Notes under the pieces: model-generated
What the model was told of the DNA's origin: nothing
The model's input: only the letters and a program-made list of their open reading frames with translations
Database searches by the model: none
Shown here: piece after piece, positions 1 through 64,000 of the stretch
Position numbering within the stretch: position 1 is the first letter of the stretch
How the letters are laid out: each line of letters starts with the position of its first letter
Translations under genes and position numbers: made by a program
Assembly: GCA_900073065.1 (NCBI GenBank)
Contig: FJOG01000035.1
Span: 41,723-105,722 of the forward strand
Direction of reading: 5' to 3'
DNA length: 64,000 nucleotides
From: Phialocephala subalpina
Lineage: Eukaryota > Ascomycota > Leotiomycetes > Helotiales > Mollisiaceae

Positions 1-2672
1 CCCATCTCCTCGAGTATGACAAAATCATCGATGGTCTTTTTGTGAGTTGGCTCCACAATAGCTGGCACCGGTTCTGCCTTTTTCTCTTCTACTGGAAGGG
101 AAGGCTCTCGGCCCGTCAGCTTGGCCGCTGTCTTTTTAGCCGCTGCCTTGAGTTGGGCAGTGAGCAGAGAAGCATGTGAGTGCTCCTTCTTGGGCTCTTC
201 ATCTGACGATTCCATCTCGATGGGACTGGCAATTTCCGTCTGGCCGGGCGACGGCTGGTGCAGAGGTGTGGCAGTTCCAGAGAGCAATGGAGACGCTGCC
301 CCAAGATTCTGTCGCGAGGCGTGGATATGCCGCGAATAGGTAATCCATAAGGCATAGACAAGTTCGCTTGAGGGCTCGGGTTTCGGTGGTTTGACATGGT
401 CATTCTCTTCATCACTCCTTTCCTCAATCACATGCTCATCGAAAACCGGGGGAGGATTACTGTCCGACTTCACAACTCTCAGTTGGGCATCTATTTTGAT
501 CTCAGACCCGTCTCTGTGCTTGGCTGGTAATCCATCTGGCCGGAGGAAATACGATGCCGCGTCTGCTTTGCCATCTCGTAGAGCAAGGAAAGCTCTGGCA
601 CGACGAAAGCTATGTTCCGGGATAACTATACCATCGATAAGATGGATGCCATCTTCTTCCGTAAGAATCTTCAGCATCCGGTCAAAGTCGGGGATCAGGT
701 CAGTAATCGGTCGTCCATCTGGTTTCTCTTGCCCGAAGAGCGCCGCTGAGAAGACCGAGTTAGAGCTTGTAATTTTGAGCGACTGAGCGGAGAGGACCAT
801 GATTCCTGCTATATGTGGAAAGCTGGACACCCTCAGGTCGGTACCATTTGGTACTCTATCAACCATGCAAGGTATGTTGACACGTCCAGAATTGCGAGCA
901 GTGAAGTACCTCTGCTTCGCAACTTCGGCATAATCGAGTTCTCCGCTCCGTCCGTCGATTCCCTGACGTGGTATTCTCGGCAAGAGCTTACCAATATCCA
1001 TTCCTACTCTTGTGATATTCTCTCCCCATATTGGGCCAGTCGAACCTGTGATTTTTGTGATTACCGCGTCGTCGTCCATGCTGAGTACTGCAGCGTCTTC
1101 ATGAATCTCCTCGAGAACCCATATCAGGCCAGCCTTTTTTTCTTTCACCCATAAACTCGCAGAACCTGTCGCACCATTGCGTTTCTGGATCGGTACAACA
1201 TCTCCACAAAGTAAAACGCCCCGTGATTTGTTGTTTGGGTGATACAAGCCACCCTTAACCGCCTTCGTTCTAGAGACAATACTCGACCCGGCCCCATCGT
1301 CGGATTGTGCTCTTCTTGGTGGTTTTGGGGATTGGCGTGAATTCGGTTGGCTCAGGAGGCTAGCTGTGACACCGCCGGATCTTCCAAGCAAGAAATTGCT
1401 TGTTGAAGGGGTGGGACTCGCCTGCTGGCTTTGCGGTGATCGTGGACTTGATCTTCCAGATTCAGGGACTGAAGTTCTCCCAGGTCCTGCCAACTTTTCC
1501 TCAAGCCATGCCCGCCTTTCTTCTCGGACAACTTCCATGATTCCCATCTTGCGTACTTCAGCCTTGGTGACTCCAAATACTAGACAAGCAAGATCGTTTG
1601 CTGCTAGGATTGTATACGGCGCAGTACTTTCGGTAGTGAATATGGCTTGTGCTGCTGGTGCCCATCTGCTAGAGTGACCATGCACTGCAGGACCCAGAGG
1701 ATGAGGCGTCGAAACACCGAAGGACCCTCCCGCAGATTGTGGAATAGCAGGTGATAATAACTGGTCATGGAAAGTGTCCCCCGCTATATATGGCTGGGCC
1801 AGCGCGTCCATCAACTTGTTCTGTAGAGTTAGTGGTGCCGTGTCTGTGAACGTCCGCCTCAGACTTGTACGCCTTGTGACCGGGGGAGATGTTTCGGCAG
1901 TCGTTCGACTCTCATTGGTAGGTGTTCTAGAGGAAGAGGTGTCAGACTCCACTTGAAGTTGCAAATTCGGCACTTCTTTCAAGTTTTCGGTTTCATTTTT
2001 CTTCGTTTGCTCCTCTTGTGCGGCGTCTGGGGGTGGCAGAGCAGGTCTCTTGAGCGTCAAAGGCGACGATCGAGGACTTTCGAAGAACTCGTCAGGGCTT
2101 TCTGACCGCGGCAGGAAACTGGCCTCAAAAACATTCCCTGAATCCTCTGCAATAGCAGGTCCCGTCAAAGGACCGGCCAAGTGAGACTGTACAAATCCTG
2201 GGATGTTGTTTGCTCCCACTACTTTAGCTCTCGCCAAAAGCTCCAGCATTCCTTGCATTTCTTGATCCCCATTGACGCGGGCCTGCGCACTTGCAATTCC
2301 AGCATTTGTGTTGCCCCATCCTAATTTCTGTGACATAAACTCCACGGATCTTTTCAGAACATTTTGTCGATTGTGTATAAACTCTTCCGATTGGTGTGCA
2401 AAAGAGAAGGAGTGGAGGGATTCGGAAGGAAATCTAGTTAGGTCTTCTGTAAAGTTCAGGACTGGAGAGGAAGGCCCCGAAGGAATGAGCATAGAAGTTG
2501 CTCGAGAATTCGACAATGTGAGAGTCATCGAGCCCGAACGAGGCGCCACGATGGAGGCGTTGCGGGATGAGGAGGTCGACTCCGGGGCAGGTAGTGTAGG
2601 AGCTCGAACAGGAGGCTGCTGCCGGATTCGTCTTAAACCAGAGGCGCCGAGACCATGCTCGTGCTCTGCCAT
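1..2672 (-). CDS. PAS-domain serine/threonine kinase (Psk1/PASK family), N-terminal part
   Basis: An uninterrupted reading frame runs from ATG 2672 to the window edge: 890 codons plus 2 nt, with no intron needed. The N-terminal ~270 residues are Ser/Pro-rich. A PAS-like segment follows at about residues 350-410 (ILAANDLACLVFG, then VRKMGIMEVVREERRAWLEEKL), and a second sensor-like region at about 500-760. The last residues (DDFVILEEMG) are the first strand of a protein kinase domain just before its glycine loop, so the catalytic domain lies outside the window. In yeast and animals PAS kinases couple nutrient state to glycogen and lipid metabolism and to translation; that role is transferred by family. 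The PAS wording and the PAS-before-kinase order make the call firm. The start is the first ATG of the frame; a stretch of the kinase itself could not be inspected. Confidence 0.88.
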   Translation of the reverse strand, partial: MAEHEHGLGASGLRRIRQQPPVRAPTLPAPESTSSSRNASIVAPRSGSMTLTLSNSRATSMLIPSGPSSPVLNFTEDLTRFPSESLHSFSFAHQSEEFIHNRQNVLKRSVEFMSQKLGWGNTNAGIASAQARVNGDQEMQGMLELLARAKVVGANNIPGFVQSHLAGPLTGPAIAEDSGNVFEASFLPRSESPDEFFESPRSSPLTLKRPALPPPDAAQEEQTKKNETENLKEVPNLQLQVESDTSSSRTPTNESRTTAETSPPVTRRTSLRRTFTDTAPLTLQNKLMDALAQPYIAGDTFHDQLLSPAIPQSAGGSFGVSTPHPLGPAVHGHSSRWAPAAQAIFTTESTAPYTILAANDLACLVFGVTKAEVRKMGIMEVVREERRAWLEEKLAGPGRTSVPESGRSSPRSPQSQQASPTPSTSNFLLGRSGGVTASLLSQPNSRQSPKPPRRAQSDDGAGSSIVSRTKAVKGGLYHPNNKSRGVLLCGDVVPIQKRNGATGSASLWVKEKKAGLIWVLEEIHEDAAVLSMDDDAVITKITGSTGPIWGENITRVGMDIGKLLPRIPRQGIDGRSGELDYAEVAKQRYFTARNSGRVNIPCMVDRVPNGTDLRVSSFPHIAGIMVLSAQSLKITSSNSVFSAALFGQEKPDGRPITDLIPDFDRMLKILTEEDGIHLIDGIVIPEHSFRRARAFLALRDGKADAASYFLRPDGLPAKHRDGSEIKIDAQLRVVKSDSNPPPVFDEHVIEERSDEENDHVKPPKPEPSSELVYALWITYSRHIHASRQNLGAASPLLSGTATPLHQPSPGQTEIASPIEMESSDEEPKKEHSHASLLTAQLKAAAKKTAAKLTGREPSLPVEEKKAEPVPAIVEPTHKKTIDDFVILEEM

Positions 2673-5600
2673 GATAGGAGATCTAGAAGAGCATTGTCAG
2701 ACCTTATATCCTTATATTTTGGATACACAAGGCACCCGAGACACATGGACCGTCGGTGACTGATGTTCATGTATCCTTCTCCTTCCCAAAATCTCCAAAA
2801 ACCGGACACGGCGGACTGACCTCGACATTGTATCATATTCTGCGGCTGCCAGGCCGGCGTCGAAGGAGAATCGTATGCGCGCCTTCTCTGTGCCACCGTA
2901 TGCTAATAAGTTTCCGGTACTTCGATTCTTGGGAATGTGAAGGTCGCCGGGACCTGGGGACAAACTACGCGAACCTCGTTCTCGCTGTATATCGACGCCT
3001 GCAGTTTCGAGAAAGATCAGTAACTGGTAGCGAAGTATATACCTGCAGATTTACTAAGGGTAATTTCTTGAAGAGGGGTTCTTAGATTGGGGTGCTATGT
3101 AGTTCCGCGCTTGCTCGGTACAAAAGCCGTTCTACGCCGATCCCCATATCCCCAGAAAGTTGGTGAAGGGAGCCGGTGGTGGTGTTGAGAGATGTCAGAA
3201 GGAAAGGTAATAATGCTCACCATGATGGTTTTGCCCATCTGGCTCCAGCATAATTGGACACGGGAGGTCGTGTATGAAGAATTCGCGATGGAGGCCAGAT
3301 GTCGGAGGCTCGGACGGAGATTCAAGTGACAAGCAAGCCTCAAAGACGCCGAAAATTGCGAAGAGAGATCCCAAGCTGTGAGGCTGCCGCTGAGAGGGAA
3401 TGCGGCACTCGAGGTATGCGCGTTGCCGTGTGTGTTGGCAGCCACTGTGCTTTGTACTCCTCGATTAGAGATGTACTAGAGACGCGTCGCTTGAAAATCC
3501 GGATGTTTGACAGTCGTTGAAGCTAGCAGGTGGGATGAATAGTAGGTTTAATTCGACTCGATAAATCGACCAAGGAGGTAGAGGACTCCACTCCTATTGT
3601 TATAAGCAAAGCATTGAGTGGCGTAGAAGAGAGTGCAATGTCTCAATGGACGCAATATACGAATTGCAACTGCGCATCCAGACTCTTGCTTGCACGTGAA
3701 GGAGTTAGTACAAACGGAGGGGTCCTTTATTGCGTATGAGGCGGGATGTCGATACCAACGAGATCTGGAGGTGTATCTAAGCGTGAGCTTTGAGGGGAGC
3801 GCCACCAAAAGTACAAGGCATTGACACAACCAGTACCGGCAGCAACGTCAAGATTTCAAAGGACCGAGGATTTTACAGTGGGAGTGAGGTGACTGGAGTG
3901 GTAGTGAAGCATGTTTGCCTCGACAACTGATGAGGCACTTTGGGCATGGGAGAATGTCAGTCAGAACGTGTTCAGTGCAGTGTTACAGGTCATGTGTTGC
4001 GTTTTTCTCTCCTGGACATCGCATCGCATCGCGTCGTCTGAAGCATTCTGGGGGGGTTTTTTTTTGTTTTTTTCTTTTCTTTCTAACTAGATCTAGGTCC
4101 TCGCAGTTTTCGTCGGAGGAAAAGGACCGCCATCGACTGTCTTTCACACCCACGATCAACTTGGTGGTCCTATCAGTGCAAAATGTTTCTTTTGCATTTG
4201 GGGGTCATTCGCGATGAAGTTACCACGGGTCCATGGCATTCAAAGAGTCTCTCGAGACCTCTCTGGAGTCTCCCTTCCCGAGCATTTTGCTTGGCTACGA
4301 GTCATTGGCATCGGCTTTTGAATTATCTCCAGCTTCTGCTGTAAATATTATGCTTAACAAAGCGACAGCCAAACCAAAGGTGATGACGCGCTGATGTGAG
4401 ACTTCAACACAATGTATGCAGCCCTATCGTATACAGTCGAATGGCAATCTTGCACGAGATATGTTCTTTCGGTTGGTAGTACTGGTTTGCGCTTCCAGCG
4501 GTAGGTTAGTATCCTCGTGATGTCGAGTAAAAGCGGTATAGGGGGTTCTAGAGAGCTGGCTGGACATGAGAGAGAGTAATATAAATGTCCCAGAATCCCC
4601 AAAGTACTTTGCAGTGAAATCCTCAAAGCGTTTGCCAAAGACTTTCTCGATAGTAAAAGACTTGAATTGAGTAGAAAACTTTCCTCGGCTTCTAATGCTA
4701 GTTGCGGGATCCTACTCGCTCAAATTTCGTTGCTTAGCAAGTAGGCCAAAGAGACCTCTGAAAGCAGAGCCTGATGTTATATCCATCTGACTGTACGTCG
4801 ACAGCCAGAACCGCTATCCACGATAGTATCCAACGTGTGAATCACTGGCTATCAGGTTGTAGGCGGAAATCCAATCCAATCCAATGTGGTTTGTGGCGTG
4901 TGACTATTCTGCCACCAGACCAACCTCATGCCACACACATGGCCAGGTGACACAGGTAAATTTAACCCAAAGATCTGACCAGCACATGTCAAAGCATCTC
5001 TGAATTAAGAAGGGTTCTCATACTCAGGGTCCAGCTTGTCGGATGATCAGCCCAGGCATGGTTGACAGCTTCCAGTCTTCCAGAAGGCCAGACCAGAACC
5101 CAGCAGCCGTCGTCCGATGTAGCGCCGGACCTACTGCTGGAATCTAGTCGAACACTTTAGCCGCTGGTCGAGGTGGACCGAAGAAGAGGAGGAGAAGCTG
5201 AGATGTGGAGGGCCCAAAAGACAACCCGATGCCCCACACGCTCTCCCCGACCGCTTCAGTGCAGCCGTGAACCGCGAACCGCGAACTTCCCCTTTGGTGA
5301 CGGTGCACGAGTAAGCGGGAGCCCGAATTCGGGGTCCGTCTGCTTTCTGCACCAATAAAAAGTGCTTTGGTTGTCGGTCTTTGGGCTTGGGCTTGGGCTT
5401 CGAAGTTCGAAGTTCGACGTTCGAACCAGCTCGTGTGTGTGTCCAGGGAACAATTGGCTTTGCATATCGCCCCTGCATACTTCGCTGGAGTCCGGTACAG
5501 TATCGACAATACTTCTTCCAACAAAAAGGAGACTTGAACTAGACGGCCGGGTCAGTGTGTTCTCGGTAGCACGCACACCTGTCCTTGTTCTTGTTCTTGT

Positions 5601-6286
5601 GTCTTCTTCACCCTGAGAACCTTTTCCCAGCTTCATCGGTGTATCGAGTCTGTTGACCTACCTACACTTTATCTTGGTTCTGGAAGGCGGATGTCCGCGT
5701 GAGTTATTGCACCATCAGCTGGGCATCGCTATCGATAAGAACTTTTTTTGCCAAGGGCCATCACCATCACCACCACCACCATCACCCCTCGATCCTCCCC
5801 ACTCTCCCTCTTTATAACACACTCGTTCAAGGTGAGAACCCTCTCCTCTCCATACTGACTCGTTCCATCTCCTGCCTTCTTTAAAGCTGCTGGGGTTCCT
5901 CTCAAGACCCTCCTTGAATCAGTGTTTAACGTTTCTTGTTCTGCAGCACGGTTGTCGACTTGGACCTCTCGCAGCACACACAGAAAACCAAGGAAAGTCA
6001 GAAACAGCTGTTCACTCACGACCACCTCCAAATGTCCTAACTCTTTCGGGCACTTTTTTTTCTTTTCTTGATCCAACAAGGAGTTCCCTGTTCCCTGTCA
6101 TCCCATCTCAAAACTTGCGGCGTACTCGTACTATCGCTGCATTCTTGGCATTATAAGAGTTCGTTCAAGCAGGATTCCCAGGCTGGGGTAGTTCAGCAAG
6201 GAAGATAAACCCCGCATGTTACTCGGTGCGACAAGAACAACACCACCTCGTTCACTGCGCGCAAAACGACGACCACTTCGCCAGAG
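2673..6286. other. Intergenic region between divergent PAS kinase and F-box genes
   Basis: About 3.6 kb with only short, unconvincing reading frames on both strands. It holds a T-rich stretch near 4050-4085, a (GGGCTT)n-like run near 5385-5405 followed by small TTCGAAG/TTCGACG repeats, and a CAY microsatellite at 5759-5785. The final ~450 bp before the F-box gene is pyrimidine-rich, as expected for a fungal promoter and leader. A GTGAGA...TCTGCAG pair at about 5831-5945 could be a leader intron. I see no RNA gene or transposon here. Confidence 0.5.
5759..5785 (+). repeat. CAY trinucleotide microsatellite
   Basis: Nine consecutive CAC/CAT triplets upstream of the F-box gene. If read they would encode polyhistidine, but the short frame containing them resembles nothing and ends quickly. 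It is best taken as a microsatellite in the promoter or leader region. Confidence 0.7.
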
Positions 6287-8419
6287 ATGGCAAACCCTCT
6301 GCCAGACATGATTCTCGAAGCCGAAGGGTCTGCGGACATGCCAATTGAGCATTCCGAGGCGATTCCCATCGATCCACCGAAGAGACGGACGAAGCTACTT
6401 CAAGGGCTGCAGCGAATATCGTCATCACCATCACTCGCACAATTGAGTCGGAAGAGAGCCTCCAGCAACCCTTATGGCGGAAGGAGCACATTATCATGTG
6501 TGAGCTTGGCTTCTGCCAGTTCTCCACGACAGTTCGACAATTCGTACTCCTCACAGTCGTCTGGTGCTGGTTACTCCACAGCGCCCACCTCTGTACCTAC
6601 CACTCCTGGTCTCGATACTCCTTTCTTCGATGGCACATATGGCCGGCTTCCTATCAGACGAATTGAGCAGGGCACGTTCACACCTCCTTGCTCTTCTCCA
6701 ACGAGCGCTCTGCCTGCAGATCTGAGACCCATCTCCAGAGGGGGCATATCTCCATTTCCAGCACATTCAGCAATTCCAGAGATTTTGGAGGATTACTTTT
6801 CGCTGCCAATATCTTCCCCCAAGATAGTTCGACGAGCTAACTTGGACTTCTGGGGAGAAATGCCACACGAGATCAAGCTTTCGATTTTGGCCCAGCTGAA
6901 GCCTAAGGAATTGGTCCGTGTTTCTGTTGTGAGCAAGAATTTCCACAAGACATGTTTTGACGGCCAGCTTTGGACATGCTTCGATGCATCTGAATTCTAC
7001 AAGGACATTCCAGCGGAATCACTAGCGAAGATCATTGTGTCAGCGGGGCCATTCATCAAGGATCTCAATCTGAGAGGTTGCGTTCAGGTGGAACACTACA
7101 AACGTGCTGAAGTGGTGGTGAAAGCATGCAGGAACCTCATCAACGCCACCCTCGAGGGCTGCAGGAATTTCCAGCGCTCAACCTTACACAATCTGCTGAA
7201 GACCAACGAGAGATTGGCGAATCTGAACCTTACCGGTCTAACTGCAGTCACGAATGGCAGTTGCAAGATTATTGCCAATTCTTGCCCCTCTCTGGAAATG
7301 TTCAACGTTTCTTGGTGCACTCACATGGATGCGCGTGGCATCAGAACGGTTATCAATGGTTGTCCAAAGCTGAGAGACCTGCGGGCTGGGGAAATCAGAG
7401 GGTTCAATAGCATCGAACTTGCTCAAGATATCTTCGAAACTAACAAGCTGGAAAAATTGGTTCTTAGCGGTTGTGTCGACCTCGACGATGAGGCGCTCCG
7501 AACTATGATCACTGGCCAAGAGCCTGAGATTGACATCCTTACCAGCGTTCCAGTGGTTCCAGTGCGGAAGCTTCGACATCTCGACGTGAGCCGTTGCTCA
7601 CATCTTACGAGCGCCGGCGTGAAGACACTCGCCCATCTTGTCCCAGAGCTCGAAGGTCTTCAGCTCAGTAGCTGTACAGCACTCACCGACGACGCCCTTT
7701 CAGCCGTACTAGCCACCACTCCACGTCTCACACATCTCGACCTCGAAGAGCTAAACGAGCTCACTAACAGTCTCCTTTCCGAACATCTCGCTAAAGCCCC
7801 CTGTGCACCAATGCTCGAGCACCTTTCAATCAGCTACTGCGAGAACCTGGGTGACACAGGCATGCTGCCCGTCATCAAAGCTTGCACCAACCTTCGCAGC
7901 GTTGACATGGACAACACCAAGATCAGCGATCTCACCCTGGCAGAAGCAGCATCTATGGTCCGCGCTCGGTCTTCACGCACAACATGTGCTCGTTCTCGTC
8001 CTCGCGTTGGGCTCAGACTCATTGTCTTTGACGCTCAAAACATAACATGGACAGGTATCCGCGAGGTCCTTTCTCGCAACTCCGAGATCAAGAAGCCAAG
8101 CGGTGCTCAGGCTGGACCAACATATCCCACGGAAATCATCGATTTGAAGTGCTTTTATGGGTGGCAGCAAACTGTCCACGAGCACACGAAAAGAGTTCTG
8201 AGAGGTGATTTGCCTGCTGCAGGAAGGCTGGAGAGAAAATGGGCGGAATACATGATGGCCAATGAGGAGGCTGGTGCCGGAGGTGCTGGTGTGAGGAGAC
8301 GACGTAGGCGCGCAAGAGAAGCGCAAATGATGCATGCTGACGAGGAGGAAGGCGGTGTAGGTATGGGCGGCGTTGGACGCAGACGACGAGCCAGGAGCAA
8401 TGGTTGCTCGATCATGTGA
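6287..8419 (+). CDS. F-box/leucine-rich-repeat protein with C-terminal CaaX box
   Basis: A 710-residue intronless protein starting at ATG 6287. After a Ser/Pro-rich N-terminus there is an F-box at about residues 187-232 (FWGEMPHEIKLSILAQL, then ELVRVSVVSKNFH). AMN1/GRR1-type leucine-rich repeats fill about residues 250-570, with repeated LxxLxLxxC patterns such as LRKLxxLDVSRC and LEGLQLSSC. The tail is strongly basic (RRRRRR, RRRRAR) and ends in CSIM, a good farnesylation CaaX box. F-box proteins bind Skp1 and select substrates for SCF ubiquitin ligases; the LRRs bind the substrate. A prenylated, polybasic tail would hold the ligase at a membrane, as in animal FBXL2. The F-box/LRR assignment is firm; substrate and membrane are unknown. 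Confidence 0.9.
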   Translation: MANPLPDMILEAEGSADMPIEHSEAIPIDPPKRRTKLLQGLQRISSSPSLAQLSRKRASSNPYGGRSTLSCVSLASASSPRQFDNSYSSQSSGAGYSTAPTSVPTTPGLDTPFFDGTYGRLPIRRIEQGTFTPPCSSPTSALPADLRPISRGGISPFPAHSAIPEILEDYFSLPISSPKIVRRANLDFWGEMPHEIKLSILAQLKPKELVRVSVVSKNFHKTCFDGQLWTCFDASEFYKDIPAESLAKIIVSAGPFIKDLNLRGCVQVEHYKRAEVVVKACRNLINATLEGCRNFQRSTLHNLLKTNERLANLNLTGLTAVTNGSCKIIANSCPSLEMFNVSWCTHMDARGIRTVINGCPKLRDLRAGEIRGFNSIELAQDIFETNKLEKLVLSGCVDLDDEALRTMITGQEPEIDILTSVPVVPVRKLRHLDVSRCSHLTSAGVKTLAHLVPELEGLQLSSCTALTDDALSAVLATTPRLTHLDLEELNELTNSLLSEHLAKAPCAPMLEHLSISYCENLGDTGMLPVIKACTNLRSVDMDNTKISDLTLAEAASMVRARSSRTTCARSRPRVGLRLIVFDAQNITWTGIREVLSRNSEIKKPSGAQAGPTYPTEIIDLKCFYGWQQTVHEHTKRVLRGDLPAAGRLERKWAEYMMANEEAGAGGAGVRRRRRRAREAQMMHADEEEGGVGMGGVGRRRRARSNGCSIM

Positions 8420-11400
8420 GAATGACGGGAAGGCGTCAGGCGGTTGTCGAATACTTGAGATGACAAATGGGACGGGACGACAAGGAGAGTTTACGTTGAG
8501 CATGGATTTACGAGTCATTTCCTTTTTATCGTTCTACTTGCACGAGCAAATGGGACATGGAGAAGGAGTTTGGAACCGGAGTTTTCATTGGAGGAGTTTC
8601 GGAATGGGCATGGATTCGCTAGATATATTTACAGATAGCTGTTTTTGTTGCTTTTATCCTGGAGGTTTGGCTGGAGGTTTGAGATAAGTAGATAGCTATT
8701 GTTGACGGTGGTGGAAGTGTATGCAGATTTCGGAATACATACAACTTACACAAACTTCAACTTCGCAGAGCGCATCTCAAAGGTCGCGTTGGAGCTTCAA
8801 ATTATGTCGGCGACCAATGCCTCTGCTGACTGAGAGAGCATCGGGGATCAGAGAAAGCAAAGAGCTGATCGCTCGGAGAAACATTACCCGCCACCACTAT
8901 CACTGGCGGAAAGGGGTGGACGAGGAGAGGGGCTAGGAGCGCGGCGGACATTCCAGCACGAAAGTCTTGCCTCGTGAAGACAGTGAGCGTCAGAGACATC
9001 TATATTGGATGCTTTTACCAAGCCTCGAGCTAGAAACCAATTATGTAGCTAGGCACTCCCGCGTCTTTGGCTAAGCGAGCATGGTAGGGGAGGGCATTTG
9101 GTCCACGCGAATCGAGTAGAGGACGGGTTCGTTCTTGTGGCGATACTTTCGGTACGAGGTACAAGGAGGCACGACGAAAAACAAAGCAGGTAGGCTCATT
9201 CTTTTGGAATGGCATTCTTGTGCATGATCTCCTCACTAGCGGAAATCGATTAGCAACAACCCCAAAGGTACAACTACATATTGTACCCAAACTTCGTAGC
9301 CATATCAAGCGGTACAAGCGGTACAAGCGGTACAAGCGGACTTCGCTGGATGAATCCCTTCACACGTGTCCTTCTCTGTAAGAAAATCTTCCATATCAAG
9401 CCCGACAGCTTCTGCGAGGCGCCGACATCCCCCTCGAGCTCAAAGCTAACTGCTTTCGTAAAGCAGCGAAATCGACTGCTCGTACTCCGCTCTCAAAATT
9501 AACCATCGGCGATAGCATAAATGGCAGAGAAAAGAAGCTCGATCCTCGTTCAAGGAAATCGTCCTTCCAGTCTCACTAGAAATGGTGAAGTTTTCGCGCA
9601 ACATACGTAGGATCATTGATTCCATCGGAAGACCGAGTTTGCCAAATCGTCTCCAATCCCTAGAAAGCTCCTTGTCCCGAGATTGACGAAATTAGGGTTC
9701 GGTAAGCATGCTAGTACTCCGTGGGTGGGTATTTTTCCAGACTACTGTGCGACTCGACCCTTTGGACGCTCTCCTTACAATCTCCCGGTCGTGCCTTTCT
9801 TCTTACTGGTTCTAGTAGATCCAAGGTCTGCTGGTTTGCCATCCGATCCGATTGTTGGAGTCTCGGAGTTGGAGGAATTGCACTTTTCGCGGAGGCATAC
9901 ATCGTGTTTCCTGAAGAAACTTTTATACCGTCCAATCATGGACCCGTCGTTCTCGTACATCTCTCCGTATTCTTTGCCTCCCCATCCATGTCTTCGTAGT
10001 CCAGGAGTAGACCAAATGCCTCGATACAAGTCTATGACGTGCCGCATACAATCTGGGACGAGGTAAACATAGCTGAGAATACATGGTGCATCTTTGTGTC
10101 ATGGGTTGGTACATAATTCGCCGTTGTCCGAGTGAAAGGCACACCTACCGAAACGCAAGATCCCAGGAAACGTCCTTTATGTTCGGATTCGAAGAACAAG
10201 CATCTGGGATTGTGGCAACTATGCTTGCCCGAATTACATCTGTGACTGATATGGTATACGAGTCAGACTAGATTTCGGTAATCCCTCGCCGATACCCCGT
10301 ATGCCGACATGAGCTGGCGTAATTCCGATCGTTCAATAGTAGAGTTGGTTTTGGGTGGGGGTTTGGGATCTGGAAGCTTTCCTGTTCGCAGATACTACAG
10401 CTCGTAAGCCGCGACGCACTGATTCGGGATGTCGCCATTAATGTCTCCATAAGTCTGCCGATCTACATCCAAACACGTTGCAAAGTGTTTGGTGAATGAA
10501 GACATGATAGCGTGCGTGTTCTGTCTATTCATCGCCCGATATCTTGCCGACCTGGGGAGATTCGAATACTGTCGCAGAACTGTAGGACAAAGGGAAAGTT
10601 ACTCATATGTTGCCGGGAGCATCTACGTAGGCACATAGCGACTTTGTTGATGTAGTGAATCAAGAATACCGACAAAAAAATCAAGGGCTGTAAAATTAAG
10701 CGATGTTTAAAAAGAGAAGTGGTAGACTATGCATTGAGGATTCGCAACGAAAGTGTCGCACCTCGAGCATCAACATTGAATAATTATTGGCCGACTCGTG
10801 TTTCCTCTTGGAATTACGAGCGGAGCCTCTGCTGCCTCTTGGGACTAGGTGCCATGCGAACGCGCGGCTCTTCTCGCCCTAGAGAGACGGGTATGACTTC
10901 GCAGCATCCAGAAGCAATGGGAAGCAACAGCAACATGTGTGCAAAGTAAAACAAACAAAAATAATAAGGACGAGCGATACGTGCTAGGGAAGAACGAGTA
11001 TGGTGCCTTGGAGGTGCTCGGAAGCGAGTGAAAGGGGGCTCGCGTAGTTTCTTCGAGTCCCATTAATGAGGGAATTAACAAAAATTGACGATAAGAAACC
11101 GAGTATGTTGGGTTACAATTCTAGGCTTCAGAGACACCTGTTCTCCCCTGAAGTGATTGCTCTAATTCCGCTTCTCGTGCTTCCGTGGGTGCAGGATGCA
11201 GCTCCTGTAACCGCGCCTTCTTTCGTACCACCCCACCGTCTCTTCCTATACACGTAATTATGCAAGCTTGCAATATCCGTCCCATCACCCGTGCTTGTCA
11301 ACTACAATGGTGTTGGTTCAAATCTAGGACCTGTGCTGTTATCCCGCTGGAGACCGAACTTGAGTAGTAGAAGCCCAGTAGAGAAGCTCGGGTTTGGTTT

Positions 11401-11836
11401 TCTTGAAGAAGAGGAAGAGTTGACGGATGGCTAACCAAGTGGTCGACAGAACTGCCTTTGAAGAAGTGAAAATAGGAGTAATAGATGAGAAGTTGAGAAG
11501 TTTGAAGAAGGGAAAGCGGGTAAGGCCTCAGTTGACGACGGAGTTGGAGAGATAAATTGCAGTTCCTCCGGTTTCTCGAATACCCGCACATGAACCAGGC
11601 CCAGGTCTTCAAAGCGCGTTCGGCTATTCTCTGGGTGGAAGCGGCCGCAGCTGCCGCGGATAGAGGTTAGCACCATCTGGACATCTGAATAGCAACACTC
11701 TGAGCCTTGGAGCTTCACCTTGCCATCAGGACTCTCAACACCGACCCGGTCTCCTTCTGCTTCGTTCCATGGCGTTAAATCAGAGCACCTCTTCGCCTGA
11801 ACATCTTCAAGGGCCTTGAGCCTACCGCCCCTGTCA
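8420..11836. other. Intergenic region downstream of the F-box gene
   Basis: About 3.4 kb with no gene I can name. The best coding-like stretch is on the minus strand at about 10081-9775 (CMRHVIDLYRGIW, later FFRKHDVCLREKC). It could be an isolated exon or a relic, but no start, partner exon or known domain can be assigned. There is a 9-bp tandem repeat at 9306-9339. The rest is ordinary non-coding sequence. The plus-strand reading frames over 9.7-10.1 kb look random in composition. Confidence 0.4.
9306..9339 (+). repeat. 9-bp tandem repeat (CAAGCGGTA, 3.8 copies)
   Basis: Three perfect copies of CAAGCGGTA followed by a partial fourth. It is a short minisatellite in intergenic DNA with no sign of function. 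Confidence 0.85.
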
Positions 11837-14500
11837 ATGTCTCGACTCCAACCGCGTTCCAAGTCTCTCGCAACTTCGAATGTATCTTCGCAGTCCGCAT
11901 CTGCTACGAAAGAGCCTATATCGCGGCCTGAAACGCCTCTCACACGTCGAAGTACACGCCCGCCGCCCTCTGATCCGCTATCTGAGCGTGCAACTCTATT
12001 TCTCATCCGCCGAACGCTATGCTCGCAAATTGGAGAGAAAGGCCGCAGTACACCACAACCTATTGATGCACTGCTACCGCCTTTGACGAGCAGCAATGAA
12101 GTCGACCTGCAGCTATACGCCTATATATCCATCATAATCAGAGACTTTGTGCAAACCTGGTATGGAAAGATAACTCCGGATCAGACGTTCGTGGAGGAGA
12201 TTGTGAGGATCATTGCCCATTGCACAAGGGCTCTGGAGCAGAGGCTGAGGAAGGTTAATCTCGAGAGCCTGATGTTCGATGAGCTGCCGGAGTTGTTAGA
12301 GGCACATGTGCAAGGTGCGAGCGTTACAGACGATGGAACGAGACTCGAATACTGATGCTATCTAGCATATCGTACCTCTCACACCACGCTGCACCCCCCG
12401 CCATTCGAGCAAGATCCGCGGCAGATCTACCATTCCTTGTGGCCGTTCCCGCCGCTATCGCCTGTCCCTCGAGATGGAGACCAGTCCGCGAAACTGCAAC
12501 AAGAGCACGAGTCCGCATACAGACAATTGCTAGTGCAGGGAGTCTTGGCCGTCCTTCTCCCCACAGAAGACTTGGAAAATGAATGCCTGACAGCAATTGT
12601 CGGCCAAATTTTCTCAGACATGATTATTGGAGGCAGCATCGGTGGAAAAATATCTGAACCATGGATGCTGTGGGAGGGTATCACGAAAATTGCTGAGGCA
12701 ATCAAGGCCCAGCTTCCGAAATCAAAGGCGCAAGTCCGAGTTGAGAGGTCAAATTCCGACCTCATGGGCACGACTCCTCCTCGTCTGAATGGAGCAAATA
12801 CGAGAGTATGGAGGATCAAACGGTCACTCCAAAGAACGTTTTGGCTCATCCTTCAATATGGATTTCTCGCGTTCACAGCGGTTCGATTTTTTATTGTCAC
12901 TTTTGCTACGGCCTCCTCACTTCCTTCTCGTATAGCGAATGCGACGAAGACCAGTAGTCCGGCACTATCGAAAGACGAAGTGGATGCGGCAGACTTGTCA
13001 AATACTGAGACCGTCTTCTCAGGTCGACAAACGACATCCAAACAACCCATCGTGAAGATGAAGATATGGTCCTGTGCCTCAAGTCTGCTGGATCTAGACG
13101 TTCGCATGCCGTGGCTGAGCGCCACAATATCTCTTCTGCAGTGGGTCGCAATTACCGGGCCTGGGGAGATCGGGAACACGGACGGGTTGGCCGACAAGTA
13201 AGTGATGACTTTCTGAAACTCGTCCAAACATCTTTCATTCCAAGTCCAAGCGCCTAACAGCTATGTCACACCGCATGAGCTTTCAATCACTTGACCTGGA
13301 TTGTCCCAGTCAGGATGGAGAACACGATATTTCCTCGTGCTGGTAGTCCAGGTCACCCTATCTTCCGTTATCGCTTTGCATGACAAGCATGCAGTCTAGG
13401 GATGTTGAAACGGGAAGGCGGTAATGGCTGGTTGAAGTCTCGATCAATTGAGGTCAGACATCCCTCCACTAAGCAGAAGTATGGATGCTGTGCAACTGCC
13501 ACCCCATGCATTTCCTCGACTCTTGGTTCTCACTTTTCGTTCAATGGTGTCATGCGAATCAGCCCACAGTCACAGACTAGTTTCTTTTCAAATCACTCAT
13601 GGCGATGTCATTTCGCATAACTCAAACGTTTTGGGTACCTTGTCCGCATAACCTGTCATTGGCACCCTTGCACTAGTTTCGTGAGCGGTGTTGGAAAGGG
13701 AGCTTGAGGGAGCCTTACGGCAGCCTTCTTTACGCGCCCGGCGTTATTGTTGCAAGGTCCTCTTATCCGGCTGCCTCGCGTCGTACCGCACCTTCCTCCC
13801 GCTCCAAGCGGACGCTCTCAGCCACTCGTTCTCGATGTCGCCTTGTCTTTACTCTAGCTTCGCATGCTCTCCTCCACAACGACCTTTAGAGCGACCTAAT
13901 GCTAATCCTTACTATCTCCATCCTTGGGATCTGGAGCCTTCCCTTGTAGCTCTTTGGGGGCTACTTCTGCAAGTTTGCTGCACACAACTCCAACATCTTC
14001 GTTTTACACAAATTTCGAGCCCTCATGCATGGCTCTTTCGGCCGCAGGGTTATGGCGCTTTAGTCGAAGAAAATTTTTCCAATCATGAAGCCATTGGCTA
14101 ACATACGGTTGCTAACAGGATTCTCTCCCACGCAATTCAAACCCACGTGCTCAATCCGGCATTGCTGCCCTTAGTTTTACGCATCGGACGCGCTGCTCTA
14201 TTCCCCAACAACGCTTTGGGGCCCCCACGAATAATACCCTCTGCTGACGAGCAACTCCTTATTCGACGACGATGCGCTGAGACGATCTTGTCACTCATAC
14301 CGGCCCAGGTACAGGACGTATATTTCGGCGCTGGTATAGAGCGCAGAGTCAAGGAAGTTGAGGAGGGCTTGAACGTTTTCGATGATGCTTATTGCAACAA
14401 GCACTTTCTATACGGAGTTGTGGAGTTGATAATAGTACGCCTGATACCTGAGATGACAGAGAAAGGGGTTGCAGAACTGCTGGAGGAAAGGCTTAGTTAG
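11837..14500 (+). CDS. PXA-domain, Nexin_C-like membrane protein
   Basis: Three exons rebuilt from splice sites and frame: 11837-12314, 12366-13197 and 14119-14500, giving 563 residues. An in-frame TGA at 11798 lies upstream, so ATG 11837 is the first available start. Residues ~80-260 match the PX-associated (PXA) domain (DLQLYAYISIIIRDFVQTWY; AYRT...PFEQDPRQIYHSLWP). A hydrophobic stretch at about 320-340 (FWLILQYGFLAFTAVRFF) may be membrane-embedded. The last ~110 residues resemble the sorting-nexin C-terminal domain (ILSLIPAQVQ; NKHFLYGVVELIIVRLIPE). No PX or RGS domain is visible between them. PXA/Nexin_C proteins act at organelle membranes and contacts, so a role in membrane traffic is inferred. 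Intron 2 is 921 bp, very long for this genome, but its donor GTAAGT, branch GCTAAC (14097) and acceptor are good and keep phase. Confidence 0.85.
13198..14118 (+). other. Unusually large intron of the PXA gene
   Basis: Donor GTAAGT at 13198, branch GCTAAC at 14097-14102 and acceptor CTAACAG at 14118. The join restores D-K-I-L-S-H in frame. A near-identical CTAACAG also occurs at 13254-13260, where a typical 63-bp intron could once have ended, but the frame after it stops within 12 codons. The 851 bp between the two CTAACAG copies holds a 137-codon frame (13688-14101) with no recognisable product. Confidence 0.7.
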
Positions 14501-15261
14501 CTTTGCTTGTAGTTGAACAATGAAAGATTTTCACTCGATTGATCGAGGTGATGGGCAAGGTGTTGTCAAAAGGGCCTCCCAAAATTCAAATTGGCCGCCT
14601 CAGGTAGATTTGAAAAGACTAGACTGCCTGACTGAAATATGATCATGACCCTACCAATGGCCCCCTTTGCTCTGAAAGCATTCTTGGCCAGTCCATGCCG
14701 CTTGCTACATTTCCATCTTGCGATATCTTCTCGTCTTCCCAACCCCCAAATGAATACAACCAGAGGCCTTTCCAGGCATCGCCAATATGAAAACACCCAA
14801 AAGCCTCAATCCGAAGCCCGAACCACCGAGATCCACTCGTGGTAATGCTCCCAATCCTAAAAGACACTGCAAAGAGTGCAGGTCGCTGCGCCGTACATGG
14901 AGAAGTAAGAAATCTTGCTTGCTATAGAGTATAGAAAAGAATAGAAATAGTGAGTTCGCGTGAGCGGGAGATGTATCCTGGGGTATATTGGNTTTCCGGA
15001 TCCGTTCGGTGCCAGCCTGCACCCCGACCGAAGAAGAGCGTGGAGAGAGTATAATGGTATGAATAGAAAAGGACATGGTGGTGAATTGAAGAAATCTCGA
15101 CCAAAAGGCGTTGTGAACGCCAATATACAGAGGAGGAAAACAGAGTAACGCCGTTGAATGTGCCGTTGTGCGGATGCTGGTAATGACAGATTGGAAGGAA
15201 TTTGATGTTCGGATTGTACAGGGGATCGCTTTGGTTTTGAGCCAAGTCGTGGATGCAGTCC
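14501..15261. other. Convergent 3' region between PXA and CENP-B-type genes
   Basis: About 760 bp between two gene ends facing each other. It presumably holds both 3' untranslated regions. Position 14992 is an ambiguous base (N). Only short frames of random composition are present. Confidence 0.5.
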
Positions 15262-17059
15262 TTAGCAGCCTGCACTCATGGATTGCTCCATTTTAGGCGC
15301 TTGAAGCTCGCAATCTTGCTCTGCAATGCGGTGAAGTCCTCCGGGGAGAGGTGTAGTCAATCGTAGCTTTTCCGTGAGCTTTAGAACCGTCATATACTCG
15401 TTCTGGTCAACCAAGCCATTGGGGGCTTGATTGAAGAAACTAAGTACGAGGTCCAAAGCTCTTCGAGCATCATCCTGTGTCGGCGAGCTTGGAGCTGAAG
15501 AGCCAGGTGGTGATTGCAGACCAGTAATAGGAGTACCTGTCGATGGTGGTGCCATTGAGCCATTGCTGCTGCTGTGATGCAATGGAGGAGATGAGATGGC
15601 AGAGTCCATTCCAAATGGCGGCCCCATCTCGTGGATAGGAGAGTCCAAAGCTGACGAAGGTGCTGTAACAGGCATGTTGTACTTTGGTGTTAGTGGCTCA
15701 TTCGACTGCGAGGAGATGAACGATGGGTCAATTCCAAGCATAGGAAAAGTTTGGCTACGTGGTCGCTGGAAGCCATTTCCAGGTGGAGGCAATCGGGACT
15801 GTTGCGAGGGTAGCCACCCAGAACTGTCAGGTGAGAAAGCGAAGGGGCCAGTTGGACTTGTAGGTCCACCCGAAAATGAAGACGGATTGTTGTCCGTGAA
15901 AGCACTTGACAAGGACGTGGTACTTTGAGAGTTCGAATGCCGGTATCCATTGTTCTCCTGGCCAAAGTACCCGTTTGAGTTCTCGGATCTAAGGTCTTCG
16001 TCACTCTTGTTTGCTGATAATGGCGAGGGAGAGGGCAAGCCACTCGGTGATGTTGGAGAAATCCCATTTGGAGTTTGCGAAGTTGAACCTCCAGCTGAGT
16101 CCGGAGCCAATGGGTCCACCCGAAAATGAAGACGGATTGTTGTCCGTGAAAGCACTTGACAAGGACGTGGTACTTTGAGAGTTCGAATGCCGGTATCCAT
16201 TGTTCTCCTGGCCAAAGTACCCGTTTGAGTTCTCGGATCTAAGGTCTTCGTCACTCTTGTTTGCTGATAATGGCGAGGGAGAGGGCAAGCCACTCGGTGA
16301 TGTTGGAGAAATCCCATTTGGAGTTTGCGAAGTTGAACCTCCAGCTGAGTCCGGAGCCAATGGGTACGCTTGACAGGAGACAGGCTCCGATCTTCCGGGA
16401 AGAGATACTTCTCCCTTTGACGGAGGACCTTGGAGACAGTGCTAGAAAGCAAATTTTAGTATTGTAACGCGTCACATATAATCTAGAGCCATACCTTCGC
16501 TCAACACCAAACATTGCTATGATCCAGTTAGTGATATTCGAAGGTCAAAACCGCATCATTGCTTACCTCCAATTTCAGTCTGTTTTACAGACGGGTTCTC
16601 CTCGTGGTACTGGCACATTCGTCTTCGGTCATTGTCCGTAAGAGTCTTGCGTGGAGATGGTGTTGCGTGAATCGCTGGTAGCTTCGCGCCATTCCCTTTC
16701 ACCACCGGAGCTGATATCGGAGGAATTGCAACTGGCGGTGCTGAATAACTCGCTGGGTTTGTCAACAGACTGGGCCATGTCGGATTGCCAGGCATGATGA
16801 GGGGTAACAACTGCTGGTGGGTTGTGTGCGGCGGTGGAGGTTGTGGCATTCTCGGCGGGTTGTACGATTGCTCGTTTCCATTGTGTTGAAGCGGTTGCAT
16901 AAATTGAAAACCTGGATGTTCGTACATTGGCGATTGATGTTGCGAAGAATTGTAACTATGGCTGATATCTACCCATCCGTCGTTGGTCCCATAGTTGTTG
17001 TCGTGCGAGGCGTGGTGCTCGTGCTCCATCCCAATCTGCGCCATCATGGACTCGTGCAT
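15262..17059 (-). CDS. CENP-B/psq-type helix-turn-helix DNA-binding protein, rearranged
   Basis: Exons 17059-16567, 16516-16495 and 16441-15262 join in frame to 564 residues. Residues ~130-190 form a CENP-B N-terminal helix-turn-helix (LTDNDRRRMCQYHEENP, KQTEIGAMFGVERSTVSKVL, REKYLFPED). Relatives as I recall them continue after SPVKR with a second, CENP-B-type DNA-binding domain of roughly 100 residues, then an LAPD...GGSTSQTPNG linker. Here that second domain is missing. Directly after VKRT the frame enters one copy of a 250-bp tandem duplication in a foreign reading frame for ~83 codons, then reads the next copy in the proper frame (APDSAGGSTSQTPNG, LRSENSNGYFG) to a normal C-terminus. The frame stays open only because 250 is one more than a multiple of three. 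Either the gene is rearranged and possibly impaired, or the assembly is wrong here. The likely role is a nuclear DNA-binding regulator; targets unknown. Confidence 0.75.
15863..16365 (+). repeat. Exact 250-bp tandem duplication inside a coding exon
   Basis: The segments 15863-16115 and 16113-16365 are identical base for base at an offset of 250. The copies overlap by GGT, which looks like a junction microhomology. The duplication lies inside the last exon of the CENP-B-type gene. Zero divergence implies a very recent event or an assembly artefact. Confidence 0.97.
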
Positions 17060-20000
17060 TCTTTAGATGAATGCTCGGCTCTAGTAATGTTTTATGCGAA
17101 AACAATGCAATTGCCAGACGATTGAATGATCGTGCCTACGCAAGGCGTCTTGATGGTGATGTGTTCCTGGCTAAGGCAGTCCCTCAAGAACGGCAGACTG
17201 CATGCATGATAAGCAATGGTTCCTGGCTGCGGCGTCAAGATGTGAACCCTGTCTCTTCGATTTGATGCAGCGGCGTTGGAGTTGCGAGAGGAAAGACGGT
17301 CGAGTCGAGCGCGAACAGGTGCTTAAACGCACAAACAGCATGAAAGCAAGGAGAATATGCACGTCGAGGAGATAGTTGGTCTGAGTGCCGGAGAGCACAG
17401 AGATGGGAGACGGATGTATGTGCGACTCGAAGTACGGTACGGGGAAAGCAGGTGCAGGTTGGTGCAGGTGGCAGAGCAGGGTAGAAGAAGCTCAGGTGTG
17501 GAGAAGCCACCAGTGGGAGAAGCTGTGGATTTAGTGACTGGCCTTCAAGGTTCGCAGGGGGTTCAATGAGAACGGGTACGAGGGGAGCCTGTGTCCTGGA
17601 CTGGAGGACTGGAGGCCTGCATGGTCTGAATGGCCTGGCCTGCGTGTGTTTGGCCTGTCGTGGGTGCCAGGGGAGCTCGATAGCGTGGCGTGGGAGTGAG
17701 TGAAGCGTGAAGTTCGAGGAGGGTCGGGTCGAGGGGAGATGCGAGCACCGGCGCCACCCAAGTAAGATTAACCTAGCCTAGCAGCCCGCACTCACTCACT
17801 GGTTTTCTAGTACGATACCAGTTTGACGACCAACCATGACTCCAGCACTGCACCAGGCGAGCAGCGGCCTTCAGAGTCCATCCAGGACAGGAGCAACTCC
17901 ATGCCATACCAGACCATACCAGACCATCCGTGACCTAGTCGCCGAACCGACTCGCTCCCTATCAGGGGTTTGGGGGCTCAGATTAAGGGCCGCCCTATGC
18001 GTCTGCATTTCCCCTTCTGGACGGGCGAAGATCAGAACCATCTGAGATTCTGATTTCGATGCGATCTCGATGGTCCATATGGAGTACTGTTGCAGTCGCC
18101 AACAGAACCTGCGAAGCAGAGCTCCCTCCTGGCTAGCCTGTAGACGTCTGGTAAAGTCCCTCGTCGCCCTAGCCGTTTACGAAGTACAGGGTCTTTTAAT
18201 TGTTAAACATCGCCACCCAGATTACCCAATTACAGACCAGAAAGAGAAAATCTGGACAGGTGATTGGGCAGACCACTCGGTTTTTCGACAGTATTTGGAC
18301 GAATCTACACTCGCCAACCAATTAAAAGACCCTGTACTTCGTGCGGCAGCTTTTAGCTTTGCACTTACGCCCCCCGGGAATCATTGCACTGGCAAACCAC
18401 TCACACAACCACGTTATTAGCCATGTCTCGCGGGATATCGGTGAGAAAGTCGTGGTCTATCTTGCCATGGCCCGTTCCTTCGACGGCACTCTTCCATACT
18501 GGGCGCGAGGCTTTGCTCGCATCACCACGCCATGCCAATGCCATGAAGCCAAAGGAAGGCATGAAAATGCCATTTTGCGGCCTTCTTTGGCCGATATCGT
18601 TTCTGTCAGCAATCCAATGGTCCCGTTTCAAAACGTGGAGGTCGGGAGGATTTGTTCAGGGTTGGCAATTGGATAAAAGATATGAACGCAGCATCGAGGG
18701 TCCAAGCGACTCGGAAGACATCCGTGGTCCGACTCTGGCTGACGAGGATGCTGGTCATCGTCGAATATTACCATTTTGCTTAACAATGCTGTTTTGGATT
18801 CGACTTATCATCAGTCCCTCGAAGAGTTGAAGGAAGGGAGGGAAGGCCGGATGAATGTTCGACGAAGCCTTGGACTCTAGACTCTACGATCTACGCGTGC
18901 TCACTGTGACTACTGAGGGACGGGCCTGCGCGAGCTGGAGATCCTCAGCAAGCCTTGTTCAACGACGCTCGAAAAATTTCCTAGCGCGGGACGAAAGAGG
19001 ACAAATCCAGAAAGAAGTCAAAACAAGAAATCGCCGGATTCAGGAATTAACTTCCCTTGCTTTCTTTTTCCTTGGCCGTCTATTATCGTAACATTGAACT
19101 TGCGCGGTGTGGCACAAGAACAGACTCGAGATAAAGGATCGGCAGGAGAGACATATGATCTTCTTTCTCAACCCCATCAGGCTCATCAACCTCTTTGAGC
19201 AAGTGGCTTGATTCCTCTTGCTGATCTTGTTCAACCGTTGTCTCAAGTTTCAACGTTACCCGGTACGGTAGTCGTGGGAACCGTGATGTTTATCGTGCAC
19301 TCTTCGGCTCTTGACCACAATCTTATCTCCTCCGAGGAGTGAGATAGGGGCCGCCTCGTGTTCTAGACTTCCCAGCGGAAATCAGCACGCTCCAAGACGT
19401 CGTTTCGCTACAACTTCGTACGACGTCTGGCTCATGAAATGTGCTGTTCGGTTTCCAAATTTCCATGGGCGTTACACGATGAGCAGGGAATTATTCGACG
19501 AGCTGATGTCGAGTCGGGTCGAGTAAAGTCGAGTCTCCCAACATCCCCGGCGCTTCGAGATGAACTTTGAAAGGCTGATTCAGGCGAAACTAGGCTGATT
19601 CTAGCGATTAGTTTCGACTATCCTCATTTCGAGGAACAAGTGGATGAGAATTTTCGGTGACTCGTTAATGTTGAAGACTCCTATAGGCTGAATGCGCCCC
19701 CTTGGGAAATAATTGATCCCGCTGCTTTTGTGCTGTCATGCTATAAGCGCTGAGCGCGCGATGTCCCGCAAACGTCTGTGCACTCACCCTCCGTGCTTCA
19801 TCATCCGCTGCTAGATTGCAACTCAAAGTGACAAAACCTTCGGTTATGCAGCTCTCTACCTTTAAGGCTTGTTCTCCGACGTGAGCGTGGGTTGCTCTCT
19901 GGGGTAAAGATTCTGTTGTCATCAGTTGGAGATTGTGGCTGCAAAACATTAGACCCTAGGAAATACTAGGTGCGGCGAAACTCAATCGCCAGATATTGAG

Positions 20001-20346
20001 GTAATATTCTTGATTTTATTCCCTCCTTCCTAGATGCCACAGGACATAGAGCAACGTCTTCCCTCGGGCAACGGTGGAGAGCCGCACGAGGCTAGCTAAT
20101 CATCTGGTTGCAAACTTGTGGAGAGAGAGATCCTTAGCCGTCGGCGACCAAACTCGGGTTGTTTGACCGAGAATGATGCCGTCGGATTTTGGCAAAGTTC
20201 TGCTATGTACAGTATATCAAAGATTTCCCTCTAGCTTCGCACTCTTCTGATCCTTTTTCAGTGGTTCGAATAGGTGAGAAGTAGTTGTGGAGTCTCGGGA
20301 TGCTGGGTTTTGGGGGAGCTCGAAAGTCATCTTATGCTGATGACAT
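17060..20346. other. Long gene-poor interval
   Basis: About 3.3 kb upstream of the CENP-B-type gene and downstream of DRG1. The first ~1 kb is likely promoter and leader, with purine-rich and GT-rich stretches. A foldback element sits at 18179-18342. Several frames of 70-150 codons at 18.3-19.1 kb have random composition and no domain. Short GTCGAG repeats occur at about 19508-19535. I see no gene and no tRNA. Confidence 0.45.
18179..18342. mobile_element. Foldback/MITE-like element with 24-bp perfect inverted repeats
   Basis: The arms 18179-18202 and 18319-18342 are perfect reverse complements over 24 bp, with 116 bp between them. Within the arms, TA precedes CAGGGTCTTTTAATTG on the left and follows its complement on the right, so a 148-bp core (18187-18334) is TA-flanked as in Tc1/mariner-type miniature elements. 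The interior also folds back near its tip (CCAGA...TCTGG, CCCAAT...ATTGGG). It encodes no protein. It could instead be a hairpin of other origin. Confidence 0.6.
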
Positions 20347-22137
20347 TTACTTCTTGATGATGGTGACTATTCGATGATCAGTGAAACTATCATACATTGC
20401 AGGCAAGATAGGGACTTACTGATATCCTCATCAGCTAGTTGATGACTGGTTGAAAAGTCAGCATTTCAGTTCCTTATCTGATGGGGAGAATCTCTCGCGA
20501 CATTCAAACACCAAAGAGATTGGAATATCACAAACCTTAACCCAACACGCTGCGGCTGGTGTTTGACGGACTTGCCATATACAATGGCCACCCGGAATTG
20601 TTCGACAATTGTTTTGTGGATAGCATTGCACTGAGATAGTTAGCCAGAGAGTCGTTTGAAATGACATGATCTGGAAATAAAGAATCAGCCACTTACGAAA
20701 TCTTCAACTGTGCACTTGGTGGAACGAAGGACAACTGGTTGCGTGTAATCGGGTAATTTCCCTTTAGGCTTTGTGTATACTCTCACAAGGTTGAGCTTAT
20801 CCCACCTGCACGGACGTTAGCATGGAGAACATCGCAAAGAGCCTGGTAACCGGAACACCAGGATTGAAAGAGGCTATTATAAGAAAACGGGAACAATTGC
20901 TCGATTCATTGGCATGAAACACAAACATGTGACTAAATCAAGGGTAGGAGGACTTACATTTGTTCCAGCAATTCGTCGATATTCCATCCATGCTCAGATG
21001 AGATTGGGCATGCATTGGGAATCCGATAGAGCAAATCCAGCTCCTCAATTGAGATAGCATCAATTTTGTTCAACGCATATATAACTGGAATATAGCTTCT
21101 GCTCTTGGCCTCCAAAATATCAATGAGGTCGTCAATTGTGGCGTCACACCGGATGGCGATATCTGCTGATGATATCTTGTACTCGCCCATGACAGCTTTA
21201 ATCTCGTCATGGTCAATATGCGTGAGCGGGACAGTGTTTGTGATGCTGATTCCACCCTTATCCTTCTTCTTGAAAACTATATTTGGCGGCTGTTTGTTGA
21301 TTCGAATGCCGAAGCCTTCGAGTTCGTTCTCGATAACAGCCTTGTCGGTGAGGGGTTTGTTGACGTCCAGAACGATGAAAATCAAGTGGCAGGTTTTTGC
21401 CACGGCAATAACTTGTCGACCTCGTCCTTTCCCGTCCTTGGCACCTTGGATAATACCTGGCAAATCCAACATCTGAATTTTGGCTCCGTTGTATGCTACC
21501 TGGCCCGGGACAGTCGTAAGTGTGGTAAATTCGTATGCGGCGGCTTCGGAGTGTTGGCCAGTAAGTTTGCTCATGAGTGTACTCTTCCCTACGGAAGGGA
21601 ATCCTATGAAGCCCACACTGGCTACACCAGTTCTTGCGACATCGAAACCTGCTCCACCTCCACCACCACTTGTCGTAGGAGTCAAAAGCTCTCGTTTTAG
21701 CTTGGCAAGCTTCGCCTTAAGTTGTCCTAAATGGAACGATGTCTATAGATAAATCAGTATGAGATTTGGAGTACGATTTGGGAGTCGAGGAGTCGAGGAG
21801 CCGAGTTCGGGTCGGAAAAAGTTTTCAAATAAAAGGAAGTCATACGGCTTTACTATAGATAAATCAGTATGGAATTTGAAATATGATTTAGGAGTCGGGG
21901 AGCTGAGGAGTCGAGTTCGCAGTACGCGCGAAGAGTTCGGCTTCGAAAAGCTATCCAAAAAAAACGAACTTTTTCTGTGTCTTGCTCATCTTTGAAATGG
22001 TAAGCACACATCTTGCATGAAGTATTCCAAAGGGGTTCGACTGACTTCGGCCTCAATGTCCTTGATCTGTGGCGGGGTTAGCACACGCACATTGAATTTG
22101 ACGCAATCTCTCAAACCTTGTCAACTGTAGTCGCCAT
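20347..22137 (-). CDS. DRG1: Developmentally regulated GTP-binding protein 1 (DRG1/Rbg1)
   Basis: Nine exons keep frame: 22137-22117, 22066-22046, 21989-21970, 21852-21846, 21742-20958, 20805-20697, 20630-20536, 20445-20420 and 20366-20347. They give 367 residues, the usual DRG1 length. The N-terminus MATTVDK-IKDIEAE-MSKTQKNKATSFHLGQ and [13 protein letters not shown] match the family. The G domain has G1 [10 protein letters not shown]3 DLPGI and G4 NKID, with the DRG insert between G3 and G4. The C-terminal TGS domain reads [21 protein letters not shown] and [15 protein letters not shown]1 pairs with a DFRP/Tma46-type protein and acts on stalled or translating ribosomes. Exon 4 is only 7 nt (TAAAGCC), needed to encode the conserved N-K-A between exons 3 and 5. 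Transcription is divergent from the DFG10-like gene, 290 bp away. Confidence 0.93.
21743..21969 (-). repeat. Two homologous introns around a 7-nt microexon
   Basis: DRG1 intron 3 (21969-21853) and intron 4 (21845-21743) share a 67-bp 3' part, including the branch ACTGAT and the end TTATCTATAG. I count 57 of 67 identical positions, and all ten differences are transitions. Between them lies TAAAGCC (21852-21846). The 5' parts are diverged, one with donor GTTCGT and one with GTATGA. Confidence 0.85.
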
Positions 22138-22427
22138 GATCGCAGATTTCGAGGGTACGTTGGAAAGATAGAAAGATAATAACAAGTCTGGTGCCTGTTG
22201 CGGAGTCCTTCAATGCGAGGAATGATGTCTTTGCATTTGACGCTTTCGATGTGGGGAAACGAGGTCAAATTATTATGCGCACGGGCCATCAAATTTTTGC
22301 GTTGCACTACACGTGACAGACCACCTTCTTCATCCACCTCGAGCATTTTTGGGCGAAATTACCAGTACCGTCGGTACTTCCAACTTTTACATGCACTCCT
22401 CGTTGATCACAGCGAGACCTCTAGATT
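22138..22427. promoter_or_regulatory. Shared divergent promoter of DRG1 and DFG10-like genes
   Basis: A 290-bp interval between the start codons of two genes pointing away from each other. Both promoters must lie here or overlap. I could not identify a specific factor site with confidence. Confidence 0.5.
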
Positions 22428-23364
22428 ATGGATGCTTCGATGCTCTGTAAGGTATTCTTCGGCTTTGGGACTGCTGTTGATTTGGGAGGGACATTGATTC
22501 CATCGTTCAGGGAGAAGATCATGAATTATGGCTCCCGCGGCATCACTCCTCAAACTTCTGCAGCCAAGTGCTCCAGAACCAGGCTTGAAACTCTTTTCGA
22601 ATCTATTGCGGCTATCCAAGTGTCTCATACATGGTTCACTCATTACTATGTGGTCTCAGTTGCCTCTTCCATTTTCTGGGCTCACCAGATATACATATGT
22701 GGGCCGGCTTTCGAATACCTCACAGCTCATTCGAACACTAGCCATGAGGGGATGACTGTCAACCAGGTGTTTCTGGCGTGGTTATTCATGGCAATTCAAG
22801 GGTCCCGGCGTCTATACGAGTCTATTACGCTCACAAAACCCTCTCAGTCAAAGATGTGGGTTGGACTTTGGTTGATTGGCATCGCATATTATGTTTTCAT
22901 GGGCCTCTCTGTCTGGATAGAAGGTATTGGTAAGGACAACCTCTCTCTTCTTTTATAAAGCTGACTTCCCAGGTGTATTATCTCATGGACATCTGGCTGG
23001 ATTGGACTTCTCAAAACCATCTGCCAAGACTGTGGTAGCCGTTCCTATCTTTCTCCTGGCCTCTGGCATCCAGCATAATTGTCATAAACACCTCGCCAGC
23101 CTCAAGAAGTACACTCTCCCGCAGTACCGCTTCTTTCAGTATATTGTCTGTCCGCATTATACCAGCGAATGCTTGATATATGTAGCCATAGCAATAGTGG
23201 CCGCGCCCAAAGGCTATTTCTTCAACAGGACTGTGATAGCAGGTCTTGGATTTGTGGTTTCGAATCTCGGTGTGACTGCTGACGCAACAAAGAAGTGGTA
23301 TGTGGAGAAATTTGGGGCTGAAAACTTGGCTGGTAGATGGCGGATGGTTCCATACGTGTATTGA
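22428..23364 (+). CDS. DFG10: Polyprenol reductase (DFG10/SRD5A3 family)
   Basis: Exons 22428-22929 and 22973-23364 join in frame (I-E-G-I-G-V-L-S-H) to 297 residues. The 43-bp intron has branch GCTGAC. The protein has several hydrophobic segments and the C-terminal signature of steroid 5-alpha-reductase-type enzymes: GIQHNCHKHLASLKKY, CPHYTSECLIYVAIA and the ending KKWYVEKFG...RWRMVPYVY. Family members reduce the alpha-isoprene unit of polyprenol in the ER to make dolichol for N-glycosylation. Length and end motif fit a complete enzyme. It is divergent from DRG1 and convergent with the ALKBH6-like gene, with only 5 bp between the stop codons. Confidence 0.88.
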
Positions 23365-23369
23365 GAGTG

Positions 23370-24165
23370 TCAGCGCTTCCCAAACATACCAAGCTTCCCC
23401 CCAAGCTTTGAGACCTTCAGAACGTCTCTATATGTAAGACTAGTACGAGTTCGTCGCTCATATCGTCCATCCTGGATATCTTGAGGTGCTCGCAGGAGGT
23501 CCCAGTTTGCAACAGTCTCCGGTCCGAGGTCAACGTCTTCTGTGACATTGTCAATGCCATGCATGAAATCCGCATATATATCCCCCGTCGTGATGAGCAG
23601 ACTGCGAGGCTCTTGCAAGATCTTCCACTTAGGTTCGACCTCCCGACTTCCATCCTCTTTTGTACCGAATATTTCAAGGCAAAGTGAACCACCCAAAGAC
23701 ACCGTGCAAACAACCGGATGATAGGCGCCGCCATCCTTGTGTGGCATTATGCCCTGGCCAGGGAGATATTCATTGATCAAGACGTGATTCGGAGCCATAT
23801 GAGGACTGTCAGAGAAGATATGGTCTACCTTCGAGGTAGTGACTGGGCAGGACAACAGTCGGGTTATGATCGGGTCCGTGAGCCATTTTGGAAGAGGGCT
23901 ATCGAGCAGAGTGTTATTGGTGAGATCGGACGGCCATGTTTGTAGGCGCCTCTTGGATAATTGTTTCCACCGAGGTTTGGGTGCCGTCTCAATCTTGCTA
24001 TTGTCATTTTGGTGCTCAACAACCAGATAGGAAACAAACCTTGTGCAGCAGCAATTGCTCTTCTTCCTGGCTGATGAAATCAGAGATGTAGAAAGCACTC
24101 GGCGGAAGACTCTTGATGCGGACATCTTCGAGGCTCTCTGGAATGGAAGTTAGTCGGTGGGCCAT
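23370..24165 (-). CDS. ALKBH6-like Fe(II)/2-oxoglutarate dioxygenase
   Basis: Exons 24165-24040 and 23993-23370 join in frame (LLLHK-IETAPKPRW) to 249 residues. The order of motifs follows ALKBH6: FYISDFISQEEEQLLL, APKPRWKQLSKRRLQTWP, then NHVLINEYLPGQGIMPHKDG with the HxD iron ligands, a later FMHGI with the distal His, and YERRTRTSLTYRDV with the Arg pair that binds 2-oxoglutarate. AlkB-type enzymes oxidatively remove alkyl groups from nucleic acids; the ALKBH6 substrate is less settled. All catalytic residues are present. No ATG exists upstream in frame before the preceding leader sequence, so ATG 24165 is the likely start. Confidence 0.87.
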
Positions 24166-24934
24166 TTGTGTAGCAAATTGTGGAATTTGGATGCGCTGAG
24201 CAAGCCAATTTGCGTGCAACTCGTCTGGAATGTAATAATTATCGCAGTCCAGCGTCAATAAGATCCTGGGAAATTTCCCTCAGTCGTTCGTGAAGCTTCG
24301 CTCTCACGGCCAGATTTCTTCTCCTACATAGGTATGTTCTCGATTTCTGTTGTCGTTGCCTTGAGTCCTTCTAGACATGGGTAGACAAAGCCTTGCGCAA
24401 ACTGAGGAAAACCCTTCGGCTTGAGAGATTTGAGACTTTCGTTTGCACAGGATGACTGCTGGATCGGATGAATATCCTTGGATGTGCGAGTCCTCAAGAT
24501 TCGTGCTGGGTTCAAGAAGTGGTCGAGTGGTGCAGCAAATGCTGGTCGTAAGCTTCGCCCCTTTTCAGTCGGGCGAAAAAGTTCAGCCTTGAATGTTGCC
24601 AGAAAGGGTGCAATCGCCTCCTGTATTGAGCCGAGTCCAATTGAGTGGGCTTTCGACCTCAAAGATGAGCTTCTTTCATTAAGATCACGACAAACGACTC
24701 AAGATTCACGAATTTTACGAACATTCCAGTATTTTGCGTCGTCGCATATGCAGAACCATCTTTGAGTATTGACAATCCCTACTGTGCGACATCCCACCGT
24801 CCTAAATCACCCTCTTCATCGCGATAGGACTCGGATGATCCTCCTTGTCCTTTCTCGTCGACACGATCAAAGTGTCTCCCAACAGACCAGTCCACGATGC
24901 TGTACAGGATAAAGCGATACTCGGGCTGAATGAT
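24166..24934. other. Divergent promoter region of ALKBH6-like and Hos4-like genes
   Basis: About 770 bp. A minus-strand frame of 112 codons (24324-24662) and overlapping plus-strand frames have no recognisable domain and overlap each other, so I treat them as chance. The 90 bp just before 24935 is open in the Hos4 frame back to a stop at 24836, with a possible splice acceptor CCCAACAG near 24890. An extra 5' exon of that gene cannot be excluded. Confidence 0.45.
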
Positions 24935-27900
24935 ATGGATACGAAAGGCGTTGTGGACGCTGTTGCCTCGAGACGCAGCGACTCGCCCGATGTGCCCGCT
25001 GCGGAGCCTGACGGGTTGAAAAGCACATTGACTGGCACCCCAAATGGCCTCAGATCATCACCGCCTACATTTTCAACAAATACTGCTATGGATATAGACC
25101 CTCCTCGTGGAACGGGCACAGATGTGGCAGACAAAAGTGACTCAGAGGCGGAGACCATCGTACTTCCTGGAAAAGATGGCCATTCGCCTTCGAAAATAAG
25201 CAAATCAATAAAGCACGAGGACCGGAGCGAGGATGAGGAAATGAAGGACGCTCCAGACAGTCGAGATGTTGACGCCGATGGTGGTATTGATCTTGACGAT
25301 GTGCCAAACCCAAGCGAGTCGACGAACGCGGCTTCCACGCTGGGAAAGAGGAAACGGCCCAAACATGTAGTGGCCAACGACGACACCACGCACCTAGGGA
25401 ATTCCAGCGGTCTGAGTTCAGTACCTACATCGCCCGTAACGACTGCGCGTTCATCTCTCTCGAAACCGGCCGTATCTGATTCTGAGATTTCGAAATCGCC
25501 CTCGCCCCGCTCGCGTTCTCGTTCTGCCGTTCGTGATAAGGCAAAGTCTGTGGATAGAGGATTTCCGCGTCGAAATCACTACGGCTCGGGATCGGGAGAT
25601 GAAGGTGAGGCTGGGACACTGGGATTTGGTAAACAGCGAAATTCTGGAGGAGATCATAAATCGAACAGAGACAGTCGTTTGACAAAACACAACACCGAGA
25701 CCAGCCCACGCAAGAGAACCAGGTCGACATCTCCACATGGAAGGACCCATAAACGCAGCATCTCCAACCAGCTGCCCTCGAAATCCTCACATGGATTAAG
25801 TCACAAGAAGAAGCGTGTTCCGGCACCATTGCAGTCCACCGAATATCATTCAGACGAATCTTCTGCAAGTGGAAACTCTCATCCGCGAAGCTCACGTTTA
25901 CGAAGTCTCGTTGCCCCCACTACAGGTGAATCGACGATATCACCAGCCAAGATGCCTCCGCACAAGAAGCATGTCAACTCTTCTGGTCAGACCCAACTAG
26001 CAATCGCCTGTAATCGAGGAAGACTGGATGCCGTCAAGCAGAGATACGAAGACCGACCTGAAGATATCAATGTCCCAGACCACGCTTTGAATACACCCCT
26101 ACACATCGCGAGCTTGGCGGGTTGCGCAGACATTGTCAAGTTTCTTATAGACACCGGAGATTGTGAACTGAATCCCATCAATCTCGAAAAGGATACTCCT
26201 CTTCACGATGCAGTGGATAACAAGCACGTGAAAGTGGTCAAGCTACTCCTTGATGCCGGAGCAAATCCGAGTATCGCCAACAAAAATCAAAACGAACCCC
26301 TGGAACTACTGGATCTTATGCTCGATCAACTTGATCAAGATGAAGAAGACGAAGAGGACGATGAGAAGGAACGCGAGGCTATCAAGGTGAAAATTGCTGA
26401 GATGAGGAAAGCTATCATGGCAGCGAAGCGCAAGTTTGTGGATGCTCGACGTGGCTCCGAGGATCACCAAATGCACGAGCACGGCGAAGGTCGCGAATCC
26501 CATCCAAAGGAGAGCCCTCGGCAGACAACGCCAGCCCACGAGTCACTGACTAGCGGGCCTTCGAATCGCAGACAAACTGCACGGTCTATGATGAAGACAA
26601 AAGAGCGCAATTTATGGATGGGCTACACGGTTGAGGAATTGCGAGCAGCTGCAACTGAAGGAGACGTGGAGTTCACTAACCAATTTCTCAATGTCAAGTC
26701 CGATGTCAATGACCCGCGGACACTCTACAATGCCGCCAGGGGTGGCAACGATGCAATCATCAATTTACTTTTTGCGCTTGGTAACTTCAACCCCGATCCT
26801 GCTCCTTTAGACGGACTACCGCATGATCAAGCAACTCCAATCCTGGCAACAATTGGGAAGGATGAGCATCTGGAAGTCCTCAAACTTTTCATAGGAAATG
26901 CCGACTTCGATCCTACTCGGCGAATCAAGGGTGAAACCTACTTTGAAATAGCGAAGCGGCGTGCTGGCCCCAAATGGCGAGAGGAAGAACAGCTTCTCAA
27001 AGATGCATTCGAGACCTATCAGAAGACTCACAAACCATCGCCAAGTAAACCTCGTTCACCTGGCCTCCGACGAGACGGCCGAGAAGCAGACCGTGACACA
27101 AAGAAAACAGTTCGATCAGATGACATCCAAGTCCCACGAAGTCACAAAAGAACTACATCTAGCCCCAAGACTAAGGAATCGGACCTGGGCAAAAGTCAGC
27201 ACCGGAACAACTCGTCAGTGGGGCAATCTAAAGATGGCGTCAAGAGGGGCCCGGGCCGGCCAAAGAAAGAGGAGAGTTCGACCTCCAATGCGTTGTCTGA
27301 CCGCGAGACAAGTCCTCTCGGACCACCAAAGCAGAAATCTCAAGTCAAAAGATCCGAGTCTGATTTGAACCTTACGTCGGAGAACGAACCAGCGGCGAAG
27401 CCACGGCGGAAACTTGTATCGGGTAGAGAACTCAGGGATGAAAGAGAGCTAGAGAAACAAAGGCGCGCTAGTATCGCATCCAATGCTTCTACCGCGTCAC
27501 TGAAGGACAAGCGCGAGCGAGGACCACACGATCCCAAATCAGACAAGTCCGACGGGAAGGCCAGCCCTAACTTCCCACGAATTCCCAAGAGCTCCAACGA
27601 GCGTGAATCAGCTGCAGAAAAACAATCTTCCGACAAGGACAGGGCTCGATCGCTGAAACGAGACGATTCGAAAGATAGACTCAGTGCAATTCGGAGCGAA
27701 AGTCCAGTGAAGAGACCTCGTAGTAGCGCAACTCCCCCTCGATCAGGCATGCAAGAGGTCACTGCTGCATACGATTCCGGTGAGATTCCCCAGAAGCGGC
27801 GAAAACTGGATGGGGAGTCGAACGGACACAAGGCCGACAGTACCTCCAGCTCATCACCAGAGCATCGTACTACGGTAGCCAAGTCGAGCGGGCCTAATGA

Positions 27901-29692
27901 AAAGTACAAGGCAGCCACGGATCCGAAGAACAAGTCTCGCACTGTCCAGAAACAAAGCGAACCTCGTGATGTCAAAGATGCGAGTACAGCCGATAAAATC
28001 TCCCCCAATCGCCCAGCTAGACCGAAGACTGCAAGCTCCTCATCTGATCTTGCAGCGAAAAAGCCAAAGGCGAGCCATGAACGGCAAAGCGAAGATGCCA
28101 CGGGCGGACATCCAACATCTGCTAATTCAGATGAGGAGGCGCAACGGCAAGCACAGATTCGGCGCCAGAGGAAGGAAGTGGAGGCTCTTAGATTGAAGGA
28201 GATCGAGGACGAAAAGGAACGGGAGAGAGAGAAGGAAAGGGAAAGAGAGAGAGAAAAGGAAAGGGAGCGGGAGAAGGAAAGGGAACGAGAACTGGAACGA
28301 GAGAGGGAGAAGGAGAGGATCGAACTTGCGAAACAAGCTCGCCTGGCCCGAGAACAGGCCGAAAGGGAAGAGCAAGAAAAGCGAGACAAGGAGGAAGCCG
28401 AACGGAAGGAGCGCCAGCGAATAGCAGATGCCGAAGCTGAAGCACGAGCGAAGGAAAAGGAGCGGTTGCGTTACGAAGAGCAAGAGCGGCTCAAACACGA
28501 AGAACTGGAGCGCAGACGTGCGGCTCATGCCGAGCAACAGCGTGCTGAACGTGCGAGGATTGAGAAAGAGAAGAGGGAAGAGCGGTTATCGAAACTACCT
28601 CTTTTGCTAAAATGGTTCGACATGATAAATGAGCCCAAATCCCCGGATGTTGCCAATTTATTCAAGACGATCATCGGCTATCGATACGATACTATCAAAC
28701 CCGAGACACAAGGTCATCCAAATGGTCGAGAGCAATGGATGCTTAATACTCATGCAGCTCTCCTTCTTGGGGAAAAGGATCTCCAACTCTCACGGTGTAA
28801 GTTTTCCTGCGGAATTTATCGGAGTAACGTCCTGACCATTTGAGTAGATACAGCCTGGGATCGTGTTCACTTGTCTCTTCCTCAGAAGTCTGGTGTCTGG
28901 ATGAATAATAGCAACGACGGGCTATATTCTCTCTACAGTCCTCCTCTTTCTAGCTTGCGCAAGCAACTCCCTGGCAATAATGAGCCTGGGTATATCCTTG
29001 TCGAAAAGAACAAATTACTTTTCCTTGATCTCGACTTATTCTTTGTCAAGGTTTGATTCCCCCTAAGTTCATACTTTCCCAGTCCTTACTAACGCTGCCA
29101 GGTCTCCGAGTTTATGTTCATCGTACCGAATTTCCCCCATTTGCGCAACATAGAATTGGAAGTCAAATATCAGGAGCTTCGCGAGCCACAATCTCGTTTG
29201 GATCTTGGTCGACCTTTCAACCAAATGAGATGGAAGAGCGACCCAGAGACAGCTCCGGACCAAACATGGGCTCCTAAATCAAAGTTCTATCTCAATGGGG
29301 AATTCATCAGGCAGGGCGAAGTGCCCAAATCCAGAATACTCAAAGAACCACCCCCGGCCGACAACTTCCCCAGGCGCGAAGGCATCACCCGCGTCCACGA
29401 AGACGATCCGGATTACGAGGAACAGTGCAAGAAACAAGGACTCTACGATCGACTGCCAGGTTATCCTTCGGCATCACCAGTGTCATCCAACAATCCGCAC
29501 TTGGGTGATCTTGAGAACCACAATGAACGCCTTAATGGAATCACACCACCCATGTCCGACAAGTCTAAATCGGTCAATGGCGGTAGTCCTCATCGCGCTT
29601 CCTTATCAGAATCAGTCACGTCTCAAAATCTCCCCAACGGAATCAATGCCGGAGATGTCAGCCCTACTGCTACAACCAGTCATCCGCAGTAA
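24935..29692 (+). CDS. HOS4: Ankyrin-repeat chromatin protein, Hos4-like Set3C subunit
   Basis: Exons 24935-28796, 28848-29050 and 29102-29692 give 1551 residues. Long charged Ser/Lys/Arg-rich regions surround an ankyrin block at about residues 347-452 (TQLAIACNRGRLDAVKQ; TPLHIASLAGCADIVKFLI; TPLHDAVDNKHVKVVKLLLDAGA). A second repeat-like region follows at about 555-690 (WMGYTVEELRAAATEGD). An AT-hook (KRGPGRPKK) lies near residue 770. Residues ~1085-1210 are a Glu/Arg/Lys-rich stretch predicted to be a single alpha-helix. The C-terminal exons hold a conserved-looking domain (LLKWFDMIN; LLFLDLDLFFVKVSEF). Hos4 is the ankyrin subunit of the Set3 histone deacetylase complex; the match rests on this layout and ankyrin wording. 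The start is the first ATG in frame but could be preceded by a small exon. Confidence 0.8.
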
Positions 29693-30434
29693 TCTTGTTT
29701 TCAAATCGGGCATAGATTTGTGGTTCCACTGCTTTTTAACCATCAATATCACCATAGGGGATTTCGCTACTATCATGAGAAACGATCACGGTCGGCGCTA
29801 TCGAGGCTAAATGGAGCTTAACTGGAATATCTGGGCGTATTTGTTCTGTGCTATTGTAAACATGCTTTTGGATGGAAGGAAATCCACCAATGTCGAACGA
29901 GTGTACACTATGAGAGAGGCAGCAAGGGCATATCAGACGGGCCTTTGCTGGAGTCCTGGTTGTTTGGGTGGCCTGTAAATCGGCGGATCGAACGAGGGAA
30001 TGTAGCTAATTCCAGTGCAGGAACATGGCTCTTGTCTTCCACTTTTCCAATGACCCACTCTGCTATGGTGAATGCGATACTTGAAATGTGCGAGGCGTCA
30101 GAATGTCATGCACAGGCAGCTTGAGGATTTTGGAGCTTGCATGATTGACGAAAATTCCCCGAGGTGGAACGTTTTAATATTGTGAGGGGGAATCCTCTCC
30201 TATAAAACTTAGCATCGGCACGAAAGCAAGGCAACCTACGGTGAGGCATTAAGTACGCATTAATCACTTCTAGAGACATTGGTTGGTTTTCTGAGTACAT
30301 GCATATGAGATGAAAGCTTCATCAGTTTTTGGGATGAGAATTAAGCTCTGAGCTAATCCAAAACAAACACCGGTGCAAGCAAGGACTTAGCGAGCTCTCC
30401 ACTCCACCCTTCGAATCTCCGACATCAACTTCAC
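29693..30434. other. 3' region of the Hos4-like gene
   Basis: About 740 bp of non-coding sequence between the Hos4-like stop codon and the end of a minus-strand gene. Only short frames of random composition are seen. Confidence 0.45.
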
Positions 30435-30977
30435 TCAAACATTTCTAGACGGCCACCACGATCCTGCATCAGTCATCTCATCCTCAGTACCTACCAACAT
30501 CTCCTCCAACTCGATGACGTCTATATCCTCGCCCGCTGCGACTGCGGCAGTGTTGCTCCATGGACCTTGACACGGAGTCTCATGCTCCCAGCGGTTCATG
30601 GGTCCCAGCCCCGATGTCCAAGATGCATCATACGTTGTGCTAGCTGTATGTCCGTACGAGAAGGTACCGGAGGCTGGCCAAGTTGGCCATCCGCGTGGGA
30701 CATTGAGATAGTTGGTCATATTATTGTTGAAGGGTTTGTTTCCAGTGCCATTGGTCGTTTGAGAGAGGTCGATACCAGCGATTTGTTTGTTGTTCTTGAG
30801 AGATGGAGCTTTCTCTGTTGGCAGGCTTGTGGCATTCGGGTCTGATGCAGAGGTCTCTGATTTGACTTGCCGTTGTCGTTTTATCATATCCTCGGTGTTT
30901 AAGGAAATGGATGGCATCTTGTCGGGGTAGGAAGGAAGGATTCGTGGTCGAATATTTTCACAGTGTCTACCCACCAT
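30435..30977 (-). CDS. Small uncharacterised protein
   Basis: A 180-residue frame from ATG 30977, or 160 residues from the second Met at 30917 (MPSISLNTEDM). I do not recognise the family. The middle is Trp/Gly/Thr-rich (VPRGWPTWPASGTFSYG; WTSGLGPMNRWEHETP) and the C-terminus is acidic with IDVIELEEM, which fits the pattern of a SUMO-interacting motif. There is no signal peptide or membrane segment. The composition and length on an otherwise quiet strand suggest a real gene, but no homologue is known to me. A splice in the first 60 bases is possible. Confidence 0.45.
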   Translation of the reverse strand: MVGRHCENIRPRILPSYPDKMPSISLNTEDMIKRQRQVKSETSASDPNATSLPTEKAPSLKNNKQIAGIDLSQTTNGTGNKPFNNNMTNYLNVPRGWPTWPASGTFSYGHTASTTYDASWTSGLGPMNRWEHETPCQGPWSNTAAVAAGEDIDVIELEEMLVGTEDEMTDAGSWWPSRNV

Positions 30978-31725
30978 TAGCTTCGTCTTTATGTTTATAT
31001 GAGAACTAATTCTAACCTTTGAGGATTTCCTACGTTAGTCACGTGCGGTACTGAACTTCAGGAGATGTAGGTATAATCGGCTTTCAAGGCACTGGTGTTG
31101 TAGGAGGCTTAAAGTCTGAAGAAGTAAGAGCAGCTTTGTGACAGATCCTGAGTCTGTCCTGACCATAGAGTCCATCCATGATATTTATACATCTGTTCTG
31201 GAGTCTGTGGTTCTCAAGAAGTACCAGAACGATTATCATTCATCAACCTCAACGAGGTGACCAAGACTCTTCACAAGTTCCCCCATCCCCGACGGTCTTT
31301 TTGCTAGCGGTCTTTTTGCCCTAAGGCTACACAAGGTTTTGTGCCGTCATTCCTACCCTCCCAAAGTCGCATCCGCGATGTACCGGTTGATTGTTTTTGC
31401 TGGAAAGACTATGTCGCTCGAATCCCATATGCTACCTAAACGGGAATTAACTCTGCACCAAATCAGCCGACGGAGCTCGTGTGGCAAAGGACACACAATC
31501 CCTGCGGTCTTTTTGCTAGTGTGGTGGCGCCGTGCAGCTCGCTTCTTCGCCGAATCCTCTCTGAATATTCCACCACAAGGTACAATCTGTCTAACGTTAA
31601 CGGCCTCCTAGATATGATCTGGAAGTGAGTTCATAAAGCTCACAGCACGCCTATCTCTCCGATATCTCGTCCCGTTCAATCCGCCATTGTACAGAACTTT
31701 CACATTAGTCCGGGGGACGATCGCG
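30978..31725. other. Region upstream of the Clr5-type pseudogene
   Basis: About 750 bp. A 15-bp word, CGGTCTTTTTGCTAG, occurs at about 31295 and 31504, and its first 12 bases once more at about 31310. No coding sequence can be supported. Confidence 0.45.
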
Positions 31726-34002
31726 ATGGATAACCTCAACATGCAAGCCTTGTCGGCGATGCTGCCTCCAGCCCTTCCACAACCTGTAAAATCACGCATG
31801 TACAGCAATGAAGAATGGGCAAAGCACCAGGATTTCATTGCTGGGGTGTACCCGCTGGAAGGAATGACGAACAAAAAGATCGTGGCGATGCTAAGTGAGG
31901 AGCGTGGGTTTGTCGTAACGTGAGGCTCGAACCTATTCACACCACGCTTTCTGATGGCTGATGTGCTCGCAGTGAGAGACAACTCAAGCGCGAGCTTGAC
32001 AATTGGGACTTGCAAAAGAAAGTCAGAAGCGATAAGATGAAGGCCATCGCCAAAAAGCTGTATGAGAGGAAATTCCAGGGCAAGGAGACCACTTTCCGAT
32101 TTCGAGGCAAGGTTGTCAAACCGTGGGATATCAACCGCTGGCAAAAGCGCAGCAAAAATGGGACCCCTTCCATAGCGGGCAAGACGAGGCACCTTCGCGT
32201 AAGCCCCTTTATTTCTTTCTCACAACCAGAGACTGACAATGTACGCACATCAGCTGCTCCTTCCACACCATCAGATATCAGTTATTGTACGATTGGATCT
32301 CCGGCTACGGGTATCAGTGAAAATGGCTTGTTGGTGTCTCTCCATCGAACGGACATGACGAATCCAGCCATTCCGAGGACGACTCAAGTTCGAGCACCGG
32401 TAACCAGGCCGTTCCATGACTGGAAAACATGACTACTGATCATTACCTAAGCCTACCCGAATTTGAAGGCCAAAGTCCAGCTCCTTTTACAAGCCCATCA
32501 ACCCCTGTCGCCCTGTCGAAAGGCCTATCGGATACGGCAAACAAGCCACTCCCGGAAAATTACACCATGACATTTTCTCCAGCGATGCACACGGTCATTC
32601 ATGGACTCCTATCACCCCTAACATTCTGGAAGAAATTCCCTCACATGATTCCGCTAACCATGACCCTCGGAAGGTAAGATACAAGCAGAAGGAGGAGGAT
32701 GAGTTTATCCAAAGGCTGTATGCCATGCAGGCACGACATGGGAATGAACACCCATCTACCTTACACGCCATGTCTTGACTAGCTGATATCTACTATAGAC
32801 AAAGTAGATTCAAAGCTGCCGACCGTCTACATCAACGAGTTGCGAGGACATGGCGACGAATTGCCGGAGAGAACGACTCTAAGACACTGCTGGCGTTGAG
32901 CAACGCTGCGAATGTCCTCGCTGTCCAGGGACAACTGTCCGCTTCGGAGCAGCTCAATAGATCTGTACATGCAGAAGCTGTCATATTATTGCAACCTTCA
33001 GATCCGAACCTTCTACTCATCGAATCAAATCTCACTAGATGTTTGATGAGGTCGGACAAGGATTCAGGAACAACGGAGAAACTCCTTCGCGAAATCGTAC
33101 GACACGGTGGAGAAGTTCTGGAACCAAACCACCAAGTACGGCTTGATGCATGGGAGAACTTGGCTTTTACCCTCTCTTGGTGCGGTACCTATGACGAAAG
33201 TCTCAAAATTCTACGGACATTGCTCAAAACAATTGAAGTATCTCAACCCGATGAGCCTCGCAGACTACGTTGCTTGGGCGATATGGGCAAGGTCCAGTAA
33301 GTCTTAAGTTTATTCTTGGGATAGCCAGTGCTGTCTGAAAAGCCAAGCAATATGTGGCAGAATCTTTCATTTGGACCACTTATCAGAATGTGGCACTGAT
33401 TCCCTCTTAGCAATGCAATGGGCCAATTCCAAGAAGCTGAGAAACTCCTTGGACAGGTGGCAATTGAGCAGGGGATAGTATTTGGGGCTGAGCACGAGAA
33501 CACACTAAGAAGTCGACTTGAGTCAGGCAGAAATTTGATGAACCAAGGCCGTTAATTTGAAGCTGAAACTACGATTCAAGATACGCTACCAGAGCTTCAA
33601 AAAATTATTGGTAATAAGCATTACAGTGTTGTAGACCACGAATGCGATCTAGCTCGGTGTCTGAATACTCAAAGCCAGTATGCAGAAGCAGAGTCGCTAG
33701 CACGGAAAGTGTTGTCGGTAGCAAAAAGCGAGTTTGGACCAGAAAATATGATCATTTGCAATGCTTTGGTAGCGATTGGATTTGCTTGTCACGGTCAACT
33801 TCGGTCCACCGAAGGTTTGGATCTGCTTGGAAAAGCTGCGGAGATGTGCGTTCGTATTTTCGGGCCTGAGCATAAGCATGCGGCCTTCTACAAGTCCAGA
33901 CACGCAGGGATCGCCCAGGATATTGCGAATGCTCACGCATCTCTACAAACCCCAGTTCTTATCGATTCGTGGCAGTCGATTAACGGTACTATGAGGATTT
34001 GA
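31726..34002 (+). pseudogene. Clr5-domain/TPR-like protein gene with two internal stops
   Basis: Exon 1 (31726-31919) joins 31973 onwards and encodes a Clr5 domain: SNEEWAKHQDFIAGVYPLEG, IVAMLSEERGF, then TERQLKRELDNWDLQKK. A Ser/Pro linker with TPSDISYCTIGSP follows. An intron at 32400-32475 would keep phase into TPR-like helices (HGNEHPSTLHAM, LADIYYRQSRFKAADRLHQRV, and later YAEAESLARKVL, FGPEHKHAAFYKSR). The frame is broken by TGA at 32776 and TAA at 33553, while homology-like sequence continues past both. The third part uses a splice from GTAAGT (33297) to an acceptor just before the CAATGCAATG at ~33412. No phase-keeping intron removes either stop. Clr5-TPR proteins are frequent in filamentous fungi with unclear roles. 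I judge this copy inactivated, unless the stops are sequencing errors. Confidence 0.7.
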
Positions 34003-35791
34003 CTGCGGGCATTCATGTAAGGCACGGCCGATTCGAAATCTACTAGTAGACGACATAGTATTGAAAGCTCTGAGTCGAGGATCGATTAGTCTGAAGACGA
34101 CAGGCTCCCCCATTCAACAGGGCATCCAGTTGCAGGTAAGGCAACCAATAGAGGATTAAATTCCGCCCAACCGTTCGCCGTTCACATCCATCTGCAAACG
34201 CCAGGGGTCAAAACAGCCTCGGCTGGATATCAAAGGACGATTTTCTCTTCGCACTTTGCCCTCAGATCACCAACCGTCACGATCCTGAGACCGTTCAATC
34301 ACCTGCAACGATGCCCTTTCCATTTGAGCCAGAAAGCCGCACTCGTCACCCCATCTCGAACCCCAGCAACAAAATATCAGACATGAAAACACGACGACAC
34401 TCTTCCCGCCACGTGCCAATCTCTGATAAGATGAAAGACATCGAGCATACTCCCAGTCCCTATATCTGGGAAGGATATTGCCCCCATTCCGACACTCGTG
34501 GATGAACGTAGAGGGGAAAAGGATGGGCCCTACTTCTTCATTGAGACTTCGACCACGTTTTTGAAAATGGAAGAATTAAAGCAACATCGCAATGAGGACA
34601 TGAATTGTCCGAGGATATTCAACACAAGGAAGAGAAAATTGGAAATTGATGTTCCTGCTCAATGGTGTCCGGACCATTGACGGGGCATCGAGGGCTCATT
34701 TGTCGAGGCAATCCACACAGTGCAAAGGACCAGAGTCGACTGGGACATGGCAAAGAGGACTGTGTTGCATGCTCGTGCTTTATAAAGTGAGAGGCACAAT
34801 GGAGCAACGGTCTTATTTTATCACAGGTCGTAGAATTAGGCTCTTATTGCACCATCACAAAAGTAAGACAGAAATTGAAGCAGCTCAAAGTGATCATGTA
34901 AAGGGAAAACTTCATTATTTGCTTGCTAACAGCTATGCCAAGGTATCAAAAGCGTCAAAAAGTATCGCGACAGTCGACAGCCCAGCCGATGTACTCGAAG
35001 CCCAGTTTATCTGTGATGAGGTCAGCGATTTGCTGCTGGTACCAACTTCGAAGCTTAAGGCAGCAGAAACGGGTTGTATGTCAGTAGGTCTCCAAGCTTA
35101 TCCACATAATACCGAAGTATTCAGAACAGGTCTGTAATTGCTTTTTGAATTTCTCATCATGTAGTGTGCGAGAGCAACAGCGGTAGGCAACGAACCAAGA
35201 AATGTCATGTACGTACCATTTCCATTATCAAACTTCCGTAGATGATCCAGCTGTGCTGCTGTTAAGGACCGGCAACAACGAGGTAGAAATGCATCCTCAA
35301 TACGAAGGTAGACAAGAAAGCATATCGAGGATTCAGCGCCATGGGCATGCGCCTGTACCTAATCAACGACCAATAAGAAAGAAAATCCCATGTCGTATAA
35401 CATCTGGGCTTTCGTGGCTTCCGCCGAATATAAAATATAAAAGTTGTTGTAGAAGGATTGGAAACTTCCGCCGCGAATTTTTTTTATTTTAAGCTCTGTG
35501 CAAAATGCGGAGTGGCGTTAAGGGACTAGCGGCTTTTCGGCTCAAGTTCAAGACCAGGTTTATCCAGAATACGAAGAGAAGCATCATTTTCAGGAACGAG
35601 GTCATTGAGCATCCAAGTTATGTCTCAATGATGCTGCCTGTCTGCTGCCCAAACGACTAGTCGACACTGATCGCCAACTCCCGGCGACTACAATTCCTGC
35701 TATCAACAACTTGCGACCCCTTAAACTCCTTCAAATACATACAGCGAGGGACTGGCTGCCAGAGCCTGTGCCGGACTGAGAGTCTGCCAAA
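34003..35791. other. Degraded-looking intergenic region
   Basis: About 1.8 kb. Short coding-like pieces occur in changing frames: 34311-34470 (SDKMKDIEHTPSPYIWEG), 34498-34660 (DGPYFFIETSTTFLKMEELK) and 34860-35060 (KGKLHYLLANSYAKVSKASK). They could be remains of one disrupted gene, since the first two connect by a +1 shift, but I recognise no family. The last ~150 bp is the leader of the CPS1-type gene. Confidence 0.35.
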
Positions 35792-38700
35792 ATGGACCCA
35801 AATCACCCAGAATTGCAGGACAAGCTGCAAGAGCTTGAACATGAGCTGGAAGTGAGTGGCAATGTGTTCGTTCATTGGAGTTCCATTTCATGCTCTATCG
35901 CGTGCGCCAATGTATCTTCAGCAGTGGGATATTTGCAAATGCAACACTTGATGAAGTTTGACTAACGATACCATTTCAGGAGGGGGACATCACAGAGAAA
36001 GGGTAAGATGACTATTTATTTCTGCGAGAAGTCTGCGCTGCTGCTATGGACTGTGGTTCTAACCATCTATTGCAGATACCAAAAACGGCGAACAATGCTT
36101 CTATCCCAGTACCTTGGCGCCTCAGCTGTTGCAAACGATCTGAAGGGCTTACGAATACACTCTCCTGATGATACCTTACACCCTTCGAACGATGGTTCTC
36201 GCAGTGCTTCACTTGCTGCGCTCAATGCGAACTCAAGGGACTATGCTGAGAACTATGGCCCGAGGCCAGAAGTACCACCTCAATCGCCAGCGAGAACAGG
36301 TTCTGCAGGAAGATTAGACACAATTGGCAGCGAATATCCGAGTTTTGGAAACAACAGGGCTCAGGAGGGTGGATTTACATATGCCGGACCACCATCACAA
36401 CTGCGTTTGGGCGTCCACAATCCAACACAAAGGAAGTCTTATGGGCAAGAAACCTTTCTGCCAGTCACACCCATATCTGGAGGAAATTCTACGGATCGAA
36501 GCGGGACGATGGCGTCCATTTCAAGGTCGAATTATGCCTTTAACCCAGCTCACCAAGCCGGGTACGTTGAGCATCAAGGTGACCCATACGAGAGCCGTTC
36601 AGGGACTATGATGGACTCGCACGGTACGATGTTGGGAGAGTCACAGCAGGGCTATTTTTCCGACTTTGCTGGGCAGCAAGGCTTTGATAATGGGCCTCAC
36701 AACTCGTACGGCGGTCCACACAGATATTCCTCGAGCGATGCTTTCTCGCCCACCGCCGCCATGGCTCCACCGATGTTGACCACAAGCGATCTTCCGCCAC
36801 CAGCTGCACTTGAATACCAGATGCCCCTCGAACCTCGGGACGTTCCCTTTGCTGTGTACGATCCCCACGATGGGAACGTTCCAATGTCGAGGTTCGACAA
36901 TATCGCCGCAGTGCTAAGACACCGAAGTAAAGCAAACTCCAAGAGTACTGCATATTGGGTATTGGATAGCAAAGGCAAAGAAATTGCCTCCATCACCTGG
37001 GATAAGCTCACCAGCAGAGCAGAGAAGGTTGCACAGGTGATCAGGGACAAAAGTTCATTGTACCGCGGAGACCGAGTTGCTTTGATCTACCGAGATACCG
37101 AGATCATCGACTTTGCTATTGCCCTGCTTGGTTGCTTCATTGCCGGAGTGGTTGCAGTACCCATCAATGATCTCGAAGATTACGCGAAGCTCAATCTAAT
37201 TTTGACCTCTACCCAAGCACATCTTGCCTTAACTACTGATAATAATCTTAAAGCATTTCAACGCGACATAACAACTCAGAAGCTTAACTGGCCTCGAGGG
37301 GTGGAATGGTGGAAGACGAATGAATTCGGCAGCTTCCATCCAAAGAAGAAGGATGACTCCCCAGCTTTGCAAGTACCTGATCTTGCTTATATCGAGTTCT
37401 CCCGTGCACCCACTGGAGATTTGCGAGGTGTCGTGATGAGCCATCGGACCATCATGCATCAAATGGCTTGTTTGAGTGCCATTTTCTCAACTGTGCCATC
37501 TGGCAAAGGCGATACCTTCCATTCACAATTGAGGGATAAAAACGGCCGGTTGATGGCCGGTAGTGGGAACAATGGCGAAATTTTGCTATCCTATCTGGAT
37601 CCACGGCAGGGCATTGGCATGATTCTGGGCGTCTTACTCACCGTCTATGGAGGCCATACCACAGTCTGGATGGAGAATAAAGCTGTGGAAACACCCGGCC
37701 TCTATGCCCATCTCATCACGAAATACAAAGCTACGTTGATGCTTGCAGACTATCCAGGGCTCAAGCGAGCGGCGTACAACTACCAGCAAGATCCTATGAC
37801 CACGAGAAACTTTAAAAAGGGCCAGGAACCCAACTTTCAGCATGTCAAGCTGTGTTTAATAGACGCTCTTACCGTGGACAGCGAATTTCATGAAGTGCTA
37901 GCTGATAGATGGCTTCGTCCGATGCGAAACCCCCGAGCTCGAGAACTGGTCGCACCAATGTTGTGCCTTCCAGAACATGGAGGCATGGTTATTAGCATGC
38001 GCGATTGGCTCGGCGGAGAAGAGCGAATGGGCTGCCCTCTGAAGCTAGACATGTCGGATGGACACTCCGTTGAGGAAAAGGAGGACAAGGACAAGGAAAA
38101 GGAGAAAGAGCCGTCAACCAGTAATGGGTTTGCTAGTCTCATCGGCGGTGGAACGACTGCCCCAAGCCAACAAGAGGAGCGGACAGAGCTGAGTGAGGTT
38201 CTCTTGGACCGAGAAGCACTGAAAACAAACGAAGTTGTCGTTGTTGCAATAGGAGAAGAAGCTCGCAAAAAGGCTAGTGGTGAGCCGGGCTGCGTAAGAG
38301 TTGGCGCTTTTGGGTTCCCAATTCCCGATGCGACTCTAGCTGTTGTTGACCCAGAAACTGGATTGCTCGCTACCCCTCACTCTGTTGGTGAGATCTGGGT
38401 TGATTCACCTTCACTATCCGGAGGCTTCTGGGCACTACCGAAACACACGGAACAAATTTTCCACGCTCGGCCGTACAAATTTGCTCCTGGAGACCCTACA
38501 CCAATGATGGTAGAGCCTGAGTTCCTACGGACTGGTTTACTTGGTACCGTCATTGAAGGGAAGATATTTGTCCTAGGCTTATACGAAGATCGAATCCGCC
38601 AGAAAGTCGAGTGGGTCGAGCATGGTCATGAAATTGCGGAGCATCGATACTTCTTTGTGCAACACATCATCGTCAGTATCATGAAAAATGTTCCAAAGAT

Positions 38701-41659
38701 CTACGACTGCTCCGCCTTCGACGTTTTTGTTAATGATGAGCATTTGCCGATAGTATTGCTGGAATCCCAGTCTGCATCCACTGCTCCAGCGACGTCTGGT
38801 GGTCCACCTCGACAATTGGACACAGCTTTGCTTGATTCGTTATCAGAGAGATGCATGGAAGTCTTGATGCAGGAGCATCATTTGCGTGTGTACTGCGTGA
38901 TGATCACAGCTCCGAACACTCTGCCAAAGGTGTTAAAGAATGGCCGAAGAGAAATCGGTAACATGCTTTGTCGACGAGAGTTTGATCTTGGAAATCTGCC
39001 ATGTGTGCATGTCAAGTTTGGTGTCGAGAGGGCAGTATTGAATCTCCCAATTGGCGTGGATCCTATTGGCGGTATCTGGTCACCACTTGCGTCTCAAGCA
39101 CGAGAGGACATTCTCTCACCCGGTGACAAGCAATACTCCGGTATTGATCGTCGAGAAGTGGTCATCGATGACCGCACTTCGACCCCTCTCAATAACTTCT
39201 CTAGCATTGTCGACCTGCTCCAATGGAGAGTTGCACGCCAAGCTGAGGAATTGTCGTACTGCACAATTGACGGCCGAGGCAAGGAAGGTAAAGGTATCAC
39301 GTGGAAGAAGTTCGATACAAAAGTGGCTGCTGTTGCCATGTATCTGAAGAATAAGGTGAAGATCCGAGCAGGGGACCACCTGATTCTCATGTACACGCAC
39401 TCTGAAGACTTCGTCTATGCAGTACATGCCTGCTTCTGTCTAGGAGCAACAGCGATACCAATGGCTCCATTGGATCAGAATCGATTGAATGAGGATGCGC
39501 CAGCATATCTGCATATGGTTGCTGACTACGGAGTGCGTGCAGTCTTGGTCAATCAAGACGTTGATCACCTCATGAAGCAGAAGGCCGTTTCGCAGCACGT
39601 CAAGCAGTCTGCTCAAGTATTGAAGGTCTCGGTTCCGAGCATTTACAATACGACAAAACCGCCGAAGCAGAATAGCGGATGCAGAGATCTAGGACTGACC
39701 ATGCAACCAACATGGGTTCAGCCTGGATATCCTGTCCTGGTATGGACATATTGGACTCCGGATCAACGACGTATCGCCGTGCAGCTAGGTCACGACACGA
39801 TCATGGGTATGTGCAAAGTGCAGAAGGAGACTTGCCAGATGACCAGCTCAAGACCGGTACTTGGCTGCGTCCGAAGTACCAGCGGTCTCGGGTTCATTCA
39901 TACATGTCTGATGGGAGTTTTCGTCGGCGCGCCTACTTACCTAGTTTCTCCTGTCGAGTTTGCACAGAATCCGGTCTCCTTGTTCTTGACACTCTCAAGA
40001 TATAAGATCAAGGATACATACGCAACGCCTCAAATGCTCGATCACGCCATGGCTATCATGCCTGGGAAAGGATTCCAATTGCATGAATTGAAGAACATGA
40101 TGATCTCCGCAGAGGGTCGTCCTCGTGTGGACGTTTTCCAGAAAGTCCGTCTACACTTCGCACAGACTGGTCTTGATAGGACAGCCATCAACACCATTTA
40201 TTCTCACGTCCTCAATCCTATGATCGCATCGCGCTCCTATATGTGTATCGAGCCTATCGAGCTCTGGCTTGGAACGCAGGCCCTCCGACGAGGAATGATA
40301 TACCCAGTCGATCCAGAATCAGAACCCAAGTCTCTCCTGGTCCAAGATTCCGGCATGGTGCCAGTGTCAACGCAGATTGCGATTGTAAACCCAGAGAGTA
40401 GGACGCTCTGCTACGAAGGTGAGTATGGAGAGATCTGGGTCGAGTCTGAGGCTTGTGTACGGGCGTTCTATGGCTCAAAGGATCCTTTCGATGCGGAGAG
40501 ATTCGATGGGCGCACTCTCGATGGTGATCCAAATGTACAGTACATCCGTACAGGAGATCTCGGATTCTTGCATAACGTCAGCAGGCCTATTGGCCCTAAC
40601 GGTGCCCAAGTCGATATGCAGGTCCTCTTCGTCTTGGGCAATATTGGCGAGACTTTCGAAATCAACGGGCTCAGTCACTTTCCAATGGACATCGAATACT
40701 CAGTCGAGAAGTGCCACCGGAACATTGTACCCGGAGGCTGGTAAGTATCCAATCTAGATGATCTAAAGACCAAGCCAAGCTGACGTCCAAACAGTGCCGT
40801 CTTCCAGGCTGGCGGGCTTATTGTGGTACTAGTTGAGGTCGGCAGGAAGGCCTACCTTGCATCGATTGTTCCGGTCATTGTCAATGCCATCCTCAACGAG
40901 CATCAAATCGTGGTCGATATTGTTGCATTTGTTAATAGAGGCGATTTCCCTCGTTCCCGACTCGGAGAAAAACAACGCGGCAAGATCCTGGCAAGCTGGG
41001 TCACGCGCAAGATGAGAACGATGGCACAGTTCGGCATCCGAGATCCTGAATCCGGCCTCTCGGACGTGACCGAAACGATGGAGCCTAGAAGTGGCATTGC
41101 GAGCCTGAGGAACAGCAGCGTGATGGCAAGTAGCCTTCGAAATGTGGAATCTGCCCCGCAAATAATTGAAGAGCAACGTGAGCTTGAAAGACAGCAGGTC
41201 GGAGCACAGAATTCCTTTGCTCCATTACCAACCGGCATCTCCGAGATGCCAGCGCAGAATTACGACGACTCGGTCCTCGGATCGCCTAGGGGCGAGAATG
41301 GAACATCGCAAAAGAGCGATGATACCCCCACAGATGCTAGGAAACACCACTTTGAACTCCCAGCGGATGATTACGATCCAAGCAAGACCGACTTCGCTTT
41401 TGCAGACGGTACAGAAGAATATAACATTCCAGGATTTGCAACAAGTGAACCTCCTCAGGTGCCACCACCCCGAATTGGGCCAAAACCCGGTGCCACACCC
41501 CAGATCAATCTTCCTGCAGTAGAGGGCCGCGAAGGAGATTTGTGGAGCCTCCCGAGCCAACAGACTCGCGGTGGCTTGAGGGTGCAGAACGCCTCAAATG
41601 ACGATGATGAGGACTGGCGGAAGGATGCAATCATGCATATGAAGCTTGCAGGACGATGA
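35792..41659 (+). CDS. CPS1: CPS1/DIP2-type protein with two adenylate-forming domains
   Basis: Exons 35792-35851, 35980-36002, 36076-40740 and 40795-41659 join in frame to 1870 residues. The N-terminus is a DMAP1-binding domain (LQELEHELEEGDITEKGYQK). After a disordered stretch come two AMP-binding (ANL) domains at about residues 290-985 and 1065-1580. Domain 1 has FSRAPTGDLRGVVMSHRT and RTGLLGTV; domain 2 has VLVWTYWTPDQRRIAVQLGH and IRTGDLGFL. The typical P-loop SGTTG-type motif is degenerate in both, as is usual for DIP2 relatives. The tail (~1660-1870) is polar. Fungal CPS1 is linked to virulence and stress tolerance, and animal/yeast DIP2 to lipid regulation; the reaction here is inferred by family. 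Length and domain order are complete. Confidence 0.9.
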
Positions 41660-42709
41660 ATAGAAAGCATGAAGCAAAAGAATGGGAATTCGTGCATGAT
41701 TAGATGAGGCATGGACATTGTACAGCTTAGGGACATTATTTTTCGGTGATCATAGCTTGGATTCACTTCAAAGGAGGGAAGGACGGCGTGGGTGTTATTC
41801 AGTGAGTTTTTGCTAGAAAGAAGCATGGGATGCGGGGCTGGACGGTGATATCAGCGGTGCATTGTGTCTCTAACTCGAAGTCTCTATACTTCGGCTTCAT
41901 ATAAAATGTTTCTTTGTTGTGTATAGCTGCAGTCATAGCTCAAGGGGGGGAAGAAAGATTCCCCTTTATGAACAGCATCATCTACCCTCGACGAGCTCAG
42001 CTGGCGTCTCATGATGTGTTCGCCCTATGAACTCTTGGTTCGTGCTCGATGGTGCAACGCTGGCAAACAAGCCATGTGCGGCAGTGAATAGAGCATTGCA
42101 CGATTGTCCCGACCTTGGAGGGACTTGGAAACTTGAAGCCGAACCTCGAGCATTTCTAACAGCAGTTCGACGCAACATCATCGTTTATCGTTCTCCATTT
42201 CTCGGGATCTCCAATATATGTCCCTGCTGAGGGTCCTCAACTTTTTGGCACACTGACAAAGAAGGCTTTCCTTCCCGTCCTCGCACAAGGAAGCTGGGCT
42301 GGCTGGGCTGGCTGGGCTGGTCATGGTTCGGGCTAGTGGGAATTCTGGCTAGTGCTGCCTTCAAAGTCTTGGCGGGAAAGGAAGGCTGAGCAGACTAAAG
42401 ACGTGCCTTTCATTCTAGAACTCGACAACACAAAAGACGGTCAACATCAACTTCAAAGAATTTCCAATTTCCTACTCCAATACGCGACTTATAAACGCCA
42501 GAAGCATCCCTCAAGTCTCAGCTCACCACACCACAGAACTGCACGAGTACTTAGTCACGTGTGGCATGACTCGTAAGCAGCTTTCCGACTCGAGTACCAC
42601 AACACCGGGACTCTGCATATAAGCACGAGCCTTTCGAACCCCGTAACCAACATTCCAGAAGCTTGTTTTTCCTTATCTTGACATCAGACATAGGAGTCCA
42701 CGACGGCGA
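41660..42709. other. Intergenic region with promoter of the PDE1-like gene
   Basis: About 1 kb. It holds a (GGCTGGGCT)n minisatellite at 42294-42320 and a CACGTG palindrome near 42556. No gene is supported. Confidence 0.45.
42294..42320 (+). repeat. 9-bp tandem repeat (GGCTGGGCT)
   Basis: Two perfect copies of GGCTGGGCT preceded by CTGGGCT and followed by GG, about three copies in all. It lies about 400 bp upstream of the PDE1-like start codon. It is a simple minisatellite. Confidence 0.8.
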
Positions 42710-44476
42710 ATGGGTGATATGGCGGAAGGGGTTGAGCAGCCTGCGCTGCAGGTTATTGTCTTGGTAAGCTGTTTTCTCGTATTGCGAGGACAAGGCTGGG
42801 GAACGAGCGGGGAGGATGGATATTTGGAGTATACTACGTCATTGTAATGCATTGGGATTCCAGGTCTTTGGGCTTCGAGGACAATGCCTTTGTTGATACG
42901 CATGGGGTTGTCCCGTTCTTTGGGAAGATCACGTGTACCTAAACTGTTCTCGAATCTCGAGCTTATTCCGAATTCCGAGTTCTGGGAAGGTTCGTTAATT
43001 GTTCTAGGAATGGACTGACATTGCTGTTGATAGGGTGCTGGAGGTGGGCCTAAAGAAGACAATGTTACAGCTTTCCTGGTCCGGTCGACCGCGGCTGGGT
43101 GGAGAAAAAACTCCCTACTTGCAGTCGATGCTGGTGTTCATCTGGCAGCAATCTCGAGGATTCTGGAAGGACACAAGTCGATACGAACCGAAGATAGCAA
43201 GCCTCCAGCAAAGCCAATTACTTTAGTCGATGGTCCCTTTGAAGGACTTCAAATTCCTGAAGGATCATCCTCCAGCGCCAATGCGGCATATATCACAAGA
43301 GACCTCGTCGAGTGCTTCCTCATTACGCATCCACACCTGGATCATATCTCTGGTTTTGTCATCAACACGGCGTCTCTTCCGAGTGCTCGCCCAAAGCGAT
43401 TGGCAGGTCTGCCGTCGACTATTGAAGCGTTCAAGAACCACATCTTCAACAATATCATCTGGCCAAATCTGACTGATGAGAATAACGGCGCAGGCTTGGT
43501 CACTTATCTGCGGCTAGTTGAGGGTGGTTCTCCCGCTCTTGGAGACGGCTACGTTGAGGTGTCTGATGGACTAAGTATCAAGACTTGGAGTGTCAGCCAT
43601 GGACATTGCATCGAAAGGCACAACCACCGAGGATCCAATGCCAGTAACTTCGTGGCGAGTCCAGGTGTAGAATTGGCATCGCCGCGATTACGACCTACTT
43701 CGCAGCCAATGGTTCGCTCGAACTCACAGTCAAGTCATAGCGCAAATGACAATCTTAAAACTGATCAATATCGCCCGCAATACTGTGTCTACGACAGCTC
43801 AGCTTACTTCATCCGGGATATGGTCACTGGAAAGGAAGTCCTCATATTTGGTGATGTTGAGCCGGATTCGATCTCATACTCACCACGCAATCGGCAAGTC
43901 TGGAACGATGCCGCGCTGAAGATTGCGACCGGTATGCTGGGTGCAATATTCATTGAGTGTTCTTACGACGATGCAAGACAGAAAGAGCTTTTATTCGGTC
44001 ACTTGACTCCAAAGTACCTCGTTGAAGAGCTTAGAGTCCTGGCAAATGAAGTCAAGCTGACAATCAATATGCACAAGAACGGACCAGCTGGTAAGAAGCG
44101 AAAACTCGAAGGGGACGGTAGTGGCACCTTTCTCCTCCCATACGGACGTCGAAAATCCACACGCCACGAAAGCCCCGTCAGTCCAACTTCACGTCGAGAA
44201 CATTACGACTATGGCATGGACGAGACATCGATGGGTGGTGAGCGTAGAGCAAGTGCGACAAGTCAGGATTCAGCTTCGTCAGCGACACCGATATTTCGTG
44301 TCACCGCGGAATCACCTCTGCAAGGCGTCAAGGTCGTAGTGATTCACGTCAAGGAAAAGCTGGATGATGGACCAGATCTAGGAGAGACGATTCTAGGGCA
44401 GTTGGTTGGGCATGAAAAGGGGCAATTGGGTTGCGATTTTGTTATCTCGTATTCAGGGCAATCGCTGTATTTCTAG
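42710..44476 (+). CDS. PDE1: Class II (low-affinity) cAMP phosphodiesterase
   Basis: Exons 42710-42763 and 43034-44476 join in frame to 498 residues; the 270-bp intron has branch ACTGAC. The N-terminus reads QVIVLGAGGGPKEDNVTAFLVRS. At residues ~115-121 is THPHLDH, the HxHLDH metal-binding motif of class II phosphodiesterases in the metallo-beta-lactamase fold. Further expected residues follow: WSVSHGHCIER, LIFGDVEPDS, FIECSYDD and LFGHLTPKYLVEEL. The enzyme hydrolyses cAMP to AMP and lowers protein kinase A signalling. Two Ser/Arg-rich insertions (~235-260 and ~365-420) are common in filamentous fungi and may carry regulation sites. All metal ligands I can check are present. Confidence 0.92.
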
Positions 44477-45340
44477 GTCGTTTGGTTTTCAGTTGGAGTC
44501 CATGCACTAGCTTGGGCCTGGAAATATTGACTTGGTTTGGGATGGGTGGCATGGTCTAGCATGGAGTTGGAGTTCACTTTTGCGGGTTTCCCCCGTTACG
44601 GCTGCGTTGGGCACGGTTTCCTCTCTATCCTCTTTGTTGGTTCTCTTCTTTACTTGCAATGGCATGAGAAATTATTATGAACTCGGCTGGTTGGGATGGG
44701 GGTGGCTTGTACATTATAGCGCGACCGGCGGCGAGCATTATGCATGATTCTGGGCGAAAAGGGCACCACTTTTTGAGTCTTCCACAATCCTCGAGTGCAA
44801 TGAGGTAATCTTGCTCTTGTCCGGCTTTCGGAATTTCTTTGTTTCAGGTGGATTCGTCGTTGTTGAAGCTTCCCATGTGGCGAGTTGGCTAGACTCGACT
44901 TGGGACTCAGTAGCCATAAGTTGCAGGGCTACTATGCAGACCTACAAAAGATTGGTTGAAATAGTCTCGACCAATCATCTATAGCGGTCGCTTTGTCTAA
45001 AGTATTACTCCTTTGGATTCCGAGCCAATTTCCTTTCAGCAATGGATTTCTTTTTGCTCGTCTTTGTGTACGAAGTTGTCTGGCTTTTGTTTAATGTCGA
45101 GTATAGAACAAGAAACCCTACCCAGAACTTAGAGAGTGGGCCGAGTATATAAGCATGACAATCCCCATTGTAGAAATTTCCTTCCTTCTCATTTTCTTCA
45201 CACCATTTGCTATCTTCTCGTTCTTTTGAAATAGCACTTTTTTATCTTCTACACGACTGGATCGTGCCTTTGCTCAGCTTACCTTATCCTTTCACTACTA
45301 CCCTCACACAGCTGTGCTGTCCCCACTATCGATAGCAGCT
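44477..45340. other. Intergenic region, 3' of PDE1-like gene and promoter of next gene
   Basis: About 860 bp. The last ~170 bp is pyrimidine-rich (CTTCCTTCTC, TTTCTTCACACC), as in many fungal core promoters, and a TATATAAG box-like element lies at about 45147. No gene is supported. Confidence 0.5.
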
Positions 45341-47218
45341 ATGGATCATTACAACAATCCTTATGCCACTTGCAGCAACGACTCGTCCAACACTTGGACC
45401 AATATGGAAGACTTGCAGGCTCAGGAAGTCCCGCAGGCTACCGAACCCGTCAACTACGAGAACTTCGATTACTCGGAGTGTCTCTACGATGATGATAACG
45501 AGTTCGTCGACCCACAAAACACCGAACAGAACAAAGACTTCGTAGATTCGGACTATGAGAAGATCATACACACGAACTTCGCACCGAAGGTTGAGTTCAA
45601 GTACGAATACTCGGGCGAGCAAGATATCTCCGTTATTCCAGCTTATAAAGAACCTGCTGCTAATAACGAAGGTCCTGTCTTGACATCTGCTGATGCTCCT
45701 GTTCCGCAGATGAACATCGAGTCTGCTCAGGAAGCCAACCTCTACAATTACCCGGCATATCCCCAATCTGCCAATGGTCCCGTGTTCACTGCAGCCTCTC
45801 CTACCCTGAATCCAAACCCCTTCAACCTTCCTGAGTATGCTCTACCTGCCAATAACCTCCTGCCTCCCCCAGCTTTACCTACAATTGTTACGACTGAAGC
45901 CACCCTTCCAAGTCCAGTAGTCTATCGCAACTTCATTCTCAACAGCTTCACAGATGCATCCACTCCTCTCAAGGTCATTGACGTCCACATATTCCCCTTC
46001 GAGCAAGAGCTCGAAAATGCTCTTTACCAAGAACTCGTACGTCAGCAAAAAGCCGCACTCTTCACAGGCAACCTACTAGCTGCTGCCAACGATCAAGCCC
46101 AACGCCTGCAAGACGACGAAGACATGGAACAAGAGTTGGGTAACTATTTCACTTCTCAACAGATAACTGGCGCAACTACGGCATCAGCTTCCACTCCAGC
46201 CAATGGGCAAGAAGGCAAGCAACACGGCAATAAGCGTCCCATCAACATCAAGAACTTCGATGCCTCGAAGTACTACACGCCCCTTGCCTTCAAGCCCGCA
46301 TCATGGGGAACCGCCAACCCAGACACCGAGGATCTTCTCTTCGAATACACGCAATTTGGTGAGCTCAACTCGCTCTCAACTTTCACGACAGAGCAGCTCA
46401 TCGAATTCATCTCCAAGCACCCCCTCAACCCACCCGCTCCCATCTCCTGCAAGACCTCCGGTCTGCGCCTCTGGATCCAGACCGTCCCTGCTGACTCCGA
46501 CAAACGCTACCCCAACAAAGTCTCCAGCAGATGCCGATTCACCAAATGTTCCGATCCACAACGGACAATCCGAAAAGGCGACTTCCGAGTCTGCTTCGAC
46601 GAGCAAGCTTCCGTTCCTGGAAACTCTCACGACCCATTCCATAACGCCGGCTACGTACATCTCTTCTGCCTAGAGAAGTTCCTCGATTTCCCTCAACTGT
46701 GTAAAGATTACAATGTCCAGCCTGATACAAGAGTTCTGCTAGAAGGCAAGAATAAGATGGCTATTACACGCGATCATCCTTCAATGGAAGGCATCGTTCG
46801 TACGTTCATTGAGGAATCTAAACCTTGGGAGAAGTTTGGGGAGAAGGGTGTTAGGCCGGAGGATTATTATGCTCATACTCTCAACTATGCGTTGACGAGT
46901 GAGCATTTGAAGAAGCAGCCTAAACACTTGCAGGCAATTCGGGCGAAGAGGGGTGGTGTGTCGATTGATGTACATATGAATGATCTTGAAGAGTTTGTCG
47001 AGCTCACGATGCAGAGGAAGGAGGCGAAGGCTGCTTTGAAGAAGGGGAAGGGTAAGGCTCCTGCCAAGGCTGTGGTAAAGAGGGAGAAGAGGAAGAGATC
47101 TGAAGTTAAAGAAGGGGAGGACGAGGAGAGTGTTATCGATGATGATATCTTGGACTTGCAGAGAGGACTTCCGAGTCGTCCTAGAAGGATGAGTAAGAGG
47201 CTGAGACGTTCTCTATGA
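45341..47218 (+). CDS. Uncharacterised nuclear-type protein with putative zinc-binding motif
   Basis: A 625-residue intronless protein from ATG 45341. The N-terminal ~300 residues are acidic and then Pro/Asn-rich, without a domain. Residues ~395-460 hold a possible zinc site: CRFTKCSDPQRTIRKGDFRVC followed by GYVHLFCLEKFLDFP, i.e. C-x4-C ... H-x2-C, loosely like PARP-type zinc fingers. The C-terminus is lysine/arginine-rich (KREKRKRSE, RRMSKRLRRS), as in nuclear localisation signals. I do not recognise a named family; nuclear location and metal binding are inferences. Codon use shifts from C-rich to G-rich in the last quarter. Confidence 0.75.
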   Translation: MDHYNNPYATCSNDSSNTWTNMEDLQAQEVPQATEPVNYENFDYSECLYDDDNEFVDPQNTEQNKDFVDSDYEKIIHTNFAPKVEFKYEYSGEQDISVIPAYKEPAANNEGPVLTSADAPVPQMNIESAQEANLYNYPAYPQSANGPVFTAASPTLNPNPFNLPEYALPANNLLPPPALPTIVTTEATLPSPVVYRNFILNSFTDASTPLKVIDVHIFPFEQELENALYQELVRQQKAALFTGNLLAAANDQAQRLQDDEDMEQELGNYFTSQQITGATTASASTPANGQEGKQHGNKRPINIKNFDASKYYTPLAFKPASWGTANPDTEDLLFEYTQFGELNSLSTFTTEQLIEFISKHPLNPPAPISCKTSGLRLWIQTVPADSDKRYPNKVSSRCRFTKCSDPQRTIRKGDFRVCFDEQASVPGNSHDPFHNAGYVHLFCLEKFLDFPQLCKDYNVQPDTRVLLEGKNKMAITRDHPSMEGIVRTFIEESKPWEKFGEKGVRPEDYYAHTLNYALTSEHLKKQPKHLQAIRAKRGGVSIDVHMNDLEEFVELTMQRKEAKAALKKGKGKAPAKAVVKREKRKRSEVKEGEDEESVIDDDILDLQRGLPSRPRRMSKRLRRSL

Positions 47219-47734
47219 GCCAGCTGGTCTGGACTGTAGTCTCAGTCTCTAATGGTGTAGCATGATGCGTTTTGATCTAGCGCTGCATAGCGAGCGAACT
47301 TTCTATTCTTATAAATACATTAGTTCTATGATTATATATTTTCGGACTATATCATGCCCGAACGTGATATGAAATGTGATGACTAACATGCCGTGAAAAA
47401 AGTAGGTGACGTCTGTTCCTATTTACTCGCCAATAAATCAATTACTGTGTAAATCAGAACAGATCAAGCACTGCTTTGAAGGGCTTTCACCATAGAAGAA
47501 CGCTTGTTCTTGCGTAGATGTGATTATGGCAAGCAAGCGAACCTGCATCGATCTCAAACTCCCAGGCATGTACCAAATGGTCTCAACCAAAAATTTTAAT
47601 GTCCCATGAATCTTGGCACTCCCAGATCAAGTTTCTCAATTCGGACTATCAATTTGCCATGGTATCTATGCGTACAAAGGCGTCAAGGCTTGTCATCTGG
47701 TCATTGCCATCCTTATTTCCCATTTACTCGTGCT
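47219..47734. other. Convergent 3' region
   Basis: About 520 bp between two gene ends, partly AT-rich (ATGATTATATATTTTC). It presumably contains both polyadenylation regions. No gene is seen. Confidence 0.5.
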
Positions 47735-50087
47735 TCAGACCTCAATCAGTGGGGGCGGGGGTGGGGCGGCGCCCTCGTTCTGGTGTGGCCGATTTTCACG
47801 GTTCTCACTATTCTCCATAGCCGCTGTGGTCCCCTCTCCATTCCCAGCACCCGTGTTCTCAGTATTTTCAGCATTCTCGGCATTCTCAGCAGCAGTAGCG
47901 GCCTCAGCTTCTTGAATCAGGCGTTGTCGCTCTGCTTCCGCAGCATTGGCTTCCGCCTCTCTAGCTGCAATATGTCGCTCACCCACACCAGGAACCAAAC
48001 TTGCAAGAAACAACAACAATGCATGCTCCGCCCGTCGGAATTGCGCCATAAGCCAACCTCGATCAGCCTGTCGTCGTTGTTCTAGCAGTCTCGCAGCAAC
48101 CTGGGCAGGATCTGGCTCGGGAGCACGCCTGCGTCGTCCCTCTGGCTCAGCCACGGCATCTGGGGCTGCCGGTGCCGCCGCCGCTGGTTGAGCACCCGGA
48201 ACAATTGGAGCAGGGCCAAGCGGAATCAAATTCTCAAGATGTCTCCTGACCGGTCCCCATACCGTTTCTGCAACACCATTGAAGATGCCAGTATTGAAAA
48301 GAAAGACAAGGAATGCACAACCGCTCACTAACAGCCATCGTGTCCAACTAGTGTTTCCAGAAGTGAAGAACCACACGAAACCGACCAATCGGACAACGAG
48401 CCAGAGCATAGGCCCAATTTGGGCAGCCAGAGCTCCAGCACCAGGATTTACATGAGCATGGCCTCCGGCTACAGGTTCAAGTGGATTACCATTGGGATGA
48501 CGTTGGGCACGTCGTGCAGCGCGGCCTGCAGGTCGATTCCGGAATTCTGGTAGACCAACTGGTGCCCGAATGACTTGGCCTTGAGGTCCCACTGGTGAGT
48601 GCCGTCTGCTTTGACGAGGGGTGTAATATGTCTCCGCGTTGTTCACCAATAGGGCTCGTGGTCCAGATGGAGAAGAAAGTATGTAGACTGTAGGATCACT
48701 AGGAGGAAGAGAGGGTGCAACTCCAGCTTGGACACTGGCATTTTGAGGAGGATTCAGAATCATGGATGCAGAAGGTGAATTGTTTGTCGTGGTAGCAGGA
48801 GTTGGTATTGTGCCTGGAGTTCCTGGCCGAGTAATCCCTGGAGCAGTGGAGCTTGCTGGTGCTGGAATAGGATTTGACGCGCTTCTTTGCATAGTGTTTT
48901 GTGCACCTTGAGTTGCCATAAATCTATCAGCATTACGCAAGATAGTTTGGATATCCAGAGCAGGATTTGCGTGTGGACCTCCATGGACATGATGATGGGG
49001 CTGTTGCAAGGGAAGTGTGGTCGTGGTTTCATTCACAGTGATATGAAATCTCTCGCCATTAGGACCAACGCCTTCACGAGTATAAGTAGTGGTGTGATCT
49101 GGTCGGTGTAGACTTGGCGATGCGCGTCCGGAAGGAGGTTGAGATGAGTGGGAGTGGGGAACATTTGCTCCAGGATCCGAAGCACCGTGACGCCCTTCTG
49201 CCGCTCGCTCTCTCTGTTGCTGGTTTATCAGGTTCTGAAGCGTTTGCTGCATCTGCACATGTGGTGCTTGCTGCATGGCCTGTGGCATTTGGAATAAGCC
49301 TTGAGGATGTGCCATGGGGTTCTGTCCTAGATGAGCTTGCTGGCCGTTGAAGAGAGCAGGTGGAGCACGTCCTTGGGTTCTCGCCTCAAGCATTCCCATC
49401 TCCTGGTGAAGGCGCTGAGTCTCCTGTTGCAATCGCTGCAGCCTCTGAGCCATGACATTATGCAAATGTTGCATCTGCTGTAGAACTCCCGCCTGCTGCA
49501 TCTGCTGAAAGCCAGGAAGAGGCTGTTGAGCTTGCATTCCTGGCATGCCTGGAGCTGGAACGGCAGGGGTGGATTGTGGACGATTGAGGAGCTGTGGATT
49601 GAGGAGTTGCGGTACCGGAGGAAGATGTGGTATCGTTGGAGGCGGGGCACGAGGTCCAGCTACGATAGGCGGTGTAGATGAGGTGGGAAGAGGAGTATCA
49701 GGAGCTGTTTGGCGTAACACTAGGTGCAGGTTCTGAGGTTCTTGAATTGCAAGCTCAAAGAGATACATCGTTAGCCACATCCATTTGATCTGGTTGATTG
49801 TTTCATACTGCTTCCGGCCCAAACACATCCATCATAGTGACCGTCTCATTCGCCAACATGCGGCCACGATATATGATCCGCTGGTGCTCATCGACTGGCT
49901 TAGAGGGTAAAGCATCTCGAATCTTGGCCTTCAATTGCTTGATGGTGGTTGTCACCGGAAGGCGGGGGAAGACCAAAGGGCTAGAAGTCGGAGACACGAC
50001 CTGTAGGGTGAAAGTCGAGGGTTCTGGCTGTTCTTCTTCCTTGGTTGGGACATCAGAGCTCGTGGAAGCTTCTGCTGATCGAGACAT
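47735..50087 (-). CDS. HERP/Usa1-like ubiquitin-like-domain membrane protein
   Basis: Exons 50087-49809 and 49753-47735 join in frame (FGPEA-LAIQEPQNLHLVL) to 765 residues; the 55-bp intron has branch GCTAAC. Residues ~25-93 form a ubiquitin-like domain (TTTIKQLKAKIRDALP, RIIYRGRML). A long Pro/Gln-rich region follows. Residues ~540-585 hold two adjacent hydrophobic segments (LWLVVRLVGFVWFF; LVSGCAFLVFLFNTGIF). The C-terminus is Ala/Glu-rich and charged, probably helical. This layout is that of HERP in animals and Usa1 in yeast, scaffolds of the Hrd1 ubiquitin ligase in ER-associated degradation. The low-complexity middle weakens ortholog assignment, so HERP-like is firmer than Usa1. Confidence 0.82.
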
Positions 50088-50788
50088 GGTTGCTCTAAAT
50101 GTTGTGTTGACCAGGTTTGGGAGAGCTTCTGGACGAAGGAGGAAAGAGGGCTTGATGTAGTCAAGAAGTCATGATAGAGACGAGAGATAACAAATAAATG
50201 AACTCGAGTCCGGCTTGAAGAGGACATAAACGTAAAAAGAAGGTCGGAAGTCTGTCCTCTTACTATTTTGTTTGTACCTGTCGATGATTACACAAGGTGT
50301 TCAATACTATGGTACGACCCCTGCTGGGCGGTGAGCTGGTGCATTGTACGGCGCACCATTTAGATTACTTGTACAGAACACTTTGTTTTTGGGTTTTGAC
50401 CATATTATAACTTCTTAATTAATGCTCTTAGGGAGCTAAGATTTAAGTAAATAAAATAAATATATATTTAATAGAATATTTATAAATTATTATATGTTTA
50501 TATTATAATTTGAATTTTATTAAATTTCTTATTTTATCAAGTTTTTAGAGGTGAAAATGATCGTAAAAGGTTACAAAGTAAAAAACTCCGAAAACTCAAA
50601 AACTAGTATTCTGCACAAGTAATTTGTATGGTGCGCCTTAGCATTGGCAGTATTTCGGCTGGTTATTTAGGTCCGGAGGATCATCGAAAAGCCACCAAAG
50701 TCGTCATATGCAGTGGGATAATCTACAACATCTCCATGGCCTCGAGACTCGACGATACAGCTGATATTCGAAGCAGAATACCTCCAAG
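50088..50788. other. Divergent promoter region containing a MITE
   Basis: About 700 bp between the HERP-like and PSD1 start codons. A 294-bp AT-rich inverted-repeat element (50347-50640) fills nearly half of it. The remainder presumably carries both promoters. Confidence 0.6.
50347..50640. mobile_element. 294-bp MITE with inverted repeats and 6-bp target duplication
   Basis: The ends TACGGCGCACCAT... and ...ATGGTGCGCCTTA are inverted repeats of about 32 bp; I count 27 matching positions. The direct repeat GCATTG lies immediately outside both ends (50341-50346 and 50641-50646). The interior is very AT-rich and non-coding. This is the structure of a non-autonomous DNA transposon. The superfamily is not clear; a TA duplication is an alternative reading of the ends. 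Confidence 0.8.
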
Positions 50789-52561
50789 ATGGCATTGCAG
50801 CCACTAGCAACATATGCAAGGCCGCGTATTGTGCAATCCCAGGCATTGCCACGAGTATTCCTTTCGCGATCACAACCATCGTGCATATGCCGCTGCCACA
50901 ACTCCCGACTCTTCTCTTCATCTGCCAGACTATACCGGCAGAAACCCGAATATAAGGAATCCTTCAGCACAAGATTAAGGAGAGCGTTGGGCGAGACCAA
51001 GATTAAATGGTATCCAATACCAGTCGGCTTGGGCATTGGCTTTCTTGGGCTGGTTCAATTCCTTCGAATCAACGAGCGGGAAAATGCGAGAAGACGTGAG
51101 GAGGAATTGGAGGATGATGGATGTGTGAGGATGGTGGGAGGTGATGGAGAACAAGGGAGCCGACCAAAGAGGAGAGAAAGGATTAGACCTACAGGACCAT
51201 GGTTTGTCTCTTGTCACCTCTCTCATATTGAGTCTAATAAGTGTCAGGCAAGTCCAAGTTATGTCGACATTACCTCTGAAAGCCATGTCAAGGATTTGGG
51301 GAAAGTTCAACGAGCTCGAGATACCCTATTATTTGCGTGTACCTGGTTTCAAGCTGTATTCCTTTATATTCGGTGTTAAGTATGCTGAACAACAGAACAT
51401 ATTATACCATCTCAGCTAAGCATCTTTAGTCTTTCCGAAGTATCAGAGCCTGATCTTCATGTATACCCAAATCTCGCATCTTTCTTCTACCGCACCCTGA
51501 AACCGGGTGCTCGCCCTCTCGATCCCAACCAGAATGCTCTCGTCTCTCCGTCCGACGGCCGTGTTCTTCAGTTTGGTACAATAGAAAGCGGGGAGGTGGA
51601 ACAAGTCAAGGGGATGACGTACAGTCTTGATGCCTTACTTGGTACCAGCTCGCCAGGAACATCGCCAAATCCAGCTGATCCAGCAAGAATATTTGCGTCC
51701 AAGAATGATGCTTCTCAACAGAGCCCTGCCTCAACGAGAGACGGAGACGAAGAGGTCATCAAGCACGATGAGGAGTTTGCCCGGGTCAATGGCATTTCGT
51801 ATACACTTCCAAATCTCTTCTCGGGACCACCCCAAGGACAACGAAGAAAGGCCGCAGATGCATCAACTACACCCAAGGCAGCTTCAGAAGCTGAAGTCCG
51901 AGCAGATCTTGTTTTGGGAGAAAAACCTTGGTATTCCCGACTCACTTCGGAAAACAGGACTGCTTTGTACTACGTTGTCATCTATTTAGCACCTGGCGAC
52001 TACCACCGCTTCCACTCGCCATGTGCTTGGGTAGTAGAGAAGCGAAGACATTTCGCTGGCGAACTATACAGCGTTTCACCATATTTACAACGGACTTTAC
52101 CAGGACTATTCGTTCTCAATGAGAGAGTCGTGCTTTTGGGACGATGGCGATGGGGCTTCTTCTCCTACACTCCCGTCGGTGCAACGAATGTCGGCTCAAT
52201 CAAAATTAACTTCGATCGAGAACTTCGGACAAATTCCTTAACGACTGATACCGCAGCTGATCGAGCAGCTGAGGAAGCCTCCGCACGAGGTGAGCCATAT
52301 AGTGGATTTGCAGAGGCTAGCTATGAAAACGCCAGTCCTATCCTACACGGCCATCCCCTGAAAAGAGGCGAAGAGATGGGAGGATTCCAGCTTGGCAGCA
52401 CGGTCGTACTTGTATTCGAAGCACCGAAGGGCCAGAGACCCAGTCTCGACGAAGGCTGGATGGGCGAAAAAACGAAGAGAAAGGGTGGATGGAACTGGGG
52501 TATCGAAAAGGGACAGAAGGTCAAGATGGGGCAAGCCATTGGATGGGTTGACGAATCGTGA
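50789..52561 (+). CDS. PSD1: Mitochondrial phosphatidylserine decarboxylase
   Basis: Exons 50789-51201, 51248-51379 and 51430-52561 join in frame (GPW-QVQVMS; FIFGV-NLSEVS) to 558 residues. The N-terminus is basic and Ser/Arg-rich (SRLFSSSARLYR), a mitochondrial targeting signal, followed by an inner-membrane segment at about 75-95 (PVGLGIGFLGLVQFL). Conserved PSD motifs are SPSDGRVLQFG, YHRFHSPCAWVV and RHFAGELYSV. LGST at about residue 502 is the self-cleavage site that creates the pyruvoyl cofactor and the small alpha subunit. The enzyme makes phosphatidylethanolamine from phosphatidylserine in mitochondria. A polar insertion at about 245-310 is typical of fungal forms. The catalytic Asp, His and Ser are present. 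Confidence 0.95.
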
Positions 52562-53038
52562 TACTATATATCAAATACAAATTTGTACACAAGGGCCAAG
52601 GTTGTATATCATTGGAATAAATACATGTATGGAAACTGTACTCTGTCAACTTGGAAGCGACATTGTGGTTTGGTCGAAGTTTGGAGGGTTTCTGGGAAAT
52701 AAGCCGCTAAATGGCCCAAGGTCAAACTGTTTTGGTCCGATTGTGTTGAGTGCACTCCATTGTTTGCTTGTTTGTTGTTGAATTGAGTATTGAATCGGAC
52801 GAAAGTGATGACGTCGAGACTAGACCCGCCTGCTAGTGCAGCTCGAGTTACATATCTCAGAGCAGAAATGGAAGGAATGAAGGCATGGTTGTTCGTTCTC
52901 ATTTGATTACTCTTGGTATCGCATTCCAAGCATTCATCTCAAAATGAAGGGGCGTGGTTGAGGACAATCGTCGTGTTCCAGACAGACATCAAAACTCGTG
53001 ACTGCCTTTTCTATATTCTCCGACGAAATCCCATCAAC
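52562..53038. other. Intergenic region
   Basis: About 480 bp between PSD1 and the next plus-strand gene. No features beyond likely 3' and 5' untranslated sequence. Confidence 0.5.
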
Positions 53039-53674
53039 ATGTCGTCCAACCAACCATCCTCAACCTCGTCCTCGACCTACGAATCAGTCCTCGCTTCCCT
53101 ACTCCCGCCAAAATCCCCTCACGTGTTCCTCACCCTCCCAATCTCACCCCACAAACCACTCATCCCCTCCCACCTCATCACCACCCTATCCCTCCACCCC
53201 GTCCTCGAATCTTTCCTCCACATCCTAAATCTCGACCTCTCCAGCGCCCACTTCTTGCTCAGACACATGCAAGCAGCGCCCGCATTCGAAGCTATGTATC
53301 TACATGGGATCTTGCATCGGATTGAGGGCGATGTCGATAATGCGAGGGCTTGGTATAGGGATGTTAAGGAGACTGATGTTTTTAGGGCTGCTTGGGAGGA
53401 AGGGGGGTTGGAGAGGGCGATGGACTTCATGGGGAAAGTTGAGGGGGTGAAGGGGATCGTTAGGGGTGGGAAATTGAATGGTGGTGATGGGGAAGTGGAT
53501 GAGGTGAGGGAGGAGAGCTTGATGGAGTTGAAGGCTGTGTTGGGGTTTTGTGAAATTTTTTTTGGGACAGGCAAAGTGGAGGATGCAAGCGGAGTGTGGG
53601 TTAGCATGAGTGAGAAGAATAAGGATATTGCGGAGAAAATGATTGCTGGTGGGGAGGGATGGAGGAGGTTTTGA
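53039..53674 (+). CDS. Small uncharacterised cytosolic-type protein
   Basis: A 211-residue intronless protein from ATG 53039; an upstream in-frame Met (52913) precedes sequence that looks like leader. A Ser/Thr-rich start is followed by helical segments (HMQAAPAFEAMYLHGILHRI; DVDNARAWYRDV), which look conserved and slightly TPR-like. There is no signal peptide. I do not recognise a family name. The base composition flips within the gene: the first ~250 bp is C-rich and the rest strongly G-rich on the coding strand. It is convergent with the secreted repeat-peptide gene, 83 bp between stops. Confidence 0.65.
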   Translation: MSSNQPSSTSSSTYESVLASLLPPKSPHVFLTLPISPHKPLIPSHLITTLSLHPVLESFLHILNLDLSSAHFLLRHMQAAPAFEAMYLHGILHRIEGDVDNARAWYRDVKETDVFRAAWEEGGLERAMDFMGKVEGVKGIVRGGKLNGGDGEVDEVREESLMELKAVLGFCEIFFGTGKVEDASGVWVSMSEKNKDIAEKMIAGGEGWRRF

Positions 53675-53757
53675 GACAGGTGCTCAATTTCGGGCCTGCT
53701 ATTCTTTGCTGTTGGCCTCTCTCATAGTCCCACACTTCTTATCGATCATCCACGAGC

Positions 53758-54205
53758 TCAGATACAACGTCCATTTATATCCCGCTTGGTGTTTGAGGCA
53801 CATGCATACAACTCGGCCGGCTCACGCTCCTTGATACATCGACCGCTCACGTCCCTCTTAGTGTTCGACGCGCAGGCGTACAACTCAGCAGGCTCTGGTT
53901 CAGGCTCAGCTTCGCGGTCTTTGATACAACGTCCATTGATGTCTCGCTTGGTGTTAGAAGCGCAGGCGTAGAGCTCAGCTGGTTCTGCCTCACGTTCCTT
54001 GATACAGCGACCATTGACGTCTCTCTTGGTATTCGAGGCACAGGCGTAGAGCTCAGCGGGCTCGCGGGTGTTCAGGTCTGGACCAGTCAGCGTTGGTTTG
54101 GGGACAGGATAATCCGAGCAATGTACCCGTGTTTGGAGATGGGATTGCGGCAGCACTGGTCACGGCCGGAAGAGCAGCCAGTGCAGCGAGAGTCTTGAAT
54201 TGCAT
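53758..54205 (-). CDS. Secreted four-repeat peptide precursor with Kex2-type sites
   Basis: Exons 54205-54127 and 54077-53758 join in frame (PSPNT-DLNTRE) to 132 residues; the 49-bp intron has branch GCTGAC. Residues 1-18 are a signal peptide (MQFKTLAALAALPAVTSA). The rest is four tandem repeats (54066-53995, 53994-53917, 53916-53827, 53826-53761), each with ELYACASNTKRD then GRCI: two cysteines in C-x11-C with a KR dibasic site between them. Repeats are joined by K-E/D-R followed by spacers EP, EAEP, EAEPEPEP and EP, which are runs of dipeptides a Ste13-type aminopeptidase could trim. Thirteen residues are invariant in all four copies although almost every codon varies silently. It fits Kex2-processed repeat secretory peptides; the peptide itself is not an alpha-pheromone sequence I know. 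Function unknown; a non-cleaved secreted protein is the alternative. Confidence 0.85.
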
Positions 54206-55112
54206 GTTGTTGGAAGACTTGTTTGATTTTCTCTTCATGTAAAGAGTTGATAGACGCGACATAAGGGCTTCTTCTAAGGACAACATAGTTACTTTATATT
54301 TTCGCCATTTCCATCTTGGTGGAGAATGTCTGATTCAACCTGAGAACTGCATACATGGGCAAGTGTATCAGCTGCCACCTTAGCTGTCAACGCTTTGGCG
54401 ATCCTCTCGGTGACACCCTTCGGGCAGTAATGGAAACATTCATCCTTGGGCCTCGAAGTTGCACAGAGCCTCAAAAGCTTTGCCTTGAGAGACAGGTGTG
54501 ATGCAGAATACTTGCAAGCTTCAACGGTCTGGCATCAAACTAAAGTCGTTATCGCTGCCAGAATGACATATTTACCTAATTGACCAAGTTAGTAAACCAA
54601 GTTCCCACCTTTAACCTGGTCCAGAGTCTTGCGAACTTTATGTATAAGTAATTACCTTAGCCTCTGTCACATCGCCGACCCTCGAATCCTTCGGGTCCAT
54701 TTCTGAGTCTTCAAGACATGTCGTTGGAGCAAGCTTCGTGCCCCGCATACACTGGGTGTCTTTCCATGCCCGCCATCCGTCAGAAATCACACCTACCTAG
54801 TAAGTGGTAGAATATCGCCATCGAGCTGAGGCGTCGGGAAGATAAGATGTCTATCTTAGGCTCCACCGAAGCTATGGAGCGCAATTCGTCTTGCTTTTGA
54901 TCAGATTAGGAAGGTGGGGAGGCTTTGTTATTGCCCCGCAACTCCCCTAGAGCAGCGCAAGCGAACGAAATATTTTCATCAAGCCATCCTTGAGAATACT
55001 CTGTAGCCATGAAAAAAGGGCAGGTCCCTTGAATGCTCCTTTCTAGACCTCCCCTAGCATTCCTGAAAACATCACCCAGTAGGAGGATTGTGAATACTCT
55101 CTCGTACTCGCT
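54206..55112. other. Promoter side of the repeat-peptide gene
   Basis: About 900 bp. In-frame upstream Met codons (to 54286) exist, but the peptide before the signal sequence is polar and unlike a secretory start. A 61-codon minus-strand frame at 54289-54474 shows no domain. No further gene is supported. Confidence 0.45.
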
Positions 55113-55405
55113 ATGGATTTCTCGATATCCAGAATATTAGGCAGAAAGATCTACGGTGAGTTGGAGAATGACGACAATGAAGGCTTTGAGAGTGCTCTAA
55201 TTCCTTCATCCGCCATACCACAACTAGAAAGGACTTTAAGACGAAGCTTTATAGCTTTTGCTGCGCTCAATATCCTCCTGTTGATTCCTTTGGTTGATTC
55301 TATACTATTTCACATTCCAGCGTTATGGAGCGACAGAACATTCACATACGCAACTTCATATTATTGTACGAAACGCTCTCAAGAAATCTTCTTTAGCAGT
55401 TGACA
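55113..55405 (+). CDS. Short single-pass membrane protein or gene remnant
   Basis: A 96-residue frame from ATG 55113: polar acidic N-terminus (GELENDDNEGFES), one transmembrane segment at about residues 48-66 (FIAFAALNILLLIPLVDSI), then a short tail ending at a stop. The type II layout with an acidic head resembles the start of UstYa/DUF3328-type fungal proteins, and the following bases contain further open pieces (APILDKAPLSILERRIE) in other frames. The HxxHC motifs that would prove that family are not seen. It may be a truncated or decayed gene, or a small protein of its own. Confidence 0.35.
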
Positions 55406-55987
55406 AAAGCTAGCTCCTATACTCGACAAAGCTCCTCTCTCAATCCTTGAAAGGAGAATCGAGGCGCATGGTCCAGGAATGAAGCGATCTATGCTGGTAT
55501 TGGAAAGTCGACTTGTAAGTATAGGCTTCGATTCGCTGGTTCGAAGTTTGAAGGAAGTTGAAGTTCTGATGCTCGTTGTCTGTAAAGAGGGTTGATGTAG
55601 GGGGTTCACAGAGTCGTGCTGCTACTGCAAGTCCACGGGACCGGCACCGAAGATGAGGACGTCATGAATGGGAGTGTCTTCGTCTAACATGATGCAACGA
55701 ACGAGAATAGCAGTGCAAAGTTGCAGCAAAGAATGACGTCGTGGAGTACTACTCTATATACTTTGAGATAGAATGAAAAACGGTACCTTGATGGTTATTT
55801 GGCAAGGCCATTCAGCTTTGTAGTGCATTGTCTTGTCCTCAAGGAGAAAAGTGGACCGCGGCTTTCATGACCATCACCTTGATGGTTCGAGTCGGAACTC
55901 TATGCCACTTCACGAATACTAGACGTACCTTGCATGTAATCTGACCAATACGGCCACTTCATTATATCTACATACATTGTCGTGTCA
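55406..55987. other. Intergenic region downstream of the short membrane ORF
   Basis: About 580 bp up to the stop codon of the Vps3-like gene. The first 200 bp may include remains of the short membrane-protein gene in shifted frames. The remainder has no visible feature. Confidence 0.4.
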
Positions 55988-58900
55988 CTATGCCTCAACG
56001 GAAGGACCAGCGGCATCGATTTTCCCAATGAGATCCGCAGAAACTTTTAGGTTCTCTGCACTGCTCAAAGCCTTCGCGACCATTGTCTCGCTCCTTTCCC
56101 GAACAATGCGCCTGAGAGCACTCACGAGAAATCCGGAGACCAGCTCAACAGACCATGTGTCCGGAATCAAGCTCAACACATGACCGACATCGAACCATCC
56201 TCCAAATCTCTCGAGCAGGTTACTCGTCTGCTCCACCCGGTTACTGATATCTTCGATCTTCAGAAATTCCGATAGTAAGAATCCAAAAAGTTTGGCCTGT
56301 TGCTCTCGTGTAGGGAGGCTTTCTCTTGCTACGGTGCCGGATATGGGGTGGTAGATGCTAGAGCCACCAAGGAGACAGTAGTTGATGGCGGTATCATAGT
56401 CTCCTAATCCGTGAGTCAACAATCGAAGAGCCTCCTCGTGATGAGATTGTCTTCCATCAAGAATGATGACCTCAGGGACGAGCTCTTTAGTGTATGGCGC
56501 AATTCTCTGAAGAATAGCAGCTACATCATACTGCGATGCAGAGCCTTGACTGCCACCAAGAAGCTGAAGAAGTCTGAGCCGACTGTGCCACCATTCTTCC
56601 TCTAACGCATTGTCCGTGATGAACTGCCGGTATGTAGGTTTTGGGGGTCGTAGAGCTCGATACGACTCATATGTTTGTGCCAAGATTGACCTGGCTTCTT
56701 TTGATTCTTCCAGCTTGTCCGTGACAATGTCGAGATAGTATGCTATCAGCTCATTAATGTACTCCGCGTGGTTTTTGTTGAAGACAAGATACTCGAGGTA
56801 GTCTTTGACTGCACTTGGCGCACCAGTTCGAAGTATTTCGACCACCTGAGTTGGCTCGAATTTGACGAGGCTTCTGTCCTCCGCGAAAACCTGCACCCCA
56901 AGCTTCGGGTTGCGGGCAGCCAGCCAAACACCATACTCTTGCACTAGAGTGGCATTTCGAATTTTTGCGAGGTATTCTCGAACTCGCTGTTCTCCGTCAC
57001 GTAATTCTCCGCCTTCGTCGAGTTCGCCTTCCACGATTCTGCGCCAACTTGCGAGGACTTCTCCGGCCATCTTACGGCTTTGGTAGAGTCGACTTAGAAC
57101 ATAAAGACGATTATAAGACTCAAGAAGCGAAATTGCTCTTTCGAAACAATCCACCCCATTGTCAACTAGATCATAAAGCTCCACCCTCACCGACCTTCCT
57201 CTTGGAACGCCGGCCGGGGTTGATCTGTCCAGTTGAAGAAGGACAATGAGGAGTGCTGCATCGACGCTTCTGAACACTTCTTTCTCATTAGCTATGCTGC
57301 CAAAGCCCTTCTTCTTTCTCCAAGCAGCCAGGAATCGTCTGAGAAAATGCAAAAGATGATCAGATATCACACTGTCCTGCTGAGGACCAGCCTTTCCAGT
57401 CGAGCTGTTCGTGATGAAGCTATCTGCCACACCCTTGACGCCACCATGCACCCAGATGCCATTTCTACCTTCAATAATCTCGTTTCTGAGATACGGCAAG
57501 ATAGCAAGAATGACACGGGGATCAAGTCCACCTTCTAGAAGAGCATCTTCTGCTATCCGGTACTCTGGCTCCGACGGAGGGTCTGCAAGTACATCTAGCC
57601 CACTCATAAAGAGTAGTAAACCTGCTCGCTGCCTTATGTATCCGAGACTCAAAAATTCGGTCTCTGTCTTCGCTTCTCGACCTCGTAGACTATTTATCAA
57701 CTCAACGAGCTTCTTCCTGTCAAGTGACGGATATGTTTTGTCATCTTGGATCTTGCTCTCTGCCATGTCTGATATACTGGCGTCTAGTCTCAACGCCATA
57801 GGATTCCGTACTGCCCACCAGATATCTTTTCCAGACCAAGCTACAACACGAGTTCTAGCGTGACCTAGTCTCTGAGCAAACTGTAGCTCTTCTTCGTTTC
57901 GATGTTCCTCCCATCCCTCCGGCAGTGACTCGCCACTTTCGAAGAGCTGTCGCTCGCCTGAGACACGTTCCAAAGACATTGCAGTCCTAGAATCCACGCT
58001 GTGAAGGGACAGAATTGAGTCGTCCATAGATCTCGTTGCAAAAGGCTGGAAACGCTTCAAACGTAGTTTGTCCACCACATCATCAAAGAAGATATCTCCA
58101 ACATCGACTACGGATCGTAGCCCTATCCTGGAAGTCTTTTCTTGGGCACCTGGCGTTTTCAACCAATATTTCTCCATCTCACCCTCACCAGGATCTAAAT
58201 CCCATCGCTGAATTTCGATACCATGACATGCACCTTCATCACAATCTCTCGTCATAGACGCAAGGATGAATCCCTCTTCTTCATCCTCGATGTTTAATGG
58301 GGTTGGATCAATTCCTAATCCTCGGCCGTCTGCAACGACTTGCTCTGGATACCTGTCGAATTCCAATGTAGACCTTGTCACATCGCCTTCAAGATTCACG
58401 AACATGCCTACACCTGGATCATTGGGTCCAGTTCCTGTAACCAAGAGAAATTCCTGGGGAGACGGGGAGACTACATGAGGCTTAAGATATACTGGTTCTG
58501 GAGCTGGAGGAGGCGGGGGCATCTGCTCGGTGGTTGTAGCTTCACCTGGTGGTGGTGGTAATGGCTTGTCTCCCGCGGGGCTTGGCTCCCGAGGTATTGG
58601 CCCCCTCGGGCTTACAGCAGGCGCAGGTGAGGCTTCTCGAAAGAGTCCGTCTGGTGTTTCTCTACCAGAATGGTCTCCGCTTGGACCACGACCATGTCTT
58701 CCGTATTGGGCACTTATCATTGCACCAAGACTAGTGCTTCTTGAATGCCCACGATCATCTTGTAGCCCAGAGGAATATCCTTGAGCTGAGGATGTGCTTC
58801 TGGAAATTCCACCACTGGCATTGCCTGATATATCCTCGACATGGCCACCAATGCTTCCGGACTGTGAATTGTCCAAGGAAGAAATAGGGAATAGTGGGAT

Positions 58901-59672
58901 CTTCAACAGCCGGTCGACGTCGAGAAGTGCGTAGGACCTTGAATCAGCTACGCAAGCAAATGAGTCCCTGCGAACCGATATAGTACTGCCGGCAAAGTCA
59001 ATCGTCCTGAGTGCCCGCGGATCTTCACTGATCTTGATGACCCGTATCTTCTTGTTCAAAGATGCCAGCACAGTGACTGAAGGACTCCTGCCATCGTTGC
59101 TATTCCCTTCCTTGATATCCGTATTGAGGTCTATGCCGCCAATCCAGTTGCATGGCCGAATCTGCGTGTTCCCAAATACGGGACTCAATTCCGGCAGTGA
59201 ATAGAATGTGACTGTCCAATTACACAATATGCATGCTTTGTTGACCTTGGGGAGAAGCAAGATCTGCTGGACGCCTGGTCGTGCTGGTGTAGGGGGCTCG
59301 TGGAAGGCAGGAGGTAGCCTCGAGGCTAGGATATAGGACGGCCTTCCTGAAGCATCTTCAGGATCGGGAGGGATTTGTACGAAGTGTAGGATTTCTGAAG
59401 CAGATGTCCCAATGTATAGATTCTGGTCTGGGTGGTGTCAGCTATTGTTGCGTTCAGGAAGCTGGGACATTAATGGCAGGCACGCCCTTTTCTGCGCCAA
59501 CTCCCGTACACATACCTAAAAACTCCACGCAATTGATCTCGATATCATCTCTGTCTCCTTCTGCAGACAGTGGCAAGTCCTGGAGCAAGCTGCGCAATAC
59601 GAAGGGTCCCGTCTCCGGAGCCGCGCACCTTGTCTTCCTCGAACTTGTTGTTTCGACATCTTGGGTCTCCAT
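55988..59672 (-). CDS. VPS3: Vps3/TRAP1-like tethering-complex subunit
   Basis: Exons 59672-59516 and 59427-55988 join in frame (NCVEFL-DQNLYIGTSASEIL) to 1198 residues. The N-terminal ~300 residues fit a citron-homology beta-propeller domain, split by a Ser- and Pro-rich insert (PLPPPPGEA, MPPPPPAPEP at ~343-366). The second half is helical, with Vps39/TRAP1-type segments: DAALLIVLLQLDRSTPAG, ERAISLLESYNRLYVLSRLY, and near the end HHEEALRLLTHGLGDYDTAINYCL. Proteins of this type (Vps3, Vps39, TGFBRAP1) are subunits of the CORVET or HOPS tethers that dock endosomes and vacuoles through Rab5 or Rab7. The short CNH and overall length favour Vps3/TRAP1 over Vps39, but this was not tested by alignment. 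Confidence 0.78.
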
Positions 59673-60401
59673 AGTCTGCGGAGCTGGCGCTCATCAGGGT
59701 ATCATCGTAGTTTATTGTTTATGAACAAAAGCGCGCGGCTGCCAGTTCTTCTGTGCCGCATTCGTAATGTTGGTGGTGGGGAGAGCTTCTGAGCAAGGCT
59801 GCAACTTTCGGGCATTGGAGCTGAGCAAAACATCAAGCGCTAAATGATTCGACACATTGGGCTTCAACAACCTTTATCGATTTTTGAAGCGATTTTGATA
59901 TATTATGATGGAGAAGAACAAAGCAAGCAATCGGTGGTTTATAGAAAGTCTGTATTATTTCCGGAACATATTTCACACGTCGGCTCAAATTGTTAGGCTG
60001 ATGATGATGAGACATTGAGAGCACCATCAACATCCTTGGAATCAAGTCACAGAACACGTTCTCTGATTTTAGAATGCTAGTTTTTCCTTAGCTACAACGG
60101 CCTTCTACATACCACTTACTTGAACAGGTCACAAAGTTGATGCTGCACAATTTCCCAATTTTTTGGCCGTCGAGGCAGCTTAATATATTGGATTCTGGTA
60201 CATACTCGAAGGGCAAAAAGGATTGCTAATCCGAAGAAATTATGGAGTCCATCATAAAAACAACAATGAGCGAAGCTGCCAAGAGTAGTAATACGTAGTA
60301 AAATGTCCCGACAAGGAAACCGATATCCCAAAACCTCAGAGAGTATTGTTCCGAATAACAAGGCAAGGAAATTCGTCAATCATCAGCTCGCCCAGGGACA
60401 A
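59673..60401. other. Intergenic region
   Basis: About 730 bp, moderately AT-rich, between the Vps3-like start codon and the stop codon of the next minus-strand gene. No coding sequence supported. Confidence 0.5.
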
Positions 60402-62551
60402 TCACTCGGCGACGACATCCTCAGCGACCTTGCTAGTCATTCTTTCCCAAATCTCATCCATCTTCTTCTCAGCTTCTTCCTTGCTGAGAATCTTGCCGAC
60501 AACAAGTGTTCCAGGGCGGAACCCTTCATCCGGGATTGCCTCCATAGTTCCACCACGGCGAGGAGGAGATACAGTGCGAGGCGGAGGATGGAAGATTGGC
60601 ACTCGTCGGTTGGGAGAGAAAGAGCGTTCGCGCTCATATATTCTGTGAGGTGGGCTTCGATACCTCCTCCCACGGTCTCTTCTTCCAAAGTCCCTCACCC
60701 AAGGGTCATTTCGCCTGAATGGTTGACGTCTCTCAACTGAATCGATCTTCTCTCCTCGAATGGTCACAAGCCAATCGGTTGTCTTTGGGTCCTTGCCCCA
60801 TTTCTTGGTGGAGCTGTACATATGCTTCTGCTTTGGTCGAATCGCGACCACCTCCCAGATAGTTCTGGCGGCTTCATGATTGGAAGCATCGCTGCGGTCT
60901 TCGAGGAGCTGCTCGATTGCAACTCCACCTTTCTTGGGAATGGCTCTAATCGCCTTTTGCATCATCTCCTTATGTTTGGCTGGAGACAAGTCTGCAGTAG
61001 CGAACTGATGCTGCTCCTTCAATTCGTCCTGAGTTCTAAATTCGGCATCAGTGCCCCTATAATATTGGAGTCAGTATACTTCTCTAATTGCTTGCCAGAG
61101 AGAATCCTAGTAGTAGTGGGTCATTCGCGTTGAGTGGCTGCGCGTGTCGAGGCTCTAGCGACGACACTGACAAGGAAATTTTGCGACTTACCAAAATCCT
61201 TCGTCTTCATAATACCTCTTGAAGCTGATCCCAAGAACCTTGACGCTGCTGTTTCTATTCTTGACAGGTTCGTTCCATCTCAAGAGCCATTCTTCATAGA
61301 CTTCGGTTGTATCCAGTACAGACCTGGGCAATCAGTCAGTTAAGATTATTTGAGTTTGGCTTCAGGAAAGACTGACGGTGTTGAATCATATGATACGAAA
61401 GAGTCGAAGCTGCGGTTGCGAGTTTGATAGTCCTTGGCAATATCAACCCTTCTGCCTCGAGGCTTGGGGTCAACAAAAAGAGTGGTGTCGCTAGCAGTAT
61501 CCGTGTCTCTACGGAGGAAAATCGGCGCTGGCCCATGATTCATTCTCTCGAGTCTTGCTTTCTCAAGAGCTGCTTCCTCCTCCTTCGCCTGTTCAGCCTT
61601 TTCGACGCTGTGGACGAGATGTGGCAGAAGTGCTGTCAGATTCTTGAATTCATCCGCCTGCTCTTGGTCGAGAGTAGTCCTGTTGTCCTTGTCAGTGTCA
61701 TACTTCGTGACGAAGGGTATGTCAAACGTACTTTTGGCTGATATTCTTCAAGATCATGTACTTGACGATATCGTTTAATTCAAGAAGGCTATCCCGCGTA
61801 TCGTCCAAACTCTTCCTGTACCCAAGATCTCGGTGTCAGTATTCCTATTTTAAGAACTTCAAAGAGGAGAGTAGAGTGTCCTAGAAGCCTCGGGATATTT
61901 AGACTCGAGACAAAGGGGAAAGGGGAATATTGCTCCGAGAAGGTGGGCTTACCAGTAGTTCTTGGCTTGCTCTCTGCCACCAAGTGACACGGTGATTAGA
62001 AGCCACGGCTTCAACGAATTAGCACAGTAAAAGGCTATTTTGATTTGTGAGAGTTCCCGGAGCTAAGAGCAGTCTTAAGAGGCTGCATGCAAACGGATGA
62101 GGTCCGTTTGTTTTCATGTCTTAACTCTAGAGACAACTTCCACCTCCCGGAACCCTCATACAAGAATCAGCAAAAGCGTATGGGAATAAGCACGTACATC
62201 CACCTCAGCCGTGAAGGTTTGGTCGCCGAGTTTGCCATCATTTTTCCAAACCCCCGATGAAATTCCTTCGTTGATCAAGACGAGGAACTTCTCGAGATTT
62301 ACTTTGCATGTCTCGCAGAGGGGACGGAAAGCCTCTTCCCTGACGGGGAAGTCATTCTCATACTTGTTGATTGTGGTTCCAAGTTCCGTAAGCGTGGTAG
62401 CTGTGAGAGAAAGAGTGGCATAAAGATTTTCGAGCCTGCGATCCTGAACCTTTCGATAGGTGATGAACTTAGTGAAGGAAGTCATCAATGTCTGTCCCGT
62501 CTTAGCAACATCAAGGACAAAGTCCCCTGGGCGACTACTAGGAGCAGCCAT
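60402..62551 (-). CDS. Six-exon fungal protein with conserved N-terminal helical domain
   Basis: Exons 62551-62198, 62008-61953, 61815-61732, 61679-61377, 61323-61192 and 61056-60402 keep phase at all five junctions and give 527 residues. The start reads PSSRPGDFVLDVAKTGQTL with LTELGTTINKYENDFP, a pattern I associate with fungal N-terminal domains of uncharacterised proteins; DPWLLITVSLGGREQAKNYW and LLELNDIVKYMILK extend it. A coiled segment (EKAEQAKEEEAALEKARLER), a polar region and a short domain with VLDTTEVYEEWLLRWNEP follow. The C-terminus is Arg/Pro/Ser-rich (RRDRGRRYRSPPHRIYERER). No catalytic motif is seen. Function unknown. Confidence 0.8.
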
Positions 62552-64000
62552 GGTGCAAACGAATGTTGATAGACTTCAGTCTGATATTGGTGTCAATTCG
62601 AATGTTCCTCCTCCAGAGGCGATTCAGTCTGGCGATGTCGAACAGAAGTTCGAATGGCCGCCAACTTTATGGCAGTTAGCCGATATTTATCTTTCTCCCC
62701 ACACTCTCATAGGGCTATGCAGCCTAGAATTCGTCAATGCCCTCAGCTCATTGCAAGGCACCAGCAGGCATCCGCATTGGTTCGTACTAATCAATACTCC
62801 AGATATTATCGCCATCATGCAGCTTCTCGGAGTACTCCTCCAATGAAGACAGCAATTCATGATGCAAGAACGTGCCTCTTAAGCCGCAAACCAAGCCCTT
62901 ACTCGGTCATCATGCATGAGCCTATTCGCCTGAAAGTGTGCCTCGCGGGCCCAGAAGGCAATCGAAACAACATTGGCCGGATTACCTGCATCAAGCCGTG
63001 TGGAAGACGTTCACCAGAGGGTTTTGCAAGCATTATGCAGACGCAACTGCAAGCACTAGATACTCGGTGTGGGATTTTAGTCGAAAACGAGGCTTAGCAC
63101 AGCCTTACTTCCACGTGAGCAACAAAAGGTTTACTGAAGCTTGAAGATCACTTCGGATGTCCAGGACAAGACACCGAAAAGATCCAAGGAAGTTTGTACC
63201 AGGATTTAAAGTCCATGAGAGCCGTTTTGTCATACCTAGGAAGGACATTCTGGCCTTAAGAGGAGCATGAAGAGGCCAGAAGATGGTCTCAATGCCCCAC
63301 CCTTTTCAGGACTTCTAAAACGCTGAATATTGAATTGAATGCCACGATTTCCCTGGGAACTCTAACAGTGGAATAGGGAATCAGGATATTGATACTCAGC
63401 TCATTGTTCTGAGATCTCAGCTAGTCGCCGGGCTAGGGACAGCTGCTGAATCATCAAACAAGCGATCGAGAAAAAATGTTTAAACAGCAATTGGGGGGAA
63501 AGATAACTGAAGAGTTCCGAGTGAGACAAAGAAGAATAGTGAGCTGGTGAAGAACAGAGTCTGAGTACTGGAGGATGCATTGTCCCCTAACCCGATCAAC
63601 TGTTCAACTGTGTCACAACTTGATATTGTGTCCAAGAGCTGAATGTAAGAGAACTGGGAAATCCAAAGCGAGAGGAAACATGACTTGTTAAGGCAAGGAT
63701 AAAGTCTTCTGCTGAGAATTATTGAAAATGTTTTATTTCGAATGAAGGAGTGATTCCTGAAGCATTCGGTGGCTGTGTTTCCGTTTCCGTGATGACAGCA
63801 AGCAGGGATGTTGCCGAGCTGTTCCTGACACGTTAGATCTTAAGCTATGAATTTGTTTGTATCACAACCTCAACGACATTCTAACTCGAACCGATACGTA
63901 TCTGCGAGCTAGGCATCTAGCAGAGGTGGATAACTAGGGCACCTGATGAATACAATTTAATAATTTATGACACGATGGCGGACTTCGCAGCAGAAACAGC
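62552..64000. other. Right-edge intergenic region
   Basis: About 1.45 kb to the window edge. Overlapping plus-strand frames at 62.65-63.14 kb include a coding-like piece (DYLHQAVWKTFTRGFCKHY) without start, stop logic or domain, so it may be a relic. The last 800 bp is AT-richer with no open frame of note. Confidence 0.4.

Follow-up and report, generated by a model that had tools for sequence, protein, structure and literature searches.

Positions 54205-53758 on the minus strand of the Phialocephala subalpina stretch analysed here encode a 132-aa precursor in which four tandem repeats each place a KR dipeptide between two cysteines. Judged from its sequence, the precursor is an odd new form of Kex2-processed repeat protein (KEP), whose cysteine loop contains a dibasic site and whose repeats are bounded by a single Arg. 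Our full reading of the gene, which is distinct from the alpha-pheromone gene, is that it encodes a secreted, Kex2-processed repeat precursor that would release a small peptide with two cysteines in roughly four copies, each cut at the inner KR as well; in our view this reading has an even chance of being right. KEPs, including some with Ste13 signatures outside mating, are already known (PMC6339444, PMC7329392). Against the at least three near-identical repeats by which they are recognised, the precursor has four, with a Kex2 site between repeats.

The window, which is the whole 64,000-nt stretch of DNA that was analysed, corresponds to C82:41723-105722, and the genome searched was the 68.1-Mb assembly in 119 contigs. 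The gene and its convergent neighbour are laid out as follows (P0001 and P0005 are relatives of the precursor):

54127..54205, minus strand: exon 1, with the signal peptide region (MQFKTLAALAALPAVTSAAA) and a short linker; same starting Met as P0001 and P0005
54078..54126, minus strand: intron of 49 nt (GTACAT...CGCTGAC...CCAG); junction as in P0001
53758..54077, minus strand: exon 2, holding all four repeats and the stop codon
54058..54066, minus strand: boundary Arg of LNTR and spacer EP, ahead of repeat 1
54001..54057, minus strand: repeat 1, AELYACASNTKRDVNGRCI
53980..53994, minus strand: boundary Arg of IKER and spacer EAEP, ahead of repeat 2
53923..53979, minus strand: repeat 2, AELYACASNTKRDINGRCI
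53890..53916, minus strand: boundary Arg of IKDR and spacer EAEPEPEP, ahead of repeat 3
53833..53889, minus strand: repeat 3, AELYACASNTKRDVSGRCI
53818..53826, minus strand: boundary Arg of IKER and spacer EP, ahead of repeat 4
53761..53817, minus strand: repeat 4, AELYACASNTKRDINGRCI, abutting the stop codon
53039..53674, plus strand: convergent neighbour gene of 211 aa, with 250 database matches, many in Pezizomycotina

The start codon (ATG at 54205) and the stop codon (TGA at 53760-53758) bound the gene exactly where the original prediction had placed it. Without splicing, the frame from this ATG runs into a stop (ORF 54286-54053). The predicted 49-bp intron, with a GTACAT donor and a CTGAC branch-point-like motif just before the CAG acceptor, joins the frames. 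It is not the only open choice: for introns of 45-120 nt, six donor-acceptor pairs leave the frame open to the stop codon, as do longer introns that use this donor. We prefer the 49-nt intron over these other choices because it agrees with P0001 from Halenospora varia, whose protein (AAAIPADLNAREPAELYGC) matches the spliced product (AAAIPSPNTDLNTREPAELYAC) across the junction (DLNAREPAELY versus DLNTREPAELY). P0005 has extra residues at this point, apparently translated from the same intron left unspliced. By eye, the N-terminus has a Lys at position 4, a hydrophobic stretch at 5-15 and a TSA/AAA cleavage context, and it resembles the start of both P0001 and P0005. In-frame ATGs upstream of 54205 (ORF from 54286) would prepend a non-hydrophobic leader.

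The repeat core reads x-E-L-Y-x-C-A-S...KR-D...G-R-C-I. The inner KR occurs in all four repeats, and each repeat is preceded by an X-A/X-P dipeptide spacer (the Ste13 signature) with an Arg immediately before it. Four repeats, a KR in each and the spacers EP, EAEP, EAEPEPEP and EP had all been described from the letters alone, and the description proved correct. The 19-residue units vary only at position 14 (V/I) and position 15 (N/S), and their DNA is 74 to 86% identical. More than one codon is used in 13 of the 17 invariant codon columns, so that the earlier statement that nearly every codon differs silently is roughly right. Omega, which is rough because the units are short, came to 0.024-0.034 for the three pairs in which dS was finite; in the other three, dS was saturated. 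For each of the six pairs, no more than 2 of 5000 simulations of random mutation were as low in amino-acid changes as observed. The few amino-acid changes beside many silent ones indicate that the repeats are old, that they are held by selection on the peptide and that they are no recent copies. The selection on the peptide that had been proposed is thus supported by the comparison of the repeats.

Among 5.8 billion proteins, we found five relatives of the precursor, and the layout is common to all five. Two of these come from Halenospora varia (Helotiales, Solenopeziaceae) and Acephala macrosclerotiorum (Helotiales, Mollisiaceae). A profile search built from five sequences, with scoring limited to the 7993 candidates that had the most words in common, returned the same five. 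The recurrence of the family in other fungi argues that the precursor is not a product of chance; there are few relatives, which do not count as independent of each other, and the family is seemingly lineage-restricted. In the genome, searches with the repeat and with P0005 gave only the precursor gene at E <= 0.001, and one extra match had E 0.9. The Acephala relative P0003 (BDZ45DRAFT_738046) carries the repeat-precursor tail behind a FAD-binding-like start, for which the Pfam matches were weak and below cut-off. Its public gene model is probably a fusion and the real gene mis-annotated.

The closest named relative of the convergent neighbour gene also comes from Acephala, in an entry that represents three contigs with a maximum length of 502,059 bp. 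The Acephala precursor relative is likewise listed with a 502,059-bp contig, and we read this agreement as conserved synteny of the precursor and its neighbour. Together with the type of alpha-factor in the genome, the synteny would put the fungus close to Mollisiaceae. The surroundings in the window are of a housekeeping kind, with a DIP2-like AMP-binding protein with a Mug62 domain (35966-41656) and a phosphatidylserine decarboxylase (51389-52558). Elsewhere in the window, at 15863-16365, there is an exact 250-bp tandem duplication (250/250 identical, not a multiple of three) within the minus-strand open frame 15265-16455, which is either a recent frame-shifting event or an assembly artefact.

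A hydrophobic N-terminus, tandem two-cysteine repeats, Arg-ended Kex2-type sites and X-A/X-P dipeptidase signatures are all features of alpha-factor precursors, and on these grounds the gene might code for a mating pheromone, with Ste2 recognising its product as an additional or divergent alpha-factor. We hold this to be highly unlikely, because a typical alpha-factor gene exists elsewhere in the genome. It lies at C51:3237970-3238674, unlinked to the precursor gene on C82, and encodes seven RCGY[PR]GQPC repeats. We located it by a pattern made from the repeat named in PMC10569646, where RCGYPGQPCG is reported from Ploettnerulaceae, Drepanopezizaceae and Mollisiaceae. A GQ or PG turn, present in the vast majority of alpha-factor repeats (PMC10569646) and in those of this genome, is absent from the two-cysteine core, which is instead x-E-L-Y-x-C-(9 to 12)-C with an inner KR, and the two precursors gave no alignment beyond chance (best E 0.15). 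Boundaries with a single Arg also differ in frequency, with four of four in the precursor versus one of seven repeats in the alpha-factor. STE2 had one match in the genome. The Trp-led WC...GQ.C pattern, which is an alpha-pheromone motif, had 6 exact matches in the genome, none of those examined being in a repeat gene, and 208 when one mismatch was allowed. The alpha-pheromone identity was rejected on the strength of the genome's own seven-repeat gene on C51, which upholds the original prediction that the core is not that of the C-xxx-GQ-x-C pheromones. The alpha-factor precursor on C51 itself has an additional divergent copy (RCDMGSCFEAKR) inside a long spacer.

A secreted repeat precursor with a signal peptide, Kex2 sites and a Tyr in the core also has the layout of dikaritins (ustiloxin and phomopsin type), and the original prediction had considered a RiPP-like product. 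For a UstYa-type precursor that would yield a cyclised, oxidised peptide, UstYa (PF11807, DUF3328) gave 56 exon-level matches on 23 contigs of the genome, and none of them is on C82. In addition, no Ste13 processing is predicted for the ustiloxin and phomopsin precursors in PMC6339444, whereas our precursor has Ste13 signatures, and it has cysteines as well. We found no RiPP tailoring gene in a Pfam scan of 20 window ORFs, which were drawn from 66 selected among the 191 open frames of at least 90 aa. With no UstYa match on the contig of the precursor, we rejected this identity, which we hold to be highly improbable, and a UstYa-modified RiPP found no support. The 56 UstYa matches suggest that other parts of the genome contain many possible RiPP clusters.

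Other family searches gave no firmer identity. The Pfam CC domain PF04942 scored 39.3 bits against a cut-off of 20.6, a sum over four stretches of which the best covers profile positions 5-19 of 34. We take this domain to comprise four cysteines including a CC pair; as the matches are partial stretches and the precursor has no CC pair, we regard it as a look-alike. The GBP/PSP peptide family PF02425 stayed below its cut-off of 25 (8.2 bits for the precursor, 12.3 for P0001), and NCBIfam gave no match over cut-off for three proteins. A PDB profile search returned nothing up to E 1, and a single PDB match of a 24-residue unit (E 3.4) was taken as chance. The structure model of exon 2 (mean pLDDT 55, pTM 0.16) was put to no use.

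To compare processing across the family, we used the 17 two-cysteine repeats of six precursors, leaving out one Cys-less degenerate repeat of P0002. An Arg lies at most 14 residues upstream in 16 of the 17, the exception being the first repeat of P0005. Five of these 16 upstream sites are dibasic (KR, found in P0001, P0002 and P0005, whose repeat boundaries are mostly of this type), and every boundary in our precursor is a single Arg (LNTR, IKER, IKDR). All 11 non-dibasic sites (LNTR, LNAR, IKER, IKDR, VDAR, VEER, LAAR) have an aliphatic P4 residue. This agrees with the extended Kex2 motif, in which an aliphatic residue stands at P4 and R, T, P, E or I is allowed at P2 (PMC8528282); the Asp of IKDR and the Ala of LNAR, VDAR and LAAR lie outside these P2 alternatives. 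In the alpha-factor of this genome, K[AVL]KR with Lys at P4 follows six of the seven repeats, and thus an aliphatic P4 cannot be obligatory in this fungus. The first alpha-factor repeat is followed by VKAR, which ends in a single Arg and has an aliphatic P4; LA-EP-EA-NA comes next, before the following core.

Cutting in silico after the Arg and stripping X-A/X-P pairs left an x-E-[LF]-Y N-terminus in 15 of the 16 testable repeats and D-V-E-L-Y in one. Two spacers are empty, and 13 of the 14 others are fully removable. Counted as distinct spacers, seven of eight are removable, a number that none of 20000 shuffles reached. In the spacers EAVADP and IPLPKAEP, the X residue changes while an A or P stands at each second place. 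In sequence terms, the dipeptide spacers and the boundary Arg are evidently under constraint. Peptides ending at a single Arg, together with Ste13-type trimming, are described for mushroom KEPs in a yeast host, Pichia (PMC9769878). In the genome, we found one gene that combines a subtilase with a proprotein-convertase P domain, as well as one DPPIV_N match; they are candidates to process both the precursor and the alpha-factor. We are fairly confident that a Kex2 cut at the boundary Arg and Ste13-type trimming would jointly shape the product. The alpha-factor-like architecture originally proposed, with Kex2 and a Ste13-type enzyme, is supported.

The inner KR leaves more room for interpretation. 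KR|D is of the classic type cut by Kex2. The KR is retained in 16 of the 17 two-cysteine repeats, over cysteine loops that range from 9 to 12 residues. In P0004, the DP and DA that come after the inner KR are themselves dipeptidase signatures. We lean slightly towards a Kex2 cut at the inner KR as well, which would leave two chains held by a disulphide. If the inner KR were instead left uncut, with boundary cleavage and dipeptidase trimming alike, the product would be a single-chain disulphide hairpin of 19 residues in which KR is a binding feature. Such a hairpin fits with the Arg found directly ahead of the second cysteine in 17 of 17 counted repeats. It also fits with the one Acephala repeat in which EQ replaces the KR and the loop is kept, from which we conclude that an inner cut would not be essential for every copy. 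The inner sites, moreover, match the extended Kex2 motif more poorly than the boundary sites, with an aliphatic P4 in 2 of 16 only, a point weakened by the alpha-factor KR, whose P4 is non-aliphatic after six of seven repeats. Given the retention of KR over loops of different length, we regard the hairpin as possible but doubtful.

In the precursor, P0003 and P0004, the inner sites are the sole KR sites in or between repeats, and since their repeats hold no other classic dibasic site, a strict dibasic rule would cut there only. Kex2 cleavage at the inner KR alone would release straddling products of the form D[IV][NS]GRCI-K[ED]R-spacer-AELYACASNT. It would fail to explain why the spacers differ by removable dipeptides behind an Arg, it would leave the boundary KR of some relatives without a reason, and two end half-products would go to waste. 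As the dipeptide run would be buried in the product, we judge this the least attractive of the three product readings, and an improbable one. The KR boundaries in relatives, together with the single Arg and aliphatic P4 here, make unit peptides with an x-E-L-Y N-terminus likelier. The KR between the cysteines had been noted as an odd point that would force either peptides straddling repeats or two disulphide-held chains; the first consequence is no longer forced, and the second is the one to which we incline. That the product is an uncut repeat protein, such as a wall or surface protein, is very unlikely in view of the constraint on spacers and boundary Arg, even if processing may be poor.

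Under the two-chain reading that we prefer, the two cysteines of each repeat would pair up in the ER, and Kex2 would cleave behind the boundary Arg. A Ste13-type dipeptidyl aminopeptidase would then remove the X-A/X-P pairs and halt at A-E-L-Y, which has E in second place. The exposed KR|D in the 11-residue disulphide loop would also be cut by Kex2, with carboxypeptidase trimming to follow. The result would be the chains AELYACASNT and D[IV][NS]GRCI joined by one disulphide, with KE or KD staying on three copies. The product may work outside the cell, as a signal either for the fungus or for its environment; this extracellular role is a guess from the architecture of the precursor, which is what makes us favour it. 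Taken as a whole, two cuts per unit to give a two-chain peptide (about 10 and 7-9 residues) of miniature insulin-like layout, as a second Helotiales signal beside alpha-factor, is a tentative proposal to which we give somewhat less than an even chance.

Among known systems, the non-mating KEPs of Basidiomycota and Rhizophagus likewise combine a pheromone-like architecture with an unrelated core (PMC6339444, PMC9769878). Unlike them, the precursor has a cysteine pair that encloses a dibasic site, and the main text of PMC9769878 contains neither "cysteine" nor "disulfide". The K1 killer toxin of yeast also consists of disulphide-held chains cut by Kex2; it is, in contrast, a 20.6-kDa heterodimer without a precursor of short-peptide repeats (PMC13211469), and we claim no sequence relation. 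In the literature searched, the supplementary tables of the KEP surveys aside, no paper was found for the core strings of the family, nor was one found for lineage terms combined with Kex2.

If the boundary Arg is the true end of the unit, survey rules that equate the peptide with the stretch from one dibasic site to the next would get such precursors wrong. Few of the peptides that fungi derive from repeats have, to our knowledge, a known function. This precursor gives sharp and cheap predictions, namely an AELYAC N-terminus, one or two chains and a need for Kex2 and a dipeptidase, and it sets a pheromone-like architecture apart from the mating pheromone inside one genome.
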